This document shows, in pieces, positions 1-64,000 of a stretch of 64,000 nucleotides of DNA. The notes below the pieces were generated by a model. That model was not told where the DNA came from. It did no database searches and saw nothing but the letters and a program-made list of their open reading frames with translations. Position 1 is the first letter of the stretch, and each line of letters starts with the position of its first letter. The position numbers and the translations under genes are program-made. The DNA comes from Cecembia rubra. Its GTDB lineage: Bacteria; Bacteroidota; Bacteroidia; Cytophagales; Cyclobacteriaceae. Location: positions 248,001 through 312,000 of the forward strand of contig NZ_PYGF01000005.1 of NCBI RefSeq assembly GCF_003014575.1. The letters are read 5' to 3'.

Positions 1-507
1 AATCATATTTAAATCCTGACCGATAATAAAGGTTTTGCCATCATTTTCAAGGACTGAAAAACTCCTGTGTGAATTGTAAATGGTAAGAAAATTTAGCCCT
101 TTTGTTAGTGCTGGACTTTGGGCTATTTTTTTAAAGTTCCCATCGAAAAAATTAAACTTATGCTCTGGAGACATTTCCTTGATTACTATTCCTTCTTGCC
201 AAAAAGCCACTTCCAAAGGAATTTCTACCTTATTAGGACCTTCTCCCTTTGGTTCAAACCGTGAAATAATATTTCCCTTAAGATCTGTAATCAATAATTC
301 CTCCATTTGCCTCTCATTGAAAAGGAGATGCTGCGTTTGTTCATTTTTGTCAGCAAGATATAGTTCAACCAGTGATTCAATCCTAAGAGAATCCAAAAAC
401 TCAAATTCAACGACCCCCTTATTTGAAGTGAGCTCATCACTCTTTTGCCCTTTTCCGCAGGCAACTAGCCCAAGTATTAAAAAAAAGACTAATAAATTCC
501 TTAACAT
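1..507 (-). CDS. 6-bladed beta-propeller lipoprotein (N-terminal part, cut by window edge)
   Basis: The reverse strand is open from an ATG at 507 to the window edge (169 codons, no stop). The protein starts MLRNLLVFFLILGLVACGKG, a lipoprotein signal peptide with lipobox LVAC, so it should be exported and lipid-anchored. At about residue 80 it has FEPKGEGPNK, a variant of the GEGPxEY turn typical of Bacteroidota 6-bladed beta-propeller proteins (PF17170-like). It resembles the gene at 661-1896 in layout and lies in the same orientation, so the two may be recent relatives. The ligand or function is unknown. The C-terminal half lies outside the window. Confidence 0.8.
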   Translation of the reverse strand, partial: MLRNLLVFFLILGLVACGKGQKSDELTSNKGVVEFEFLDSLRIESLVELYLADKNEQTQHLLFNERQMEELLITDLKGNIISRFEPKGEGPNKVEIPLEVAFWQEGIVIKEMSPEHKFNFFDGNFKKIAQSPALTKGLNFLTIYNSHRSFSVLENDGKTFIIGQDLNMI

Positions 508-660
508 AATGTATAGCTTTTAGGAGTTGGTAAAACTGAAAGTTTACTTAGGGCTTTTAGGTCAGCTGAAGACTTTGTCCACCTACCTTTATTTAACATC
601 AATGACAAGTTACTGAATTACACTGCCCCCCAACTAATGATCCAATCATATGGCTTGTTC

Positions 661-1896
661 TTACCGAGATTTGGCTGACTTCAATTCAAATATTTTCCCC
701 CAATAAAAGTCTCTTTCAATTTCATTTTCAAAAACGAAAAGAAATTTATTGTTTCCCAAATAAGATACCTTTTTCCAAAATGAAGGATGACCATTGTGCT
801 CTGGTAAAACTACTTGACTCCCATTTCTAGAAGAAAAATCATAAAAATAACCATAAAACAAAGGATCAGGGGCTTCAATGGCATCTGCTTCACTGTCATT
901 CATTCTTATATTTTTTCCTTGACTGTAAACAAAGAAAATCCGCTCATTATCCAAAGATATAACATCATTCATGTGGCTATTTATATCACTCGCTTTATTA
1001 AAATGCCGATAGTTATCAATTGTCATAGATTTGTAATCCAATCCAATAGGCTCTTTAAATCCTGGGACATCGAATTTTATTTTCTCTATTGGATACTTTG
1101 ATTCTCCAATACTGTACGTATAAATGATCGGCGTCAAATTGAAAAAAAGATTCACATTTCCGCCATCCACAAAAGTCCTTGGTGAATAACTGTTATACTT
1201 AAAATCAGAGAAAAAAACACTCATAGTGTCTAAGTGACCGAACTCAGTTATTTCAAATTGATTTGTTATTTGAGAGTATTCATATTGAAGCCAAATTGGC
1301 ACAGAATCAAGAACAGCCCGATGATCTGGTCTTCTGGAAAGGCCGTCTAGGTAAATATTCGGAACGATAAATTTATTTTCCCCAACAAAGTCCAGTTCAT
1401 TAGAAGGCATTCCTCCCCTTAGGCTTTTGTTTGGGTCATTAAAGGGGATACTCTTCACCCATTCACCCTGATAACTGAAATAAGATAGCTTTTTATTATC
1501 CATGAAAATCAAGTGTCTGTTGTTTATCGTAACGAATGACAGATTCCGGGTATACTCTTTAGGCCCCTCTCCCTGATGATTAAATGAGTTCTGAAGCCTA
1601 CCCTTTGAATCAAGAACATGGAAAGTCTGATCAAGATAGCTATAAGCTAAAAGTTTACCATCAATAACTTTGGGGAATACCAAGCCAAACTCGTAGGGTA
1701 TCTCAATTTTTACAGAATCCACAAGCTCAAGATAGAAACCTAAATCCTTAATTTCGGAATTTTCATTCCGGTTACATGAAGTGAAAAAAAAGGAATTAAT
1801 TGAAATAAAGATTGTTATTAATAAAAAACAGACACTAGGACTATTCAATCTCTTCAAAACTGATCTCAGGAATTTGTTGTATGATAAGAACATCAT
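661..1896 (-). CDS. 6-bladed beta-propeller lipoprotein
   Basis: The protein is 411 aa from the ATG at 1896. An in-frame ATG at 1962 would add a 22-residue acidic extension in front of the signal region, which is unlikely. After a basic N-terminus, a hydrophobic stretch ends in a lipobox-like FFFTSC followed by NRNENSE, so export and lipidation are expected. The motif HQGEGPKEYTRNLSF is the GEGPxEY signature of the Bacteroidota 6-bladed beta-propeller family, and the remaining sequence has repeated beta-strand blades with no catalytic motif. Family members are usually cell-surface or periplasmic proteins of unknown ligand. It stands alone between non-coding gaps and follows the same strand as the partial propeller gene at 1-507. 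Confidence 0.8.
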   Translation of the reverse strand: MMFLSYNKFLRSVLKRLNSPSVCFLLITIFISINSFFFTSCNRNENSEIKDLGFYLELVDSVKIEIPYEFGLVFPKVIDGKLLAYSYLDQTFHVLDSKGRLQNSFNHQGEGPKEYTRNLSFVTINNRHLIFMDNKKLSYFSYQGEWVKSIPFNDPNKSLRGGMPSNELDFVGENKFIVPNIYLDGLSRRPDHRAVLDSVPIWLQYEYSQITNQFEITEFGHLDTMSVFFSDFKYNSYSPRTFVDGGNVNLFFNLTPIIYTYSIGESKYPIEKIKFDVPGFKEPIGLDYKSMTIDNYRHFNKASDINSHMNDVISLDNERIFFVYSQGKNIRMNDSEADAIEAPDPLFYGYFYDFSSRNGSQVVLPEHNGHPSFWKKVSYLGNNKFLFVFENEIERDFYWGKIFELKSAKSR

Positions 1897-2209
1897 AATT
1901 GATTTCAATTCTCCATAAAAACATAGTTCAAAAACAGCTTCATCAGAAATAATCTCGTTCAAAAGATTAATTACGTTGGCTAACCTAAAAAATAAATTTT
2001 AAAATGCCAAATCTAGAAATGTTTATAACATACTATTTTACAGGTAATTACATCAATTAAAGAGTCAGCTGCCAAAGAATATTCTAAAAGCTTCGTTTTA
2101 CCCCCCTCCTCCAAACTAATTGATAAGTGAATTTGTAGTTTTCGGAATTTAAAACTCTTTTTATAGTTTTTGAATTTTTTTGAGTCCCATTTTCATAATG
2201 GGGGAGTAG
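1897..2209. other. Intergenic gap without a recognised gene
   Basis: This AT-rich stretch of about 310 bp lies between the propeller lipoprotein start and the stop of the DUF4143 ATPase. No convincing ORF, RNA or strong hairpin was seen. The promoter of the lipoprotein gene should be in its left part. Confidence 0.5.
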
Positions 2210-3373
2210 TTATTTTGAAAATGTGGATTTCTTGTTTTCAAGAAAATTCCAAAGTCCCATAGCCTCAATATTTTCTTCCAAAGGATAGGAATCTGTGATG
2301 CGACAGATAATGGTCCCCTTTTCAGCCCTGGTATCTTGCATGCTGATGCGGAAACCTTTACTGATTTTTGGGGAAAGGGTGTTTTTGATTTCAATGGCAT
2401 GTTTGACCTTTCCTGATTTTACGAGTAGCAAGTCGCATTCTGCACCCTGGTGGGTTCGGTAGAAATAATATTCATAGGCATCCCCGAGTACATTACAGAT
2501 CTGTTCAATCACAAAGCCTTCCCATGAATGCCCGACCAGTAATTGGTTGATCAAATCCTCGTAAGAATCAATACCTGTTAGACTATGTAAAAGGCCGGAG
2601 TCTCTGATATAGACCTTTGGAGATGCTACCAAACGTTTCTTCACGTTTGGAAAATAGGGTTGAAGAAGGCGGACCATAAAGGAGCCATGAAGAAATTCCA
2701 GATACCTATTCACTGTGGGCCGGGAGATTCCCAAGGCTCTGGCGAAATTTTCAGAAACCAGTAATCCTCCTTGTGCATGGGCCAGCATGCGCCAAAAGCG
2801 TTCCACCAGAAAGGGGTCGGTATTTAAGCCTAAAAGCCCTAAATCCCTTTCGATATATGTTTTGATAAAATTCTCTCTCCAAAGTCTGCTTCCTCTTTCC
2901 GAATAGGCCAGATAGGAAAGGGGAAATCCTCCCCTGATCCAAAGTTTATCTATTTCATCTGCCTCAACTTCTCCTAAATGAAAGGGGGTGAGTTCTAGGT
3001 AAGCAATCCTGCCCGCCAAAGAATCGGCTGATTTACGGATCAGGTCAGGTAATGCTGATCCCAAGAGAATAAATCTACCTGCTTCCCTCTTTTCATCAAT
3101 GAGGCTACGGAGTTCAGTGAATAATTCCGGCATCATCTGAATTTCATCCAGGATGACTGTTTTGTTTTGATGGGTTTTCAGGAATAGCTCTGCATTGACT
3201 AATTTGGCCTTATCGCTGGCTTTTTCAAGGTCCAGATAGATGGATTCTTTTTCCAATAAAAGATTTTTGACCAAAGTAGTTTTACCTACCTGTCGTGGTC
3301 CTATTAGCCCAACAGCAGGGAATAGGCTGAGGTATTCCTGTAATAAAGGCCAAATATATCTCTTTTTTACCAT
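2210..3373 (-). CDS. AAA_14/DUF4143 family ATPase with PD-(D/E)xK-like C-terminus
   Basis: This 387-aa protein has a Walker A motif GPRQVGKTTLV near residue 25 and Walker B VILDEIQ near residue 73. A sensor-like LLGSA and the family motif DSLAGRIAYLELTPF follow. A helix-turn-helix segment (FARALGISRPTVNRYLE) lies at about 210-235. The C-terminal DUF4143 part contains SWEGFVIEQI, AECDLLL and AIEIKN, consistent with the E...D...ExK core of PD-(D/E)xK nucleases. The family is abundant in Bacteroidota and archaea; its role is unsettled (mobile or defence-like). The ATG at 3373 lies inside the first of two palindromic repeats (3369-3407 and 3445-3483), which suggests autoregulation. A second intact paralogue is at 6548-7756. 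Confidence 0.9.
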   Translation of the reverse strand: MVKKRYIWPLLQEYLSLFPAVGLIGPRQVGKTTLVKNLLLEKESIYLDLEKASDKAKLVNAELFLKTHQNKTVILDEIQMMPELFTELRSLIDEKREAGRFILLGSALPDLIRKSADSLAGRIAYLELTPFHLGEVEADEIDKLWIRGGFPLSYLAYSERGSRLWRENFIKTYIERDLGLLGLNTDPFLVERFWRMLAHAQGGLLVSENFARALGISRPTVNRYLEFLHGSFMVRLLQPYFPNVKKRLVASPKVYIRDSGLLHSLTGIDSYEDLINQLLVGHSWEGFVIEQICNVLGDAYEYYFYRTHQGAECDLLLVKSGKVKHAIEIKNTLSPKISKGFRISMQDTRAEKGTIICRITDSYPLEENIEAMGLWNFLENKKSTFSK

Positions 3374-3407
3374 GAAAAACGTAAGTTGTATTTTCGAATT
3401 TCATGGT
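3369..3407. promoter_or_regulatory. Palindromic repeat 1 overlapping the ATPase start codon
   Basis: This is a 39-bp imperfect inverted repeat with outer arms ACCATGAAA and TTTCATGGT; 13 of the 16 outer positions pair. A near-identical copy lies 76 bp further upstream of the gene (3445-3483). The ATG of the minus-strand ATPase at 3371-3373 is inside this copy. The placement suggests a repressor operator or an mRNA hairpin that hides the start. The function is inferred. Confidence 0.65.
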
Positions 3408-3444
3408 AAAACTAGAGATTAACTTTTATAATTCAAAATAAAAT

Positions 3445-3483
3445 ACCATGAAAAACGTAAGTTTAACTTTCGAATTTCATGGG
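3445..3483. promoter_or_regulatory. Palindromic repeat 2 upstream of the ATPase
   Basis: This is the second 39-bp copy of the repeat at 3369-3407. The left 19 bp and the next-to-right 12 bp are identical; differences fall mainly in a 7-bp centre. Conserved arms with a variable centre are what a dimer-bound operator would show. It sits about 72-110 bp upstream of the ATPase ATG. Confidence 0.6.
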
Positions 3484-3547
3484 AAAGCGATTGTGAATTC
3501 TATAGAAGGAGAAATCACTTGCTGCTCAAATCCTGAGATGATTGATT

Positions 3548-4687
3548 CTAGGTGACTTTGATTCTGATAAAAGCCAGCTCATCGTTTATATTTATCCTAA
3601 GCCAGACCATTCCGTCTTTCACAAAATAGTCGGATTTATATCCTTCAAGTGGCTGCCTGTCGAGAATCTTTACTTCTGCTAACAATTTAAACTCAGGATC
3701 ATATTTCAGAAGAAAGACATCCCATTTGGCAGGTGCGTCCTCGAATGCAGCTACTACTTTTCTTTCCGCTATTCGGTAAAAGTTCCCAGATTCCCGGTCA
3801 ATGACCAATTTCTGGAATCCAATTTCTTCCTGCATAGCAAAGAACTGAGATTCGAATTCCTCAATAGATTCTGTTTCCAGTCGGTAATACTTACTTTTTC
3901 CCGAGGGGATTTGCCCCAGCCCAACATTTACAGAAAGAAGTTCTTTTGATTCAGGAAGGAACTGAAAAATATCATTATTCGCTTTATTGAAGATATATAC
4001 CTTATTGTCCCAACTTAAAATGCCAATTGGTTGAATAATGGAACGATAGCTATTCCCTTGGATATGCCTGACTTTGTAATCATTCACTTTTTCCAATCTT
4101 GAATTTTTGATAATTTTAACTCCCTCACTTTCAAAGTCAATAAAGGCTAAATGCAGAAAATCATTATCAAAGCTTTCAACCGGCACTAAAACTTTATTGG
4201 CTGAATTTAATAAGGAGAACGAGTTTCTGAATCCAAATCCTTCCCCTAAGACCATTTTGATAAGAGAAGAGTTTCGTAAGTCAATAGAACGTACTTTCTT
4301 CATATCGTGATTTAAAAAACCTAACTGAGCAAAATTGTAAAAGACAAAAAGGCTATCGTTCCAGTAATCAAACCAAGATACAGTTCCAACGCCATCAGGA
4401 CCTTCCTGAGCAACTTTTAGTTTTTTCTCTAGTTTTAAAAGATCGAGGTCAATTACTTCAATTTCACCATTCTTTGTATCGTAGTGATAGAGTTTGGAAA
4501 GATCATTAGAAAATCCGCTCAAAAACATGTTGTCTGCAGCCATTACAAGCTGACCCCCAGGTTCGATCAAAACAGTATCAATGGAAACTAAGCCCGAATA
4601 CTTGTCTGCTGAGCCATTCTTACTTTCACAGGAAAGTAGTATAAACACAATAGAAAAGAAAACTATGGTATACTTTTTAGTAAGCAT
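3548..4687 (-). CDS. DUF4221 family lipoprotein, downstream copy
   Basis: This 379-aa protein has a lipoprotein signal MLTKKYTIVFFSIVFILLSC, so it is predicted to be exported and lipid-anchored. The family pattern is clear: an early SIDTVLIEPGGQL segment, then EVIDLDLLKLEKKLKVAQEGPDGVG, and a C-terminal YFVKDGMVWLRININDELAFIRIKV. These match DUF4221 proteins, a beta-propeller-like family common in Cyclobacteriaceae and without known function. Its ATG (4687-4685) overlaps the TGA of the upstream paralogue by one base (TGATG), so the two genes are very probably cotranscribed and translationally coupled. The partner is a clear paralogue. Confidence 0.85.
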   Translation of the reverse strand: MLTKKYTIVFFSIVFILLSCESKNGSADKYSGLVSIDTVLIEPGGQLVMAADNMFLSGFSNDLSKLYHYDTKNGEIEVIDLDLLKLEKKLKVAQEGPDGVGTVSWFDYWNDSLFVFYNFAQLGFLNHDMKKVRSIDLRNSSLIKMVLGEGFGFRNSFSLLNSANKVLVPVESFDNDFLHLAFIDFESEGVKIIKNSRLEKVNDYKVRHIQGNSYRSIIQPIGILSWDNKVYIFNKANNDIFQFLPESKELLSVNVGLGQIPSGKSKYYRLETESIEEFESQFFAMQEEIGFQKLVIDRESGNFYRIAERKVVAAFEDAPAKWDVFLLKYDPEFKLLAEVKILDRQPLEGYKSDYFVKDGMVWLRININDELAFIRIKVT

Positions 4688-5841
4688 CAGTACTTAATTT
4701 CCATTCGCAAAAATCCCAATTCATCATCAACGTTGACATAAGACCATATCAGGCCATCTTTGACAAATGGGGTATTTGGGATTCCCTGGATTTGGGAGAC
4801 TAAGGATTCTCCTAAAAGATTAAAATTTTCATCGAAAATACTGATGTAAATTTTGGCAATAGGTTTTTTTTCGGAGTCTTCAAACAAAGGACCATCTGTA
4901 TTACCGGTAGGGATGGTTTCATAAGAAAATCTGTAAAACCTTCTGTTTTTGGGATCCCAGATGGGTGCCTGAAAGTTGATTTCAGCATAGATGTCTTCCA
5001 TGACCTCTTTAAAACGTTTTTCAGAATCTACTTCTGAGGGGTAACCTCCTTTTTTGGCTTTGGAAGTTAGTACAGGTGTGTAATCTACCATGTAAGCACT
5101 GTCCTTTTCTATGTCAATAATGAAAAGTGTGCTGTAGGCAGAACTAGAGAGTATCAGCTTGTTCTCAAACTTTTTAACACTTTTATCAGAAGCCATTATG
5201 GAAACCATATTGTCCGTTCTTAGCATCACAGAATAGTCTGGAAGCTCCGACCTTCCGGGGAGTTCCAATTTATTTATGAGGCCATTTTTAAAATCAATCT
5301 TGGCAAAAGACTCAATTTCATCAGCCCAATTTCCCAATAAGCCATAAATGACATCACCATTTTCAGCTAAGATGGATTTGCGATAAAAGTTTTCCCCATC
5401 CAAAAGACTGTCTCCTTCAAATTTATCTTTTTCTAATTTATAGGTCATCAGTTTGTTCGCATCTAGGTCAAAGAGGCCCATGCCCTCAAAACTGGCCAAT
5501 AGAATTCTGTTGTCATCGCATAGCCCCATCCAACTCACAAAGGAGCCCACACCATTAGGACCTTCTTTCTCAAACTTAACTTTCCTTTCCAGGATCAATT
5601 GATCCAAATCAATTATATCCAAAGTGTAAGCCTGATTATCGAAAAGAAAAAGTTTTGAGTGACTGTTGTTCAGGACACTATTCCAAAGGCCATATCTCAG
5701 ATTGATGATTTCATTTCCTGGATCTACAATTACCGTGTCTATTTGGAAAGTGATATTAGAAAAGTCCGCCTGTTTTTCACCGTCTTTTTCTCCGCAGGAA
5801 AACAACAATAGGCTGAATGCCAATAAAAGATAATTTTTCAT
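4687..5841 (-). CDS. DUF4221 family lipoprotein, upstream copy
   Basis: This 384-aa protein starts MKNYLLLAFSLLLFSCGEK, a standard lipoprotein signal. It shares the DUF4221 layout with its neighbour: QIDTVIVDPGNEIINLRYGLW, the segment DIIDLDQLILERKVKFEKEGPNG, DGENFYRKS, and the end FVKDGLIWSYVNVDDELGFLRMEI. Family members are secreted or surface lipoproteins of unknown function, probably beta-propellers. The stop overlaps the next gene's start by one base. The pair arose by tandem duplication but has diverged a lot, so the duplication is not recent. Confidence 0.88.
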   Translation of the reverse strand: MKNYLLLAFSLLLFSCGEKDGEKQADFSNITFQIDTVIVDPGNEIINLRYGLWNSVLNNSHSKLFLFDNQAYTLDIIDLDQLILERKVKFEKEGPNGVGSFVSWMGLCDDNRILLASFEGMGLFDLDANKLMTYKLEKDKFEGDSLLDGENFYRKSILAENGDVIYGLLGNWADEIESFAKIDFKNGLINKLELPGRSELPDYSVMLRTDNMVSIMASDKSVKKFENKLILSSSAYSTLFIIDIEKDSAYMVDYTPVLTSKAKKGGYPSEVDSEKRFKEVMEDIYAEINFQAPIWDPKNRRFYRFSYETIPTGNTDGPLFEDSEKKPIAKIYISIFDENFNLLGESLVSQIQGIPNTPFVKDGLIWSYVNVDDELGFLRMEIKY

Positions 5842-5938
5842 TTCGTGTGGTTTTTATACCCGTAATGTAACTACTAAAGATATAATTTCAAAAATTACTG
5901 ATAACTATTCCTGTCCACAGTTTTGATATTTTTCTACA

Positions 5939-6076
5939 ATGATTCAACGATCGGCTTCCATTAAACTATTGCGACTGGCTTCCAAATTCAAAACAGATGC
6001 CTTAGTAGGTCCCAGGCAATCAGGAAAAACCACTTTGGTGAAATCCTTATTTCCAAATAAACCATATGTTTCTTAG
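5939..6076 (+). pseudogene. N-terminal remnant of an AAA_14/DUF4143 ATPase
   Basis: The ATG at 5939 opens a 45-codon frame ending at TAG 6076. It encodes an MIQRSASIKLLRLASKF lead followed by LVGPRQSGKTTLVKSLFPN, the Walker A region of the AAA_14/DUF4143 family. The full gene should be about 390 codons; here it stops just after the P-loop, and the following DNA does not continue the protein in any frame I could read. It is therefore a decayed third copy near the intact genes at 2210-3373 and 6548-7756. The sequence from 6077 to 6460 holds no recognised gene. Confidence 0.75.
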
Positions 6077-6462
6077 GCTTTACCTTGGTGAAGGGTTGGG
6101 TGAAAATGGATTCTACGATAGACTCGGTCCTGTTGATGGAGGTTTCTTTTTCTATTGCTTTCAGGGCACTTTCTTTTGAAATTAAAAATGTAAAAAATTA
6201 AGTTGAAGGTGTTTTTCGTCCTTAAGTTTGAGGTCATTTGAGCCGGTTGACATTATAAAAACAAATTTTTGAAATGAAAAAGAAGCTTGGACATTTAAGC
6301 TGCTCTTGTTTTGAGATTTCCACAGACATACTTTTTCTCTTCCTCTTTTAAATTCGATAACCACCTTAACTAGCCTTACAGAGGAGGTATGAATAAATCT
6401 GTACAGGGAGCTTTTTGGTTGCCCGCTTAGAGATAAAATTGGATTATTTTACGAGTTGATTA

Positions 6463-6485
6463 GTTAAAATATCCGATATTTTTAC
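6463..6485. promoter_or_regulatory. Palindrome A upstream of the second ATPase
   Basis: This 23-bp near-perfect palindrome has the core ATATCCGATAT and arms ending GTTAAA/TTTTAC. It repeats 33 bp downstream (6496-6518). Both lie in the short region before the ATPase ATG at 6548. Two closely spaced dyads about three helical turns apart suggest cooperative binding by a dimeric regulator. The function is inferred. Confidence 0.6.
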
Positions 6486-6495
6486 TAATATAGCC

Positions 6496-6518
6496 GTAAA
6501 AATATCCGATAATTTTAC
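6496..6518. promoter_or_regulatory. Palindrome B upstream of the second ATPase
   Basis: This is the second copy of the 23-bp palindrome, with arms GTAAAA and TTTTAC around TATCCGATA. It ends 29 bp before the ATPase start, so it could overlap the promoter or the transcript start. Its sequence has no relation to the repeats of the other ATPase gene, although the arrangement is the same. Confidence 0.6.
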
Positions 6519-6547
6519 TATTATTGGTTTTTAAACCAGTAGTATAG

Positions 6548-7756
6548 ATGATCCGAAAATTATTTAACAAGCTTGTCCAGCATCTCCCCAAAAAGGAGTT
6601 TACAATCCTGACTGGTGCCAGACAGTCTGGTAAAACTACTCTATTAAACAATTTGCGTGAATATTGTAAACAGCAAGGTATTCCTGAGATATTTATTAAT
6701 CTTGAGAATAAAATACTTTTGGCAGAACTTGATGCTAATCCGCTCAACCTATTAGCTTACCTTCCCAGTCAGGGGGTTAAAACCATTGTGTTTCTTGATG
6801 AAATTCAATATTTGTCCGATCCTTCTAATTTTCTAAAGCTCCTGTTTGATGAATACAATCACTTGGTAAAAATAGTAGCAAGCGGCAGCAGCGCTTTTTA
6901 CATTGATTCCAAGTTTAAAGATTCTTTGGCTGGAAGAAAAAGGATTTTTAATCTGATGACCTGTGATTTTGAAGAGTATTTGATTTTGAGTGGTAAAGAA
7001 GAACTTTGGGATGAAGTGGTACGGATCAAATCACAGCCAAATGCGAAGAGTCTAAAGTTGACTGAACTTAGGTTGGAATGGGAGGCATTTATGCTTTATG
7101 GAGGATATCCTGCAGTCATTACAGAAAACTCCATTCCCGAAAAAATTGAAATGCTCAAAGAGATCAGAGACTCTTTTATCAAAAGGGATATAATTGAATC
7201 AGGGGTTCAAAATGAAGCAGTCTTTTATCGGCTATTCCAGATTATGGCCTCTCAGACCGGGCAATTGGTTAATGTCAATGAATTGAGTAACACACTTCAA
7301 TCCAGAAATGAGACCATACAAAGCTATGTGGGGATTATGGAAAAGTGTTTCCATCTTTCCCTTGTGCGTCCGTTTTTTGCCAATTTAAGAAAGGAGTTGG
7401 TGAAAATGCCCAAAGGGTATTTATTGGACTCTGGACTGCGAAATGCACTACTCAACAACTTTACACCCATCAATCAGCGATTGGATAAGGGTGAAATCTG
7501 GGAACAAGCCGTTTTTCGTTTGTTGGTTGATAAGTTTGGGCTTGATGGAATCCGGTTTTGGCGGACAGCTGATGGAAAAGAAATTGATTTTGTTTTGCCT
7601 GATGAAAATCCTCCAATGGCTGTAGAGGCGAAATTTGATGAAAAAATGGCTAAGATCAAGAAGTACCAGTTATTCAGGGATACATATCCTGATTTTCAAT
7701 TTCAATTTGCCTTTATGCATCCCTGGTCAGAAGATTTTTTCAGGAAGTATTTCTGA
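6548..7756 (+). CDS. AAA_14/DUF4143 family ATPase with PD-(D/E)xK-like C-terminus
   Basis: This 402-aa paralogue of the 2210-3373 protein has Walker A TGARQSGKTTLL near residue 20, Walker B TIVFLDEIQYL near 80, sensor-like VASGSSAFY, and DSLAGRKRIFNL. A winged-helix-like segment (VNVNELSNTLQSRNETIQSYV) is central. The C-terminal DUF4143 region has LLDSGLRNALLNNF, GEIWEQAVFRLL, KEIDFVLP and AVEAKF, consistent with a PD-(D/E)xK core (E...D...ExK). The family function is unresolved. Two tandem palindromes sit just upstream and a hairpin terminator follows 34 bp after the stop, so it looks like a self-contained transcription unit. Confidence 0.9.
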   Translation: MIRKLFNKLVQHLPKKEFTILTGARQSGKTTLLNNLREYCKQQGIPEIFINLENKILLAELDANPLNLLAYLPSQGVKTIVFLDEIQYLSDPSNFLKLLFDEYNHLVKIVASGSSAFYIDSKFKDSLAGRKRIFNLMTCDFEEYLILSGKEELWDEVVRIKSQPNAKSLKLTELRLEWEAFMLYGGYPAVITENSIPEKIEMLKEIRDSFIKRDIIESGVQNEAVFYRLFQIMASQTGQLVNVNELSNTLQSRNETIQSYVGIMEKCFHLSLVRPFFANLRKELVKMPKGYLLDSGLRNALLNNFTPINQRLDKGEIWEQAVFRLLVDKFGLDGIRFWRTADGKEIDFVLPDENPPMAVEAKFDEKMAKIKKYQLFRDTYPDFQFQFAFMHPWSEDFFRKYF

Positions 7757-7790
7757 AAGTTGATTTTTATTCTTTAGCCTTACCATAAAA

Positions 7791-7823
7791 AAACCTCCTG
7801 GATGGGATATGTCCAGGAGGTTT
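7791..7823. terminator. Hairpin terminator after the ATPase
   Basis: A perfect 12-bp inverted repeat (AAACCTCCTGGA / TCCAGGAGGTTT) has a 9-nt loop. A run of A on the left gives a U-tract for the minus strand, so it may also serve transcription coming from the peptidase gene on the right. Confidence 0.75.
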
Positions 7824-7989
7824 AGTGTTTCAATGCTTCCAATAATAATGGAACGCGGATGACGCAGATTGGGCTGATTTTTGCAGATTTTTCCTCTTTT
7901 TTCGAATTATAAGATATGAGACAAAAGACACAAGGAATAAGAACTTAACTTACTTCAAATCATTCCTACATCAGCCTTCCGAAATCCGA

Positions 7990-8177
7990 CCTCTTGCTTC
8001 ATTGTCTCTTGTCTCTAAACTCTCACTTCTAAACCCTCATTTTCTACCTGAAGGTAGGCAAGCTCGTTTCCTATTTGCTCGAACTTTTTCTTGGTACATG
8101 GTACTTCGTACTTGGTACAAAATCTCCATTTCTACCCAGATCGAGTCTAGTTTCTCGCTTCTAATCTCTCGCCTCTA
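7990..8177. repeat. Low-complexity dispersed intergenic repeat (TCTCGCTTCTAAT and TGGTACTTCGTAC types)
   Basis: The gap from 7824 to 8177 has no gene. It contains many units like TCTCGCTTCTAATCTCTCGC and a GTAC-rich piece TTGGTACATGGTACTTCGTA. Similar units recur at 14516-14660, 59560-59650 and 60095-60130, always between genes. Confidence 0.65.
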
Positions 8178-10703
8178 TTATTGTCCTACAAAGAAAACAG
8201 CATTCGCCATCAGCAACTTGCCGCTTTCCCAGAAGGAACGGAACATCGGATTGTCCACCATATAGACGATCTGTCCTCTTCCCTGAGGCTCTACCCCATA
8301 CACCATGGATTTGGCCATTTTTGGTTTGATTTTATGACCAATATAGCCAAAGCGGTAAGCATCATTGCTTGGGATAATACCGGCATTTACGCCATTGTTG
8401 AGATAGGAGAATCGCGAACCGTTATTTTTCAGCGTGTAGAACTTGCCCCCCAATCCAAAACCAAGTGGATGGGTTCGGTCAAAAGTCACTTCATAGACTG
8501 CACCGGCAGCAGTATTGGAAATGGCCAGTCTTTCTCTTTCCTGATAAGGTTCCAGTCTTTCTACATTCTGTATTTCCTTTTGTTCTTTTTCAGCTGCCTT
8601 TTTCTCCTCTTCTGTGTCATAGCGGCTTAGGTCAAAACCGTTTTTATCCGCAAAAGCATTCAAAGCATTCTCAATGGCAATCAGCTTTCCTCCGTTCCTT
8701 ACCCATTCCATCACTTTTTTCATGTTGTTTTCATTCAGGTAAGCCCCCCAGCTGGAAGGCAAGATGATGACATGGTATTTTGATAAGTCAAATCTTGATA
8801 GGTTTTCCGCCTCCAAAATGCTCACCGGGTAATCCAGCTCCTGCTCGAAGTAGTACCACAATTCACCGAAATTGAGCGATGAGGTACCGCTGCCCCCCAA
8901 TAGGGCTACATTTGGTCTGACAATAGGTCTGACATCAGGAGAGCCAAAATCTTTTCCTTTGTCCACATAAGCGGAATTGCTGACTGTCAGTGGGATCTCA
9001 AACCTGTTGGCCAAATCCACTACTTTTTGGTCGTAGTTGGCCACATATTGGTTGCCATTTCTATGGATGATCAAAGTTCCTGCAGGATAGCTTTTCCCAC
9101 CAATCTCGAAATCGTATTCTGCAAACCTTACCCTGATGCCTTCATTCAACAAGGCCGCTAAATACTTCGCGTGAACAGTGGCATGCCAAGGTGCCAGGTA
9201 AGCCAAAGGCTTTCTGTCTACCTTGTTGGGGCTGAAAGCAGGTTTTTCAAACTTTTTGGCAGGATCCAGACGGGTTTCTAAGGCATAGGCCTGCACACCA
9301 TAGGCATAAGGCAAAGCCCAGCTCGTAATGTCATAAGTAATACTGTCCTGTAGGGTGGCCTCGGGTTCAAAGAGCACCTGGGTCAACACTGATTTGGGTT
9401 GGTAGGCATTGATGACAATGTCTTTTTCTGTGGTTGAAAAAGTCGCTGTTTTTCCGGTATTGTAATCCAGACCCCTCAGTCCAGACCTGTTTCCGGCAAA
9501 TCCATATTGGATCTTATTTTTATCCATCAAGGCAAGCAGGGCTTTTACTCTCTCGGGATTTTGGTCTCCTTTGATTACAAAGCTCTTGTATTTGGCTCTT
9601 GGGTTGCTGCTGTTATTTTTGAAGTAACTGGCAAATTCAGAAGTAATCCTGCCAGCATTTTGGGCAGTCACTTCTACTGCCGAGATCCCGGCCATGTGTT
9701 GGTGTTCAATCCTTTCTTTTAAGGTAACCGTGTCACCCAGGGCATCTAACATACCGAGTCCGGCACGGCCTGAACCGCCTTTTTCAATGGTCATCCCTAT
9801 AGCGCCACTGTACATGGGATAAGTGTCACCATAAGATGGATAAAGGAGGTCAAATCTTTCTTTGGTGAAATAGAACCAACCGTTTTGATCGAAATATTTG
9901 GCGGTATTCCTGCCATAGATTTCCTGGAATTCATGTTGAAAAGGTGTGAGCTGTTCGTGAGTAGGCTTGGAAGCCGGAGCAAAATAGAAGGGATCGTTGA
10001 TGCCCTGCTCATGGAAATCCACAAAAAGATGCGGCATCCACTCATGGTAAAGCTGCAGGCGTTGTTCGGATTCTATTTGTGTCTGCCAGGCCCAGTCCCT
10101 GTTGAGGTCAAGCAGGTAATGGTTTGGCCTTCCACCTGGCCAAGGCTCAAAGTGTTCTATAGATTGAGGGTCAGGCTGCAATCTTTTGTTTTGCTTTTGG
10201 TTGTACCAAACGGTATAGCGGTCCTTTCCGTCGGGGTTGGCGCAGGGATCTACGATGAGGACCTGATTTTTCAACCAGTCTTTGGATTGTGCATTGTTGG
10301 GATCGGCGATCTGCCAGAATGTTTTCATGGCCGCTTCTGTGCCTACTGCTTCGTTGCCATGCACATTGTAGGACATCCAGTTGATGGCGACGGAAGTGCT
10401 GGGACTGCCGTCAACCAGGCCTGTTCTTTTGAGGTTATCCAAGCGGATATTTTCCAGGTTCCCCATATTCTCAAGGCTGGAGACAATGGCTATGAACAGC
10501 GGCCTTTTTTCATAGGTTTCCCCGTAGTAGACCAGTTTGACATTGGGTAGGGAGGAAGCCAGGTGTTCGAAGTAATCTACCACCCGGTGATGGGGTGTAA
10601 ATCTTTCTCCCATTTTGTAGCCCAGGAATTCCTCTGGGCTTTTTTGGGCAAAAACTTGGAAGCTCAGCAGCAGTCCAAGAATCAGCGCGTATAGTTTCTT
10701 CAT
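8178..10703 (-). CDS. Secreted M14 family zinc carboxypeptidase
   Basis: The 841-aa protein begins with a signal peptide (MKKLYALILGLLLSFQVFAQ), so it is exported. The peptidase M14 domain (about 25-350) shows the zinc ligands His115 and Glu118 (NVHGNEAVGTEAA) and His231 (VDFHEQG). It also has the substrate-binding DLNRDW and the likely catalytic Glu307 (TIEKGGSG). This is far longer than a simple carboxypeptidase (about 300-400 aa). The C-terminal half (about 500-840) includes an NVALLGGSGTSSLNFGELWY segment and YHVIILPSSWG, resembling a glutamine-amidotransferase-like fold often attached to Bacteroidota M14 enzymes. The expected role is extracellular peptide degradation. It appears to be monocistronic. 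Confidence 0.93.
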   Translation of the reverse strand: MKKLYALILGLLLSFQVFAQKSPEEFLGYKMGERFTPHHRVVDYFEHLASSLPNVKLVYYGETYEKRPLFIAIVSSLENMGNLENIRLDNLKRTGLVDGSPSTSVAINWMSYNVHGNEAVGTEAAMKTFWQIADPNNAQSKDWLKNQVLIVDPCANPDGKDRYTVWYNQKQNKRLQPDPQSIEHFEPWPGGRPNHYLLDLNRDWAWQTQIESEQRLQLYHEWMPHLFVDFHEQGINDPFYFAPASKPTHEQLTPFQHEFQEIYGRNTAKYFDQNGWFYFTKERFDLLYPSYGDTYPMYSGAIGMTIEKGGSGRAGLGMLDALGDTVTLKERIEHQHMAGISAVEVTAQNAGRITSEFASYFKNNSSNPRAKYKSFVIKGDQNPERVKALLALMDKNKIQYGFAGNRSGLRGLDYNTGKTATFSTTEKDIVINAYQPKSVLTQVLFEPEATLQDSITYDITSWALPYAYGVQAYALETRLDPAKKFEKPAFSPNKVDRKPLAYLAPWHATVHAKYLAALLNEGIRVRFAEYDFEIGGKSYPAGTLIIHRNGNQYVANYDQKVVDLANRFEIPLTVSNSAYVDKGKDFGSPDVRPIVRPNVALLGGSGTSSLNFGELWYYFEQELDYPVSILEAENLSRFDLSKYHVIILPSSWGAYLNENNMKKVMEWVRNGGKLIAIENALNAFADKNGFDLSRYDTEEEKKAAEKEQKEIQNVERLEPYQERERLAISNTAAGAVYEVTFDRTHPLGFGLGGKFYTLKNNGSRFSYLNNGVNAGIIPSNDAYRFGYIGHKIKPKMAKSMVYGVEPQGRGQIVYMVDNPMFRSFWESGKLLMANAVFFVGQ

Positions 10704-10791
10704 AGACGTAAATTTTGAACCTGTAAGATAGGTGTATTTGAAGAAGTGGACAAGGTGAATTTTGGGGGAGGGGAATATAGGGGTTGATAGA

Positions 10792-10825
10792 GATATTTAT
10801 GGATATTAGATATTTATGGATATTA
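10792..10825. repeat. 17-bp perfect tandem duplication
   Basis: GATATTTATGGATATTA occurs twice in direct succession in the gap upstream of the M14 peptidase (10704-10977). No gene was seen in this gap. It resembles other TGGATATT-rich intergenic stretches at 56800-56840 and 58460-58550. Confidence 0.7.
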
Positions 10826-10977
10826 AAGCTGTCCCTAGGAATACGTTATTGATGGATTTTAAAACGTGTCAATTGCTGTAAATTGATTTTTTTAGAGATC
10901 TGATAAGGAGGATATTGGTTTAAGATGGTCCAAAGGTTCTGATTGCTTCAAGAGAATCTAAGACACAACAATTTACC

Positions 10978-11439
10978 TTATGATCCCAAACCCGCCAATT
11001 CATAAAAATTCTCTGGACTTATGACTTTGAACGCCGATTCCGGATAGGTTTCCTGAAATATCTTAGGGAATTTGGATTTGGTGTGGAGGGTATATTTGAA
11101 TTCAAAACAGTGAAACTTTCCATCCACTTCTTCGATATAGTCGATTTCCTGTTGGTCATAGGTCCTCCAAAAGTAGGTATTGACAAATCTTCTATTGTTG
11201 TGATTGTATTTTAACCGTTCACTGATACAGAAATTTTCCCATAAGCCTCCGACATCCAATCGGACATCCAAAGGGCTGAAATTTCTGATAATGGCATTTC
11301 GGATTCCCAGATCGTAAAAATGAATTTTTTGGCTTTTGTTAATTTCTTTCCTCAGATTCCTGCTAAAAGCCGAAAGCCTGAAAATAACAAAGGATTTTTC
11401 TCTGTATTTCCATAATTTGCCGGGATCTATTTCACAAAT
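10978..11439 (-). pseudogene. C-terminal remnant of a DUF4143 ATPase
   Basis: The frame is open from 11439 to the TAA at 10978. It reads EIDPGKLWKYREKSFVIFRL, SAFSRNLRKEINKSQKIHF, YDLGIRNAII, GGLWENFCISERL, TYFWRTYDQQEIDYIEE and HCFEFKYTLHTK. This is the DUF4143 half of an AAA_14/DUF4143 ATPase, with the PD-(D/E)xK-like E, EID and EFK elements kept. The AAA half, with Walker A and B, is missing, and a stop precedes the fragment. A 97-aa ORF can start at an internal ATG (11271), but expression is doubtful. It is the fourth member of the family within 9 kb. Confidence 0.75.
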
Positions 11440-11689
11440 TTAGCTAAAATTAAGAACTTACGCGTCAATTAAGCATCAAATCTCCGATTCAAAACCATTC
11501 TTGCCGAGTTGGGCATGGGAAACCAGGTGTGCTTGGAAGAACATGATGATGGGATAGCCGAAGCCTCTTTTTCAAAGATTGGCTAAAAATAAGACAAGAG
11601 AAATATAATGAACGCAAAGCAGTACGAATGACATTGATTGTTTTTTTGCTAAGAGTCAACAGGTCTAATTTCAAATAAAACAGATTTAC

Positions 11690-11908
11690 ATGAAACTTCA
11701 GGTCTTTCAGGACAGTAAAGGCAATCCCACGGGGGGGTACATCCCAATCAAGGAATGGGAAGAACTCAAAAAACAATTTAATGATCTGGAAGCATTGGAG
11801 TATAAAGAGCCTTCAAAAGAACAGATTTTGTTGGAAATCAAAGAAGCAGTGATTGAACAGGGAAAATTGAAAGCGCGCGCTGCAAAAGAACTTTTGGATG
11901 AGTTATAG
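11690..11908 (+). CDS. Small type II antitoxin-like protein
   Basis: This 72-aa protein reads MKLQVFQDSKGNPTGGYIPI, then an EWEELKKQF helix, and ends with KARAAKELLDEL. Small Bacteroidota antitoxins encoded in front of RelE/ParE toxins have this layout: an N-terminal beta part for DNA binding or dimerisation and an acidic helical C-terminus that wraps the toxin. The stop overlaps the start of a truncated toxin frame (ATG 11898), the usual arrangement for such pairs. Since the toxin is broken, the antitoxin may be an orphan. The family assignment rests on context and general pattern only. Confidence 0.65.
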   Translation: MKLQVFQDSKGNPTGGYIPIKEWEELKKQFNDLEALEYKEPSKEQILLEIKEAVIEQGKLKARAAKELLDEL

Positions 11909-11978
11909 CATATACTCCATACCTCTCTTTGACAAGCAGGCCAAAAGGCTTGCAAAAAAATATCCATCCATTCCCTAA
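11898..11978 (+). pseudogene. Truncated RelE/ParE-like toxin
   Basis: Starting within the antitoxin's last codons, 26 codons encode MSYSIYSIPLFDKQAKRLAK followed by KYPSIP and a stop at 11976. F-K-x-A-K-R-L-A-K-K-Y-P-S is the typical first helix of RelE/ParE-family mRNA interferases or gyrase poisons. The catalytic beta-sheet (about 60-70 more residues) is absent, so the toxin is dead. The next bases run into the end of the opposite-strand nucleotidyltransferase gene, so a deletion probably removed the rest. Confidence 0.65.
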
Positions 11979-12018
11979 GCACTTTTCCAAAGATGGGAAA
12001 TTCAGGATATCTGAAAAA

Positions 12019-12513
12019 TCATTTGATCCTATGTATTGATTTCAATTCTAAGATATCGAGCAAATCCTTAGGTCTTCCTGCTCTTCTTTTACTTTCTATC
12101 AAGTCACGTAAGTTGAGGACATTCCATTTAAATACTCCACTTTCATTTATTTCCACTATTTCACTTTCAGCAAGGGCTTCATCAAAGCTTTTTCCAATCT
12201 GAAAATTTGTAATCAATTCAAGGTTTAAATCAGCTGGAGAGAATTTTACGGATATATTTTGTTCCTTATTTTTAACTTTATAGGGAAAGCTATCTATCTC
12301 ATATCCCATTCGTTTAAATACTCGGAGTAGCTTTGAAAAATTCTCTTCTGATGTATCTATCCAAAAATCAACATCTGCAGAATGACGCTGATACCCGTAA
12401 AAATTGACCGCTCCACCACCTACCAAAAGCATCTTTACACCTTCTCGGGATGCTTCTTTTAAAAATTCATCAATGTTTTGTTTCCAGATTTTTTCCATGG
12501 GTACTAGGTCCAA
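12019..12513 (-). CDS. Nucleotidyltransferase-fold protein (AbiEii/MNT-like)
   Basis: This 164-aa protein contains LLVGGGAVNFYGYQRHSADVDFW (residues about 29-51). GGxAxxxYGxxRxTxDxD is the signature of polymerase-beta-like nucleotidyltransferases of the AbiEii/MNT-antitoxin-like group, with paired Asp residues as metal ligands. The C-terminal VLNLRDLIESKRRAGRPKDLLD is also characteristic (KxxxGRPKDxxD). The upstream 69-aa gene overlaps its start by about 40 bp on the same strand, a toxin-antitoxin-like arrangement. An alternative start at Met6 (12498) is possible. The activity (NMP transfer to tRNA or protein) is inferred. Confidence 0.75.
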   Translation of the reverse strand: MDLVPMEKIWKQNIDEFLKEASREGVKMLLVGGGAVNFYGYQRHSADVDFWIDTSEENFSKLLRVFKRMGYEIDSFPYKVKNKEQNISVKFSPADLNLELITNFQIGKSFDEALAESEIVEINESGVFKWNVLNLRDLIESKRRAGRPKDLLDILELKSIHRIK

Positions 12514-12679
12514 TGATGAAGTTCTCTGGAGAAATTTTGGTAGTTGTTTTGACAGGAAACTTTATCATATTTTCGCAAAGGTCCAAGAAGCTATAAAAAC
12601 GTTCTCTAGGTTCAAGTTTTAGAAAGGCTTCCCGCTGTTGCTGCTTACTTTCCTCTTTAGTCTGAAACTTAATTTCCAT
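12470..12679 (-). CDS. Small partner protein of the nucleotidyltransferase
   Basis: This 69-aa frame starts at the ATG at 12679 (MEIKFQTKEESKQQQREAFL). A longer frame from 12751 would add a hydrophobic lead that does not look native. It is charged, helical and soluble (ERFYSFLDLCENMIKFP), with no catalytic motif. It overlaps the nucleotidyltransferase start, which points to a coupled two-gene unit. Such small proteins beside AbiEii/MNT-like genes may be the cognate antitoxin or partner. No family name can be given with certainty. Confidence 0.6.
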   Translation of the reverse strand: MEIKFQTKEESKQQQREAFLKLEPRERFYSFLDLCENMIKFPVKTTTKISPENFIIGPSTHGKNLETKH

Positions 12680-12937
12680 ATAGGATGGATTTAGGTTTTT
12701 AAATATAACAAACAGATTTGAGATTTCGGAAAAAAATAAAACACTGCCCAAACAAAGGGAAAACCCTTTTGTTTGTCTTCGGTAAGTATTATTGAAGTTG
12801 ACTGTGAAATACAGGGTAATAATCCATGCCTGATTTGGGATATTAAAATTTATTTTTTAGGTTAAAAATTATTAAGACTTAGTGCCTGTAAGGTATTGGG
12901 CAGGAATCAGATAAGGAAGATTGTATTGCTAACATAT

Positions 12938-14050
12938 ATGAAAGTCAAAAAGGATTACAAGCATTTTTACAGTTCTGAAATTTTCATTTTGACTGTGTCA
13001 GGCCTTTTCATCCTATTCATGCAAAGTTGTGGTACTAAAGACCATGCCATCACCCAAATTGCGTTCAATACTATAGAAATCCCAAAGGATTTTTTGTTTG
13101 GCGACTCGCAGGGATTACCAATTGAAATTATAGACACCATCAACCTTGAAGCCAAGGGAAATCCTCCTCTTACTACAGTCCACGATTTGGCTTTTTTGCA
13201 AGACTTCTTTCTTCTACTAGACAGAAGACAGGGTCTATTAAAATTTGACAACAAGGCTAGTTTTTTAGGGAAAATCGGGGAGATGGGAGAGGGGCCAGAT
13301 GAATATACTATGCCCTATGCGATTCACTTAGATGAAAAAGAAAATGTTGTCCTTGTGGCAGATTGGGAAAAAAGGATTGTGATTTCCTATGACTTTGAGG
13401 GAAATTTTATTTCGTCAAGCCAACGACTGCCGGGTCATCCGATCTCCTTTTACAAAGAGGATGACACCGTACTGGCAGTTCAGGAAACGCTTAACGGTAC
13501 CAAAGAAAAGCCCCGTCAGGTGTTGATAAGCTCAATTGAACCCAAAACCCTAGAAGTTGAAAACCGGGAAAGGCCACTTTACGGCTATCATTCTGATTAC
13601 ACAATTATCCATCCAATCCCTAGGATATTAAGTCGGGTAAACAATGCAACCTTGTTTTATATGCCCATCATTCGGGGAGAGATGTCATCGCATAGAGACA
13701 GGGATACAATTTTTAGAAAACAGGAGGGTCGATTGACCCCAGAATACCTACTTCATTTCATTGGATTTGACAACACGCTTCAGTTGGGGATAAGCCAAGT
13801 GGTGATGTCCGATAAAATTGCGTTTGTACGTGTTGTATATGACCATCGTTCCTATTTTGTAGTAATTGATTTGGAAAACAATCGTCCCCTAATTCATTTA
13901 AGGCAATTATTTGATCAGGAGATGACAGATGAAATGATTCCTAATCCGTTGGACGGGGATGTGTTTTACTCCATTTTGCGTGACCATGATAGTTTCCCAG
14001 AGATTAATCCACAAATCATAATTTATCGCTTGCCATCCATAGAAAATTGA
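12938..14050 (+). CDS. 6-bladed beta-propeller lipoprotein
   Basis: The protein is 370 aa from the ATG at 12938. The frame is open from 12896, but the added residues would precede the signal region. The N-terminus has a hydrophobic stretch ending LFILFMQSCGTKD, a lipobox. IGEMGEGPDEYTMPYAIHLD is the GEGPxEY signature of 6-bladed beta-propellers (PF17170-like). Further blades are seen as VLVADWEKRIVISYDFEGNF and YFVVIDLENNRPL. A surface or periplasmic location is expected and the ligand is unknown. It stands alone, preceded by about 190 bp of non-coding DNA. Confidence 0.82.
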   Translation: MKVKKDYKHFYSSEIFILTVSGLFILFMQSCGTKDHAITQIAFNTIEIPKDFLFGDSQGLPIEIIDTINLEAKGNPPLTTVHDLAFLQDFFLLLDRRQGLLKFDNKASFLGKIGEMGEGPDEYTMPYAIHLDEKENVVLVADWEKRIVISYDFEGNFISSSQRLPGHPISFYKEDDTVLAVQETLNGTKEKPRQVLISSIEPKTLEVENRERPLYGYHSDYTIIHPIPRILSRVNNATLFYMPIIRGEMSSHRDRDTIFRKQEGRLTPEYLLHFIGFDNTLQLGISQVVMSDKIAFVRVVYDHRSYFVVIDLENNRPLIHLRQLFDQEMTDEMIPNPLDGDVFYSILRDHDSFPEINPQIIIYRLPSIEN

Positions 14051-14660
14051 ATTTGAAGTAATAGATCCACGAAACCATGCGTACAAATAAAATAAATATC
14101 CCATTCTCATTTTTCCTAAGTCTCCTTTACAGGTAATTTATCGGATAACCATATGTAGTTACAAAAAAAGGAATCTATTTGGTGAATACCAGCCCTCAAA
14201 GGGTCACGCCATTTAATGATATTCGACACCCTTCGGGGTCGGAGGGCTCATCTATCCGAATTTCTTCTATAGATATGTTATCCCGAAGGGATAATTTTAG
14301 CCTGATTTAAATAATCTGATTAATGGGGATTTCCGATTTCCCGACCCTGAAAGGGTCATCTATTTGTAGAGTAAACATTTTAGTTTGGATTATTTGACCT
14401 AGAATGGGTCATATTTTATTTTCATGCACGAAAAAAATATTTCGTTGAAGGCTTATTTCAACTTATTCGAATAGCATATTTAAAGACAAAAGACCAGATT
14501 GTTCTTCCAAAGTGAATCGAGTCTAATCTCTCGCTTCTCGCCTCTCGTCTCTAAAAAAGATCGCCAGCTCTTCGGAAAAACGAGTCTTACTTCTTGTCTC
14601 TTATAAGCAATCGCCTATACGGTCAAAGTCGAGTCTATTCTCTCGTTTCTCGCTTCTAAA
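14051..14660. repeat. Intergenic repeat zone with CCCTTCGGGG-type palindromes
   Basis: No gene was seen. The stretch carries a series of short palindromes: GACACCCTTCGGGGTC (14225-14240), TATCCCGAAGGGATA (14279-14293), GACCCTGAAAGGGTC (14343-14357) and a degenerate GACCTAGAATGGGTC (14396-14410). It then passes into TCTCGCTTCTC-type low-complexity repeats (14516-14660). Such arrays are common between genes in Bacteroidota. They are probably degenerate copies of one mobile or slippage-derived repeat. Confidence 0.65.
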
Positions 14661-14673
14661 AGTCTAAAAAAAG

Positions 14674-14748
14674 TGGAACTTGAGGGATTCGAACCCACGA
14701 CCTCTGCCCTGTCAAGGCAGCGCTCTAAACCAACTGAGCTAAAGTTCC
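14674..14748 (-). tRNA. tRNA-Val(GAC)
   Basis: The reverse strand folds into a complete cloverleaf. It has acceptor GGAACTT/AAGTTCC, a D-arm AGCTCAGTTGGTTTAGAGC, anticodon stem CTGCC/GGCAG around TTGACAG (anticodon GAC, bases 14711-14713), and a T-arm with GGTTCGAATCC. The discriminator is A, and CCA is not encoded. GAC reads the valine codon GUC (and GUU by wobble). Confidence 0.92.
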
Positions 14749-14765
14749 ATGTAGTGTTTTATCGG

Positions 14766-14847
14766 TAGTCTGGGATTCTAGCATTCTATCCTACGACCTT
14801 CCCGACCGTTGTCGGGACGCTTACTAAACCAATTGAGCTAAAGTTCC
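14766..14847 (-). pseudogene. Damaged tRNA-Val duplicate
   Basis: The 5' half (GGAACTTTAGCTCAATTGGTTTAG) is nearly identical to the neighbouring tRNA-Val. The anticodon arm is replaced by a perfect hairpin, TCCCGAC/GTCGGGA around a 4-nt loop (14800-14817). The T-arm is interrupted, and no 3' acceptor strand pairs with the 5' end. It is a decayed tandem copy, not a working tRNA. Confidence 0.75.
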
Positions 14848-15000
14848 ATTTGGTGCCTCTAAATAAGGTAAAGAGATGAACATTTGCAAAAACTTTTCGA
14901 TTTGGATTTTTACCTTTTATGTAATTCAGTAAAAAGTGAAAATTGAAGAGGCTGTTATGTCAGTTGGAATTTATTTATTTTTCAGGAAAAACTGACCACC

Positions 15001-16266
15001 ATGAAACTCAACCGAAGATCGTTTGTCAAATTAGCTTCACTTTCTCCTGCATTGGCTCTGCCTATGGTTTCTTGCTCCCCTTCCGAAAAGGAAGCCGAGG
15101 GCAAGAAAAAGGAAAATATAAAATCCCTCCAACTCAATATTCAGCCCATTTCCAGTGAGGAGCGATTGGCTAGAATTGCCAAAGCCCAGCAATTGATGCA
15201 GGAACAAAAAATCGATGCACTTTTCCTGGAACCTGGTACCTGCATGAAGTATTTTCTGGATTTTGATTTCTTTCTTTCCGAAAGGATGGTTGCTGCAGTT
15301 ATTCCCGCCAAGGGGGATATTGCCTATATCTGCCCAAAATTTGAACAGGATAAGGTAGAGGAATTGGTGAAATTCGGCAATAAGGTACTTACCTGGGATG
15401 AACATCAAAGTCCTTATGCGCTTACGGCTAAGTTGCTCAGTGACCTGGGAACCCCCAATCAAAAAGTGGCGATTGAAGAGCGTTGCCGGTTCTTTCTGTA
15501 TGATGGGATCAAAAATGAAACTTCCAGGATCAATTTTGTCAATGGGGAAGGGGTAACAGCAGCTTGCCGCATGTTTAAATCTCCGGCAGAAATTGCCCTG
15601 ATGCAGGCAGCCAATACAGCCACATTGGAAGCATACAAAATTTTGTTTGATTCCTTGGAAGAGGGGATGACCCAATATGATTTTCGGGATATTGCTTCAG
15701 AAGCACACAGTAAATTAGGGTTTAGAGGTTCTATTGGGGCCAATTTTGGAGAATGGTCGGCTTTTCCTCATGGAAGCAGCAAAACACAAAAATTAAAGCC
15801 CGGAGATATAGTTTTGGCAGATGGGGGATGTACAGTAGAAGGCTACCAATCAGATATCAGCAGGACCATTGTATTTGGGGACTACAATGACAGGCAGAAG
15901 GAAGTGTGGGAGGTGGTGAAACAAGCCCAAACGGCAGCCTTTGAATTGGCCAAACAACATGGTACTACCTGTGAACAAATGGATGCAGCAGCAAGAGCTG
16001 TTATTGATCAAGCAGGGTTTGGACCAGATTATAAATACTTCTCCCATCGCCTAGGGCATGGCATCGGTATGGACGGACACGAATGGACCAATTTGGTGCG
16101 GGGCAATGATACTACCTTGCAGGCAGGGATGTGTTTCAGCAATGAGCCTGGCATATACATCGTAGGTGAGTTTGGTGTACGCTTGGAAGACTGTTTTTAC
16201 ATGACAGAGAATGGACCACAGTACTTTACCCAGCCAAGTCCGGCCATTGATCAGCCATTTGCATAG
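15001..16266 (+). CDS. M24 family metallopeptidase (Xaa-Pro aminopeptidase-like), exported
   Basis: The 421-aa protein starts with a Tat-like signal, NRRSFVK followed by a hydrophobic stretch and a lipobox-like PMVSC at residue 25, so it may be a Tat-exported lipoprotein. An N-terminal creatinase-like domain (about 50-190) precedes the pita-bread M24 domain. The five metal ligands are visible as Asp274 (LADGG), Asp285 (YQSD), His353 (GHGIGMDGHE), Glu382 (SNEPGIY) and Glu396 (RLEDCFY). It is expected to remove an N-terminal residue before proline from peptides. The long untranslated gap upstream holds the damaged tRNA copy. Confidence 0.93.
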   Translation: MKLNRRSFVKLASLSPALALPMVSCSPSEKEAEGKKKENIKSLQLNIQPISSEERLARIAKAQQLMQEQKIDALFLEPGTCMKYFLDFDFFLSERMVAAVIPAKGDIAYICPKFEQDKVEELVKFGNKVLTWDEHQSPYALTAKLLSDLGTPNQKVAIEERCRFFLYDGIKNETSRINFVNGEGVTAACRMFKSPAEIALMQAANTATLEAYKILFDSLEEGMTQYDFRDIASEAHSKLGFRGSIGANFGEWSAFPHGSSKTQKLKPGDIVLADGGCTVEGYQSDISRTIVFGDYNDRQKEVWEVVKQAQTAAFELAKQHGTTCEQMDAAARAVIDQAGFGPDYKYFSHRLGHGIGMDGHEWTNLVRGNDTTLQAGMCFSNEPGIYIVGEFGVRLEDCFYMTENGPQYFTQPSPAIDQPFA

Positions 16267-16330
16267 AAAGGCTAAAGTTTGATTTTGCCACAAAGGCGCC
16301 AAGGCACAAAGAATTGGGGAAGTAAGCATC

Positions 16331-16785
16331 TTAGTGTCTTCGTGCCTTTGTGGCCTATTCACTTCAGTGTCTTAGGATTGAAATGTCACGAAGGAATAAT
16401 AATGTAGAATGAGGAATTTAGAATTAAGGATGCATATCCAGACACTTTCCCGAATCATGTTGTGTTTGGGACGTTCGTAAAAGCACCAGTTTCTACGCTA
16501 TTTCGATCTTATTTATTGGGTATAAAATCTTAAATAGCTTAGTGTCTTGGTGCCTTGGTGGCCTATTCACTTCAGGGTCTTAGGATTGAAATGCCACGAA
16601 GACACGAAGGCACAAAGGAAGGAATAATGTAGAATGAGGAATTTAGAATTAAGGATGCATATCCAGGCACTTTCCCGAATCATGTGGTGTTCGGGGCTTT
16701 CGTAAAAGCACCAATTTCCACTTTATTTCAATTTTATTTCTTATTTCTTAAATGTATTAGTGTCTTGGTGCCTTAGTGGCAATAT
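16331..16785. repeat. Tandem ~210-bp intergenic repeat, two full copies and a third partial copy
   Basis: Copies start at TTAGTGTCTT at 16331, 16539 and 16757. Each of the first two runs through GCCTATTCACTTCAG, GAATGAGGAATTTAGAATTA, GGATGCATATCCAG and TTTCGTAAAAGCACCA (or close variants). The third copy stops after about 30 bp. The head unit (GTGTCTTGGTGCCTTGGTGG) is a dispersed intergenic repeat, also seen inverted at 16287-16310 and degenerate at 61485-61520. No ORF spans it. Confidence 0.8.
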
Positions 16786-16800
16786 CCTCAACAAACCATA

Positions 16801-17997
16801 TCAGAAAATCCAATTGTACCCAATCCCAGCCAAGATCCCAATGATGATAATTACAGGGGAACTCAGTTTGGTGAACTGCAACAATAGGTATGTGCCAAAA
16901 ATAGCGAGGATATTGAACAGATTGGCATCCAACGGTTCAAATAGCAGGTAGGCCGCAGCTATTAGCATCCCGCAGCTTACTGCATTGATCCCTTCCAAAG
17001 CTGCCCGGACCGGGCGGTATTTTTTGAGTTGGTCCCAAAACCGGATCACAAAAAAAATCAGAAAGGTTCCCGGCAGGAAAATACCTGCTGCAGCCACAAA
17101 TCCACCTGTAAGCAGGCCTGTAATTCCATCCTCCCGCATGGAAAGGGCCCCTACGTATGAACTGATGCTGAATGTTGGGCCGGGAATGCCCTGGGAGATA
17201 CCATAACCGGTTAGGAATTCTTCCGAACTCAGGAATTTTTTGAATTCCACGAATTCGGTGTATAAATAGGGCACCAAAACCTGCCCTCCTCCAAAAATAA
17301 GGGATCCGTTTCGGTAAAAATTTTCAAATAACAAAATGGACTGGTTTTTTGTGATGGCTCCCAATACCGCTGCAAAGACCAAAACTCCTCCCCATAAGAA
17401 GAAGTTGTCCCAGGAAACCATCAGTTTTTTGTTTCCATCTTCTTTTGGTTGGTCCCGGAATTTCAATGAAGTGCTGATGCCTCCCACCACCAAAAGTAAG
17501 GGAAATACATAAGGGGAATTGTAGAAAAAGGACACGAATGCCGAAAACATCATCAAGACTGTCGCTTCCGGTGTCTTGACCATTTTGAAAATTGTTTTTT
17601 GTGCTGCATAAATGATGAATCCAATGGCCATGGGCTGTATGAATTTGGCAAAATTCAAAGCGCCTGGCGTATTTTCCTGCAAGAAATCAATCAAAAAAGC
17701 TGCTGCAATCATTAAAATCGTCGCAGGAAGTATCCATACAAAAAGTGAGAGGTAAGCCAAATTGGGGCCACCGATTCTGTAACCTATGGCAGAGATGGTC
17801 TGTGTGGAGGTAGGCCCCGGAAGAATCTGACATAAGGCATTCAGTTCCCAGAGTTCTTCTTCCTTTATGTAACCCCGCTTTCTCACCATGAGGTCGAGCA
17901 CCATGGCGAGAAAGACTTGGGGTCCACCAAATGCCGTGACAGAAAGTAGCAATACATCCTTCAGGTAGAGGTAATATCGTACTTTCCTGACAGACAC
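16801..17997 (-). CDS. chrA: Chromate transporter (CHR family)
   Basis: This 398-aa integral membrane protein has the two-domain CHR architecture. The first half has SVTAFGGPQVFLAMVLDLM and LCQILPGPTSTQTISAIGYRIGG. The second half repeats the pattern as GSLIFGGGQVLVPYLYTEFV and GYGISQGIPGPTFSISSYVG. The GGG/FGGP and PGPT motifs are diagnostic, and the length is usual for long-chain ChrA (about 400 aa). It should export chromate, or act on another oxyanion, at the inner membrane. Only 3 bp separate it from the upstream oxygenase gene, so the two are one operon. Confidence 0.92.
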   Translation of the reverse strand: MSVRKVRYYLYLKDVLLLSVTAFGGPQVFLAMVLDLMVRKRGYIKEEELWELNALCQILPGPTSTQTISAIGYRIGGPNLAYLSLFVWILPATILMIAAAFLIDFLQENTPGALNFAKFIQPMAIGFIIYAAQKTIFKMVKTPEATVLMMFSAFVSFFYNSPYVFPLLLVVGGISTSLKFRDQPKEDGNKKLMVSWDNFFLWGGVLVFAAVLGAITKNQSILLFENFYRNGSLIFGGGQVLVPYLYTEFVEFKKFLSSEEFLTGYGISQGIPGPTFSISSYVGALSMREDGITGLLTGGFVAAAGIFLPGTFLIFFVIRFWDQLKKYRPVRAALEGINAVSCGMLIAAAYLLFEPLDANLFNILAIFGTYLLLQFTKLSSPVIIIIGILAGIGYNWIF

Positions 17998-18000
17998 CTA

Positions 18001-18981
18001 TTATTTTTTAAGTCCTAATTCTCTTAGACGCTCATCCAGGAATTCTCCGGCAGTTGCGTCTTCAAATTGTTTGGGGTTGTTGGCATCTACACAGCTTTCC
18101 AGGCAGGTCAGGTCCATCTCAGACCTAGGGTGCATAAAGAAAGGGATGGAATACCTACTGGTATGCATCAGTTCACGAGGTGGGTTCACCACTCTGTGGA
18201 TGGTCGATTTAAGTTTCTTATTGGTCAGTCTTTCCAACATGTCACCCACATTGACCACCAATTGGTCAGGCAATGCAGTGATCGGGATCCATTTTCCGTC
18301 TCTTCTCAAAACCTGAAGCCCATCAGCTGAAGCACCCATCAATAAGGTGATCAGGTTGATATCCCCATGTTCGGCAGCTCGTACCGCATCAGCAGGAACT
18401 GCATCCGGGTTTTCTATTGGGAAGTAGTGGATTTGTCTTAAGATGGAATTGCCATAGGCTACTTTGTCCTCAAAGTAATCTTCCTCCAGGCCCAGGTGAA
18501 GGGCAATGGCACGCAACATATTTTTCCCTGCATTTTCGAGGGTTTTGTAGATCTCAAGGGCAACAGTTTTGAATTCAGGCAATTCTTCCGGCCAGATATT
18601 CGCTGGATACTCGGATTTGATAGGATCACTCTCGGGGATATCGGACAATTCCTGCCCTACATGATAAAATTCTTTAAGGTCACCGGTATTTCTGCCTTTG
18701 GCATGTTCTTTGCCTTTTCCGGTATATCCTCGCTGGAATCCGATTTCAGGCTTCTCGTATTTGGTTTTTACATTATCAGGAAGTGCAAAGAATTCTTTAA
18801 TCACCGCATAAAGTCTATCCTGCAAATCCTGGTTTAAGCCATGGTTTTTAATGGCCACAAAGCCAATGTTTTGGTAAGCATCACCCAGCTTTTTAACAAA
18901 AGCCGCCTTCTTCTCAGCATCCCCGGAAGTAAAGTCTGCCAGATCCAAGGATGGGATTTCATCATATAAAATCTCAGTCAT
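18001..18981 (-). CDS. 2-oxoglutarate/Fe(II)-dependent oxygenase (isopenicillin N synthase-like)
   Basis: The 326-aa protein has an N-terminal DIOX_N region (IPSLDLADF, FVAIKNHGL) and a C-terminal 2OG-Fe(II) domain. Iron ligands are seen as HGD in AAEHGDINLITLL and the distal His in KSTIHRVVNP, and the 2OG-binding RYS motif is SRYSIPFF. Length and order match the isopenicillin-N-synthase-like superfamily. The substrate cannot be told. It is followed 3 bp later by the chromate transporter gene, but a functional link is not obvious. Confidence 0.88.
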   Translation of the reverse strand: MTEILYDEIPSLDLADFTSGDAEKKAAFVKKLGDAYQNIGFVAIKNHGLNQDLQDRLYAVIKEFFALPDNVKTKYEKPEIGFQRGYTGKGKEHAKGRNTGDLKEFYHVGQELSDIPESDPIKSEYPANIWPEELPEFKTVALEIYKTLENAGKNMLRAIALHLGLEEDYFEDKVAYGNSILRQIHYFPIENPDAVPADAVRAAEHGDINLITLLMGASADGLQVLRRDGKWIPITALPDQLVVNVGDMLERLTNKKLKSTIHRVVNPPRELMHTSRYSIPFFMHPRSEMDLTCLESCVDANNPKQFEDATAGEFLDERLRELGLKK

Positions 18982-19060
18982 ATTTGGTAAATATTTATCC
19001 CGAAAGGTAAGCCATTTTCATCTAAATTTAAATAAATTAGCCCTTTAGCCTTAAAAAACC

Positions 19061-19828
19061 ATGAATAAAAGCCAATTATCGGTTCTAATCTTGCTTTCTC
19101 TTAGCATAGCGGGCTGTGGAACTTCCAGAGAAAAACAGGGCGAAATCGTCATGCAAAACAGTCTGGCCAATCAGCCACAAAATGAGGGCTCAGAAATCAG
19201 TTTTTATTTTTATGATGAGAAGAATGATTACCCGGATGCCATTATTGAGATGTATACGCCTTTGGGAAATCAAAAATTTAAGCCTGGAAAGGTGCCTTTC
19301 GAATTCAATATCAAAAACTATCCATTTGCTTCTGGATTAGGTGGTTTCCAATTGATGATGATCCTTAATGGAGGTGACCCTGTAGGTTATAATGCACCCA
19401 TTTTCCAAAGAGAGCTAAAAGAAGGGACCTACAGGGCCGTGGCCTATTTAGTGGATGGAGAGGGCTTGGCATTGAAGGAATTCGGAAATTATGTGGACAG
19501 GGATTTTATGGTCGGTGAGACAAGGGCATTTCCCTACCAGGCAGAACCTTACATTGCATTGAACTTACCGGGCAATGGACAGATATTTGCTGAAGGAGAT
19601 GAGGTTACTATCGATTTTTTGATCTTGGGAGGAGATTTGAAACAGGACAGGTTAAAGGTGCGTATTCAGTTGGATTCTTTGGAATATGAAGTTGATCAAA
19701 TGACACCTGTCCGCATTTCAAATCTGCCCAAAGGAGAATTTTCCCTTACCGTGACGCTGCTGAAAAAAGATGGAAAGGAATTAGTTGGGCCATTTTCCTC
19801 AGTTCAAAAAACTATCCTGGTTCAGTAA
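19061..19828 (+). CDS. Lipoprotein of unknown function
   Basis: This 255-aa protein has a lipoprotein signal, MNKSQLSVLILLSLSIAGCG. The remainder is beta-rich with Gly/Pro/Asp turns (ISFYFYDEKNDYP, GTYRAVAYLVDGEG, NLPKGEFSLTVTLLKKDGK), suggesting two or three immunoglobulin-like sandwich domains. No catalytic motif or named family was recognised. It is transcribed divergently from the oxygenase-chrA operon, 79 bp away. Confidence 0.75.
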   Translation: MNKSQLSVLILLSLSIAGCGTSREKQGEIVMQNSLANQPQNEGSEISFYFYDEKNDYPDAIIEMYTPLGNQKFKPGKVPFEFNIKNYPFASGLGGFQLMMILNGGDPVGYNAPIFQRELKEGTYRAVAYLVDGEGLALKEFGNYVDRDFMVGETRAFPYQAEPYIALNLPGNGQIFAEGDEVTIDFLILGGDLKQDRLKVRIQLDSLEYEVDQMTPVRISNLPKGEFSLTVTLLKKDGKELVGPFSSVQKTILVQ

Positions 19829-19920
19829 AATAGTATCGAATAGCAGTGAATACCCAAACAACTTCGATAAATATAGGGGGTGAAAATATTTCATCCACCT
19901 CATTTTAATTCTGATTGGCC

Positions 19921-21120
19921 TCAAACTTTCATCCTTATCGCAATGATAAAAGCAGATATCAAAGTAAGCCCAGCAATACTTAAGATGGAAGCTTCGATTC
20001 CAAATGCATCTGCGATGATTCCTGTCAAAATGGCCCCTATGGCATAACCCAGATCCCTCCAAAGCCTGAAGACTCCAATACTGTTTGCCCTGTCTTCAGG
20101 ATGGGTATTATCGGCCACTGTTGCCAGGAAGGTAGGATAGACCATTGCGGTTCCCCATCCCAAAATGGCGGAAAGTATCACATAATGGCTCATTTCTTGT
20201 GCAAAGAAAAAGAGGGCAAGAGCGATTGCCTGAAGCAACATGCCAATAAACAGCAAATGTTTTTTGTTAAAGATATCGGCCATTTTACCTGTAAATAACT
20301 GACCGATTCCCCAAATCGCGGGATAAATGGCCGTCACAATACCAATTTGTTCGAGATTGAATCCTTTAACTGCCAAAAGAATGGGGAAAATGCCCCATGC
20401 CATACCGTCATTGAGGTTATTGACTAATCCTGCCTGGGTTACTGAACCCAGGTTTTGGTGTTTCCATGTAGTTTCGAGAAATATGTTGGAAAGTTTCGGA
20501 ATGTCCGAAAAGGATTTTTCTGCCGATACGTGTTTTCTGGTATCCTTGATCAGGAAAACCGATCCAAACAGGCCTCCGATTGCCAATGCAATTCCCAAAA
20601 TAAAAGGGTAAGGCCTTAGTCCAAATTCTGCAGCAATAAATCCTGTCAGGAAGGCCACTGCTGCCACTGCAAGGTATCCTGCAAATTCATTTAGTCCCAT
20701 GGCAAATCCACGGTCTTTTTCTCCGACCAAGTCAATTTTCATGACTACAGTACTGCTCCAGGCCAAGCCTTGGTTGATGCCGAGGAGCATATTTGCGGCG
20801 ACGATCCAATCCCAACTTGGGGCATACATAAGTATAAAAGGAACAGGTAGGCCAAATAACCAACCAATGACCAAGAGATTTTTTCTTCCTATTTTATTAG
20901 CAAATACCCCAGCAAAATAATTGGTAATGGCTTTGACAATACCAAAAACAATAATAAATGAAAGGATAGCTGTTTTGGCAGCTATGGCAAACTCCACTTC
21001 GGCTATTTGGGGAAGGATACTTCTTTCCAGGCCCACCATTCCTCCGACAAAAGCATTGATTATGACAAGCAGCGTAAACTGTTGCCAATTCTCCTTTAAT
21101 CCAAGCTTTATTTGATTCAT
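19921..21120 (-). CDS. Major facilitator superfamily transporter
   Basis: The protein is 399 aa from MNQIKLGLKENWQQF (ATG 21120). An ATG at 21141 would add seven residues. Twelve hydrophobic segments are arranged in two halves, with the MFS loop 2-3 motif (NYFAGVFANKIGRKNLLVIG) and a second-half counterpart (GQLFTGKMADIFNKKHLLFIG). The family is large, and neither neighbours nor motifs reveal the substrate. It would be an inner-membrane secondary transporter. Confidence 0.88.
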   Translation of the reverse strand: MNQIKLGLKENWQQFTLLVIINAFVGGMVGLERSILPQIAEVEFAIAAKTAILSFIIVFGIVKAITNYFAGVFANKIGRKNLLVIGWLFGLPVPFILMYAPSWDWIVAANMLLGINQGLAWSSTVVMKIDLVGEKDRGFAMGLNEFAGYLAVAAVAFLTGFIAAEFGLRPYPFILGIALAIGGLFGSVFLIKDTRKHVSAEKSFSDIPKLSNIFLETTWKHQNLGSVTQAGLVNNLNDGMAWGIFPILLAVKGFNLEQIGIVTAIYPAIWGIGQLFTGKMADIFNKKHLLFIGMLLQAIALALFFFAQEMSHYVILSAILGWGTAMVYPTFLATVADNTHPEDRANSIGVFRLWRDLGYAIGAILTGIIADAFGIEASILSIAGLTLISAFIIAIRMKV

Positions 21121-21255
21121 AAAGCAAAATTGATTAAACAATTAAAAAAAGAATGTGACAAATGTTCAATTGGTGTAGGGATTTGGTTTTTGGAATTTAA
21201 AGAAAAAAGCTGGCAAAAAGGGAATATTGGCTAATTTTAAAGAAAAAACCTCCAA

Positions 21256-21840
21256 GTGACAGATAAGCAATTAAAAGCAAAAAGGACAAGTTTTTTGATT
21301 AAAAACTTGCTCAAAGGATTCCTGTACCTTGCAATATTGCTAGGCTTATTTTTCATATTGAAGCAATATTATTCCGAACAGGAAAGGCAGGAATGGTTCG
21401 GTGCGATATACAACAATCCTCACTTGGTTATGTCCATATTTGTAGCTTCTGAAATTTTGTTTGGAGTTATTCCTCCTGAAGTTTTTATGCTTTGGTCATT
21501 GGAAACAGGGTGGATAGGCAGCTATTTTATAAGTATTGGGATGCTTTCAGTGATTTCTTATGCAGCAGGATATTTCAATTTTAGAATAGGTTTATTCATC
21601 AATCACAGAAGCAATGTGCTAAAAACCAGGAACAGATTCATCCAAAAATATATAGTCCTTTTTAAAGAATATGGGGCATTTTTGGTAATCGTTGCCGCGA
21701 TAAGCCCAATTCCCTTTTCATTGATCGCACTTCTGGGAGGTACAGCTGGACTCAGTAAAAGAAAATACCTGCTTTTCAGTTTGCTCAGGATTGTTCGTTT
21801 TTTTGTTTATGCCTATGTTTTATGGTTAATTCAAGGCTAA
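21256..21840 (+). CDS. VTT/DedA-like small membrane protein
   Basis: This 194-aa protein starts at GTG 21256. It has a TM segment near residue 25, then FGVIPPEVFMLWSLETGW and IVAAISPIPFSLIALLGGTAGLSKRKYLLFSLLRI. The latter matches the conserved re-entrant loop region of VTT/DedA (SNARE-associated) proteins (xPxPxxxxxxxaGxxxmxxxxF). DedA proteins take part in lipid carrier recycling and membrane homeostasis. The identity is moderate and the exact subfamily is not assigned. It is on the same strand as uvrA, 33-70 bp before it. Confidence 0.7.
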   Translation: MTDKQLKAKRTSFLIKNLLKGFLYLAILLGLFFILKQYYSEQERQEWFGAIYNNPHLVMSIFVASEILFGVIPPEVFMLWSLETGWIGSYFISIGMLSVISYAAGYFNFRIGLFINHRSNVLKTRNRFIQKYIVLFKEYGAFLVIVAAISPIPFSLIALLGGTAGLSKRKYLLFSLLRIVRFFVYAYVLWLIQG

Positions 21841-21909
21841 TGTTGCCAACAAATTATCATTTCAGCTGTTGAAATGGTAACTTTGCCCTTTATGATTTTG
21901 ACTGATACA

Positions 21910-24708
21910 ATGACTTCACATTCTATAGATCAACTTGATCCAAAAGATTTTATTATCATAAAGAACGCCCAGGTTAACAACCTTAAAAATCTAAGTGTAG
22001 CCATTCCCAGAAATAAATTGGTGGTGGTTACTGGGCTTTCAGGGTCGGGCAAATCGTCCTTGGCTTTTGATACGCTTTTTGCCGAGGGTCAGCGTATGTA
22101 TGTGGAGAGTTTGAGTTCCTATGCAAGACAGTTTTTGGGCAGGATGGAAAAGCCAGAGGTAGAATACATCAAAGGAGTTTCACCTGCAATCGCAATCCAG
22201 CAAAAAGTAACCACGAAAAATCCCAGATCCACGGTGGGTACGACTACGGAGATATATGACTATCTCAAATTGCTGTTCAGCAGGATAGGCAAAACCATTT
22301 CTCCTGTCAGTGGTGAAGAGGTCAAACACCACACCGTCACCGATGTGGTGGATTTTATCAATACTTTTGATGAAGGCGAAAAGGTTATGATCACCTGTCC
22401 TTTGCATTGGGTAAAGGGCAGGACCAAGTCGCAGGAATTGGAGCTATTGCTTCAAAAAGGATTTACCCGAATCCTTATCAATGGAGAAGCTTATTTTGTA
22501 GAGGACTTAGTAAAAGCAGCTACCTTACTCAATGGAGATTATGAAATTTTGATTGACAGAGTTTCGGTTAGACATGATGATGAAGACAATCAGTTCAGAA
22601 TAGCGGATTCTGTACAGACGGCATTTTTTGAAGGACATGGAGAATGCACAGTTTTGGTTCCGGGAAAAGAAAGAAGGACTTTTTCGGACCGCTTTGAATT
22701 GGACGGGATGAGTTTTGAACTCCCATCGGTTAATTTCTTCAGTTTTAACAATCCCTATGGTGCATGTAAGACCTGTGAAGGATTTGGCTCGGTATTGGGT
22801 ATTGATCCTGATTTGGTCATTCCGGATAAAAGCCTATCGGTTTATGAAGGAGCTATTGCACCCTGGAGAGGAGAAAGTACAGGAAAGTGGCTGGAGCCAT
22901 TAGTTAAAAAGGGGATTTATTTTGATTTTCCAATTCATAGGGCTTATGAGGATCTGAGTGATATGGAAAAGGAGTTGGTCTGGACCGGGAACTCTTATTT
23001 CAAAGGTCTAAATGCATTTTTTGAAGATTTGGAATCCAAAACCCACAAAATCCAATATAGGGTGATGCTTTCCCGTTTCAGGGGGAGGACGACTTGTCCC
23101 GATTGTAAGGGAACAAGATTGAGAAAAGATGCATCTTATGTCAAGATCAATTCAAAATCCATAGCCGATATTGTTTTGATGCCCATCAATAAAGCACTTG
23201 CATATTTCCGGGACCTTGAATTGCCTGAAGCGGAACAAAAAGTGGCAAACAGGATTTTGAAGGAAATTCTTAACCGCTTGGAATATATTGATAAGGTTGG
23301 CTTAGGTTACCTTACATTAAACAGACTTACTTCTACACTTTCCGGTGGGGAATACCAAAGAATAAAGCTTGCGACTTCTCTTGGTTCGGCACTTGTAGGC
23401 TCTATGTACATTCTTGATGAACCCAGTATTGGTCTTCACCCCAGGGATACGGACAGGTTAATCGAAGTGCTGAAATCTTTGAGGGACTTGGGCAATACCG
23501 TTATTGTGGTAGAACATGAAGAAAAGATCATGAAAGCCGCAGACCAGATTATAGATATTGGACCAGATGCAGGTGTTAGAGGAGGGGAATTGGTGTTTCA
23601 AGGGAATTTGAAAGAACTCTTGGTTCATGGGCAAAGTCATACGGCCAGGTACTTAAAAGGCGAGGAAAAAATTCAAGATAAGAAGCAGAACAGAAAATGG
23701 AGGGACAGTATTACCGTAAAAGGAGCCAGAGAAAATAACCTAAAAAACCTTACTGTAAATTTCCCTCTCCATGCACTTACAGTAGTGACAGGTGTCAGTG
23801 GTTCGGGAAAATCTACCTTGATCAAGAAAGTGCTTTATCCTGCTTTGGGCAAAATGCTGGGAACTGTTATAGATGAGAGTGGAAAGTTTGATAAGCTTGA
23901 GGGAGATTATAAAAAGATTACCCAGGTTGAATTTGTAGATCAGAATCCTATCGGAAAGTCTTCAAGATCCAATCCTGTCACCTATGTGAAAGCATATGAC
24001 GCCATCCGCACATTGTATTCTGAGCAGCCACTTGCCAAACAAAGAGGTTATAAACCCGCTTTCTTCAGTTTCAATGTAGATGGCGGAAGGTGTGAGGCTT
24101 GCCAGGGAGAAGGTTCAGTTACTGTCGAGATGCAGTTTATGGCTGACATACATCTTACCTGCGAGTCATGTAAAGGCAAGCGCTTTAAGAATGAAATTCT
24201 GGATATTAAGTTCAAAGACAAGGATATTTCTGATGTGTTGGATATGACTATTGATGAGGCCATGGAGTTTTTCAAGGATAAACATGCCATCATCAATAAG
24301 CTCCAACCCTTGCAGGAAGTTGGGTTGGGTTATGTCGGAATGGGACAGTCATCCAATACCTTGTCAGGAGGGGAGGCCCAAAGAGTAAAGCTTGCGTCTT
24401 TCCTAGGAAAAGGAGGTACACGTCCCGGAGATCATGTGCTTTTTATTTTTGATGAGCCAACTACCGGCCTGCATTTCCATGATATCAGGAAGTTATTGTA
24501 TTCGATCAATGCATTGATAGATCAGGGCCATTCGGTGATCATCATTGAACACAACACAGAAGTAATAAAAGCAGCAGATTGGGTGATAGACTTGGGACCG
24601 GAAGGGGGTGAAAAGGGAGGGCAGCTTATATTTGAAGGGACTCCAGAGGCTTTGAAGGAGGTAGAAGGTAATTTTACGGCAAAATACCTCAAAGAAAGCT
24701 TCGAATAA
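21910..24708 (+). CDS. uvrA: Excinuclease ABC subunit A
   Basis: The protein is 932 aa from the ATG at 21910. ATGs at 21874 and 21892 would add short hydrophobic leads not typical of UvrA. Two ABC ATPase modules are complete. Walker A motifs are [14 protein letters not shown] and [14 protein letters not shown]; signatures are [16 protein letters not shown] and [16 protein letters not shown]; Walker B regions are [13 protein letters not shown] and [13 protein letters not shown]. Zinc-binding CxxC pairs are present ([33 protein letters not shown]). UvrA recognises bulky DNA lesions and loads UvrB in nucleotide excision repair. Confidence 0.96.
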
Positions 24709-24778
24709 ATTATTGGGGGAGAATTCAAGCAGTTTCCTCCGATCAAATTTGAATTCAATTCAGCAAATCATCAAAATC

Positions 24779-25381
24779 ATGGATATACAATATCCCTTAG
24801 AGCTTATTGGTACTTTTGTCTTTGCCATTTCCGGGGCACTGGCTGTAAGGGACAAGGAGCATGACCTATTTGGTGCAGGTTTTACCGGCTTCATTACTGC
24901 TATTGGAGGAGGTACATTAAGGGATGTTTTATTGGGTTCCTATCCCTTGGTTTGGATAGGGGATGTTTATTTTTTGTATGCGATCCTTTTGGGTGTATTG
25001 GCAGCATTTGTTTTCCCCAGGTTTTTGATCAAATTGAGAAAGACCATGTTTTTGTTTGATACCATTGGGATAGGTTTTTTTACGGTTCTAGGAGTAGAAA
25101 AGGCACTGGCATTTGGTGTCCGGCCCGAAATTGCAGCCATTATGGGTATGTTTACAGCTGTGATGGGTGGCGTAATCAGGGATACATTGGTCAACGAAAT
25201 TCCCATCTTATTCCGGAAGGAAATATATGCTTCTGCCTGCCTAACCGGTGCTATCCTGTATTTACTTTTAAATTATTCAGGTTTAGAAAGGGATTACAAT
25301 CTTTTGATTTCCATTTCTGTGATTATTTCGATCCGTTTGGTAGCAGTCAAATATAAGCTCAGTTTGCCCAGATTGGAATAG
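24779..25381 (+). CDS. TRIC-family (UPF0126) membrane channel
   Basis: The protein is 200 aa from MDIQYPLELIGTFVFAISGA (ATG 24779; the longer frame from 24713 begins with a non-membrane lead). It contains two UPF0126 repeats. GTFVFAISGALAVRDKEHDLFG with TAIGGGTLRDVLLG forms the first, and TIGIGFFTVLGVEKAL with AVMGGVIRDTLVNE forms the second. The GGGTxRD / GGVxRD motifs and seven TM helices are diagnostic. Bacterial members are trimeric cation channels, mainly for K+. The start lies 71 bp after uvrA, so cotranscription is possible. Confidence 0.88.
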   Translation: MDIQYPLELIGTFVFAISGALAVRDKEHDLFGAGFTGFITAIGGGTLRDVLLGSYPLVWIGDVYFLYAILLGVLAAFVFPRFLIKLRKTMFLFDTIGIGFFTVLGVEKALAFGVRPEIAAIMGMFTAVMGGVIRDTLVNEIPILFRKEIYASACLTGAILYLLLNYSGLERDYNLLISISVIISIRLVAVKYKLSLPRLE

Positions 25382-25467
25382 TTTGAAAAAGCCTTATTTC
25401 AATTTACACTATAATTGGATAATCCATTGAATCAAGCTATTTTTGAGCACTTAATCTATTATGCCTA

Positions 25468-26736
25468 ATGAAAAGAGACCAAGTCATTTTTGACCTCATC
25501 GCCAAAGAAGAAAACAGACAGAAAGTAGGAATAGAGCTTATTGCATCAGAAAACTTCACCTCAAAGCAGGTAATGGAAGCGGCTGGTAGCGTACTTACCA
25601 ATAAATACGCAGAAGGTCTTCCCAATAAAAGATATTATGGAGGTTGTGAGATCGTAGATCAGATTGAGCAACTTGCCATTGATAGGGCCAAGGAGCTTTT
25701 TGGTGCCACCTGGGCCAACGTGCAGCCGCATTCAGGAGCCCAGGCCAATGCTGCCGTGTTTTTGGCTTGCTTGAATCCAGGTGATGTGATTTTGGGATTT
25801 GATTTGTCCCATGGGGGTCATTTGACTCATGGTTCTCCGGTTAATTTCTCCGGAAAATTGTACCAGCCACATTTCTACGGAGTGGAGGAAGAGACTGGAA
25901 TGATTGATTATGACAAGGTGGAGGCAAAAGCATTGGAAGTGAAACCTAGATTATTGATCTGTGGTGCTTCTGCTTACAGCAGGGATTGGGATTATGAAAG
26001 ATTAAGAGATATTGCCGATCAGGTTGGTGCCATTTTATTAGCTGATATTTCTCATCCCTCAGGCTTGATTGCTAGAGGTCTCCTCAATGACCCTTTGGAA
26101 TATTGCCATATAGTGACTACAACTACGCATAAGACCTTGAGAGGCCCAAGAGGAGGTTTGATTTTGATGAGAGAAGACTTTGACAATCCTTTTGGATTAA
26201 AAACTCCAAAAGGTGAATTGAGAAAAATGTCTTCTTTATTGGATTCTGGAGTATTCCCTGGAACCCAAGGCGGTCCTTTGGAGCATATTATTGCTGCAAA
26301 AGCTGTAGCATTCCAGGAGGCACTATCTGATGATTATATGCAGTATGTAATTCAGGTGAAGAAAAATGCTTCCGTAATGGCGGACGAGTTTGTTTCTCTA
26401 GGTTATCAGATCATTTCCGGAGGTACTGACAATCACCTCATGCTTATTGATCTCAGAAATAAGGACCTGACTGGTAAATTGGCTGAAGAAACTTTAGGCA
26501 AAGTAGATATTACCATCAACAAAAACATGGTTCCTTTTGATACCCGCTCACCTTTTGTGACTTCAGGTATGCGCGTAGGGACTGCTGCAGTGACTACCAG
26601 GGGATTGAAAGAGGAAGACATGAAAAAAATTGTCCATTTGATAGACAGAGCTCTTCAAAACCATGATAATGAGTCTGCATTGGCTCAGGTCAAAAAAGAA
26701 GTTAATGATTGGATGGTTAAGTTTCCATTGTATTAA
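25468..26736 (+). CDS. glyA: Serine hydroxymethyltransferase
   Basis: This 422-aa PLP enzyme converts serine and tetrahydrofolate to glycine and methylene-THF. The PLP-lysine motif [14 protein letters not shown] is exact. Other landmarks are [48 protein letters not shown] and [11 protein letters not shown]. Length is normal for bacterial GlyA. It is followed 14 bp later by tatC and then rpiB, so the three genes are probably one transcription unit, although they share no pathway. Confidence 0.97.
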
Positions 26737-26750
26737 TTTGATTCCAAAGC

Positions 26751-27608
26751 GTGGCCTTAGATCAGTATAAAGAAGAAGAGGAAGAAGGCATGTCCTTTTT
26801 GGACCATTTGGAACAGTTGCGTTGGCATTTACTCCGTTCCATATCTGCCATTCTAATATTTACAGTCATTGCCTTTTTGGCAAAGAGCATTGTTTTTGGA
26901 AAAATCATCCTAGGTCCTTCAAAGGTAGATTTTTTTACCTATAGGATGCTTTGCAAGATTGCTGAAGCTATTTCAACTCCAGCACTTTGTATAGACAATT
27001 TGCCATTTACCATTCAAAGTAGGCAGATGACCGGGCAATTTTCCATGCACCTTACCTCATCCGTTGTAGTGGGATTGATTATTTCTTTCCCTTATATATT
27101 CTGGGAAGCATGGAGATTTATCAGTCCTGGATTATATTCCAAAGAAAGGCAGGCAGCCAGGGGAGCAGTTTTCTTTGTTAGTTTGCTTTTCTTTGCAGGT
27201 GCATCTTTTGGGTATTTTATTTTGGCGCCTTTGTCAATCAATTTCCTTTCCAATTACCAGTTGGACCCGACGATCCTGAATGAATTTGATATTACTTCTT
27301 ATGTTACGACTTTGACGATGTTGGTTTTGGCATCAGCCATTATGTTCCAGTTGCCGGTGGTGATTTATTTTCTATCCATGTCAGGTCTGGTGACAGCAGC
27401 TATGCTGAAGACTTACAGGAGGCATGCCATAGTGGCCATTCTGATTTTAGCAGCAGTCATTACCCCACCGGATGTGATCAGCCAGATTTTAATAGCTATG
27501 CCTATCCTGGTGCTTTATGAGGCAGGTATCCAAATTGCAAAAAGATTGGAGAAGAAAAGAGCAAAGAAGGAATTGGAAGAAAACTTAAAATATCAGAGAA
27601 ATGAATAG
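26751..27608 (+). CDS. tatC: Twin-arginine translocase subunit TatC
   Basis: The 285-aa protein starts at GTG 26751. The conserved cytoplasmic N-terminus MSFLDHLEQLRWHLLRS precedes six TM helices. The first periplasmic loop is long (about residues 55-105), as in many Bacteroidota TatC, and PYIFWEAWRFISPGLYSKER is the family signature. TatC is the signal-peptide receptor for folded-protein export, for example of the Tat-like M24 peptidase at 15001-16266. The stop overlaps the next gene by 8 bp. The C-terminus is a charged helix. Confidence 0.95.
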   Translation: MALDQYKEEEEEGMSFLDHLEQLRWHLLRSISAILIFTVIAFLAKSIVFGKIILGPSKVDFFTYRMLCKIAEAISTPALCIDNLPFTIQSRQMTGQFSMHLTSSVVVGLIISFPYIFWEAWRFISPGLYSKERQAARGAVFFVSLLFFAGASFGYFILAPLSINFLSNYQLDPTILNEFDITSYVTTLTMLVLASAIMFQLPVVIYFLSMSGLVTAAMLKTYRRHAIVAILILAAVITPPDVISQILIAMPILVLYEAGIQIAKRLEKKRAKKELEENLKYQRNE

Positions 27609-28038
27609 AAAAATTGCAATAGGAGGGGATCATGCAGGCTTTGAATACAAAAATGATCTTATCCAGAAGCTTAGGACGGAGGGTTATGAAGTCAAGGATT
27701 TTGGTCCCTTTTCTGATGCATCTGTGGATTATCCCGATTATGTGCATCCATTATGTAAGGCTATAGAGCAGGGGGAATTTGCCCAAGGTATATTGATCTG
27801 TGGGAGTGGTAATGGTGTCGCTATTACTGCCAATAAACACCAGGGAATAAGGGCTGCCCTGTGTTGGAATGAGGACTTGGCTGCCCTGGCCCGTCAGCAC
27901 AACAATGCCAATGTTCTTGCGTTGCCTGCTAGGTTTATTCCATTTGACCTGGCTGAAAAGTTGGTTTCCATCTTTCTGAATACAGAATTTGAAGGAGGCA
28001 GGCATCAAAATAGGGTGGATAAAATTGCCTGTCGTTAG
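27601..28038 (+). CDS. rpiB: Ribose-5-phosphate isomerase B
   Basis: This 145-aa protein has RKIAIGGDHAGFEYKNDLI at the N-terminus, the catalytic Cys region GILICGSGNGVAITANKHQGIRAA, and the C-terminal ANVLALPARF. It belongs to the LacAB/RpiB family and interconverts ribose-5-phosphate and ribulose-5-phosphate. Its ATG lies inside the tatC end (8-bp overlap), which indicates translational coupling. A strong bidirectional terminator follows at 28059-28104. Confidence 0.95.
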   Translation: MNRKIAIGGDHAGFEYKNDLIQKLRTEGYEVKDFGPFSDASVDYPDYVHPLCKAIEQGEFAQGILICGSGNGVAITANKHQGIRAALCWNEDLAALARQHNNANVLALPARFIPFDLAEKLVSIFLNTEFEGGRHQNRVDKIACR

Positions 28039-28058
28039 CAATGGGCAAATATCAGGCA

Positions 28059-28104
28059 AATAAAAAAGAGAAGCTGTTCTTAAAAACAGCTTCTCTTTTT
28101 TATT
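28059..28104. terminator. Bidirectional hairpin terminator
   Basis: A long, nearly perfect inverted repeat (AAAAAGAGAAGCTGT / ACAGCTTCTCTTTTT) has A/T flanks on both sides. It separates the convergent rpiB and the minus-strand GT-C-like gene and overlaps the latter's last codons. Confidence 0.9.
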
Positions 28105-29503
28105 TGGATTTAAGTAAATAGTATTTTCCTGATTTCTGAAATTTTTGCTTCAATATGGGGACTTTTTCCAGAAATGCTTCAAATACACCATCTTCATCAA
28201 CCACCACTTCGGGAAGATCCAAGCTGATGTTTTTATAAGCTTGGGAAATTTCATGTAAGTTGTCAATTGAACCAAGTAAATCCCTAGTCAGATGGTAGTT
28301 GAGGTAAGGAGTAGCTTGCTTGGCATTTTTGAAATAGGCCAGATCATCACTTAGGACCAAGATTTTTTTGTTTTCCGTAATTTGGTGCTGTTCATTTGGG
28401 AAAACCCCGTAAGTTCTCAGTTCATCATTCAAGGTTTGTACAGTCAGCCAGCCCCAACCCACAAAGGGGACAAGAACCACGAACGCAATGCTAAGTCCAT
28501 TATAAAGGTGGCCTCTTTTCAAAGACAAGAACAGCATTGAAATGAAGTAAGTGAACGGGGTAAGCAGAATAATAAGCTGGTAAGGGGCGCTTCTATTGGT
28601 CAATAAAAATGAACTCGCTGCAAAGACAAAAAAGAACATCATCAATTGCAACTGCTTTTGCTGATTTACAGTCAGTGGTCTAATGATGGCTCCTAGAAAC
28701 AAACCTAAAAAAGAGAAAAGGATTGGAACTGCATATAAAATAGAAATATCCCTTAAGCGGACATGAACATATATATCAGCAGTCCTGAATGTCAAGATGT
28801 ATTTGTAAATAAAGTCAGATAGTGCATCTTTCCAGAAATAATAAACGGAGCAAATTAAAATGGGCAAGAGGTATCCGGAAAGAGAGATCAAAAGCTGTCT
28901 AAAAGAAAAGCCACTGATAATGATGCCAATTACAACCATATAAGGTAGGAAAAACACCAATGGAAAATGGAAGCATACTGCAATTCCTGAAAAAATCCCT
29001 GTCAAAAGTACTGAATCGCTTCCTTCCTTTTGAAGCACTGTTTGTGAGAAAAGCTGTCCCAAGGCAAAGACAATAAATGTACTGCCCATAAGTGCAGGAG
29101 ATAAACTCAGAAGATCGAAAGATAGATGGACAAGGATAACTCCAATGAAGGCAGGAACATAGCTTGTTTCATCAAAGGATTTGTATTGGTTAAAGAGATA
29201 ATTGAGATAGGCAATCTGCAGTAATAGGAAAAAAGAAGCAATAATTTTTTGGACCAGGATACTTTTTCCGAAAAGTACGAAAAGGATCCAATAAACAATT
29301 GCTGAAAAGGGGCCGGAATCATCCAAAATATCCCTATACATCATATTTCCTTCTGACATACGTTCTCCAATAAGTTGCCAGATCATTTCTGGCTGTAAAA
29401 TCGGAGGGGTAAGAATAAACCAATATATACTGCTTAAAACAAGCATGATGCCTAGTATGGCAAGGAGCCTTAATGGGTCGTTAATTCTAAAAAAACTTAT
29501 CAA
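28100..29503 (-). CDS. Multi-pass membrane protein, GT-C glycosyltransferase-like
   Basis: This 467-aa protein has about 10-11 hydrophobic segments followed by a soluble C-terminal part of about 90 residues. After the first TM there is an extracytoplasmic loop, ISEGNMMYRDILDDSGP-like, resembling the first acidic loop of GT-C transferases (GxxxYxDxxxxxxP), which use lipid-linked sugars. No certain family name was recognised. It is convergent with rpiB and divergent from rbfA, whose start is 95 bp away. Confidence 0.6.
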   Translation of the reverse strand: MISFFRINDPLRLLAILGIMLVLSSIYWFILTPPILQPEMIWQLIGERMSEGNMMYRDILDDSGPFSAIVYWILFVLFGKSILVQKIIASFFLLLQIAYLNYLFNQYKSFDETSYVPAFIGVILVHLSFDLLSLSPALMGSTFIVFALGQLFSQTVLQKEGSDSVLLTGIFSGIAVCFHFPLVFFLPYMVVIGIIISGFSFRQLLISLSGYLLPILICSVYYFWKDALSDFIYKYILTFRTADIYVHVRLRDISILYAVPILFSFLGLFLGAIIRPLTVNQQKQLQLMMFFFVFAASSFLLTNRSAPYQLIILLTPFTYFISMLFLSLKRGHLYNGLSIAFVVLVPFVGWGWLTVQTLNDELRTYGVFPNEQHQITENKKILVLSDDLAYFKNAKQATPYLNYHLTRDLLGSIDNLHEISQAYKNISLDLPEVVVDEDGVFEAFLEKVPILKQKFQKSGKYYLLKSK

Positions 29504-29597
29504 AACAGTAATACAGGGCTATGTGGATACAATCAGTTCGCACGAAATTAAAGGTTACGCATTTAATTCACTAAATTTGCGTCAATTAAAATACGCT

Positions 29598-29972
29598 ATG
29601 GAAAGTAAAAGACAGCAGAAATACAGCAAATTGATCCAAAAAGAAATTGGTGAGATCTTTCAAAAAGAGGTCAAACACCTCTTAGGAACTTCTTTTGTTA
29701 CAGTTTCCCGAGTGACTATAAGCCCTGACCTAGGATTGGCCAGAATTTACCTCAGTTTCTTGTTGGACAAAGACAAGCCAGTATTTGAAAAACTTAATGA
29801 GAAGAAAAATGAGCTAAGGAAGCATTTGGGCAATAGGATTGGCAAAAGTGTAAGGATTGTTCCGGAAATCGCTCTATTTATAGATGATTCTGCTTCTTAT
29901 GCCCAACATATGGATAAGGTGATATCTTCATTGGATATTCCAGAGGCTTCTGAAGAAGAGGAAGAAGATTAA
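29598..29972 (+). CDS. rbfA: 30S ribosome-binding factor RbfA
   Basis: The protein is 124 aa from the ATG at 29598. The open frame begins at 29445, inside the region antisense to the neighbouring gene, and that part is not conserved. ESKRQQKYSKLIQKEIGEIF, VTVSRVTISPDLGLARIYLS and RIVPEIALFIDDSASYAQHM match RbfA (KH-fold). The tail is acidic (SEEEEED). RbfA assists 16S rRNA 5'-end maturation and 30S assembly. The permease gene starts 11 bp later. Confidence 0.92.
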   Translation: MESKRQQKYSKLIQKEIGEIFQKEVKHLLGTSFVTVSRVTISPDLGLARIYLSFLLDKDKPVFEKLNEKKNELRKHLGNRIGKSVRIVPEIALFIDDSASYAQHMDKVISSLDIPEASEEEEED

Positions 29973-29983
29973 TTTTTATTATT

Positions 29984-31207
29984 TTGAACCTTTCATTTTT
30001 TATAGCATCCAGGTATTTCCGCAGCAAGAAAAAGCGGAATTTCATCACCATCCTCTCCCGAATTTCCATGATTGGAGTTGCGGTAGGGACAATGGCTTTG
30101 GTGGTAGTTCTTTCTGTATTTAATGGTCTGGAGGATTTGGTCAGGGCACTTTATGCTTCTTTTGATGCCGAGTTGAAGGTGGAGGCTGCAATAGGCAAAT
30201 CCTTTGAAGTGGAAGACGCTTGGCTTAAATCCATCAATAATGTCGAGGGCGTAGAATTAGTGACAGAGGTAATTGAGGACAATGCCTTATTTAAATATAG
30301 GGATTATCAGCATCTGGCCCGATTGAAAGGTGTTTCTGGGAATTACCTTGATCATGGAAGGTTTGGAAGGGGCTACACTTGGGGAGAATTGGATTTAGGA
30401 ACAGTCAGTAGGCCCAAGGCCATCATTGGAAGGGGAGTTGGATTTTTCCTTTCTATGGACCTTGACAATGAATTTGAAATGCTTCAGGTATTTTATCCCA
30501 AAGCCCCAAGAAGTGCAGGTACGATTGATCCTTCCCAACTATACAATAGTGGTTTGCTCCGTCCATCAGCCTTTTTTAGTGTGGACAAGGAATTTGATGA
30601 CAATTATATAATTGCACCTTTGGATTTTGTTGCAGGGTTATTGAATTATGGATCCAAAAGGACTGCACTTGAAATCAAAGTAAGAGATGGAGAAAGCATT
30701 CAAAGAGTAAAAAAGAGGCTAAGGGAACATTTAGGAGAAGGGTTCACTGTGAAAGATACAGATGAACAGCATGCCGGTTTATTACGGACAATTAAGATAG
30801 AGAAGCTTTTTGTATTCATTACATTGAGTTTTATCCTGGCGGTGGCTTCATTCAATATCTTTTTTTCATTGTCAATGATGGCTATTGAAAAAAAGAAGGA
30901 TAATGCAATTTTGTTTGCAATTGGAGCCAGGGAAAAATTGGTGAAAAGGATCTATATTAAGCAAGGTGCGATTATTGCTTTTACAGGAGCATTTATAGGT
31001 CTTATTTTAGGGTTTTTGTTAGTTTGGGCCCAGGATACCTTTGGATTGGTTTCTTTGGGCATAGCTTCCTCGGTCATTGAGAATTATCCGGTAAAAATGG
31101 TTTGGACTGACTTTTTATGGACGAGTGTGACCGTAATCGCAATCACTTTTATTGCATCTTACAGGCCGGCAATGATTGCTTCCAGAGTAAAGCCTAATGA
31201 GCTATAA
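29984..31207 (+). CDS. LolC/LolE-type ABC transporter permease (FtsX/MacB family)
   Basis: The 407-aa protein starts at TTG 29984. Layout: TM1 near residue 35 (GVAVGTMALVVVLSVFNGLED, typical of LolC/E), a large periplasmic domain (about 60-270), then three TM helices. FSLSMMAIEKKKDNAILFAIGA and the end RPAMIASRVKPNEL are family signatures (the IASxRKPxEVL-like box). LolC/E works with LolD ATPase to pass lipoproteins from the inner membrane to LolA, and this genome encodes many lipoproteins. No ATPase gene is adjacent. It is followed by a hairpin terminator. Confidence 0.87.
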   Translation: MNLSFFIASRYFRSKKKRNFITILSRISMIGVAVGTMALVVVLSVFNGLEDLVRALYASFDAELKVEAAIGKSFEVEDAWLKSINNVEGVELVTEVIEDNALFKYRDYQHLARLKGVSGNYLDHGRFGRGYTWGELDLGTVSRPKAIIGRGVGFFLSMDLDNEFEMLQVFYPKAPRSAGTIDPSQLYNSGLLRPSAFFSVDKEFDDNYIIAPLDFVAGLLNYGSKRTALEIKVRDGESIQRVKKRLREHLGEGFTVKDTDEQHAGLLRTIKIEKLFVFITLSFILAVASFNIFFSLSMMAIEKKKDNAILFAIGAREKLVKRIYIKQGAIIAFTGAFIGLILGFLLVWAQDTFGLVSLGIASSVIENYPVKMVWTDFLWTSVTVIAITFIASYRPAMIASRVKPNEL

Positions 31208-31210
31208 TAA

Positions 31211-31241
31211 AAAAAGCCGTGAAACAAAATCTCACAGCTTT
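31211..31241. terminator. Hairpin terminator between the permease and the tRNA-like genes
   Basis: The stem AAAGCCGTGA / TCACAGCTTT has one mismatch. A-rich DNA on the left gives a U-tract for the minus strand, so it can end the tRNA-like transcript as well as the permease mRNA. Confidence 0.75.
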
Positions 31242-31272
31242 AGTCAATTAACAATAAACCCAAAATAACCAG

Positions 31273-31397
31273 CTGTAGGAGAAGGATTCGAACCTCCACG
31301 GGGCAGTTAGGAAAGAACACGAGCTCCATGTTCGCTTTATTCCGGATTCCCCACCCCCGAGACAGGAGGGCATGTCTGCCAGTTTCAACATCCTACA
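31273..31397 (-). ncRNA. tRNA-like RNA with a 56-nt structured variable region (copy 1)
   Basis: The 125-nt reverse-strand element has a 7-bp acceptor TGTAGGA/TCCTACA (8 bp if the flanking C-G is counted), a Leu-like D-loop AAACTGGCAGA, an anticodon stem CCCTC/GGGGG around CTGTCTC, and a T-arm GGAGG-TTCGAAT-CCTTC. Between anticodon and T arms lie 56 nt that fold as GGGG/CCCC, CGG/CTG and a hairpin GAACATG/CGTGTTC. The D-stem here has one mismatch (TTG/CAT). The anticodon would read GUC (Asp), but the class II shape, U at position 37 and discriminator G do not fit tRNA-Asp. CCA is not encoded. It may be a variant tRNA or a tRNA-like regulatory RNA. Confidence 0.7.
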
Positions 31398-31451
31398 GTA
31401 TAAGAATTTCAATTATTTGAAAGCCGTTTGCTTCCTTTTGATTTTTTCATG

Positions 31452-31576
31452 CTGTAGGAGAAGGATTCGAACCTCCACAGGGCGGTTAGGCAAGAACACG
31501 AGCTCCATGTTCGCTTTATTCCGGATTCCCCACCCCCGAGACAGGAGGGCATGTCTGCCAGTTTCATCATCCTACA
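31452..31576 (-). ncRNA. tRNA-like RNA with a 56-nt structured variable region (copy 2)
   Basis: This tandem copy has the same 125-nt length as 31273-31397 and lies upstream of it in the transcript. It differs at only a few positions in the structured parts. The D-stem is perfect (ATG/CAT). The variable stems pair as GGGG/CCCT (wobble) and CGG/CCG, where copy 1 has CCCC and CTG, so the changes keep the pairing. A -7-like TAACTTTG lies on the minus strand at 31617-31610, about 33 nt before the 5' end. The pair is probably one transcript ending at the hairpin 31211-31241. Confidence 0.72.
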
Positions 31577-32120
31577 GTGTGATAAGACCTTTCGTCTTGT
31601 TTGATGATTCAAAGTTAATAAAAGCTTATTAAAATTAAAAATAATTCAACAAAAATGATAAAAAATTACAGTTTAAATAATTAAACGTTTGTTTAGATGA
31701 TAAAAAGGTAAAACAGGGTTGGCATTGAGTCGTTCTATTGAAAACTTTTCAATTCAGATCCCAATCAAAAAAAATGGGGTGAAAGCCCGGAAAAATTCAA
31801 TTCTTAAACTGTTGTTTTTTTGCGATGGGATGAAAGACAAAATGAAATACTCAAAACTCAAAAAATGTGGTGTAAGATGGATAAAAGATATAATAAAAAG
31901 TATATTGTAAATTGATAAAAATCAATTTACGTTTAAAACAGCCCAAAAAAATAGGAATAAATTCATTAGTTTGTTTAATTTAAACTTATAAAAAGCATAA
32001 TTTTTTTCAATTATTTTTGTATTTGATTATTAAAAAGGGCATATTTATTGCTATTAGTCGAGTGTTGTCAACAGTGTAGATTGACTAGGTATAAAATTAG
32101 TACAAATTCACCTATAGCCG
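31577..32120. other. AT-rich intergenic region with a perfect inverted repeat
   Basis: No convincing gene was found in these 540 bp. At 31907-31930 is a perfect 10-bp inverted repeat GTAAATTGAT / ATCAATTTAC with an AAAA spacer, which could be an operator or a small hairpin. The right end should hold the promoter of the coiled-coil protein gene at 32121. Confidence 0.55.
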
Positions 32121-32717
32121 ATGAAAAATAAACTATTACTCCTGCTTTTTACTTTTAGTGTTTTTGCCACCATTTTGAAAGCCCAAGACCAAGAAAATGC
32201 GGGTTCCCTGACCAGTGGTACCATTTCCAGTCAGTTTGATTACCTTAATACTATATCAAATAATTATCAGGACTATAAAGTAGTCAAGAAGGTCCATTTG
32301 GACAGAATCCGTCAAAATGTAACAGATTCTCTTAATGTTTTCAAGAACGAGCTGATAGCTTTAAAGCAAGATTTGAGAGAAAGGCAAAATGAAATTGCTG
32401 AATTACAGTCTCAGATGTCCGACCTTAGAGGTCAATTGGAAAGTGCAGAAAAGGCAAGAGACAGCTTTTCCTTTTTGGGTATTCCCATTCATAAGTCAGC
32501 CTATAGCAGTATGATGTGGATGATAGTGGCCTTATTGACTGGAGCATTTTTATTTTTTCTATACAAGTATAGCCTGAGTCATAAGGTAATTTCCAAAGCA
32601 AGAAAGGATCTGGAGGAAACAAGAGAAGAGTTTGATCAGCATAGGAAGAATACCCTTGAAAGGGAAAGAAAACTAAAACGAGAGTTAGTGGATGCTTTAA
32701 ATCAAAAAGCACTCTAA
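32121..32717 (+). CDS. Membrane-anchored coiled-coil protein with signal peptide
   Basis: This 198-aa protein begins with a cleavable signal peptide (MKNKLLLLLFTFSVFATILKAQ). Residues about 45-115 form a heptad-rich coiled coil (RQNEIAELQSQMSDLRGQLE). A single TM helix follows at about 130-152 (SSMMWMIVALLTGAFLFFLY), then a second charged coiled coil to the C-terminus. The predicted topology is periplasmic coiled coil, inner membrane, cytoplasmic coiled coil. No catalytic motif was seen. A terminator follows after about 25 bp. Confidence 0.8.
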   Translation: MKNKLLLLLFTFSVFATILKAQDQENAGSLTSGTISSQFDYLNTISNNYQDYKVVKKVHLDRIRQNVTDSLNVFKNELIALKQDLRERQNEIAELQSQMSDLRGQLESAEKARDSFSFLGIPIHKSAYSSMMWMIVALLTGAFLFFLYKYSLSHKVISKARKDLEETREEFDQHRKNTLERERKLKRELVDALNQKAL

Positions 32718-32742
32718 GTATATCTTTCATTGAAAATAAGAT

Positions 32743-32766
32743 AGCCTGGTTTACCAGGCTTTTTCT
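32743..32766 (+). terminator. Rho-independent terminator
   Basis: The perfect 8-bp stem AGCCTGGT/ACCAGGCT with a 2-nt spacer is followed by TTTTTCTTTT. It ends the coiled-coil protein transcript. Confidence 0.88.
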
Positions 32767-32792
32767 TTTCCTATACTTTCTTAAATTTAAGC

Positions 32793-33365
32793 ATGAAAAA
32801 AATCACGGTTTATTGTGGGTCTAATAAGGGTAAAAACGCAATTTTTTCCCAAGGAGCAGTGGCTTTGGCCAATGAAATGATCAAAAGGGATCTTTCATTA
32901 GTTTATGGAGCAGGAAATGTAGGTTTGATGGGGGTGATTGCAGATGCTATGCTGGCAGCAGATAAAAAAGTCTATGGTGTGATACCTCAGAAGCTCGTGG
33001 ATATTGAAGTAGCGCATCAGGGATGTACGGAGCTCACCGTGGTTGAAACCATGCGGGACAGGAAATGGCTTATGGCGGAGAAAGGAGATGGTTTTATTGC
33101 TATGCCTGGTGGAATTGGAACTTTTGAAGAATTGTTCGAGATCATGACATTGAACCAATTGGCTTATATCCGGAAGCCTTTGGCCCTTTATAATTTAAAT
33201 GGATATTATGATGGTCTTCTCAAGTTTTTACAACATGCCGTTACGGAAGGATTCCTTCACCAAGCCCAATTGGATTTGTTGATAGTGGGGGATAATCCTG
33301 CTGAGATTTTGGATAAGATGGCAGCTTTTGAGCCTAAATATATTGATAAGTGGGAGGTCAAATGA
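32793..33365 (+). CDS. LOG family protein (TIGR00730; nucleoside-5'-monophosphate phosphoribohydrolase)
   Basis: This 190-aa protein has a Rossmann-like fold: ITVYCGSNKG, LVYGAGNVGLMGVIADAM, and the catalytic PGGIGTFEELFE (PGGxGTxxE) motif with the preceding MRDRKW. Members cleave cytokinin riboside 5'-monophosphate or AMP-like nucleotides to the free base and ribose-5-phosphate; in non-plant bacteria the natural substrate is often unclear. It is flanked by the terminator upstream and a channel gene downstream. Confidence 0.92.
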   Translation: MKKITVYCGSNKGKNAIFSQGAVALANEMIKRDLSLVYGAGNVGLMGVIADAMLAADKKVYGVIPQKLVDIEVAHQGCTELTVVETMRDRKWLMAEKGDGFIAMPGGIGTFEELFEIMTLNQLAYIRKPLALYNLNGYYDGLLKFLQHAVTEGFLHQAQLDLLIVGDNPAEILDKMAAFEPKYIDKWEVK

Positions 33366-33436
33366 TTTCTTTCTTAATCAAAAGCCTAACATTATTTTAT
33401 GTATTCCTATATTTAGCTAAATAAAATGATCTGAAA

Positions 33437-35275
33437 TTGTCTTTCATCGATAGAACGCGATTTTTTAGCCGAAAAGCAAGGAGATTCATATCTCCTGAAA
33501 GGTTTGCACTTGCCCCTATTTGGATACAACTTATTGCCATCTTTATCACCAGTGCCACGGTGATTTTTCTTCTTTCCCCATTTTTGGGAGGCTTACCCAG
33601 CAGTTATAGGATTTTTGCCGATCCTGCTTATTATGCCGATGTTCAAGGACCAATGGAAATTGCCTTTGGATTGCTACAGGTAATCATTGGTCTTATACTT
33701 TTCTCTTTTATTATTTCTGTACTCTCAGCTGCACTTATCAAGCTTATAGAAAACATCAAGAGCGGGTCTCTTCCATATAAAAAAAGCGGTCATATTCTTT
33801 TTGTAAATTATAATATTAAGCTTTTCATGATACTTGACCAGATTGATATACGGGCCAGGGACAAAGGTATTTTGGAAGATGTGGTTTTATTGTTCCATGA
33901 ACCCTCCAAGGTTGTTGCTTTTAGGGCACATTTCGATCAAAGTCGTTGGAAAAATCTTGATATTTTTATCCGTCAGGGTAATGTCATGTCCTTTCGGACA
34001 TTTGATCGGCTTTCCATATTTGAGGCAAAGGCATTAGTAGTTTTATCCCCTGATAATTTTGGAGATACTTTTGAGTCAGACAATTTTAACCTCAAAATAT
34101 TGACCAACCTGACCAATAATATTCTCTTTTTGAACCATCTGAAGGGGAAACAGGAAAATGGAAACCCAATCAAATGTTCAATAGAGCTATCCAGTCACCA
34201 AGATGCCCGAAAAATTGCCCTGAATCTTACGAGTTATAAGTCAGGTTACCTTTTTGCCGTCATTACTCCGGGGGATGTTATTGGGAGTATTATAGCAAGA
34301 GCAAAGGTAGATCCTGTTTATTACAAAGTATTTTTTGAAATCTTGTCCTCTGATGGCTCCACAATCCATTTTATAGATCCCAGACAATTTGGCGATTTTA
34401 GAAAATTTGAGCAATTGTCATTTGAACAGTTAATGTTTAGTTTCAAAGGTGGGACTTTAATTGGCTTTTCCAGCTCAGTGGGCCTTGGACATTTCCAAAT
34501 GAATCTCTGTTCTTTTGGCAGTACATTTAAGCTTGGTTCTTGGTTTATTTTTTTGACGACTGACGCCAAGCAAATCAGGTATCAACCACCTAAAACACCT
34601 TATATCCTCGAGAAAAAATTCGAGATCATTCCACCAAATGAAGAGGTAAGTAAAAAGATCTGTGTGATAGGCAATACCTGGAATCTGGGCAATATAGAAG
34701 ATTTTATTGATGTCAAAAGCAAGAATGAACTTCGGGAATCCCAATTTGTATTCGAGGAGGAAGAAGCATATTTCTCAGAAAATTTGTTGCTCAAGATCCA
34801 AAATGGCGATTTTGACAACATTGTAATCAATTTAGGAGATGAACTTGGGTTTAGGTTGACCATGCTGCTTGTTGGTGCAAATAAAAGTGACCCCCAATTT
34901 CTGAGTAAAATCATCACCATTTTGGGTGATCCTATAACTGAACAGTTGTTGAATACCAATGTTTTGGGTTGTAATATCGTCCTTTCCCATAAGCTATCTG
35001 CCAGATACATTGCCCAACTTGCTTTTCAAAAGAATCTAGAGCAGATTTTCGCTGAATTGGCATTTATTGAGGGTTCGGAATTCAATTTGTTGGATGTGGG
35101 GAAACACATTCCTGCTGAATTGTTAAGGGATGTGGAAGAAGTCAAAAGGTTACTGGCTGCTCATGAAATGATTTACCTGGGTACTGTTGATCAAGAGAAA
35201 AATGTGATTTTGGAATCAAGGAATTTTGATAATACCAAACAAGTTTTGGTGTTGAGCAAGGGTAAAATAATTTAA
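33437..35275 (+). CDS. CASTOR/POLLUX-like ion channel with RCK-type domains
   Basis: The 612-aa protein starts at TTG 33437. Two TM helices (about 28-50 and 78-102) flank a pore-like loop containing FADPAYYADVQGPMEIAFG. This recalls the DPGY-type loop of CASTOR/POLLUX channels rather than the TVGYG filter of K+ channels. The TM pair is followed by HILFVNYNIKLFMILDQI and a second Rossmann-like unit (about 400-612; KKICVIGNTWNLGNIEDFI), consistent with paired RCK regulatory domains that gate by ion or nucleotide binding. The ion selectivity is not known. Confidence 0.75.
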   Translation: MSFIDRTRFFSRKARRFISPERFALAPIWIQLIAIFITSATVIFLLSPFLGGLPSSYRIFADPAYYADVQGPMEIAFGLLQVIIGLILFSFIISVLSAALIKLIENIKSGSLPYKKSGHILFVNYNIKLFMILDQIDIRARDKGILEDVVLLFHEPSKVVAFRAHFDQSRWKNLDIFIRQGNVMSFRTFDRLSIFEAKALVVLSPDNFGDTFESDNFNLKILTNLTNNILFLNHLKGKQENGNPIKCSIELSSHQDARKIALNLTSYKSGYLFAVITPGDVIGSIIARAKVDPVYYKVFFEILSSDGSTIHFIDPRQFGDFRKFEQLSFEQLMFSFKGGTLIGFSSSVGLGHFQMNLCSFGSTFKLGSWFIFLTTDAKQIRYQPPKTPYILEKKFEIIPPNEEVSKKICVIGNTWNLGNIEDFIDVKSKNELRESQFVFEEEEAYFSENLLLKIQNGDFDNIVINLGDELGFRLTMLLVGANKSDPQFLSKIITILGDPITEQLLNTNVLGCNIVLSHKLSARYIAQLAFQKNLEQIFAELAFIEGSEFNLLDVGKHIPAELLRDVEEVKRLLAAHEMIYLGTVDQEKNVILESRNFDNTKQVLVLSKGKII

Positions 35276-35354
35276 AAGAAGCTGTAACATAAGGCAAATG
35301 AAGGCTCTGAGATTTGGTTATTTGAAATTAGATTCGATACCTGCAAGAATATAA

Positions 35355-35385
35355 AAGAGGCTGTCCTTTAATGAGACAGCCTCTT
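35355..35385. terminator. Bidirectional hairpin terminator
   Basis: The perfect 11-bp stem AAGAGGCTGTC / GACAGCCTCTT lies between the convergent channel gene and msrC. A/T runs are modest on both sides. Confidence 0.75.
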
Positions 35386-35445
35386 AAGGCAATTCATGTT
35401 TGGAGATGGAGTATAAACCTAACCTGGCTTAGACTCTGTTCAATC

Positions 35446-35928
35446 TTAAGATCCTTTGGATATGAGTTCCATAAGTTCCTCAAGGAAAATTTTGTCGTTA
35501 TGGTCAAAATCATCTAATTGATCACTGTCCACATCAAGGACACACCACACATTTCCCTCTTTAATCCCTGGAACCACAATTTCAGACCTTGAAGCTGAAC
35601 TACAGGCAATATGGCCCGGAAAAAGATCTACGTCAGGTACAAGCTGTGTTTTACCTTCTTTCCAGGCAGTCCCACATACACCCTTTCCAAAAGCAATTCG
35701 GGTACAGGCTAAAGGCCCTTGAAATGGACCTAAAACCAATTCATTTTCTTTGACCAGGTAGAAACCCACCCAGAAAAAGCCAAAAGCTTCTTTCAACACT
35801 GCTGAAACATTGGCCAGATTGGCATAAAGGTCTGTTTCACCCTTAATCAATGCTTCAATTTGAGGAAGAATAGCCTGATAAATTCCTGCTTTATCTGTTT
35901 CTTTGGGTATATACAATGATTCTGCCAT
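35446..35928 (-). CDS. msrC: Free methionine-(R)-sulfoxide reductase (GAF domain)
   Basis: This 160-aa GAF-fold enzyme has the three redox cysteines of fRMsr: PLACTRIAFGKGVCGTAW holds two, and GHIACSSASRSEIVVP holds the third. The N-terminus has WVGFYLV and the C-terminus VLDVDSDQLDDFDHNDKIFL, both standard. It reduces free methionine-R-sulfoxide in the cytoplasm. It lies 13 bp after ribD on the same strand and is probably cotranscribed. Confidence 0.93.
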   Translation of the reverse strand: MAESLYIPKETDKAGIYQAILPQIEALIKGETDLYANLANVSAVLKEAFGFFWVGFYLVKENELVLGPFQGPLACTRIAFGKGVCGTAWKEGKTQLVPDVDLFPGHIACSSASRSEIVVPGIKEGNVWCVLDVDSDQLDDFDHNDKIFLEELMELISKGS

Positions 35929-35941
35929 TATCGTATTAAGT

Positions 35942-36970
35942 TTAAGATTTAAATTGCCAAAAGCTTAGCAAGTCCCCTTGCACATCATATTGCTTTACAA
36001 CTTTACCTGGTAACACCGGGCTTGGAATTCCCTTTCCAAAGGCAACATTTCCAGTAAAAACACGGGCCTCATCCCAAAGTTCCTTTTCTATAAACTTCTT
36101 GAGCAACTGAGCCCCACCCTCCACAATTACACTCTGTATTTTTCTACTATAAAGATTTTGAATGATGTCCTCCAGATCAAAACCTTCTTTTAAACGGATT
36201 TTCTCAAGCTGGTACGAGGATTCCTCAATGGTTTGGTTATAACAGAGGGTGGGTTGTGTACCGTCAAACAGATAGAGCCCAGGATTCAGTTTAAGATTCC
36301 TGTCAATTACTACCCGTATTGGGTCTTTCCCGCTCCAATCCCTCACATTCAATCGGGGATTGTCATATTGGGCTGTTAATGTTCCTACCATGATGGCATC
36401 TTCTTCAGACCTCCACTTATGTACCAACTGCCTACTGTAGGAATTGCTGATCCATTTAGAGTCATAATTTTCCCTGGCAATAAAGCCATCTGAGCTTTGT
36501 GCCCATTTCAGGATGATATAGGGACGCTTTTTTTCTATGAAAGTAAAAAACCGGATATTTTGAGTTCTTACTTTTTCTTCAAGAACACCGGTGAGTACTT
36601 CAATTCCAGCTTTTTGCAGTATTTGTATGCCTTTTCCACCTACCAATGGATTGGAATCCACCGTTCCTATGACAACTTTACTTATGCCGACTTTTGCCAA
36701 TAAATCAGCACAAGGAGGAGTTTTGCCCCAATGCGCACAGGGTTCCAAACTTACATAGGCAGTAGAAGATTTAATCAGTTCGGGGTCCTTGACTGTGCTG
36801 ATAGCATTGGGTTCGGCATGAGGTCCTCCAAAATATTCATGAAAACCCTCGCCAATTATATTTCCATCATATACTATGACACAACCCACCATAGGGTTGG
36901 GACTTACTCTTCCCCTTCCTAATTCGGCCAGTTCTATTGCCCTGAGCATGAATTTTTCGTGGATATCCAT
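35942..36970 (-). CDS. ribD: Bifunctional riboflavin biosynthesis deaminase/reductase
   Basis: The 342-aa protein has an N-terminal CDA-like deaminase with HAEPNAI and LEPCAHWGKTPPCADLL (zinc ligands His and two Cys, catalytic Glu). The C-terminal reductase domain starts at about 150 (YIILKWAQSSDGFIARENYDSKWIS, VGTLTAQYDNPRLNVR, VIVEGGAQLLKKFI). It catalyses two successive steps of riboflavin synthesis. It sits between a DUF4382 lipoprotein gene (1-bp gap) and msrC (13-bp gap), so the genes form an operon. Confidence 0.96.
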   Translation of the reverse strand: MDIHEKFMLRAIELAELGRGRVSPNPMVGCVIVYDGNIIGEGFHEYFGGPHAEPNAISTVKDPELIKSSTAYVSLEPCAHWGKTPPCADLLAKVGISKVVIGTVDSNPLVGGKGIQILQKAGIEVLTGVLEEKVRTQNIRFFTFIEKKRPYIILKWAQSSDGFIARENYDSKWISNSYSRQLVHKWRSEEDAIMVGTLTAQYDNPRLNVRDWSGKDPIRVVIDRNLKLNPGLYLFDGTQPTLCYNQTIEESSYQLEKIRLKEGFDLEDIIQNLYSRKIQSVIVEGGAQLLKKFIEKELWDEARVFTGNVAFGKGIPSPVLPGKVVKQYDVQGDLLSFWQFKS

Positions 36971-36971
36971 C

Positions 36972-37784
36972 TTAGTCCCTTAATCTCAAATTTATAGTCC
37001 CCAATTGCTTGTTTTGGATTGCATTTACTCTGACACTGTCCAAAGTATCAGGAAGATATGCTTGATTAAACGGAATGATATAGGTTTTGTAAAGTTTGCC
37101 AGCTTCTAAGCCTCTTAATGAGAAATTTCCCGATGGGGCTTGGCTTGAAGTTGTACTCAGGATGAGGTCATTTTCATCTGCGGTTATGATGGCTACGCGT
37201 TGATTGGCTGGGGAAATACTTCCGCTTGCTCTTCCTGTATTGAGGGATAGAAATGACCTGATCTCAGGTGTTAAAGATATTCTCGGTTCCAGGCCATTGC
37301 TTATCTGGAATGACCTGAATGCATCAAAGTCTAGGAAAATATCATGTGATATCCCTCCTCTAATTGTATAATTGACCAATAACTTTGGCTTCATAGCCTC
37401 TTCTGAATTCAGAATAAGGGGAAAATTTTGTCCTCCAAATACAACAAAATTATCCTCCCCCAAGAGCAGTTTGATTTCTATAATATTTCCTTCAGAAAAC
37501 TCTGCCCTTCCTATCAAAAACTGGGAACTTGCGGTGAGTCCAGCAATATTAACTTTTTTTTCTGTTTGGGTATTGGGTAAGAAAACGGGATCGGTATTGT
37601 CTGTACCCCTTCCCCCTGTTGTCTTTACCTCGGCACCAATGATCTCTAACCATATTTCTTCAAATTCACCTGGTGATCCAATTATAAATACATTGACCAA
37701 TCCATTTGACCTGTCCAAATCTTCATTTGAACAGGAGAATAAACTAAATAAAAATACGAATAAAATGAAACTGGTTTTTTTCAC
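36972..37784 (-). CDS. DUF4382 lipoprotein
   Basis: The protein is 270 aa from GTG 37784 (VKKTSFILFVFLFSLFSC). A TTG two codons upstream at 37790 is an alternative start. The lipoprotein signal is clear. GLVNVFIIGSPGEFEEIWLEIIGAEV, then INIAGLTASSQ-like and EIKLLLGEDNFVVF match DUF4382 proteins, a beta-sandwich family secreted by Bacteroidota. The C-terminal 80 residues resemble a carboxypeptidase-regulatory-like domain (GNFSLRGLEAGKLYKTYIIP). It is paralogous to 37979-38827 and adjacent to ribD by one base. Confidence 0.85.
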   Translation of the reverse strand: MKKTSFILFVFLFSLFSCSNEDLDRSNGLVNVFIIGSPGEFEEIWLEIIGAEVKTTGGRGTDNTDPVFLPNTQTEKKVNIAGLTASSQFLIGRAEFSEGNIIEIKLLLGEDNFVVFGGQNFPLILNSEEAMKPKLLVNYTIRGGISHDIFLDFDAFRSFQISNGLEPRISLTPEIRSFLSLNTGRASGSISPANQRVAIITADENDLILSTTSSQAPSGNFSLRGLEAGKLYKTYIIPFNQAYLPDTLDSVRVNAIQNKQLGTINLRLRD

Positions 37785-37909
37785 ACCCAAATGTAATTGT
37801 ATTGGCAGTATTAATCAACGTAAAGTTAAGAACGCACTTTTTGATTGCTTGTTTTATTTTCAAACTAATTCAAAAAAATCCGGTGACATGAGATTATGAT
37901 CATAAAAAA

Positions 37910-37943
37910 TGTCCTGGAAACAAATTTTGAAGCTCCCAGGACA
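37910..37943 (-). terminator. Hairpin terminator after the DUF4382 gene
   Basis: The stem TGTCCTGG/CCAGGACA is followed on the minus strand by a run of T (ATTTTTTATG). It would end the transcript of the DUF4382 gene at 37979-38827 and separate it from the next DUF4382-ribD operon. Confidence 0.7.
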
Positions 37944-37978
37944 AATACGCTGTTTATGGATGTTTTATTTTTTTTTGT

Positions 37979-38827
37979 TTAATCTCCACCATTACCATCA
38001 TCCCCATTCTCTTCAGGTGCTTCACTTAGGATAATCGGTTCAAGTCGAGTAACTGGTCCTACAGGTACTGAAATATTTTGGATAAGGGAATCCAGATAAC
38101 CTTCCTGCGGCAAGAACCAGAAATTATATGTACCTCCTCTTATTCCTCTAAATAAAAAGAAGCCATTGTCATCAGTAAATGTACCTATGGTATCCTGACC
38201 CAATATTGCGGAAACTCTAACTGGTCCTGCTTCCAGTGGTAATACTGTTCCTTCCAATGTGGCCAATTCCTCAGCAACAACTCTTAATACAGGCTTAAGG
38301 ATATATTGGCCGGAGTTTCCAGCTTTTACAATTGATCGGGAAGCATCAAAATCAATGACCAAGTCATAGGCAACTCCAGCTTCCAAAGGCTTGTCCACTT
38401 TCAATTTCAATCCGCTTTGTTGGGCACTTGGAGTTTTTAGGTCTAACCTTTGGCCATTTTGCATGATGTAATTGTCATCACCCAGTACCATTCTGATCTG
38501 GGAAATTTCACCTGCCGGGACTTCGATTTCACCAAGGTGTTCAGAATTTCCCCCTGTCAAAGAAAGAAGGTTGATTTTGTTGTCATTAGCTTCATAAGGA
38601 AGATTGATCCAGGCACTTTCATTGGATTCATTATCCCCTTTCATCAAAAATTTTACTTCAAGTATTTCCACCCAAACTTCATCATAAGCGGCAGGTGCAT
38701 CAATAAGGTAAACATTGACACGTGCATGTCCATCCCTAATTCTGTCTTCATTTCGCTCCATGTCACAGGCACTAAGGAAAAAGAAAGTAACTAGGGCCAA
38801 GCATAATGATCTTACAAAATATTTCAT
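37979..38827 (-). CDS. DUF4382 lipoprotein with carboxypeptidase-regulatory-like domain
   Basis: The 282-aa protein starts MKYFVRSLCLALVTFFFLSAC, a lipoprotein signal. GHARVNVYLIDAPAAYDEVWVEI and QIRMVLGDDNYIMQNGQRLDL are typical of DUF4382. Residues about 195-265 (LEGTVLPLE, GTFTDDNGFFLFRGIRGGTYNFWF) form a CarboxypepD_reg-like beta-sandwich. The end is rich in Glu, Asp, Gly and Asn. It is a paralogue of the next gene, and the two may bind a common extracellular ligand. The function is unknown. Confidence 0.88.
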   Translation of the reverse strand: MKYFVRSLCLALVTFFFLSACDMERNEDRIRDGHARVNVYLIDAPAAYDEVWVEILEVKFLMKGDNESNESAWINLPYEANDNKINLLSLTGGNSEHLGEIEVPAGEISQIRMVLGDDNYIMQNGQRLDLKTPSAQQSGLKLKVDKPLEAGVAYDLVIDFDASRSIVKAGNSGQYILKPVLRVVAEELATLEGTVLPLEAGPVRVSAILGQDTIGTFTDDNGFFLFRGIRGGTYNFWFLPQEGYLDSLIQNISVPVGPVTRLEPIILSEAPEENGDDGNGGD

Positions 38828-38939
38828 AGCTATTTAAGTTGGTTTTTTTATTAGCATGCAAGCACTATGCCAAAAAAAAACGAACTTCTTTTTGTACCAA
38901 TAATTGGAAAATTTCATATCAGCTTTAGTATTTTTGACC

Positions 38940-40292
38940 ATGATGCAATGGGAAAAATTATTGAGTTCAGGAAGATTTGATCCGTTGAGCTCAAAGAAGG
39001 AAGAGTCTGCGACTATTAGAACAGAATTTGAACGTGATTATGATAGGATCATTTTCTCAGGTCCTTTCAGAAACCTTCAGGATAAAACCCAGGTATTTCC
39101 TTTGCCTGAACATCATTTTGTCCATACCCGATTGACCCATAGTCTGGAGGTATCCAGTGTGGGTAGGTCACTTGGGAAATCGGTTGGAGAATACCTTTTA
39201 GAAAAATACCCTGTCCTTTCTGAGAAGGGGATCCATGCGACTGACATCGGGGCTATTGTTGCAGCTGCAGCGCTGACCCATGATATTGGAAATCCACCTT
39301 TTGGGCACGCAGGTGAAGAGGCCATATCTGATTTTTTCAGGCATCATCCGTATGGCTACGTCTGGCAATCACATATAAGTACTCAAGAATGGGCGGACCT
39401 TTGTAATTTCGAAGGTAATGCCCAAGGTTTTAGGATGCTTGTATCCAAAAAAAATGGGCTACAGCTATCTTATGCTACCCTAGCAGCATTTACAAAATAT
39501 CCCCGCCCCTCCCTCATTTTTGAAAGGGATAAAGAAAGAAGAAGCCAAAAAAAATTCGGTTTCTTTTCAGATCAAAAGGAGGAATTCAACCATTTGGCAG
39601 AAGCACTTGGTATTGGTAAAGCCAATACTGATTGTTGGTTAAGACATCCTTTGGCATTTTTGGTTGAAGCAGCAGATGATATCTGTTACAGCATTATTGA
39701 CCTAGAGGACGGTTGTACTCTTGGTCTGGTATCAATAGACCAGACAATATCTTTATTGGGAAAAATCCTTGCTGAAAAATTCCAACCTGAAAAACTTGAG
39801 AAATACAGTTTTGAACCCCAAAAGCTTGCCGTATTGAGGGCGATGGCAATCGGTAAATTGGTGGAAGAATCTGTTCAGGCTTTCATTGAAAAGGAGGAAG
39901 AGATCCTCAATGGACAATTTGATCAGTCCTTGACTGACATCATTCCATCTGCCCAGGCTTTGGCTGAAATCTCCAATCTTTCGGTTGTGAAAATTTATCG
40001 CTCCAAGCCGGTACTTGAAAAAGAGGCAGCAGGATTTCAGGTTTTGGAGGGCTTGCTGGAAGTGTTCTCTCAGGCACTTAATCATAAGTATTACCAGACT
40101 GATTTATTTTCCGGAAAAGATAAAAGCATACTCAGGCTTTTACCGGATGATTTTCCCCTAGAAGGTTGGGGTGAACAGGCCAATCCCTATCCTTTGTTAA
40201 GGGCCCTGATAGATTACATTTCAGGAATGACTGATAAGTTTGCCTTATCTCTTTACCGTAAAGTCAAAGGAATTTCGTTGCCAGGTACCTAA
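38940..40292 (+). CDS. dgt: Deoxyguanosinetriphosphate triphosphohydrolase
   Basis: The protein is 450 aa from ATG 38940 (MMQWEKLLSSGRFDPLSSKK); the open frame begins earlier at 38904 with a hydrophobic lead that is not native. The HD-domain metal ligands are seen in HTRLTHSLEVSSVGRSLG and AALTHDIGNPPFGHAGE, followed by NFEGNAQGFRML and DDICYSIIDLEDG. These are diagnostic of bacterial dGTPases, which split dGTP to deoxyguanosine and triphosphate. It controls nucleotide pools or restricts phage. It is convergent with the Gfo/Idh gene, 7 bp away. Confidence 0.94.
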   Translation: MMQWEKLLSSGRFDPLSSKKEESATIRTEFERDYDRIIFSGPFRNLQDKTQVFPLPEHHFVHTRLTHSLEVSSVGRSLGKSVGEYLLEKYPVLSEKGIHATDIGAIVAAAALTHDIGNPPFGHAGEEAISDFFRHHPYGYVWQSHISTQEWADLCNFEGNAQGFRMLVSKKNGLQLSYATLAAFTKYPRPSLIFERDKERRSQKKFGFFSDQKEEFNHLAEALGIGKANTDCWLRHPLAFLVEAADDICYSIIDLEDGCTLGLVSIDQTISLLGKILAEKFQPEKLEKYSFEPQKLAVLRAMAIGKLVEESVQAFIEKEEEILNGQFDQSLTDIIPSAQALAEISNLSVVKIYRSKPVLEKEAAGFQVLEGLLEVFSQALNHKYYQTDLFSGKDKSILRLLPDDFPLEGWGEQANPYPLLRALIDYISGMTDKFALSLYRKVKGISLPGT

Positions 40293-40299
40293 AGAAAGA

Positions 40300-41328
40300 T
40301 TAAAGGTCAATTCTTTTGCCTTCCTGATTGCTTAGGAATGCAGCTTCAATGATTTCCAAAACGGAGATAGCCTCTTTCATTTTCACTTTCAGTTCAGCTT
40401 TACCCTGAATGGCATCAGCTATATTTTGATAAAAATAGCGGTAATCTCCCCTTTCGGTGGGATAAGAGATGACGGCATTTTCCAGGTGTAATTTTCCCCA
40501 GCTTTCGGAATTTTCTATTCCCCAGTTGGGGCCCTCGGGTAGTTCTCCAGCTTTAAAAGCTTTTTCCTGGACATCCAGTCCGTATTTAATGTAGCTTCCT
40601 TTTTCTCCCAAAACCAAAAATTTTGGCAAGGGTGCATTGACCATTACACTCGCGGTCAGCCTTGCCTTCATCCCGGGATACATAAGGGTAATATCAAAAA
40701 AATCATCCGCCACAGCGCCTTTGCGCTGTTTCAGGATTTCCGCATAGACCCATTTGGGTTTCCCGAACAACATCACTGCCTGATCGATCAGGTGAGTGCC
40801 CAGGTCATAGGTAATTCCATTTCCTGGAACATCTTTTTCCCTCCAATTATCCACTACCTGAGGCCTGAACCTATCAAAATGGGATTCAAAATGTACAATC
40901 CTGCCCAAACTTCCCTCATGGAGCAATTTCCTAATTGTCTGAAAGTCACCGTCCCAGCGCCGGTTTTGAAAAACAGAGAGTATCAAACCATGTAATTGGG
41001 CATATTGTTGCAATAAGGTGGCTTCTAAAGATTTTATTGTTACAGGCTTGTCCACGACCACATGTTTTCCTGCTTCCAGGGCCATTTTCGCATAATGAAA
41101 ATGAAATTCATTTGGGGTGACAATGATTATCAGATCAGCTGCATCGGCTTTCAATAAATCCTTTAAACTTTTAAATACTTGGACCTGAGGGTATTTTTCT
41201 TTAGAACGTTCACCATTTCTTTCCACTATTGCTACCAATTCAAGGTCCTTACATACCGAAATTAATGGTGCATGGATTTTTTCTCCCACTGACCCATAGC
41301 CAACCAATGCAGTTCTGATTTTTTTCAT
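40300..41328 (-). CDS. Gfo/Idh/MocA family oxidoreductase
   Basis: This 342-aa protein has an NAD(P)-binding Rossmann fold at the N-terminus (RTALVGYGSVGEKIHAPLI) and the family motif VVDKPVTI (EKP-type, here DKP) near residue 93. The GFO_IDH_MocA_C domain follows, with VDNWREKDVPGNGITYDLGTHLIDQAVMLFG. It is probably a sugar or inositol derivative dehydrogenase; the substrate cannot be told. It lies 43 bp after the FKBP gene. Confidence 0.92.
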   Translation of the reverse strand: MKKIRTALVGYGSVGEKIHAPLISVCKDLELVAIVERNGERSKEKYPQVQVFKSLKDLLKADAADLIIIVTPNEFHFHYAKMALEAGKHVVVDKPVTIKSLEATLLQQYAQLHGLILSVFQNRRWDGDFQTIRKLLHEGSLGRIVHFESHFDRFRPQVVDNWREKDVPGNGITYDLGTHLIDQAVMLFGKPKWVYAEILKQRKGAVADDFFDITLMYPGMKARLTASVMVNAPLPKFLVLGEKGSYIKYGLDVQEKAFKAGELPEGPNWGIENSESWGKLHLENAVISYPTERGDYRYFYQNIADAIQGKAELKVKMKEAISVLEIIEAAFLSNQEGKRIDL

Positions 41329-41371
41329 CTTTCCATTTTTAATTCATAATTCTCCATTTTTCAATAATCTA

Positions 41372-41884
41372 TCAATGATGATGCCCTCCTGGCCCATGCA
41401 CATGACCATGGTCAATTTCCTCAGGGTCTGCCTCACGGACAGAGACTATTTCACCTTTGAAATAAAGGTCTAATCCTGCCAAGGGCGAATTGAAATCCAT
41501 ATGCACACCTTTGTAATCAATTTTGATGATTTCACCTCTGAGTTGGTTGCCCTTATCATCCTGCATAGGTATAACTTTGCCAACTCTCAAGAGTTCATTT
41601 TGCTTCTTTCCGTTTTCCTTGAAATTGGCTTTTGGAATGATGACTTTTTTGCTTTCATCATAATCCCCGTAACCATTTTCATAATCTATAAAAACTTCAA
41701 AGGAATCCCCTACACCTTTTCCGTCAATGGCTTCTTCGAGCTTTGGCAGAATATTTCCTGCACCGAAAAGAAAGTAAAAGGGTTTATCTTTGGAGACGCT
41801 TTCAAAGAATGATTTACCATTTTCACCATCATCTACATGCAATTCATAGGCAATGCCAACAACTTTATTTTTTTCTACTTTCAT
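41372..41884 (-). CDS. SlyD-like FKBP-type peptidyl-prolyl isomerase
   Basis: This 170-aa protein has an FKBP core with a SlyD-type insert-in-flap domain: VGIAYELHVDDGENGKSF, PFYFLFGAGNILPKLEEAID, VGDSFEVFIDYENGYGDYDE, VHMDFNSPLAGLDLYFKGEI. The C-terminal HGHVHGPGGHHH is histidine-rich and could bind nickel or zinc, as in E. coli SlyD. The expected role is a cytoplasmic proline isomerase and chaperone. It is on the same strand as the TauE/SafE and Gfo/Idh genes. Confidence 0.92.
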   Translation of the reverse strand: MKVEKNKVVGIAYELHVDDGENGKSFFESVSKDKPFYFLFGAGNILPKLEEAIDGKGVGDSFEVFIDYENGYGDYDESKKVIIPKANFKENGKKQNELLRVGKVIPMQDDKGNQLRGEIIKIDYKGVHMDFNSPLAGLDLYFKGEIVSVREADPEEIDHGHVHGPGGHHH

Positions 41885-41926
41885 GGTCTTCTAAATTGAA
41901 TCGGTTATAAAAATAAGACAAGAATT

Positions 41927-42700
41927 TTAAATCCACCCAGCCCCCAGGGCAATAGAGATTAAAATCAACATGATTGCCACTGTGAACTGAAGGAACTTAA
42001 GGGTGACTTTTTTCAATAGTTTGTTGCCGATATAGGCTCCTAAAATGGCTGAAATGGTAGCAATTGAAACAAGTTGGATATTGTCGATAAGTGATGTATT
42101 CAGGAATCGGGTGGCATAAACACTCAAGCGGGTAAAATCTACGAAGGTAGATACCACAACGGCAGTTCCTACAAAAGCTTCTTTGGATAAGCCTGCCTTG
42201 ATCAAAAAAGCAGAACGCAAAGCTCCCTGATTGCCGGATAGCCCTCCAAAGAATCCGCTTAGGGCCCCGCCAATTGGGAGTTTTTCTTTACCGAACTGAA
42301 GTTTTTGGAAATAAGGGATCAGATCCATTGAGGCAAAAATGATAAGGACCATGGAGACTGTAAACTTGACAGGATATACTTCAAACTCTTTTCCAAAAGC
42401 TTCATAAGCAAACAAAGGTTTCCAATCGGTCATTTTCAGCATCAACCAGGATCCCAGAAGCGCAAAAAGCACTGCAGGTACCCCAAATTTTATGAGTACT
42501 TCGGTATCCGATTTTTTGCCCACCAAAAAGAGCTTGAAAATATTATTGAAAAAATGAACCACGCCAGTCAATGCTATTGCAAGATCGACAGGAAAGAAAA
42601 CCATAAAAACAGGTGTTAATATAGTGCCAAGGCCAAACCCTGAAAAGAAAGTCAGGATGGCAACGAAAAAAGCGGTTAGTGAAATGATGAAGATTTCCAT
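41927..42700 (-). CDS. TauE/SafE family membrane permease
   Basis: The protein is 257 aa from ATG 42700 (MEIFIISLTAFFVAILTFFS); an upstream ATG at 42835 would add a charged, non-membrane lead. Eight hydrophobic segments and the repeated GFGLGTILTPVFMVFF and SGFFGGLSGNQGALRSAFLIKAG identify the TauE/SafE (DUF81) family. Members export sulfite, sulfoacetate or similar anions. The substrate is not evident from the neighbours. Confidence 0.9.
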   Translation of the reverse strand: MEIFIISLTAFFVAILTFFSGFGLGTILTPVFMVFFPVDLAIALTGVVHFFNNIFKLFLVGKKSDTEVLIKFGVPAVLFALLGSWLMLKMTDWKPLFAYEAFGKEFEVYPVKFTVSMVLIIFASMDLIPYFQKLQFGKEKLPIGGALSGFFGGLSGNQGALRSAFLIKAGLSKEAFVGTAVVVSTFVDFTRLSVYATRFLNTSLIDNIQLVSIATISAILGAYIGNKLLKKVTLKFLQFTVAIMLILISIALGAGWI

Positions 42701-42999
42701 GTTTTTGATGTTTTTAGCCAAAAGCAGAGGTCTTTCAGGAGCTGGCTTTTTTACCAAAGTTATCATATATGCCCATTTCTCAAAGAAACAGATTCGTTTA
42801 GGGTATTTTTGGGAATAAATGGGCCGTAAAATCATACTTAATCCTCAGGTCCAAAAGGATTTTTTCGCTGGTATAAACTATTTTGTTTTTTGATTCATTT
42901 ATACAAGCGGTTGATCATCCAGTTAAATTTGAAAACACCATTAGCCTTCACTTTTAACATCTTTTATTATCTTAGCTTTTAGCTTTTTCTCAAAACCAT

Positions 43000-43824
43000 A
43001 TGCCTTTCTTTCCCTCAAAATCCCGCTTGGCCCATATTGTCTTCGAACATGATGATAGGGCATCCAAAACCTTCGATGTGGTAATTTTGATTGCGATTCT
43101 CATAAGTGTGGGAATTGTGATACTGGATTCAGTAAGTGATTTGCACTTTAGTTATGGGAGGATTTTTTATATCCTGGAATGGGTTTTTACTTTACTTTTT
43201 ACAGTAGAATATGGTTTGCGGGTATGGTTAAGTAAAAGAAAAGCAGGCTATATTTTCAGCTTTTATGGTCTGGTGGATTTGTTGGCAATTATTCCAACTT
43301 ACTTGAGCATTTTTGTTATGAATACCCAGTTTTTGGTAGTAATCCGTTCATTGAGATTACTAAGGGTAATCCGGGTCTTGAAATTGGGTAGATATTTAAA
43401 AGATGCCGAATTTTTGTCTGAGGCTTTGAGGGCAAGTAGGAATAAGATCCAGATTTTCATAGGCTCTATGATAACCATCGTGCTGATAGCAGGTACGGTC
43501 ATGTATATCGTGGAAGGTCCGGATAGCGGGTATACCAGTATACCCATGGCAATGTATTGGTCAATTGTGACCCTTACTACAGTTGGTTTTGGGGATATTA
43601 CCCCAATTACTCCCTTGGGAAAATTGATGGCTTCGATCATCATGTTGATTGGCTACGGCATAATAGCTGTACCCACCGGTATTGTCACCTCTGAAATGAC
43701 TCTGGCAAAAAGTAAAAAGAAATTGGCTGATGCCCGTGCGTGCCGCAAATGTCATCAGCTTATCTTTGACAATGATGCTCTCTTTTGTAAGTATTGTGGA
43801 GAAGAAATGCCTAAATTGAAATAG
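43000..43824 (+). CDS. Voltage-gated potassium channel with C-terminal zinc ribbon
   Basis: This 274-aa protein is a six-TM channel. S4 carries regularly spaced arginines (VIRSLRLLRVIRVLKLGRYL, about 115-134), the hallmark of voltage sensing. The filter is TVGFG (194-198) with DITPITPLGK after it. The C-terminus has two CxxC pairs (Cys248/251, Cys263/266) in ACRKCHQLIF and FCKYCGEEM, forming a zinc ribbon, unusual for bacterial Kv channels. The stop (43824) abuts the last base of the convergent ktrA (43825) without any gap. Confidence 0.92.
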   Translation: MPFFPSKSRLAHIVFEHDDRASKTFDVVILIAILISVGIVILDSVSDLHFSYGRIFYILEWVFTLLFTVEYGLRVWLSKRKAGYIFSFYGLVDLLAIIPTYLSIFVMNTQFLVVIRSLRLLRVIRVLKLGRYLKDAEFLSEALRASRNKIQIFIGSMITIVLIAGTVMYIVEGPDSGYTSIPMAMYWSIVTLTTVGFGDITPITPLGKLMASIIMLIGYGIIAVPTGIVTSEMTLAKSKKKLADARACRKCHQLIFDNDALFCKYCGEEMPKLK

Positions 43825-44517
43825 TTATTGATCTTCTAGCTTGAGTATTTTTTCAATATCTTTAATATGCCCAAACAACAGTAAGATATCTCCATCTTCG
43901 ATTAAAGTGTCGGCAGTTACCACCCCTGTTACTTTCTTGCTTTTAGCCTTAATTCCAAAAATATTAGGTTTTTCCTCCATTTTGATCAGGGTCAGGACAT
44001 TGATGTTATAATCCTGACGGATTTTTGTATCGGAAATAGTCAAACCCACATAACGTTTGGGCGCCTTCACCTCGATGATATTATAATCGTCCGATACATC
44101 AAGAGAATCAATCACTCCCTTCATTTGAAGGCTTTTGGCCATTCGCTCTGCGGAATCTTCCTCAGGATGAAGGATCTCATCCACTCCAATCGCTTTGATT
44201 ACCGTTTCGTGTACTTTATTGATTGAACGACTTATTAGTCTTTTGATATGCAATTGTTTGAAAATCGCTGTCACCATTATTGAGGCACCGAAATCCTCTC
44301 CGATTGCGATAATTACGGCATCAGCTTCTTTGCAGGGCAAATTCCTCACTGCATGTGCGTCTGTGGCATCCATAACTATGGCATGGGTAATTTTGTCCTT
44401 AACTGCTTCTACTTTGTCTTCACTGGCATCTATACCAATGACTTCATGCCCATAGCTGGTCAGACGTGCTGCCAAATGCCCTCCAAAATTCCCCAAACCT
44501 ACAATGATATATTTCAT
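43825..44517 (-). CDS. ktrA: Potassium uptake regulatory subunit (TrkA/KtrA)
   Basis: The 230-aa protein has an N-terminal RCK_N Rossmann domain (MKYIIVGLGNFGGHLAARLT, DASEDKVE) and a C-terminal RCK_C domain (about 140-225; YVGLTISDTKIRQDYNINVL). Single-RCK length fits KtrA rather than double-RCK TrkA. The octameric ring binds nucleotides and gates KtrB. It is encoded directly after ktrB on the same strand (98-bp gap). Confidence 0.93.
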   Translation of the reverse strand: MKYIIVGLGNFGGHLAARLTSYGHEVIGIDASEDKVEAVKDKITHAIVMDATDAHAVRNLPCKEADAVIIAIGEDFGASIMVTAIFKQLHIKRLISRSINKVHETVIKAIGVDEILHPEEDSAERMAKSLQMKGVIDSLDVSDDYNIIEVKAPKRYVGLTISDTKIRQDYNINVLTLIKMEEKPNIFGIKAKSKKVTGVVTADTLIEDGDILLLFGHIKDIEKILKLEDQ

Positions 44518-44615
44518 ACAGTTAGAATTTTTTCTTAAGTGTTAATTGGATTCTGATCTGGTATTTTATCACCCTATTGTATGCTTTCTCCTTCAAGGTA
44601 ATCCGATTATTTTCA

Positions 44616-46418
44616 TTAGGTAATGAATACACCTTCTTCAGGATATTTGTATCTTAAAGTTCTGGCTTTTTTGACGAAAGCCACTAAGACAGTCAATGTT
44701 CCGACCCTTCCCAGGAACATTATGATCGTGATTACGATTTTACTTCCGGTGGAAAGTTCTCCTGTAATGCCCAAGCTCAATCCTACGGTTGAAAATGCAG
44801 AGAAAATTTCAAATGCTACACTGGTCAAGGGCAGTTGGGGATCAAATAACATCACCAAAAATACCCCTAGTCCGATAACCAAAAAAGACAATTGAATAAC
44901 TGCAAAAGCTTTTCTGAGGGTTTCGTTTCCTATCTGTCTCTTGAATATTTCCACCCGGTCTTTACCTTTGGCAAAGCTGATTACATTAAGCATGGCAACA
45001 GCAATGGTGCTGGTCTTGAGTCCGCCTCCAGTAGAGCCTGGAGAAGCCCCGATCCACATTAAAATCAAATAAATCAGAATGGTGGGCATGGCCAAAGCTG
45101 ACATATCCACTGTATTGAAGCCAGCTGTCCTTGGGGTAACAGTACCAAAAAAGGCTGTAACAAATTTCCCATAGCCAGAAAGTCCTTTTAATGTATATTC
45201 TTCCTCAAAAAACCAAAAAGCCAAAAAGCCTAAAGTCAATAGTATTCCAGTAGTATAGACGATCAGCTTGATATTGACATTCACCACCCTTGGGGCATGT
45301 TTATATTCTTCTTCTCCTGTAATCAATTTTTTGGTTCCCACTACAACGTGCCTTAAGTAATTGGAATAGCCTAACACTACCGGGAAGCCAATGCCCCCTA
45401 GGATAATGGCAATTGCGATGATTAAATGAACCGTATACTCCTCTCTAAAACCGAATTCGTAAAGCCCATTACTTAGCGTAGAAAACCCTGCATTGCAAAA
45501 ACCTGAGATCGCATGGAAAACCGAGAAAAACAGTTGATCTCCCACACTGTCAAACAAGCCCCTGTCAATAATGGAAAAGATCATCAGAGCAGTAATTCCT
45601 TCAGTAATCAGCGTAAAAAGGATAATTTTGAATAAAGTGGAATTGATGGCACTGATATTTTCTTCATTGATGTAATCCTTAAGGAAAAGCTGGTTCTGAA
45701 GTGAAAAAGAGCCTTTGAAGAAGAAACCAAAAAAGGAAGTAAAAGTCATCATCCCCAATCCGCCTACCTGAAACAATATGAGAATAATAAACTGGCCCAG
45801 AAAAGTGAAATCAGAAGAAGTGTCCAATACAATTAAACCTGTCACGCAGACTGCCGAGGTAGAGGTAAAAAGTGCATCCACACTACTGATTCCTGCAACT
45901 GTAGCATTTGGCAACATCAACATACCGGTGCCAATAAGGATCACTATCAGGAAACTGAGAATAAACACCAGAGCAGGATGGATTTTGAGTTGATTGGCAG
46001 CAAGACTGAGTTTGCTGAGTTCAATCAAAAATAGGATCATCACCAGGAGATTCACAAAAAATGATTTGACCTGTAGGTTTCCAACTGTGATACTGCTGTT
46101 AAAATTGATCAATCCAAAATTGACCAATGAAGCAAAAAACAAAAACAAAATAATACAGACTTCAACGGTAAATCGCGCACCTTTGTATCGTTCTTCTTTA
46201 GAAAAAAGCCTGACAGAATATGCAAGAGATAAGAGAACTAAGAGAATATAATATACTTTTCCTAATATCCCGCTCTGCACTTCATCCCTGAATCCCAAAT
46301 CGTAAACCAATAAACCGAATGCAGCAAAGCTTAAAAGCTGAAGCATTCTATTGTTCAGATTAAATACTTTCCTGGAAAATAAAATTCTTTCGTCTGGACT
46401 TTTTAGAACTGATTTCAA
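44616..46418 (-). CDS. ktrB: Potassium uptake channel subunit (TrkH/KtrB)
   Basis: This 600-aa integral membrane protein has four M1-P-M2 repeats. Their filter-like glycines are visible in TSTSAVCVTGLIVLDT, HAISGFCNAGFSTLSNG, TPRTAGFNTVDMSAL and EIFSAFSTVGLSLGITG. The N-terminal 120 residues add about four TM helices, so it is longer than B. subtilis KtrB (about 450 aa). It forms the K+ pore (probably Na+-coupled) and partners with the downstream ktrA. Confidence 0.94.
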   Translation of the reverse strand: MKSVLKSPDERILFSRKVFNLNNRMLQLLSFAAFGLLVYDLGFRDEVQSGILGKVYYILLVLLSLAYSVRLFSKEERYKGARFTVEVCIILFLFFASLVNFGLINFNSSITVGNLQVKSFFVNLLVMILFLIELSKLSLAANQLKIHPALVFILSFLIVILIGTGMLMLPNATVAGISSVDALFTSTSAVCVTGLIVLDTSSDFTFLGQFIILILFQVGGLGMMTFTSFFGFFFKGSFSLQNQLFLKDYINEENISAINSTLFKIILFTLITEGITALMIFSIIDRGLFDSVGDQLFFSVFHAISGFCNAGFSTLSNGLYEFGFREEYTVHLIIAIAIILGGIGFPVVLGYSNYLRHVVVGTKKLITGEEEYKHAPRVVNVNIKLIVYTTGILLTLGFLAFWFFEEEYTLKGLSGYGKFVTAFFGTVTPRTAGFNTVDMSALAMPTILIYLILMWIGASPGSTGGGLKTSTIAVAMLNVISFAKGKDRVEIFKRQIGNETLRKAFAVIQLSFLVIGLGVFLVMLFDPQLPLTSVAFEIFSAFSTVGLSLGITGELSTGSKIVITIIMFLGRVGTLTVLVAFVKKARTLRYKYPEEGVFIT

Positions 46419-46568
46419 AACTTAAGAGCTTAGAAAACTGAAAGGTAAAAAAATGTTTAGATTTTATAGGTAAGTTCAGGTTTAAATTCGAAATGTGTTT
46501 ATTTCTGTTCCGAATGCTAAAGAGATAATTGAATTGTTACATTGTTCAATTATTCCAAAAAGCAAAAA

Positions 46569-46592
46569 ATTAAAGGCCATTGGGCCTTTAAT
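46569..46592 (-). terminator. Rho-independent terminator at the lspA stop
   Basis: ATTAAAGGCC / GGCCTTTAAT with a 4-nt loop is followed on the minus strand by TTTTTTGC. The hairpin overlaps the lspA stop codon by one base. Confidence 0.85.
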
Positions 46593-47254
46593 CATGAGTT
46601 ATTTGAAGCAGGTTTTTCCTCCTCTTCGATAAACTGTTTTTGGATTTCGTCCACTTCTTCAGTTTTTTGATCAGTCAGTTTATCATCAAAAAACCTACTC
46701 TGGAAAATCAAAATAATGGCTACACCAACAAAAATGGCAGCATCGGCTATATTGAAAATTGGCCATAAAGCTGTGTAACTTCCTCCCCAAATAGGTATCC
46801 AATCCGGTAAATAACCTTCCCATATGTCAATATAAAACATATCGATTACCTGTCCATGGAACCAAGGGGTTGGTGCATTATAAGGGGCATTTTTCAACCA
46901 AACACCGTAAAAGATACTGTCAATCAAATTTCCAATTGCTCCCCCTAAAATCATTGCAATACACACAATATATCCAGTGTGTAGTTTCTTTTTGATTATG
47001 TGGTACAGGTAATATCCTATTCCGAACATGGCTACTAAGCGGAAACTTGTAAGCATCATTTTACCATATTCAGTACCTATTTGCATACCGAAAGCCATAC
47101 CGGGATTGGTGGTATAATGTAACTTGAACCATTCCCCTAATACCTTTATCTGCCCAGGGGTTCCAAAATCCATTTGGTAATGAACCAACATTTTAACAGC
47201 CTGGTCAATTATTATTATTAAAAGAGCAATGCCAAAGTATTTGAAGTATTTCAT
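46592..47254 (-). CDS. lspA: Lipoprotein signal peptidase (SPase II)
   Basis: This 220-aa inner-membrane aspartic peptidase cleaves the signal peptides of prolipoproteins. Catalytic residues are Asp112 (GGAIGNLIDSI) and Asp171 (WPIFNIADAAIF), and N-terminal IDQAVKMLV and TTNPGMAFGM are conserved. The periplasmic loop between the two aspartates is long (about 58 residues), as usual in Bacteroidota. The C-terminus has an acidic extension (VDEIQKQFIEEEEKP). It follows ileS on the same strand, the common ileS-lspA order. Confidence 0.96.
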   Translation of the reverse strand: MKYFKYFGIALLIIIIDQAVKMLVHYQMDFGTPGQIKVLGEWFKLHYTTNPGMAFGMQIGTEYGKMMLTSFRLVAMFGIGYYLYHIIKKKLHTGYIVCIAMILGGAIGNLIDSIFYGVWLKNAPYNAPTPWFHGQVIDMFYIDIWEGYLPDWIPIWGGSYTALWPIFNIADAAIFVGVAIILIFQSRFFDDKLTDQKTEEVDEIQKQFIEEEEKPASNNS

Positions 47255-47267
47255 GAATATCTATTAA

Positions 47268-47316
47268 AGGCCACAGATTTAAGGAATATTTTGAAATAAT
47301 TCCTAATCTGTGGCCT
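47268..47316. terminator. Hairpin between ileS and lspA
   Basis: A long stem-loop (AGGCCACAGATT / AATCTGTGGCCT, extended by GGAAT/ATTCC) lies in the 75-bp gap. It lacks a strong U-tract on the minus strand, so it could attenuate or process the ileS-lspA transcript rather than stop it fully. Confidence 0.65.
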
Positions 47317-47329
47317 GAATTTTTAAATA

Positions 47330-50300
47330 TTAGGCTTTTTCTATTTTCACCTTTAACTCGAAATCATCCATATCCAAGACTATAGCCTCGGAAAGAACCC
47401 CGTCGAGTTCCAACGATAATGCTTGCGTTTCGGTTTGGATATATTTTGCAAAATTACTCAGGGCAGCATCCACTAAATCATTGAATCTAGCCACTTTGAT
47501 GTGGATTTTATCCTGGACTTCCAAGCCCATTTCTTTTCTAAGGTTTTGGATCCTGTTGACCAGGTCCCTGGCAATGCCTTCCTGCTTCAGCTCCTCGGTA
47601 AGTGTAATATCCAAGGCTACTGTTAATCCCTGATCGCTAGCCACTGACCAGCCTGGAATGTCTTGAGAACTGATCAATACTTCATCCAAGAGGATTTCCA
47701 TTTGCTCGCCTTGTACATCCAGGCTTATTTTTCCTTCTCTTTCAATTTTTGCAATTTCTTCCTGTCCCCATTCCTTGATGGAAGCCACTACAAAACGCAT
47801 TTTTGGACCCAGCTTCTTCCCTAAAATTGGCAAATTAGGCTTTATATCCTTGACCAAAATCCCAGAAGTGTTGTCAATGTACTCTATTTCTTTGATGTTT
47901 ACTTCTGATTTGATCAGTTCTTCCACGTGCTGTAATTGTTTCCTGGTTTTATCATTCAAAACAGGAACCATGATACGCTGAAGGGGCTGTCGTACTTTTA
48001 TACCGATTTTTGGATTTTTTCTCAATGAATGTACCAAGGAGGAAGTTCGCTGTGCAAGATCCATACTTCCCTCCAAATCCAGATTTATCAGGGATTGGTC
48101 TGCAGGAACCCAGTCTGTAAGGTGAATAGACTCAGCTGTATTGCCTGCGGAAGCAGTGAGGTTTCTGAAAAGCCATTCAGCATAAAAAGGTGCAAAGGAG
48201 GACATCAATTGGGTCAGGCTTAGCAGACATTCATACAGTGTCTCATAAGCTGCCTGCTTATCAGCATTCATGTCACCTCTCCAGAATCGCTTTCTTGCTA
48301 ATCTCACGTACCAGTTGGAGAGCTGGTCCACTGTAAAGTTCATGATGGCACGGGTAGCTTTGGTAGCATCATAATTGTCCATGGAGCTTTCCACTTCTAT
48401 GATAAGTGACTGAAGCTTGGAAATGATCCATTGATCCAGTTCTGCTCTTTGCGCTACAGGAACTGACTTTTCTTTGTTATAGACAAATTCATCCAGATTG
48501 GCATAAAGGGCGAAGAAGTTGTAGGTATTTTGAAGTGTTCCGAAGAACCTTCGCTGTACTTCTGCTACTCCGTCAAGGTTGAATTTCAGGTTGTCCCAAG
48601 GGTTGGCATTACTCAGCATATACCATCTTAGGGCATCTGGTCCATATTCCTTCAAGGTCTTGAAAGGATCGATGGCATTTCCCAGGCGCTTGGACATTTT
48701 GTTTCCGTTTTTGTCCAGTACGAGACCATTGGCGATAACATTTTTGAATGCCACAGAGTCGAATAACATGCCAGCTATAGCATGAAGGGTAAAAAACCAA
48801 CCCCTGGTCTGGTCCACACCTTCGGCTATGTAGTCTGCAGGATAGTTGGCCTTGAAAAATTCTTCATTTTCAAAAGGATAATGCCACTGGGCATAAGGCA
48901 TGGCACCGGAATCAAACCAAACATCGATAAGGTCCGTCTCACGAAACATCTTTTCTCCTTTAGAAGAGACTAAAACTACATCATCCACATAAGGTCTATG
49001 TAGATCCATATCCTTGCCCTCCCAAGGCGATTTTTCCATTACACCGGCTTCGATGGCTTTTTCCATCTCTATCTGCAATTCTGATACCGAACCTATACAT
49101 TTTTCCTCCGAACCATCTTCTGTTCTCCAGATTGGTAATGGAGTGCCCCAGAATCTGGAGCGGCTGAGATTCCAGTCCACTAGGTTCTCCAGCCAATTGC
49201 CAAAGCGTCCCGTACCGGTGGCTTCCGGCTTCCAGTTGATGGATTTGTTCAGCTCCACCAACTTATCCTTGTATGCTGTGGTTTTGATAAACCAGCTTTC
49301 CAGTGGGTAATAGAGTATAGGCTTGTCAGTTCTCCAGCAGTGTGGATAGCTGTGTTCGTATTTTTCTACCTTAAAGGCTCTGTTTTCGTTTTTCAGGATA
49401 ATGGAGATGATAATGTCTGTATTCTTATATTCTTTATCAGATTCATCATCATTGGTATAGTTTTTCACATAGAAATCATCAACACCAAATTCCTTGTGGG
49501 CGCTGATGCCATGTTCCTTCATTTTGGCAGCCAGGTATTCACCTACCACAGGAAGGAATTTTCCCTGCCTGTCCACGACAGGTACTTCATTGCCCAGCTC
49601 ATCTTTCACAAAAATGCCCGGGACATTGTTCTGCACCAAAGTCCTAAAGTCGTCTGCACCGAATGCTTTGGCAAGGTGTACGATTCCTGTACCGTCTTCC
49701 GTGGTCACATAATCACCCCCTACTACCGTAAAAGCAGGATGTGGCAGAGACAAAGCCGCGATAGGGAAAAGTTGCTCGTATTCCCAGCCCAGCATGGTTT
49801 TTCCTTTAAACTCTTCGACGATCTGGTAAGGAATGAGTTTATCTCCTGGTCTATAATCCTCTATGTCAAGTTCCTGAGCTTTTGGATTGAAATAGGCTTG
49901 CATTCTTGCCTTGGCTAGGATGGCAAACATAGGTTCGTATGTATAGGGATTGAAGGTTTTTACCTTAACATAATCCAGGTTTTCTCCAATTGCCAAAGCC
50001 GAGTTGGACGGCAAGGTCCAAGGAGTAGTAGTCCAAGCGAGGATGTACGTGTTTTCTTGATTTTTAAGTTTAAACTGTGCCGTGATGGACGTATCCTTCA
50101 CATCTCGGTAACAACCCGGTTGATTCAGTTCGTGTGAACTCAAGCCAGTACCCGCTGCAGGTGAATAAGGCTGAATGGTATATCCTTTGTACAAGAGGCC
50201 TTTCTCATACAGTCTTTTCAAAAGGTACCATAAAGACTCAATGTAATTGGGCTCAAAAGTGATGTACGGATCATCCAAGTCTACCCAGTAGCCGATTTTT

Positions 50301-50710
50301 TCGGTCAGGTCATCCCATTCGTTTTTGAAACGCATGACCGTCTCCCGACATTTACGGTTGTATTCCTCTACAGTAATTTTCTTTCCGATATCTTCCTTGG
50401 TAATACCCAACTCCTTTTCTACCTGCAATTCTACCGGAAGGCCATGCGTATCCCAACCGCCTTTCCTCTTTACCTGAAAACCTTTTAGAGTTTTGTAACG
50501 GCAGAAAATATCCTTCAGTGTCCTTGCCATCACGTGGTGGATGCCCGGTGTACCATTTGCGGAAGGCGGTCCTTCGAAGAAGGTGAAAGTATCTGCACCT
50601 TCCCTGTATTGGATGGATTTGTTAAAAATATCGTTTGCTTTCCAGAACTGTAGGATGCTTTCTCCTATCTGTGGATAATCTACTTGCTTAAACTCCTGGT
50701 ATTTTTTCAC
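47330..50710 (-). CDS. ileS: Isoleucyl-tRNA synthetase
   Basis: This 1126-aa class Ia synthetase has the HIGH-type motif PSANGTPGIHHVMARTLKD near residue 50, GWDTHGLPVELQVEKELG, KNVIANGLVLDKNGNKMSKRLGNA (KMSKR) and LYKGYTIQPYSPAAGTGLSSHE in the editing region. The length and the GIHH form suggest the long, eukaryotic-like (IleS2) type rather than the usual 930-aa IleS1. No C-terminal zinc finger is obvious. It precedes lspA in the same direction. A -7-like element is at 50836-50829 on the minus strand. Confidence 0.97.
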   Translation of the reverse strand: MKKYQEFKQVDYPQIGESILQFWKANDIFNKSIQYREGADTFTFFEGPPSANGTPGIHHVMARTLKDIFCRYKTLKGFQVKRKGGWDTHGLPVELQVEKELGITKEDIGKKITVEEYNRKCRETVMRFKNEWDDLTEKIGYWVDLDDPYITFEPNYIESLWYLLKRLYEKGLLYKGYTIQPYSPAAGTGLSSHELNQPGCYRDVKDTSITAQFKLKNQENTYILAWTTTPWTLPSNSALAIGENLDYVKVKTFNPYTYEPMFAILAKARMQAYFNPKAQELDIEDYRPGDKLIPYQIVEEFKGKTMLGWEYEQLFPIAALSLPHPAFTVVGGDYVTTEDGTGIVHLAKAFGADDFRTLVQNNVPGIFVKDELGNEVPVVDRQGKFLPVVGEYLAAKMKEHGISAHKEFGVDDFYVKNYTNDDESDKEYKNTDIIISIILKNENRAFKVEKYEHSYPHCWRTDKPILYYPLESWFIKTTAYKDKLVELNKSINWKPEATGTGRFGNWLENLVDWNLSRSRFWGTPLPIWRTEDGSEEKCIGSVSELQIEMEKAIEAGVMEKSPWEGKDMDLHRPYVDDVVLVSSKGEKMFRETDLIDVWFDSGAMPYAQWHYPFENEEFFKANYPADYIAEGVDQTRGWFFTLHAIAGMLFDSVAFKNVIANGLVLDKNGNKMSKRLGNAIDPFKTLKEYGPDALRWYMLSNANPWDNLKFNLDGVAEVQRRFFGTLQNTYNFFALYANLDEFVYNKEKSVPVAQRAELDQWIISKLQSLIIEVESSMDNYDATKATRAIMNFTVDQLSNWYVRLARKRFWRGDMNADKQAAYETLYECLLSLTQLMSSFAPFYAEWLFRNLTASAGNTAESIHLTDWVPADQSLINLDLEGSMDLAQRTSSLVHSLRKNPKIGIKVRQPLQRIMVPVLNDKTRKQLQHVEELIKSEVNIKEIEYIDNTSGILVKDIKPNLPILGKKLGPKMRFVVASIKEWGQEEIAKIEREGKISLDVQGEQMEILLDEVLISSQDIPGWSVASDQGLTVALDITLTEELKQEGIARDLVNRIQNLRKEMGLEVQDKIHIKVARFNDLVDAALSNFAKYIQTETQALSLELDGVLSEAIVLDMDDFELKVKIEKA

Positions 50711-51046
50711 AGTCTTCTATAGCTTGATGGGGTTTGTCCCCAAGATAATTATATTGTAATGCTGCTAAGGATTGGAAAAGCCTTTAATACAGCCGCAATA
50801 AGTGCAGTATAACACTAGAATGCGGGCACAAAGTTAAGAGATTTTACAGGATTGGGGAGAAATTATTGGGAATTGTGTGAGGGAGAAGTGTTGGAAAAAA
50901 AATCAATACCTCTATGAATCATTTTGGAAGGAAAAGAATTGAAGGATTTTCTACTTCATATTACGAGCTTGCTTGTAGAGCGAAAAATATCTGAAAAATT
51001 AGTAGCTTTCAAATCATATCAAAATAACCTTTAACCATTTCCTCAA
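50711..51046. promoter_or_regulatory. ileS leader and promoter region
   Basis: No gene was seen. On the minus strand TAACTTTG (50836-50829) matches the Bacteroidota -7 box TAnnTTTG and would give an ileS leader of about 110 nt. The leader contains a small hairpin TGGGGTTTGTCCCCA (50729-50743). No T-box consensus was seen, as expected for this phylum. Confidence 0.45.
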
Positions 51047-51499
51047 ATGAAAAAATCTATCCTTCACCCAAATCATCGCCAAGAATTGCTAGATCGCGTT
51101 GCTAAGCTTCAAGCTGGAGATCAAGGGCATTGGGGAAGTATGCAGGTGGAAGAAATGTTGGCACATGCACGGGAGGTGGCTGCGGCAGTTTTGAAATCTT
51201 CCAAACCTGAGAAGAAGCCTAATTTTAAGCAACTGCTTGGAAAGTACTATTTTTTTTATTTCAGAAAAGAATTTCCAAGGATGGTCAAAGGCCCTAAACG
51301 CTTTGATATGAAAGGGAAGGTTTCCCAAGATAAGTTTCTGGAAGAAAAGCAAGGCTTAATCGATACCTTGCAAGCCTTTGGCAGTATTAACCACCAACTC
51401 CAAGGCTTCCATCCTTTTTTCGGACCCCTTAACCACAGGGAGTGGGGAATATTGGTATGGAAGCATACGGACCATCACCTGCGGCAGTTCGGCGTTTGA
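51047..51499 (+). CDS. DUF1569 family protein
   Basis: This 150-aa protein reads MKKSILHPNHRQELLDRVAKL, then HWGSMQVEEMLAHA and a C-terminal HREWGILVWKHTDHHLRQFGV. The paired histidines and helical pattern match DUF1569, a DinB/YfiT-like four-helix-bundle family with a possible metal site. The role is unknown. A small outer-membrane protein gene follows 130 bp later on the same strand. Confidence 0.85.
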   Translation: MKKSILHPNHRQELLDRVAKLQAGDQGHWGSMQVEEMLAHAREVAAAVLKSSKPEKKPNFKQLLGKYYFFYFRKEFPRMVKGPKRFDMKGKVSQDKFLEEKQGLIDTLQAFGSINHQLQGFHPFFGPLNHREWGILVWKHTDHHLRQFGV

Positions 51500-51629
51500 G
51501 TGAAAGGTTTTTTGTTTTCGAAATGTCTAATATCCAATTTTTTATCTTTTTGATGGGAAAACCTGGGATTTGTTTCCCGGAATTGGTCTGGTCTTTGCTT
51601 TTACAAGGTTATACCAACTATTAATTCTT

Positions 51630-52046
51630 ATGAAAAAAGTTCTTGTATTTTCTTTGGTCCTCTTTTTTGCGGCCATCATGCATGTTAATGCGCAAGTTTC
51701 AGCCGGGGTTTATCAATCTAGTTCAGGGACCTTGGTTTCTATAGGTACTGATGTGGACAATAAAATCTTTGGAGAAGCCAGGTTGGCAACAGGCAGATTT
51801 GTAGGGTTTGAAGGGACTTTTGGTTATAATTTCATCCAAAGAGATGATGTAAACTTTTATAGTGGGTTCCATTTAGGTACTGAAGGTCGCCGGGATGGCT
51901 TTTATTTAGGTATTCCATTTGGATTATTGGTAAAGCCTTTTCCTGTCAAAAATTTTGGCTTTATGATGGAAGCCAGTCCCATTTTCCCAACGGAATACGG
52001 AAGTTTTTTCCGGGCCGGGCTGGGTTTGAAGTACACGTTTAGGTAG
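51630..52046 (+). CDS. Small outer-membrane beta-barrel-like protein
   Basis: The protein is 138 aa from MKKVLVFSLVLFFAAIMHVN (ATG 51630; the longer frame from 51570 has no signal peptide). After a signal peptide cleaved near NAQ-VS, it shows alternating beta-strands (FVGFEGTFGYNFIQRDDVNF, GFYLGIPFGLLVKPF) and ends in an aromatic strand LGLKYTFR. Such a pattern fits a small 8-stranded barrel. No functional family is assigned. Confidence 0.72.
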   Translation: MKKVLVFSLVLFFAAIMHVNAQVSAGVYQSSSGTLVSIGTDVDNKIFGEARLATGRFVGFEGTFGYNFIQRDDVNFYSGFHLGTEGRRDGFYLGIPFGLLVKPFPVKNFGFMMEASPIFPTEYGSFFRAGLGLKYTFR

Positions 52047-52053
52047 ATTTTTG

Positions 52054-52082
52054 CCCTCCAAGGGTTCCAAACCCTTGGAGGG
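52054..52082. terminator. Bidirectional hairpin terminator
   Basis: The perfect 13-bp stem CCCTCCAAGGGTT / AACCCTTGGAGGG has a 3-nt loop and lies between two convergent genes. The minus strand continues into CAAAAATC and the plus strand into TTAATTTAC. Confidence 0.82.
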
Positions 52083-52093
52083 TTAATTTACAT

Positions 52094-53779
52094 TTAATCC
52101 AGAAACCTCCAGTTACTTTTAAAATCTTTTGGAATATCCCCTTTCATCCTTGCCCTGAGTAGCTCTATGGGCGTGTAATTTTGGGTGATAAAGAAATCGT
52201 GAAATTCTTTTTCGGTCATTTTTCCTCCTTCGACCATTTCTTTTCTCAAACCATATACCTGCAGTCCTCCGATCATGTAGGCCAATTGGTACAAGGGACC
52301 ATAACTTCCTTCAAAAGACCTTCTGACTTCAGCTTCTGCATTGGCCCGTTCATGACCGACACGGTCCACCAAGAAATCAATACATTGCTGTGGTGTCCAT
52401 TTGCCTAAGTGATAGTTCAGCGAAAAGACAATCCTCGCTGCACGGTGCATTCTCCAAAACAACATGCCGACCCTATCCTCTGCATTTCTTGGGAAATTTT
52501 TATCCCAAAGGTTGAATTCCCAATATAAGGTCCAGCCCTCCACCCAAAAAGGTGTGTTGAATACCCTTCTGTGGGGGAAATGCCTTTGGTTCATAAACTG
52601 CTGCAGGTGGTGCCCCGGAATAAGTTCATGCTGAACCGTGGCTCTTGAAAAATGCGGGTTGTTACCTCGCATGCTCATCATTTTTTCCTCATGGGTCATG
52701 GTGGAGGTTGGATAAGAAATGATGATGGTTTCACCGCCTAGGAAGAAAGGGCTTACCTTTTGTCTTTCTGCGGACATCATGGTTGTTCTCCAGGTCTCTT
52801 TGGCCATATCTGGGATGGTCAGGAGGTCTCTTGATTCTAAGAATTCAATGGCTTCCTCAGCCATTTCCCCAACCATCTGAGGCCATTCCCCGGCAGGGGC
52901 ATATGTGTTTTTAACATGTTCGAGGGCTGCTTTCCAATCTCTGCCAAAACCAAGTTCTTGCGAAGCTTTGATCATTTCCGCTTCACACCAGGCATATTGT
53001 TTTTCACCTTCTTTGAGCAATTCTTCTGCGGTATAAGGGATCATGTTGTAGGCCAATTCTTTCTCTATGGCCAATTTTCCTACTGGTTTTCCGATGATGC
53101 CGGACCCATCATCCTTTACAACTGTATTTTCAAAGTGGTTCTTCAAAAAAGCAGCATAAGCCCTTAAAGTTTCATTCATGCTTTCCATCGGCTTTTTCAT
53201 CCACCAGGTAAACTCCGGGTCATAGTCATAATAAAAGTTGTAAGCTTCTTCGGTGCTTTTCCTAAGTTCCTCTACTGTTTGGGCTGCCAGTTCGGCCTTC
53301 TGCCAAGAATCAAATGGCTTTGTTTTTTTAAAAGCCTCCCATTTGGCTTTGATGAGGGTTTCTGTTTTAGTAAAAATAGCCGCAGTTTCTTGGGAATTGG
53401 GTTTTATTGCCATTCTTCTGGTATGGTAAAACTTCTCCAGACCAGCCTTGAAATCAACCACATGACTGATTTGTTTGAAATCTTCATATGCCATCCCATG
53501 GAAAAAAAGTTCTTTTTCAAGATGGTTTTTAAAAAGTTGCCAGTCCATCTTTCCGTCAAGGGAATAAGAATCATAGGGCATTTTATCAAGTGCATCTATC
53601 CAATCATTGTAAAGTTTGGTGAATCTCAGGAATGACTCCTCGGAAAGCGGGTTATTGTACTTTCGGGCAAGAGCACTTCTGTCGGCTTGATAGCTGCTGA
53701 TAGCGGGATAAAGCTCGCTGGCAAATGAATTTCCCAAGATGAGGAAGCAAAGGAGAAAGGAAAGTAAACTTTTTTTCAT
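52094..53779 (-). CDS. DUF885 family metallohydrolase
   Basis: The protein is 561 aa from ATG 53779 (MKKSLLSFLLCFLILGNSFA, a signal peptide). The zinc-binding motif is VQHELIPGHHLQQFMNQRHF (HExxxxHH, near residue 385). Other family signs are FWVEGWTLYWEFNLWDKNF and a C-terminal YTPIELLRARMKGDIPKDF. DUF885 proteins are M3-like, carboxypeptidase- or aminopeptidase-like exported enzymes. It is probably periplasmic and monocistronic. Confidence 0.92.
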   Translation of the reverse strand: MKKSLLSFLLCFLILGNSFASELYPAISSYQADRSALARKYNNPLSEESFLRFTKLYNDWIDALDKMPYDSYSLDGKMDWQLFKNHLEKELFFHGMAYEDFKQISHVVDFKAGLEKFYHTRRMAIKPNSQETAAIFTKTETLIKAKWEAFKKTKPFDSWQKAELAAQTVEELRKSTEEAYNFYYDYDPEFTWWMKKPMESMNETLRAYAAFLKNHFENTVVKDDGSGIIGKPVGKLAIEKELAYNMIPYTAEELLKEGEKQYAWCEAEMIKASQELGFGRDWKAALEHVKNTYAPAGEWPQMVGEMAEEAIEFLESRDLLTIPDMAKETWRTTMMSAERQKVSPFFLGGETIIISYPTSTMTHEEKMMSMRGNNPHFSRATVQHELIPGHHLQQFMNQRHFPHRRVFNTPFWVEGWTLYWEFNLWDKNFPRNAEDRVGMLFWRMHRAARIVFSLNYHLGKWTPQQCIDFLVDRVGHERANAEAEVRRSFEGSYGPLYQLAYMIGGLQVYGLRKEMVEGGKMTEKEFHDFFITQNYTPIELLRARMKGDIPKDFKSNWRFLD

Positions 53780-54054
53780 AATGGATTCGATTTGAATATG
53801 GCTCAGTGGATATAATGTAGAAATAAATTGAAACAAAGTTGGAATATTTCATTTGATCTTCAGCCCAAGACAAAACATGAGTATTTCACGGGAGTAATAA
53901 TTCAGCAAGGCTATATTTCAATTTTATTTCCGATTCATATTTCAAAAAGTAAGTTCCATTATTCAAAGTCAAAAAACCAATACTCCGTTGATCAGTGGTT
54001 TGCTAATGTTGATGGTTGGCCCTGGTGGAATTAAAACTCTCCTTTATAGGCTTT

Positions 54055-54483
54055 TCAATTGAGGGGTATGGTGTAAGTTAAGGAGGGGATTGACCTTGGG
54101 AAATTTCCGGCATATTTGGTGCCATGGAAAGGCTCATTCCTGATACTGATTTGGGCAGCATTTCTTGCATTACTGCTAGAGCTAATGAAATAAGGAATAC
54201 TTCCCAGCGCTGCCAAAGCACCTACTGCAAACATGGCTCCCCCTACAATAGTCCCATTATCATTTGCCTTAGTACTATTATAAATTTTGAAGTTTTCATT
54301 AAATATAATTGCCCCTGCTGTACCTACAATTACACCCCCAACCAAAAGTTTAACCCCGGTTTTCTTTTGCTTTTGGCTTTTTTCTATATAATCCTGCTTG
54401 CTCATTACCTGGGCAGAAACTTGCATAGTATTTCCTATAATAACCATGCAGAACATGATAGCACTAATTAGACTTAATTTCAT
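54055..54483 (-). CDS. Small membrane protein of unknown function
   Basis: The 142-aa protein starts with a hydrophobic signal (MKLSLISAIMFCMVIIGNTM, ending SAQ) and has two glycine-rich hydrophobic segments (VKLLVGGVIVGTAGAIIF and GTIVGGAMFAVGALAALGSI). The linker is basic (YIEKSQKQKKTG), and the tail contains SISIRNEPF-like and LTYTIPLN. The arrangement fits an exported protein with two TM helices. No family was recognised. Confidence 0.72.
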   Translation of the reverse strand: MKLSLISAIMFCMVIIGNTMQVSAQVMSKQDYIEKSQKQKKTGVKLLVGGVIVGTAGAIIFNENFKIYNSTKANDNGTIVGGAMFAVGALAALGSIPYFISSSSNARNAAQISIRNEPFHGTKYAGNFPRSIPSLTYTIPLN

Positions 54484-54578
54484 AGCATTTTGTGAATAGT
54501 CATCATTTGATTATAGCAATTTCTTGATTTGCTAATTTATCTCCTTTTTTAATAAAAAAATACCATATTGGCGATTGA

Positions 54579-55475
54579 TTAATTTCCACTTTTAGTGCTA
54601 AAAGTAAGAAATAACCGACCCCTGTAAGCTTTTGGGGTTATGCCCTGTAATTTTTTGAATGCTCTGTTAAAATAAGAAAGGTTTTGAAACCCGCATTGGA
54701 AGGCAATTTGCGAAATAGACAAGTCTGAATCTTGTAATAGTTGGCAAGCTTGGTGTATCCTGACCTGGGTAAGGAATTCCGTAAAAGTTTTTCCCGTTCT
54801 TTCTTTGAAAAACCTGCAGAAAGCTTCTTTGCTTAAATGTGCCACCTCCGACACTTCCTTTAATGATAAAGGGTTTTGGCTTTGGGATAGAATAAAAGCC
54901 ATAACCTTCCCCAAACGTTTTCCTTCTGATTCCGTGTAGTCTTTATGGGATGTGGTTTTATTCAGTAATTTAAGGTCTTTATTAAATTGTAGCTCCCAAA
55001 GTATTTGTGTTGCAATTAAAAATTTTTCAAGACCTTCTATTTTTCCAAAATCAGTTAATTTTCCAATTATATTATTTAATGTTTTGCCTTTGACTGCATA
55101 ACAACCCTTGGTTTGCAGTATCCACTGCTGGAGGACCTTAAATTCTTCGACTTCTAACAAATTGCTTTTTAGAACCTCAAAATCAAAATATAAAGAATAG
55201 CCCAACGACCTGACACTACTTGATGGTTCAAAATATTCTGCATCTGAGCGGAAAACGTGGGGCATATTGGAAGTAAATAAAAACATATCCCCTGGATCAA
55301 ATCTTCCTAGATAATCCCCGACCATCAATTGCCCTTTTCCTTCTTTTATCCATGTAAGTTGCCATTGAGGATGCTGGTGGAGTTTCTCGTAAAAATATTT
55401 ACCAGAATCTACCTGAAATCTGACAAACTCCTTATTTGATTTTGGGATTTGAAATGAGATGATTTTTCGGCTCAT
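54579..55475 (-). CDS. AraC family transcriptional regulator of the hydroxyproline genes
   Basis: The 298-aa protein has an N-terminal cupin-like sensing domain (QVDSGKYFYEKLHQHPQWQL, GRFDPGDMFLFTSNMPHVFR) and a C-terminal double HTH (LSLKEVSEVAHLSKEAFCRF and LSISQIAFQCGFQNLSYFNR, then KKLQGITPKAYR). It is divergent from the hydroxyproline catabolism genes starting at 55822, so it probably activates them when hydroxyproline or an intermediate is present. The effector is inferred from context. Confidence 0.9.
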   Translation of the reverse strand: MSRKIISFQIPKSNKEFVRFQVDSGKYFYEKLHQHPQWQLTWIKEGKGQLMVGDYLGRFDPGDMFLFTSNMPHVFRSDAEYFEPSSSVRSLGYSLYFDFEVLKSNLLEVEEFKVLQQWILQTKGCYAVKGKTLNNIIGKLTDFGKIEGLEKFLIATQILWELQFNKDLKLLNKTTSHKDYTESEGKRLGKVMAFILSQSQNPLSLKEVSEVAHLSKEAFCRFFKERTGKTFTEFLTQVRIHQACQLLQDSDLSISQIAFQCGFQNLSYFNRAFKKLQGITPKAYRGRLFLTFSTKSGN

Positions 55476-55821
55476 ACATAAAGGGTTTCATATTCCTTCA
55501 AAGAGGCAATTCATAAGCCTTCTCAAAGACTTTATTGCCATATTGAGGTTTACTATCAGGAAATTATACAGGAAAGGAAAGCTATTGCCCTGTCAACCTG
55601 ATCCGCCACAGAAGAAAAATCTTCCCTGTTTGGGAGTCCATACAGTTCACTCTGGATGATGAGTCCGGTAATCCGTCATTGGCAATAATTTGATATAATA
55701 TTAATGTTATTTTTCGAAACTTCCATATGAATGGTCAATATGGTACCATCAAGAATTAAAAAAGTATAAGCTTCCAAATAGATTAGTCAGTAGTTTTGAG
55801 TTATTAATCAAAAAAATAATT
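55476..55821. promoter_or_regulatory. Control region between araC-type gene and hydroxyproline genes
   Basis: No gene was seen in these 346 bp. A CCATATTG element at 55538-55545 recurs inverted as CAATATGG at 55736-55743. A third copy lies beyond the regulator gene at 54563-54570. These could be regulator half-sites, but an 8-mer of this type may also occur by chance. Promoters for both directions should lie here. Confidence 0.4.
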
Positions 55822-56712
55822 ATGAACTGGCAAGGCGTATTTCCGGCAGTAACGACCAAGTTTCACCAAGATGGCAGTTTGGATATGGAAATGTTTTTCA
55901 AAAACCTGGACGCTCAACTTGAGGCGGGTGTTCATGGGATCATTCTTGGGGGTACATTGGGAGAATCCTCGGTATTGTCTTTGGAAGAAAAAATCCAATT
56001 GACCACAGAAACTGTCAAATATATCAATAGCAAAGTTCCTGTAGTCCTCAATATCGCAGAAGGTGCTACCAGAGATGCTGTTTTTTGGGCTGAGAAGGCC
56101 AAGGAAATGGGGGCTTCAGGTTTGATGCTTTTGCCTCCAATGCGTTATGCTGCCGATCACAGAGAGGTAGTGACCTATTTCAAAGCCATTGCCAAAAGCA
56201 CGGATTTACCAATTATGATTTATAACAATCCTGTTGATTACAAGACCTTGGTTACAATTTCCATGTTTGAGGAATTGGCAGAATGTGACAACATTCAGGC
56301 CATCAAAGAATCTACTCGGGATATTTCGAATGTGACCCGTATGCGCAATCGATTTGGGGATCGCTATAAAATTCTATGTGGTGTTGATACTTTAGCGATG
56401 GAGGAGTTGGTGATGGGTGCAGATGGATGGGTGGCAGGATTGGTCTGTGCTTTTCCCAAAGAAACTGTGGCTGTATACAACTTGGTAAAAGAAGGAAAAT
56501 ATGATGAGGCTTTGCATATTTACCGATGGTTTTTACCTCTTTTGGAACTTGATATTCATCCCAAATTGGTACAATACATCAAATTGGCAGAACAGATGGC
56601 AGGAATCGGAACAGAATGGGTAAGAGCTCCTAGACTAACCTTGGTAGGAGAAGAAAGAATGAAAATCGAAAATATCATTAAAAGAGGCTTGGAGCATAGG
56701 CCTTTGGTTTGA
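55822..56712 (+). CDS. DapA-family 1-pyrroline-4-hydroxy-2-carboxylate deaminase
   Basis: This 296-aa TIM-barrel enzyme is of the dihydrodipicolinate synthase family. GVHGIILGGTLGESSVLSLEE and NNPVDYKT are conserved, and the Schiff-base lysine is in NIQAIKESTRDIS. Context, rather than sequence alone, gives the reaction: it is followed by an alpha-ketoglutarate-semialdehyde dehydrogenase, hydroxyproline epimerase and a D-amino-acid oxidase-like enzyme. In that pathway a DapA-family enzyme deaminates and dehydrates 1-pyrroline-4-hydroxy-2-carboxylate to 2-oxoglutarate semialdehyde. It is the first gene divergent from the AraC regulator. Confidence 0.87.
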   Translation: MNWQGVFPAVTTKFHQDGSLDMEMFFKNLDAQLEAGVHGIILGGTLGESSVLSLEEKIQLTTETVKYINSKVPVVLNIAEGATRDAVFWAEKAKEMGASGLMLLPPMRYAADHREVVTYFKAIAKSTDLPIMIYNNPVDYKTLVTISMFEELAECDNIQAIKESTRDISNVTRMRNRFGDRYKILCGVDTLAMEELVMGADGWVAGLVCAFPKETVAVYNLVKEGKYDEALHIYRWFLPLLELDIHPKLVQYIKLAEQMAGIGTEWVRAPRLTLVGEERMKIENIIKRGLEHRPLV

Positions 56713-56723
56713 GGCTTGGATTT

Positions 56724-56797
56724 AAGATTCAAGACATAAGATTCAAGACATAAGACTCAAGACATAAGACATAAGACTCAAGACATAAGAGACAAGG
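56724..56797. repeat. AAGACATAAGA-type low-complexity repeat
   Basis: About five imperfect units of TTCAAGACATAAGACTC lie just after the deaminase gene. They are followed by a TTGGATATTGGTAGATATTG stretch that recurs near 58460-58500. These look like slippage repeats, not genes. Confidence 0.7.
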
Positions 56798-56974
56798 GGG
56801 TTGGATATTGGTAGATATTGACTTTGCGATATTAGCTATTTGATTTTTGAAGGGTCTTTTGAATAATGGGACTTTTCTTTCACTTTCTGGCTTTAAACTT
56901 CGATTTGCAGCCTATTTCAATTATATTTCTATCCTATTTCAACCTTATATCTAATTAACTGACAAAAAGACACC

Positions 56975-58420
56975 ATGAACCTAGATGCAATATTCCAGTC
57001 CGCTCAAGAAGCCTTCCTTCATTTTAAAAATGTTTCTGGTAAAGATAAAGCTGCATTTTTGAGGCAGATAGCTGATGGACTTGAATCGGAGAAACATAAC
57101 CTGATCCATCTGGCATCTGAGGAGTCCAATTTGCCTGAAGGAAGGATTACAGGAGAACTGGGAAGAACAGTTGGTCAGATCAGACTTTTTGCCAATTTGG
57201 TAGAGGAAGGCAGTTGGGTAGAAGCTGTGATTGACCATGCTGATCCAGAAAGAGCGCCTGCGCCAAAACCTGATTTACGTCGGTTTTTAACAGCATTAGG
57301 ACCGGTAGTGGTCTTTGGAGCAAGTAATTTCCCTTTGGCTTTTTCTACTGCGGGAGGTGATACCATTTCCGCTTTGGCGGCAGGGTGCCCAGTGATCTAT
57401 AAAGCCCATCCTGCTCATCCGGAAACATCTAAGTTAGTGGGACAGGTTATCCATAAAGCTGTGATTGATTCCGCTTTACCTATTGGCGTATTCACCCATG
57501 TAGAAGGAGGAATTGATGTAGGACAGGCCCTTGCAAAGCACCCAATAGCCAAAGCTGTAGCTTTTACCGGTTCTTTTGCAGGAGGAAAAGCTTTATTTGA
57601 TGCTGCAAACCAGAGAAAAGAGCCTATTCCTGTCTTTGCTGAAATGGGTTCAGTCAATCCTATCATCGCCCTGAAAGAAAGGTTGGGTAAGAATTTGGAA
57701 GCCCTTGCCAAGCAGTTTGTGGCTTCTTTGACCCTTGGTGCTGGACAGTTCTGTACGAACCCGGGTTTGATTGTTGTTCCGTCTGAACATTCTGTTGCTT
57801 TTGCTTCGGCAGTAAAAAAGGAATTGGAGCAGATTGTTGCTGCCCCTATGCTTCACGAAGGCATTGCAACCGCGTATTATAATGCTTTGGCTATATTGCA
57901 GGGAAGAAAGGAACTTGAATGGGTTCAGGTGGCAGAAGCAAAGGACCTGATCAAAGCTTACCCAGCATTGGCAAAAATCAAAGCCAGTGATTGGTTGGAG
58001 GATGACCACTTCCAGCAGGAGGTTTTCGGGTCATTTGCTTTGATGGTGGTGTATGAGAATTTTAATGAGTTGTATGCGATAGCGCAAAGACTGCATGGTC
58101 AGTTGACCATAACCCTATGGGGCGAGGAGGATGAATTGGCTAAGAAGATTGACCTGATCAACCAACTGGAAGAAAAATGTGGCAGATTATTGTTTAAGGG
58201 AGTTCCAACAGGTGTTGAAGTAGGCTATGCCATGCAGCATGGTGGGCCTTATCCATCTACAACTGATAGCCGATTTACATCTGTTGGTGTCTATGCCATC
58301 AAGCGATTTGTCAGGCCTATAGCTTTTCAGGACATGCCACATGAACTGCTTCCTGATGCCTTAAGAGAAGAGAATCCTTTGGGGATTTGGAGAATGGTGG
58401 ATGGGAAGTTTCAAAAATAA
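56975..58420 (+). CDS. Alpha-ketoglutarate-semialdehyde (2,5-dioxovalerate) dehydrogenase
   Basis: This 481-aa aldehyde dehydrogenase has FGASNFPLAFSTAGGDTISAL, the cofactor-binding FTGSFAGGKALFDAA, the catalytic Glu in VFAEMGSVNP and the catalytic Cys in LGAGQFCTNPG. The FCTNPG form and the GKxFxGxxP-like spacing fit the KGSADH/2,5-dioxovalerate dehydrogenase subgroup. It would oxidise 2-oxoglutarate semialdehyde to 2-oxoglutarate, the last step of hydroxyproline breakdown. It lies 260 bp after the deaminase on the same strand; the gap is repeat-rich. Confidence 0.9.
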   Translation: MNLDAIFQSAQEAFLHFKNVSGKDKAAFLRQIADGLESEKHNLIHLASEESNLPEGRITGELGRTVGQIRLFANLVEEGSWVEAVIDHADPERAPAPKPDLRRFLTALGPVVVFGASNFPLAFSTAGGDTISALAAGCPVIYKAHPAHPETSKLVGQVIHKAVIDSALPIGVFTHVEGGIDVGQALAKHPIAKAVAFTGSFAGGKALFDAANQRKEPIPVFAEMGSVNPIIALKERLGKNLEALAKQFVASLTLGAGQFCTNPGLIVVPSEHSVAFASAVKKELEQIVAAPMLHEGIATAYYNALAILQGRKELEWVQVAEAKDLIKAYPALAKIKASDWLEDDHFQQEVFGSFALMVVYENFNELYAIAQRLHGQLTITLWGEEDELAKKIDLINQLEEKCGRLLFKGVPTGVEVGYAMQHGGPYPSTTDSRFTSVGVYAIKRFVRPIAFQDMPHELLPDALREENPLGIWRMVDGKFQK

Positions 58421-58554
58421 ACTTGAAATTTTATTTTAATTTGAATGAAGTTACCAAATTGATATTGGTAGAAATTCATTGATATTGTTGGATATTTTTT
58501 AGAAGCATCCATTCAATATCTAAATATCCCAATATCCACGAATATCTTTTGATC

Positions 58555-59553
58555 ATGAAAAAAACTTTCCAATGCATTGATGCCCATACCTGTGGCAATC
58601 CGGTCAGGGTAGTGGCCGGTGGTGTTCCTTTTCTAAAAGGCAACAATATGCTGGAAAAGCGGCAGTATTTCCTGGAAAACCTGGACTGGATCCGAACGGG
58701 GCTGATGTTTGAGCCCCGAGGACATGATATGATGTCGGGTTCCATGCTATTCCCTCCCCATGATCCTGAAAATGATTTTGCAGTACTTTTTATCGAAACT
58801 TCAGGTTGCCTGCCTATGTGCGGACATGGCACTATCGGAACCATCACAATTGCCATTGAAGAAGGATTGATTACACCCAAGACTCCGGGATTCCTACGCA
58901 TGGAAGCACCCGCTGGCTTGGTTTTAGTGGAATACAAACAGGAAGGCAAAAAGGTAACGTCTGTCAAATTGACCAATGTCAAGAGTTTTTTGGCAGCAGA
59001 AGCTTTGGAGATAGAAATCGAGGAATTGGGGAAATTAATCGTGGATGTGGCTTATGGAGGGAATTTTTATTGCATTGTCGACCCTCAGGAAAATTTCCCT
59101 GGCTTGGAGCATTATAAAGCCGAGCAACTCATCTCCATGGCCCGAAATCTGAGGCAAAAGATGAATAAAAAATATGAATTTGTTCACCCAGAGCATGCTC
59201 AGATCAGGGGGCTCAGCCATGTGCTTTGGACTGGAAAGACTTTGGATGAAACCAGTACTGCCCGAAATGCAGTGTTCTATGGGGATAAGGCCATTGACCG
59301 TTCTCCTTGTGGCACAGGAACCTCTGCACGTATGGCCCAGTGGTTTGCAAAAGGTTGGTTGAAGCCCGGGGAAGAGTTTATCCATGAAAGCTTTATCGGT
59401 TCAAAGTTTACTGGTAGGATAGAAGAGGTTACTGAGATTGCAGGCAAACCTGCGATTGTACCAAGCATTGAAGGTTGGGCAAAAATTTACGCTTACAATA
59501 CGATCATTATGGATGATGATGATCCGTATGTGTATGGATTTCAGGTGATTTGA
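58555..59553 (+). CDS. 4-hydroxyproline epimerase (proline racemase family)
   Basis: The protein is 332 aa from ATG 58555 (the frame can be extended to a TTG at 58549). Both catalytic cysteines of the racemase/epimerase class are present: Cys89 in CLPMCGHGTIG and Cys252 in IDRSPCGTGTSARM. A dehydratase would have Thr in place of the first Cys. FQCIDAHTCGNPVRVVAGG is the family N-terminus. It interconverts trans-4-hydroxy-L-proline and cis-4-hydroxy-D-proline, feeding the FAD enzyme encoded downstream. Confidence 0.93.
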   Translation: MKKTFQCIDAHTCGNPVRVVAGGVPFLKGNNMLEKRQYFLENLDWIRTGLMFEPRGHDMMSGSMLFPPHDPENDFAVLFIETSGCLPMCGHGTIGTITIAIEEGLITPKTPGFLRMEAPAGLVLVEYKQEGKKVTSVKLTNVKSFLAAEALEIEIEELGKLIVDVAYGGNFYCIVDPQENFPGLEHYKAEQLISMARNLRQKMNKKYEFVHPEHAQIRGLSHVLWTGKTLDETSTARNAVFYGDKAIDRSPCGTGTSARMAQWFAKGWLKPGEEFIHESFIGSKFTGRIEEVTEIAGKPAIVPSIEGWAKIYAYNTIIMDDDDPYVYGFQVI

Positions 59554-60139
59554 GAGGCGATAGATTAGAAGCGAGAGTTTAGAAACAAGAGGCAAGAAAC
59601 AAGAAACAAGAGGCAAGAAACAAGAGGCAAGAATCAAGAGATAAGAATTTCGGAAGGTGGAAGTTTTGAACCATTTAGAAATTAAGGGAATTAAGAAATT
59701 CATTAAGAAAAGTCGGATGTCGAAAGTCTGATTTCGAAATGACCGACAGCTTCAAATGAATAGGGTCGCTCTGCAATCGCATAAAAGCAATGGAAAAATG
59801 GATTAAAATATTTATCGGCTTTTTCGAGCTCCTGCCTGTTCCCGTCTATTGGAGCTTGTTGTTTCCTAGCCTGTCAATGCATCTAAATTAAAGGACTGAT
59901 TTATCAAAAAGTCAGATTTTTAGACCTTTCAATGCGTCTAAGACAAACAATCAATTTCCTGCTATTTTTCGTCAACCTAGTGGATTACGAAGATGGGATT
60001 AAATCTTACATTCGCCTGTCAAAAACTTAATTTAAGAAACCACCAAAATCCTTATCTTTCATTTTCAAAAATGTATTAAAGAACTACCAATGGGTCGGCC
60101 TACTTGGTACTTTGTACATGGTACTTCGTACAATTGTAT
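59554..60139. repeat. Intergenic gap with GAAACAAGAGGCAA-type repeats
   Basis: No gene was recognised. At 59560-59650 are repeated units of AAGAGGCAAGAAACAAGA, the complement-like type of the TCTCGCTTCT family seen elsewhere. At 60095-60130 lies a TTGGTACTTTGTACATGGTAC piece similar to 8090-8126. The middle part (59700-60080) shows only a doubtful 33-codon frame near 59790. Confidence 0.6.
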
Positions 60140-61387
60140 ATGAAACCAACCATCATCATCGGCGGAGGCGTTATCGGCCTTTTTTCAGCATATTACCTCA
60201 ATAAGCAAGGTGTTGAAGTTATTATCGTGGACAAAAGCGACATGCTGGACACCACTTCCACAGGAAATGCAGGCATGATTGTACCTAGTCATATTATTCC
60301 GCTGTCGGCACCAGGGATGATTGCCAAAGGAATTGCTTGGATGTTTTCTTCCAAAAGCCCTTTTTACATCCATCCAAGACTTGACCGCAAACTCCTGGAA
60401 TGGTCCTGGCTGTTTTACCGTTCTGCCAATGCCAACCATGTGGAAAAGTCCATTCCTTACCTGAAAAACATTTCTTTGCTCAGTAAATCCCTTTACCAGG
60501 AATTTAGAAATGCTCACAAAGATGCAGTGGACCTGGAAATGGCAGAAAAAGGATTGATGATGATTTATCAAACAGCAGAGGTGGAAAAAGAAGAAATTGA
60601 ATTTGCCCATCTGGCACGTCAGCATGGTCTGGAAGCAGAAGTACTCAGCCCTTCGGATATTGCCATAATAGAGCCCAATCTGGAGGTAAAAGCACGTGGA
60701 GCAGTATTATTTCCAGGAGATGCCCACTTATCCCCATCCAACCTGTATAATTTCCTCAAAAAACACTTACTGGGAAAAGGTGTCAAGTTCCTTTCTAACC
60801 GAAAAGTGCTGGGTTTTGAAAAAAATGCTGGAAAGGTTACGGCTGTACTTACGGAAGAAGGAAGTTTGCTTGTAGAAAAGGTCATCCTGTGTGGGGGTGC
60901 CTGGTCAGCGGAATTGGCACAAAAGCTAGGAGTCAAATTGCCCATGATGGGGGGAAAGGGTTATAGCTTTATGCAGGACAACCAACCTGAAATCTTACAG
61001 GCCTCAATCCTTACTGAAATGAAAGTCGCGGTAAGTCCTTATGGACAGCAGGTTCGCTTTGGAGGTACCATGGAGATAGCCGGGACAGATGAAACCATCA
61101 ATATCAACAGGGTAAAAGGAATTTTTGAATCCATTAACCGATATTATCCTGGTTTTCATTCTAAATTCCCAGATAAAGAAAAAATTTGGAAAGGTCTCAG
61201 ACCATGTTCACCAGATGGTGTGCCTTATATCGGTGCAGCCCCAGGTTATAATAATGTATGGTTTGGAACAGGGCATGGGATGATGGGTGTGAGCATGGCT
61301 CCTGCCACAGGAAAAATCCTTTCAGACCTTCATGAAGGACATGCTTCGCCTATGGATATCAAGGCATTTGAGGTTGGGAGATTTTAA
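60140..61387 (+). CDS. FAD-dependent D-hydroxyproline dehydrogenase (DadA-like)
   Basis: The protein is 415 aa from MKPTIIIGGGVIGLFSAYYL (ATG 60140; the frame can extend to 60104). The dinucleotide motif GGGVIG begins the FAD domain, followed by VIIVDKSDMLDTTSTGNAG. The C-terminal RPCSPDGVPYIGAAPGYNNVWFGTGHG is typical of D-amino-acid dehydrogenases (DAO family). Its place beside the epimerase and deaminase indicates oxidation of cis-4-hydroxy-D-proline to 1-pyrroline-4-hydroxy-2-carboxylate at the membrane or in the cytoplasm. It is the last gene of the set. Confidence 0.9.
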   Translation: MKPTIIIGGGVIGLFSAYYLNKQGVEVIIVDKSDMLDTTSTGNAGMIVPSHIIPLSAPGMIAKGIAWMFSSKSPFYIHPRLDRKLLEWSWLFYRSANANHVEKSIPYLKNISLLSKSLYQEFRNAHKDAVDLEMAEKGLMMIYQTAEVEKEEIEFAHLARQHGLEAEVLSPSDIAIIEPNLEVKARGAVLFPGDAHLSPSNLYNFLKKHLLGKGVKFLSNRKVLGFEKNAGKVTAVLTEEGSLLVEKVILCGGAWSAELAQKLGVKLPMMGGKGYSFMQDNQPEILQASILTEMKVAVSPYGQQVRFGGTMEIAGTDETININRVKGIFESINRYYPGFHSKFPDKEKIWKGLRPCSPDGVPYIGAAPGYNNVWFGTGHGMMGVSMAPATGKILSDLHEGHASPMDIKAFEVGRF

Positions 61388-61726
61388 CGCTTAGCTTCTC
61401 TGATTTCAAGGAAATTTTTGAGGCTGTCTTATAATTAGATTTCTAGATCTGTTGACAAAATAAAATTCTGTTAAAGAATCAATTCCTTTGTGACTTGGTG
61501 GCTAAAAATACCATGAAGGCTCTAAGAAACAAAGCTTTACCAATCAAACACCATGTAAAATTTTGGCAATGTTTTTAAAGCATTGATTTATGATACAGCC
61601 TTTTTTGAATTATGAAATTTTATGATTGAAAAATCAGCCAATTTGCTTCTTTCATTTCCCAATTTTCAGGTAGAGAACCTATGCCTGTCTCTGGATGATT
61701 TGTGAGAAAATTGAAAAAATATACGC
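61388..61726. other. Intergenic gap with degenerate repeat
   Basis: No gene was seen. TTGTGACTTGGTGGCTAAAA (61489-61508) is a degenerate copy of the GTGTCTTGGTGCCTTGGTGG repeat found at 16331-16785. The rest is AT-rich and featureless. Confidence 0.5.
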
Positions 61727-62479
61727 TTAGCTCTCAAAAACGGGGTCTTCCCGGTCGATTACACCCCTGATAAAAACGATCATCTGGTCAATTTCCTCCC
61801 AAGAAAACCCTAATTGGGATTGGGAATGGGCCAGTTCATCCCGAAGTCTTCCAATCTTATTCATCATATCCACCCAATTGTCCCTGCTAAAACCTGGTTC
61901 AAATTTGCGGAAGCGCTGTTTTTTGGAAAAAACCGAACCAAGATCCCCAAACTGTAAACACTGTACCAGGTCAATTTCTTCGCCTCTTGCTTTCTTCCAT
62001 TCATAGAGATTCTTGGCCTGGCCCAAGCGATTCTCGGTAATGCTTTCCTCCCAATGTGGAAGCTGCTTCCGGATCAGATCTTTTAGGTGGGTTTCCAAAA
62101 GACTGATCAATCCGAATAATCCAATCCTCAAGGGAATTTTATCCAAGTCCGTACGGGTTACGATATATGCGGGATTACCATCTTCATCTTTGATGAAATA
62201 CCTCCTTCTTTGGATCAACATGCGAAAAGCCATAAGCAAAGGGGTGTCAGCTTCCATCCAATCTTCTTGCCGTAAAGGGGAGGGTGCCTCATCTCCATCA
62301 TCGAATTTCATCCATGCACCATCCACACTGATAATGGCGGAATGGAAGTTCCGCTTTCTCATTTCTTCTCTAAAGTTGGACTGGTCCAGGAGCCGCAGGT
62401 TTTCTGCAATCGGCAGCACATTGATTTGCTCTTCAAAGAGCAACCTGAGCCGGTCCATGGAATTCATTCTGGCCTTCAT
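61727..62479 (-). CDS. CBS-like/HEPN-like domain protein of unknown function
   Basis: This 250-aa protein was not matched to a named family. The N-terminal 115 residues contain two strands-helix units ending in TPLLMAFRMLIQRRRYFIKDEDGNPAYIVTRTDLDK-like sequence, which resembles a CBS domain pair. The C-terminal part (about 118-235) is helical, has IGLFGLISLLETHLKDLIRK and the RxxxxH motif RDELAH (Arg213, His218). That motif is the catalytic signature of HEPN ribonuclease or toxin domains. It stands alone. A nucleotide-controlled RNase role is only an inference. Confidence 0.55.
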   Translation of the reverse strand: MKARMNSMDRLRLLFEEQINVLPIAENLRLLDQSNFREEMRKRNFHSAIISVDGAWMKFDDGDEAPSPLRQEDWMEADTPLLMAFRMLIQRRRYFIKDEDGNPAYIVTRTDLDKIPLRIGLFGLISLLETHLKDLIRKQLPHWEESITENRLGQAKNLYEWKKARGEEIDLVQCLQFGDLGSVFSKKQRFRKFEPGFSRDNWVDMMNKIGRLRDELAHSQSQLGFSWEEIDQMIVFIRGVIDREDPVFES

Positions 62480-62791
62480 ATCAAATCAATTGGCTTAATT
62501 TTAGATTTAAAGTAGCCCAATGCTATCTTATTTCCGAATTTAAATGATGATCAAAGAGAAAATAAACATTTTTATAACCTTTTCCTCCTTTTTTAAGTGC
62601 TTAGTGAGTTGAGGATCCTACTCCTGGCATTGATAATGTCAACCCTTGTCCTTTGATAAATAAGAAACCAAGAAGAATGCTGTAAATATCTATCATACAA
62701 GAAAATAGGATAAATAAGAATGACGTTTTTTCCTGTGATTTGGAGTAAATAACTGTCTTGGAGAGGGCTTAATGGGAAAGTGTTTTGAAGA

Positions 62792-62817
62792 AAAAATACC
62801 TAATATTAGGTATTTTT
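62792..62817. promoter_or_regulatory. Perfect 26-bp palindrome
   Basis: The core ATACCTAATATTAGGTAT flanked by A-runs and T-runs is fully symmetric. It lies about 19 bp before a -7-like TAAATTTG, at the -33 position, so it may be an operator or activator site for the desaturase gene. Confidence 0.6.
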
Positions 62818-62835
62818 CAGTAATGTCAGGCATGA

Positions 62836-62843
62836 TAAATTTG
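62836..62843 (+). promoter_or_regulatory. Putative -7 promoter element (TAnnTTTG)
   Basis: TAAATTTG is an exact match to the Bacteroidota -7 consensus. It gives a leader of about 145 nt for the desaturase gene. Confidence 0.5.
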
Positions 62844-62890
62844 CCTCAGGGTGATTAAGCAACTTTTTTGAATTTATATTTTAGTATTGA

Positions 62891-62930
62891 ACAGGGGGTA
62901 TTTGTTTGGTGACTTTTTGCCCCTGTTTTT
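62891..62930 (+). terminator. Terminator-like hairpin in the desaturase leader
   Basis: ACAGGGG pairs with CCCCTGT across a 22-nt loop and is followed by TTTTCTTTT. It lies between the putative promoter and the start codon, as an attenuator would. Confidence 0.5.
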
Positions 62931-62990
62931 CTTTTGTAAAACTTCAAACAAGTGTAACTTAGTAGGGTTAAAGCAATAAACCCTCAACTT

Positions 62991-64000
62991 ATGGAATTGT
63001 ATGCCAAGGCACTGACCTTTGCCATCCCCTTTTTCCTTATTCTGATCATAATAGAAGAAATTGCTGCCCGTAAAATGAAGCGGCAGATCAATTATGGGAT
63101 GGATACGATCTCAAGTTTGAGTTCAGGGATGACCAATACCCTAAAAAACCTGATGGGCTTGTCTATCGCCATTGTGTCTTATGGCTGGTTGGTCGATAAG
63201 GTGGCGCTTTTCCATATTGAGAGTACTTGGATGGTGTATGTGGTGGCTTTTATCGGGATGGACTTTGTGGGGTATTGGAGCCATCGCTTTGACCATACCA
63301 TCAATGCCTTTTGGAACAGACATATTGTACACCATAGCAGTGAAGAATTCAATTTGAGTTGTGCGCTTCGACAGTCGGTCTCTGCCATTGTCGGCATTTA
63401 CTTCTTCCTTTATATTCCTATGGCCTTTCTGGGTGTTCCGGGTGAGGTGGTGGCTATTGTAGCTCCAATTCACTTATTTGCCCAGTTTTGGTACCATACC
63501 CGTTTGATTGGTAAAATGGGTTTCTTGGAGCATATTTTAGTGACCCCTTCCCATCACAGGGTTCATCATGCCATCAATGACATTTATCTGGATAAAAACC
63601 TTTCCCAGATTTTTATCTTTTGGGACAAATTGTTCGGAACCTTTCAGGAGGAGTTGGACGAAGAACCTCCTGTGTATGGGGTAAAAAAACCAGTCAATAC
63701 CTGGAATCCATTGATCATCAATTATGTGCATATGTGGTCGCTGATACAGGATGCCTGGAGGACAAAAAGCTGGTGGGACAAATTGAGAATCTGGTTTATG
63801 CCTACAGGTTGGCGACCTGCAGATGTGTCTGAAAAGTATCCTTGGAATTACTGGAAGAATGCTTACGAGCAGGTCAAATATGATAGCAAACCGTCCCAGA
63901 CCTTATTTGCCTGGTCTTGGCTACAGTTGGTAGTAAACTTTGCCATGGTATTTCATGTACTTGTCGCCTTCGTTAATTTTCAATACCTAGAGGTGATGTT
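62991..64000 (+). CDS. Sterol desaturase / fatty acid hydroxylase family protein (C-terminus cut by window edge)
   Basis: The frame is open from ATG 62991 to the window end (336 codons, no stop). About four hydrophobic segments surround three histidine boxes of the di-iron enzyme family: HRFDH, HIVHH and HHRVHH (SHHRVHHAINDIYLDKNLSQ). The region FWDKLFGTFQEE is also conserved. These membrane enzymes hydroxylate or desaturate lipids; family members act on sterols, carotenoids or fatty acids, so the substrate is open. The C-terminus lies outside the window. Confidence 0.9.
   Translation, partial: MELYAKALTFAIPFFLILIIIEEIAARKMKRQINYGMDTISSLSSGMTNTLKNLMGLSIAIVSYGWLVDKVALFHIESTWMVYVVAFIGMDFVGYWSHRFDHTINAFWNRHIVHHSSEEFNLSCALRQSVSAIVGIYFFLYIPMAFLGVPGEVVAIVAPIHLFAQFWYHTRLIGKMGFLEHILVTPSHHRVHHAINDIYLDKNLSQIFIFWDKLFGTFQEELDEEPPVYGVKKPVNTWNPLIINYVHMWSLIQDAWRTKSWWDKLRIWFMPTGWRPADVSEKYPWNYWKNAYEQVKYDSKPSQTLFAWSWLQLVVNFAMVFHVLVAFVNFQYLEVM

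Follow-up and report, generated by a model that had tools for sequence, protein, structure and literature searches.

We found that two 125-nt tRNA-like elements of Cecembia rubra, lying in tandem on the minus strand, are members of a previously uncatalogued RNA family which, judged by sequence and covariation, is spread across Bacteroidota. The elements lie within the 64,000-nt stretch of DNA that we analysed, hereafter the window. Sequence analysis revealed (i) a structured body; (ii) an invariant tail; (iii) promoter and terminator signals; (iv) linkage and co-occurrence with a gene for an AsnC-type regulator; and (v) boxes upstream of start codons that are both enriched and conserved. The best reading is that the locus probably encodes a base-pairing small RNA (sRNA) with a tRNA-like head, which would tune amino-acid and acyl catabolism. 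The original prediction, made from the letters of the window, had proposed a non-canonical tRNA or a tRNA-like regulator, and this is the best class. Its other suggestion, a decoy for a synthetase, found no positive support. The observation was correct and understated: beyond it lie a family that spans the phylum, an AsnC-type gene head-to-head with the array, a tail that does not vary and the matching start-codon boxes, which point to a base-pairing regulator.

The sequence, coordinates and strand of the two copies were predicted correctly, and the acceptor, D, anticodon and T arms, along with the 56-nt insert and its three helices, were found in both (Table 1). We infer from the sequence that the locus is a single transcription unit in which a promoter is followed by both tRNA-like bodies, a C-poor tail of 33 nt and an intrinsic terminator. 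A terminator was sought on the minus strand of the spacer between the copies, and none was found. The promoter motif TAnnTTTG occurs no more than 100 nt upstream in 54 of 67 homologous arrays, whereas 200 shuffle sets averaged 8 such arrays and never exceeded 17. An own promoter and an intrinsic terminator, as expected of an sRNA, are thus present as sequence signals. The genome holds a third full copy, 86% identical, at C8:188336-188461. About 420 bases before it, a fragment-like match proved to be a small complete tRNA-like fold. This mini tRNA-like gene at C8:187857-187952 (L005) comprises an acceptor, one hairpin and a T-arm, followed by the invariant tail and a terminator. A genus-mate (G001) likewise has a mini tRNA-like gene.

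Table 1. Features of the tandem tRNA-like locus, in window coordinates.
Feature	Position	Strand	Remarks
Bacteroidota-type -7 promoter element TAACTTTG (TAnnTTTG)	31610..31617	-	33 nt upstream of copy A
tRNA-like copy A, T1 to G73	31452..31576	-	125 nt, running 31576 to 31452; predicted to be transcribed first; tail absent behind this copy
Anticodon-like arm, copy A	31533..31549	-	loop CUGUCUC; 35-38 UCUC nearly fixed, 33 and 34 variable among relatives
56-nt variable region, copy A	31477..31532	-	GGGG/CCCT stem, CGG/CCG stem, conserved internal loop AUAAA/CUAA, distal hairpin; covariation
Spacer, copy A to copy B	31399..31450	-	sequence
tRNA-like copy B, T1 to G73	31273..31397	-	125 nt, running 31397 to 31273; last of array
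56-nt variable region, copy B	31298..31353	-	sequence and covariation
Invariant tail GGUUAUUUUGGGUUUAUUGUUAAUUGACUAAAG, core AUUUUGGGUUUAU	31238..31270	-	core complementary to start-codon boxes; proposed sRNA seed
Intrinsic terminator AAAGCTGTGA...TCACGGCTTT and T-run	31206..31241	-	stem varies in relatives, pairing kept

A BLAST search with a 127-nt query matched 205 of the 245 genomes of the GTDB family, in 75 of 84 genera and often in 2-4 copies. We then built a covariance model from 27 copies. It found clear members in 33 of 40 more distant genomes of the family, with a wide score gap to the next-best matches, which were ordinary tRNAs of 84-88 nt that we take to be tRNA-Leu. Members were also present in 170 of 241 genomes of the order. 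In a sample of the phylum, 34 of 345 genomes had members at E<1e-15, among them families from other orders and a single family from another class. This covariance search over Bacteroidota, which the original prediction had suggested, recovered conserved copies with compensatory changes. The largest array we noted comprises about eleven near-identical tandem bodies (G146, C1:3333193-3335033; L220, L317).

ARAGORN called no tRNA at the locus, its sole call in the window being a tRNA-Val at 14673-14748. Rfam likewise gave nothing at gathering scores at the locus, and up to an E-value of 5 returned just trivial T-loop and snoRNA fragments. For tmRNA (RF00023), the match was merely an 11-nt T-loop of 5.8 bits against a gathering score of 47, and a tag reading frame was not recognised. 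YrlA had no match at E-values up to 5 in the locus, or up to 0.5 in eight relatives. We also considered Flavo-1, a Bacteroidetes motif from a 2010 catalogue of candidate structured RNAs, and set it aside, as Rfam holds this motif and gave no match here. A literature search for tRNA-like RNAs in Bacteroidota or Cytophagales, or with AsnC, found nothing matching. The original prediction held the RNA to be undescribed and named a match to a known Rfam or tRNA family as evidence to the contrary; neither program produced such a match at the locus.

We assessed the fold by covariation in two sets, one of 27 close homologues and one of 87 homologues. Among the close homologues 95.8% of cells pair and 11 of 35 pairs change on both sides, giving 47 double-changed cells compared with 16.5 +/- 3.2 in shuffles and no more than 7 in shifted pairings. 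In the set of 87, whose alignment was fitted to the model and is hence biased in its favour, double-sided changes affect 17 of 34 pairs (249 cells versus 64). Much of the covariation sits in the variable-arm helices. Selection on structure, which had been proposed from two copies that alone would not prove it, is thus borne out among relatives. Single-sequence folding of the two copies was unremarkable (z of -1.5 and -0.8), and because these values are not significant we dropped it as evidence in favour of covariation.

The body keeps a constant tRNA core, with a 3-bp D-stem, GG in the D-loop and a TTCGA T-loop, and shows a cloverleaf with the D/T-loop contacts A14, G18G19 and TTCGA. Its arms follow an arrangement of 7 acceptor and 5 T pairs. 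Of 81 sequences, 7 have a base at position -1 that does not pair with G73, and the others have C or U there. An eighth pair, C/U-1:G73, is therefore conceivable, but some relatives show A.G at this place, so that 7 bp plus discriminator G73, as in the original prediction, is the best reading of the acceptor. G73 is followed by C(A/T), and CCA is not encoded. Across the family, the variable arm combines a fixed 5' stem and a fixed internal loop (AUAAA/CUAA) with a distal hairpin that differs among lineages in sequence and in length, being only a few base pairs in some and a long domain in others. A common variable-arm motif, GGGUUGACCACYAAACUUUG, is present in addition in many lineages. Three loci (L055, L271 and L287) carry inverted-repeat insertions, for example TCCCGATAGCTATCGGGA, which either sit in the bulge of the variable arm or take the place of part of the D-arm. 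We considered the palindromic GAGCTC loop as a possible dimerisation site, and a possible pairing of the tail with the body's AUAAA/CUAAC loop.

The anticodon loop reads CNNUCUC, in which positions 33 and 34 vary (TG, GG, TT, TC, TA, GA) and U37 is fixed. The marks of a decoding tRNA, namely U33, a purine at 37 and a fixed anticodon, are thus lacking, and established tRNA rules do not allow a decoding tRNA to have variable 33/34 together with U37. On this sequence evidence, the bodies cannot work as ordinary decoding tRNAs. The original prediction had noted that an apparent GUC (Asp) anticodon conflicts with the class II shape, U37 and discriminator G; the loop does not decode as Asp.

After the last copy of the array lies a tail, GGTTATTTTGGGTTTATTGTTAATTGACTAAAG, and then the intrinsic terminator, whose call spans 31241-31213. 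The tail is identical in 30 of 30 genomes recovered by the body alone, and identity falls to about 40% beyond the terminator. Its pattern occurs once in the window, with none expected by chance. A public genome search for the exact pattern returned 109 stretches, and the named records belong to Cyclobacteriaceae or Cytophagales. By a simple filter, 82 tails follow a full body and 40 do not, a few of the latter being full bodies missed by the filter or cut by a contig end. Most of these 40 follow small tRNA-like structures of 60-100 nt that have in common only the acceptor stem and T-arm; we folded eight such heads, and they form an acceptor, hairpins and a T-arm. We considered the tail as a short reading frame (LVILGLLLID*), which is unlikely given its full nucleotide invariance. 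More distant members have related but different tails, for example TTGGGTTAA in some genomes; the tail is not seen behind every array, and its sequence differs between lineages. On the sequences compared, support for a function of the tail is limited to close relatives.

The tail core, UUUUGGGUUUAU, is perfectly complementary to a box, AUAAACCCAAAA, that is enriched just upstream of start codons in the same genome, and several of the best antisense sites of the core in a genome scan sit at start codons of catabolic genes. A scan of this genome with a longer tail core and 2 mismatches was at background overall; what proved informative were its top matches, k-mer counts and the conservation among orthologues. 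In the start regions of 887 genes (1.13 Mb), the most enriched tail-complement segments lie around TAAACCCAAAA. The clearest of them, AACCCAAA, was observed 17 times versus 5.1 expected, ranks first among 56 permutations and has a peak confined to -40..0, where 17 occurrences compare with 0-4 in each of the remaining bins. No such peak is seen for the reverse complement of AACCCAAA. Other A/C-rich motifs, AACCAACTA and TTAACCCA, are enriched before start codons too. Hence enrichment alone is not proof, and part of the signal may be general. We note that start regions on contig C1 hold the enriched motifs AACCAACTA, CCTTAACCC and TTAACCCAA, which are possibly sites of other regulators. Predicted duplex energies of the tail with start regions were better than those of all 98 shuffled tails, but mid-gene and upstream windows scored well too: they reached -15 kcal/mol or better in 89 and 88 genes, versus 128 genes for start regions.

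Genes bearing the box include those for 4-hydroxyphenylpyruvate dioxygenase (HPPD), thiolase, arginase, acyl-CoA dehydrogenase, phosphoenolpyruvate (PEP) carboxykinase and 3-oxoacid CoA-transferase A/B (SCOT A/B), together with less related genes. We examined HPPD and SCOT orthologues from 30 genomes, genes picked because our genome had the box. All 13 of 13 relatives that carry the invariant tail have the box, (U)AAACCCAA(AA), ahead of HPPD at a distance of about 8-16 nt from the ATG, while its flanks drift. It is also present in one genome with an GGGTTTAT tail (G014), and most genomes with other tails are without it. With automatic ORF calling, tail-bearing relatives had the box at 11 of 11 HPPD and 13 of 30 SCOT A/B genes, versus 2 of 77 other ORFs in the same loci; genomes with other tails had it at 2 of 7 HPPD and 1 of 10 SCOT genes. 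The background in other named loci was 5 of 552. A conserved seed and conserved complementary target sites, as expected of a base-pairing sRNA, are thus both found.

A gene of the AsnC/Lrp family adjoins the array in 25 of 41 sampled loci, from many families and two classes. Wherever both were mapped, gene and array are divergent (head-to-head), with about 120-210 bases between them; in one of the 25 (L335) the RNA was missed by a simple pattern, and protein and RNA search results still place the pair head-to-head. The protein is nearest E. coli AsnC (PDB 2cg4), and we use "AsnC-type" loosely because its NCBIfam score of 175.5 bits is below the equivalog cut-off of 227. Among the 345 genomes, the RNA is present in 34 of 37 with the regulator versus 0 of 308 without it, and all 34 genomes with the RNA have the protein at E<=3.4e-52, where the E-value line separating it from paralogues (<=48% identity) was drawn after seeing the data and the counts ignore relatedness. 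Three genomes (G256, G462, G578; L348, L365, L364) have the AsnC-type gene with the RNA not detected, and by eye their divergent strand keeps a tail-like stretch and a terminator. A gene family recurring beside the AsnC-type gene looks like sufB, and the neighbours like other SUF iron-sulfur genes, assignments that we presume from sequence (L308, L310, L311, L313, L318-L320, L328, L330, L333). Because this family recurs in those loci, the order RNA-asnC-SUF looks conserved.

In C. rubra itself the arrays do not adjoin asnC; a tail-like element with a plain hairpin does. Here and in four other genomes, the strand divergent from asnC carries a hairpin, an invariant element AAGTTATATTTGGGTTTATATTC and a terminator, without a tRNA-like body. 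This element has the same TTTGGGTTTAT core as the tail, and its match to the boxes of acyl-CoA dehydrogenase and thiolase extends over 14-15 nt; by sequence it is a probable sibling small RNA with a common seed. Since its hairpin is plain, the tail does not strictly require a tRNA-like head. In C. rubra the element lies at C2:96517-97280 (L349, L373) and consists of an AACTTT hairpin, TTATATTTGGGTTTATATTC and a terminator; it is also present in L347 and L350-L352.

We weighed several other explanations. If the gene were simply an ordinary tRNA whose arm is unusual, or a tRNA pseudogene or relic that was duplicated by chance, the cloverleaf and the two related tandem copies would be accounted for. 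We regard this as very improbable: positions 33/34 vary and U37 is fixed, tRNA calls are absent at the locus, covariation and phylum-wide conservation exclude decay, and the genome has ordinary tRNAs elsewhere, including two normal tRNA-Asp(GUC) genes. Several dispersed and tandem copies per genome might instead reflect a mobile or phage-borne tRNA-like element that spreads horizontally. We found no copies in plasmids or phages, and none in viral contigs by one 30-base pattern, and synteny with the AsnC-type gene is kept across families and classes, which leaves this idea with hardly any credibility.

The two remaining alternatives concern which part of the RNA acts. The locus could chiefly make the body, as a non-decoding tRNA that serves outside translation or acts as a sensor or sink for amino acids, perhaps serylated or leucylated in view of its class-II shape, G73 and Leu-like D-arm, with the tail a mere conserved trailer. 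Conservation of the body across the phylum where tails vary speaks for this, as do complete tail-less copies in the window and in relatives, arrays of up to ~11 copies that suggest dosage, the retained tRNA core features and an AsnC-type neighbour that fits an amino-acid theme. However, it leaves unexplained a 33-nt tail that is invariant in 30 genomes, the presence of that tail on unrelated tRNA-like heads and the complementary boxes, and we consider it possible, though on the unlikely side. It is less likely again that a protein or a different RNA reads the boxes as a regulatory motif, the tail match being coincidental or the tail a sponge for that factor. The further A/C-rich motifs at starts and the second element in the genome with the same core would fit, but the segment with the strongest enrichment falls on the core of the invariant tail, and HPPD boxes occur in GGGTTTAT-tail genomes and are mostly absent with other tails.

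In the base-pairing sRNA that we favour, each body adopts a class-II tRNA-like L-shape, has a variable arm that is large and structured, and is without decoding features. We propose that RNase P and a 3'-processing enzyme would recognise the acceptor/T-arm stack and mature the precursor, and the tail and terminator, freed or still attached, would act in trans as a small RNA. Its core would pair with the boxes just upstream of the start codons of catabolic mRNAs (HPPD, SCOT A/B, thiolase, acyl-CoA dehydrogenase, arginase and PEP carboxykinase), most likely lowering their translation. The AsnC-type, amino-acid-sensing regulator probably controls transcription of the RNA, which would link amino-acid supply to catabolism. 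Transcription, processing, pairing in cells, the sign of regulation, AsnC control and the reason for a tRNA-like head are what we infer in this scheme. The head plausibly recruits tRNA processing enzymes, by analogy with known systems, and the acceptor and T-arm kept in even the smallest heads are suggestive of release by such enzymes. Tail-less copies and phylum-wide conservation argue that the body has a role of its own. We tentatively suggest, as an unlikely extension, that the body is a sensor: amino-acid supply would charge or bind it, the AsnC-type regulator would set its amount, and charging or processing would decide release of the tail to silence catabolic mRNAs.

The family resembles known RNAs in part. 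With class-II tRNAs such as bacterial tRNA-Leu it shares the cloverleaf, 3-bp D-stem, D-loop GG, TTCGA T-loop and long variable arm, whereas here the variable region is mostly ~45-105 nt with a conserved internal loop, U33 is not conserved, 37 is U, 34 varies and tRNA models do not detect it. tRNA-Sec and allo-tRNAs have a class-II shape, a long variable arm and G73 with an 8/5, 8/4 or 9/3 acceptor/T arrangement; the RNA described here shares the first three and differs in its 7/5 arrangement and lack of a decoding anticodon. tRNA mimicry in a regulatory or rescue RNA is known from the tRNA-like module of the bacterial Y RNA YrlA and from tmRNA. Unlike these, our family has no above-threshold Rfam match and no recognised tag frame, and its 5' and 3' ends form the acceptor stem. 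Like trans-encoded base-pairing sRNAs, it has a promoter, a conserved unstructured seed, an intrinsic terminator and seed-complementary start-codon sites, and it differs from them in its often tandem tRNA-like 5' head and head-to-head AsnC-type regulator. In E. coli 3'ETS-leuZ, as proposed here, the regulatory RNA is the 3' trailer of a tRNA-type precursor, which acts there as an RNA sponge (PMC8166272). That trailer has a real tRNA head and sRNA targets (PMC8166272), in contrast to the non-decoding head of the present RNA and its predicted targets in mRNA start regions. The TMERs of murine gammaherpesvirus 68, in which a tRNA-like element precedes miRNA hairpins and is processed by tRNase Z, likewise rely on a tRNA-like head as the handle by which the regulatory RNA behind it is processed (PMC4838037). 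They differ in being viral, transcribed by polymerase III and sources of miRNAs (PMC4838037), and their sequence is unrelated to the Bacteroidota family.

A structured RNA that is Bacteroidota-wide and absent from Rfam would mark a notable gap in the RNA catalogue. For structural studies the family supplies a tRNA mimic whose variable arm is giant, and it also provides a regulator-RNA pair conserved across classes. It would also provide a bacterial parallel to the tRNA-like processing handles of viruses and to tRNA trailers. If the sensor reading were true, the locus would be an amino-acid-sensing circuit built on a tRNA-like head, with a logic unlike that of T-boxes, riboswitches or tRNA fragments. 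For a phylum whose small-RNA regulation is poorly known, the tail and its boxes make a concrete candidate for a post-transcriptional network of amino-acid and acyl catabolism.
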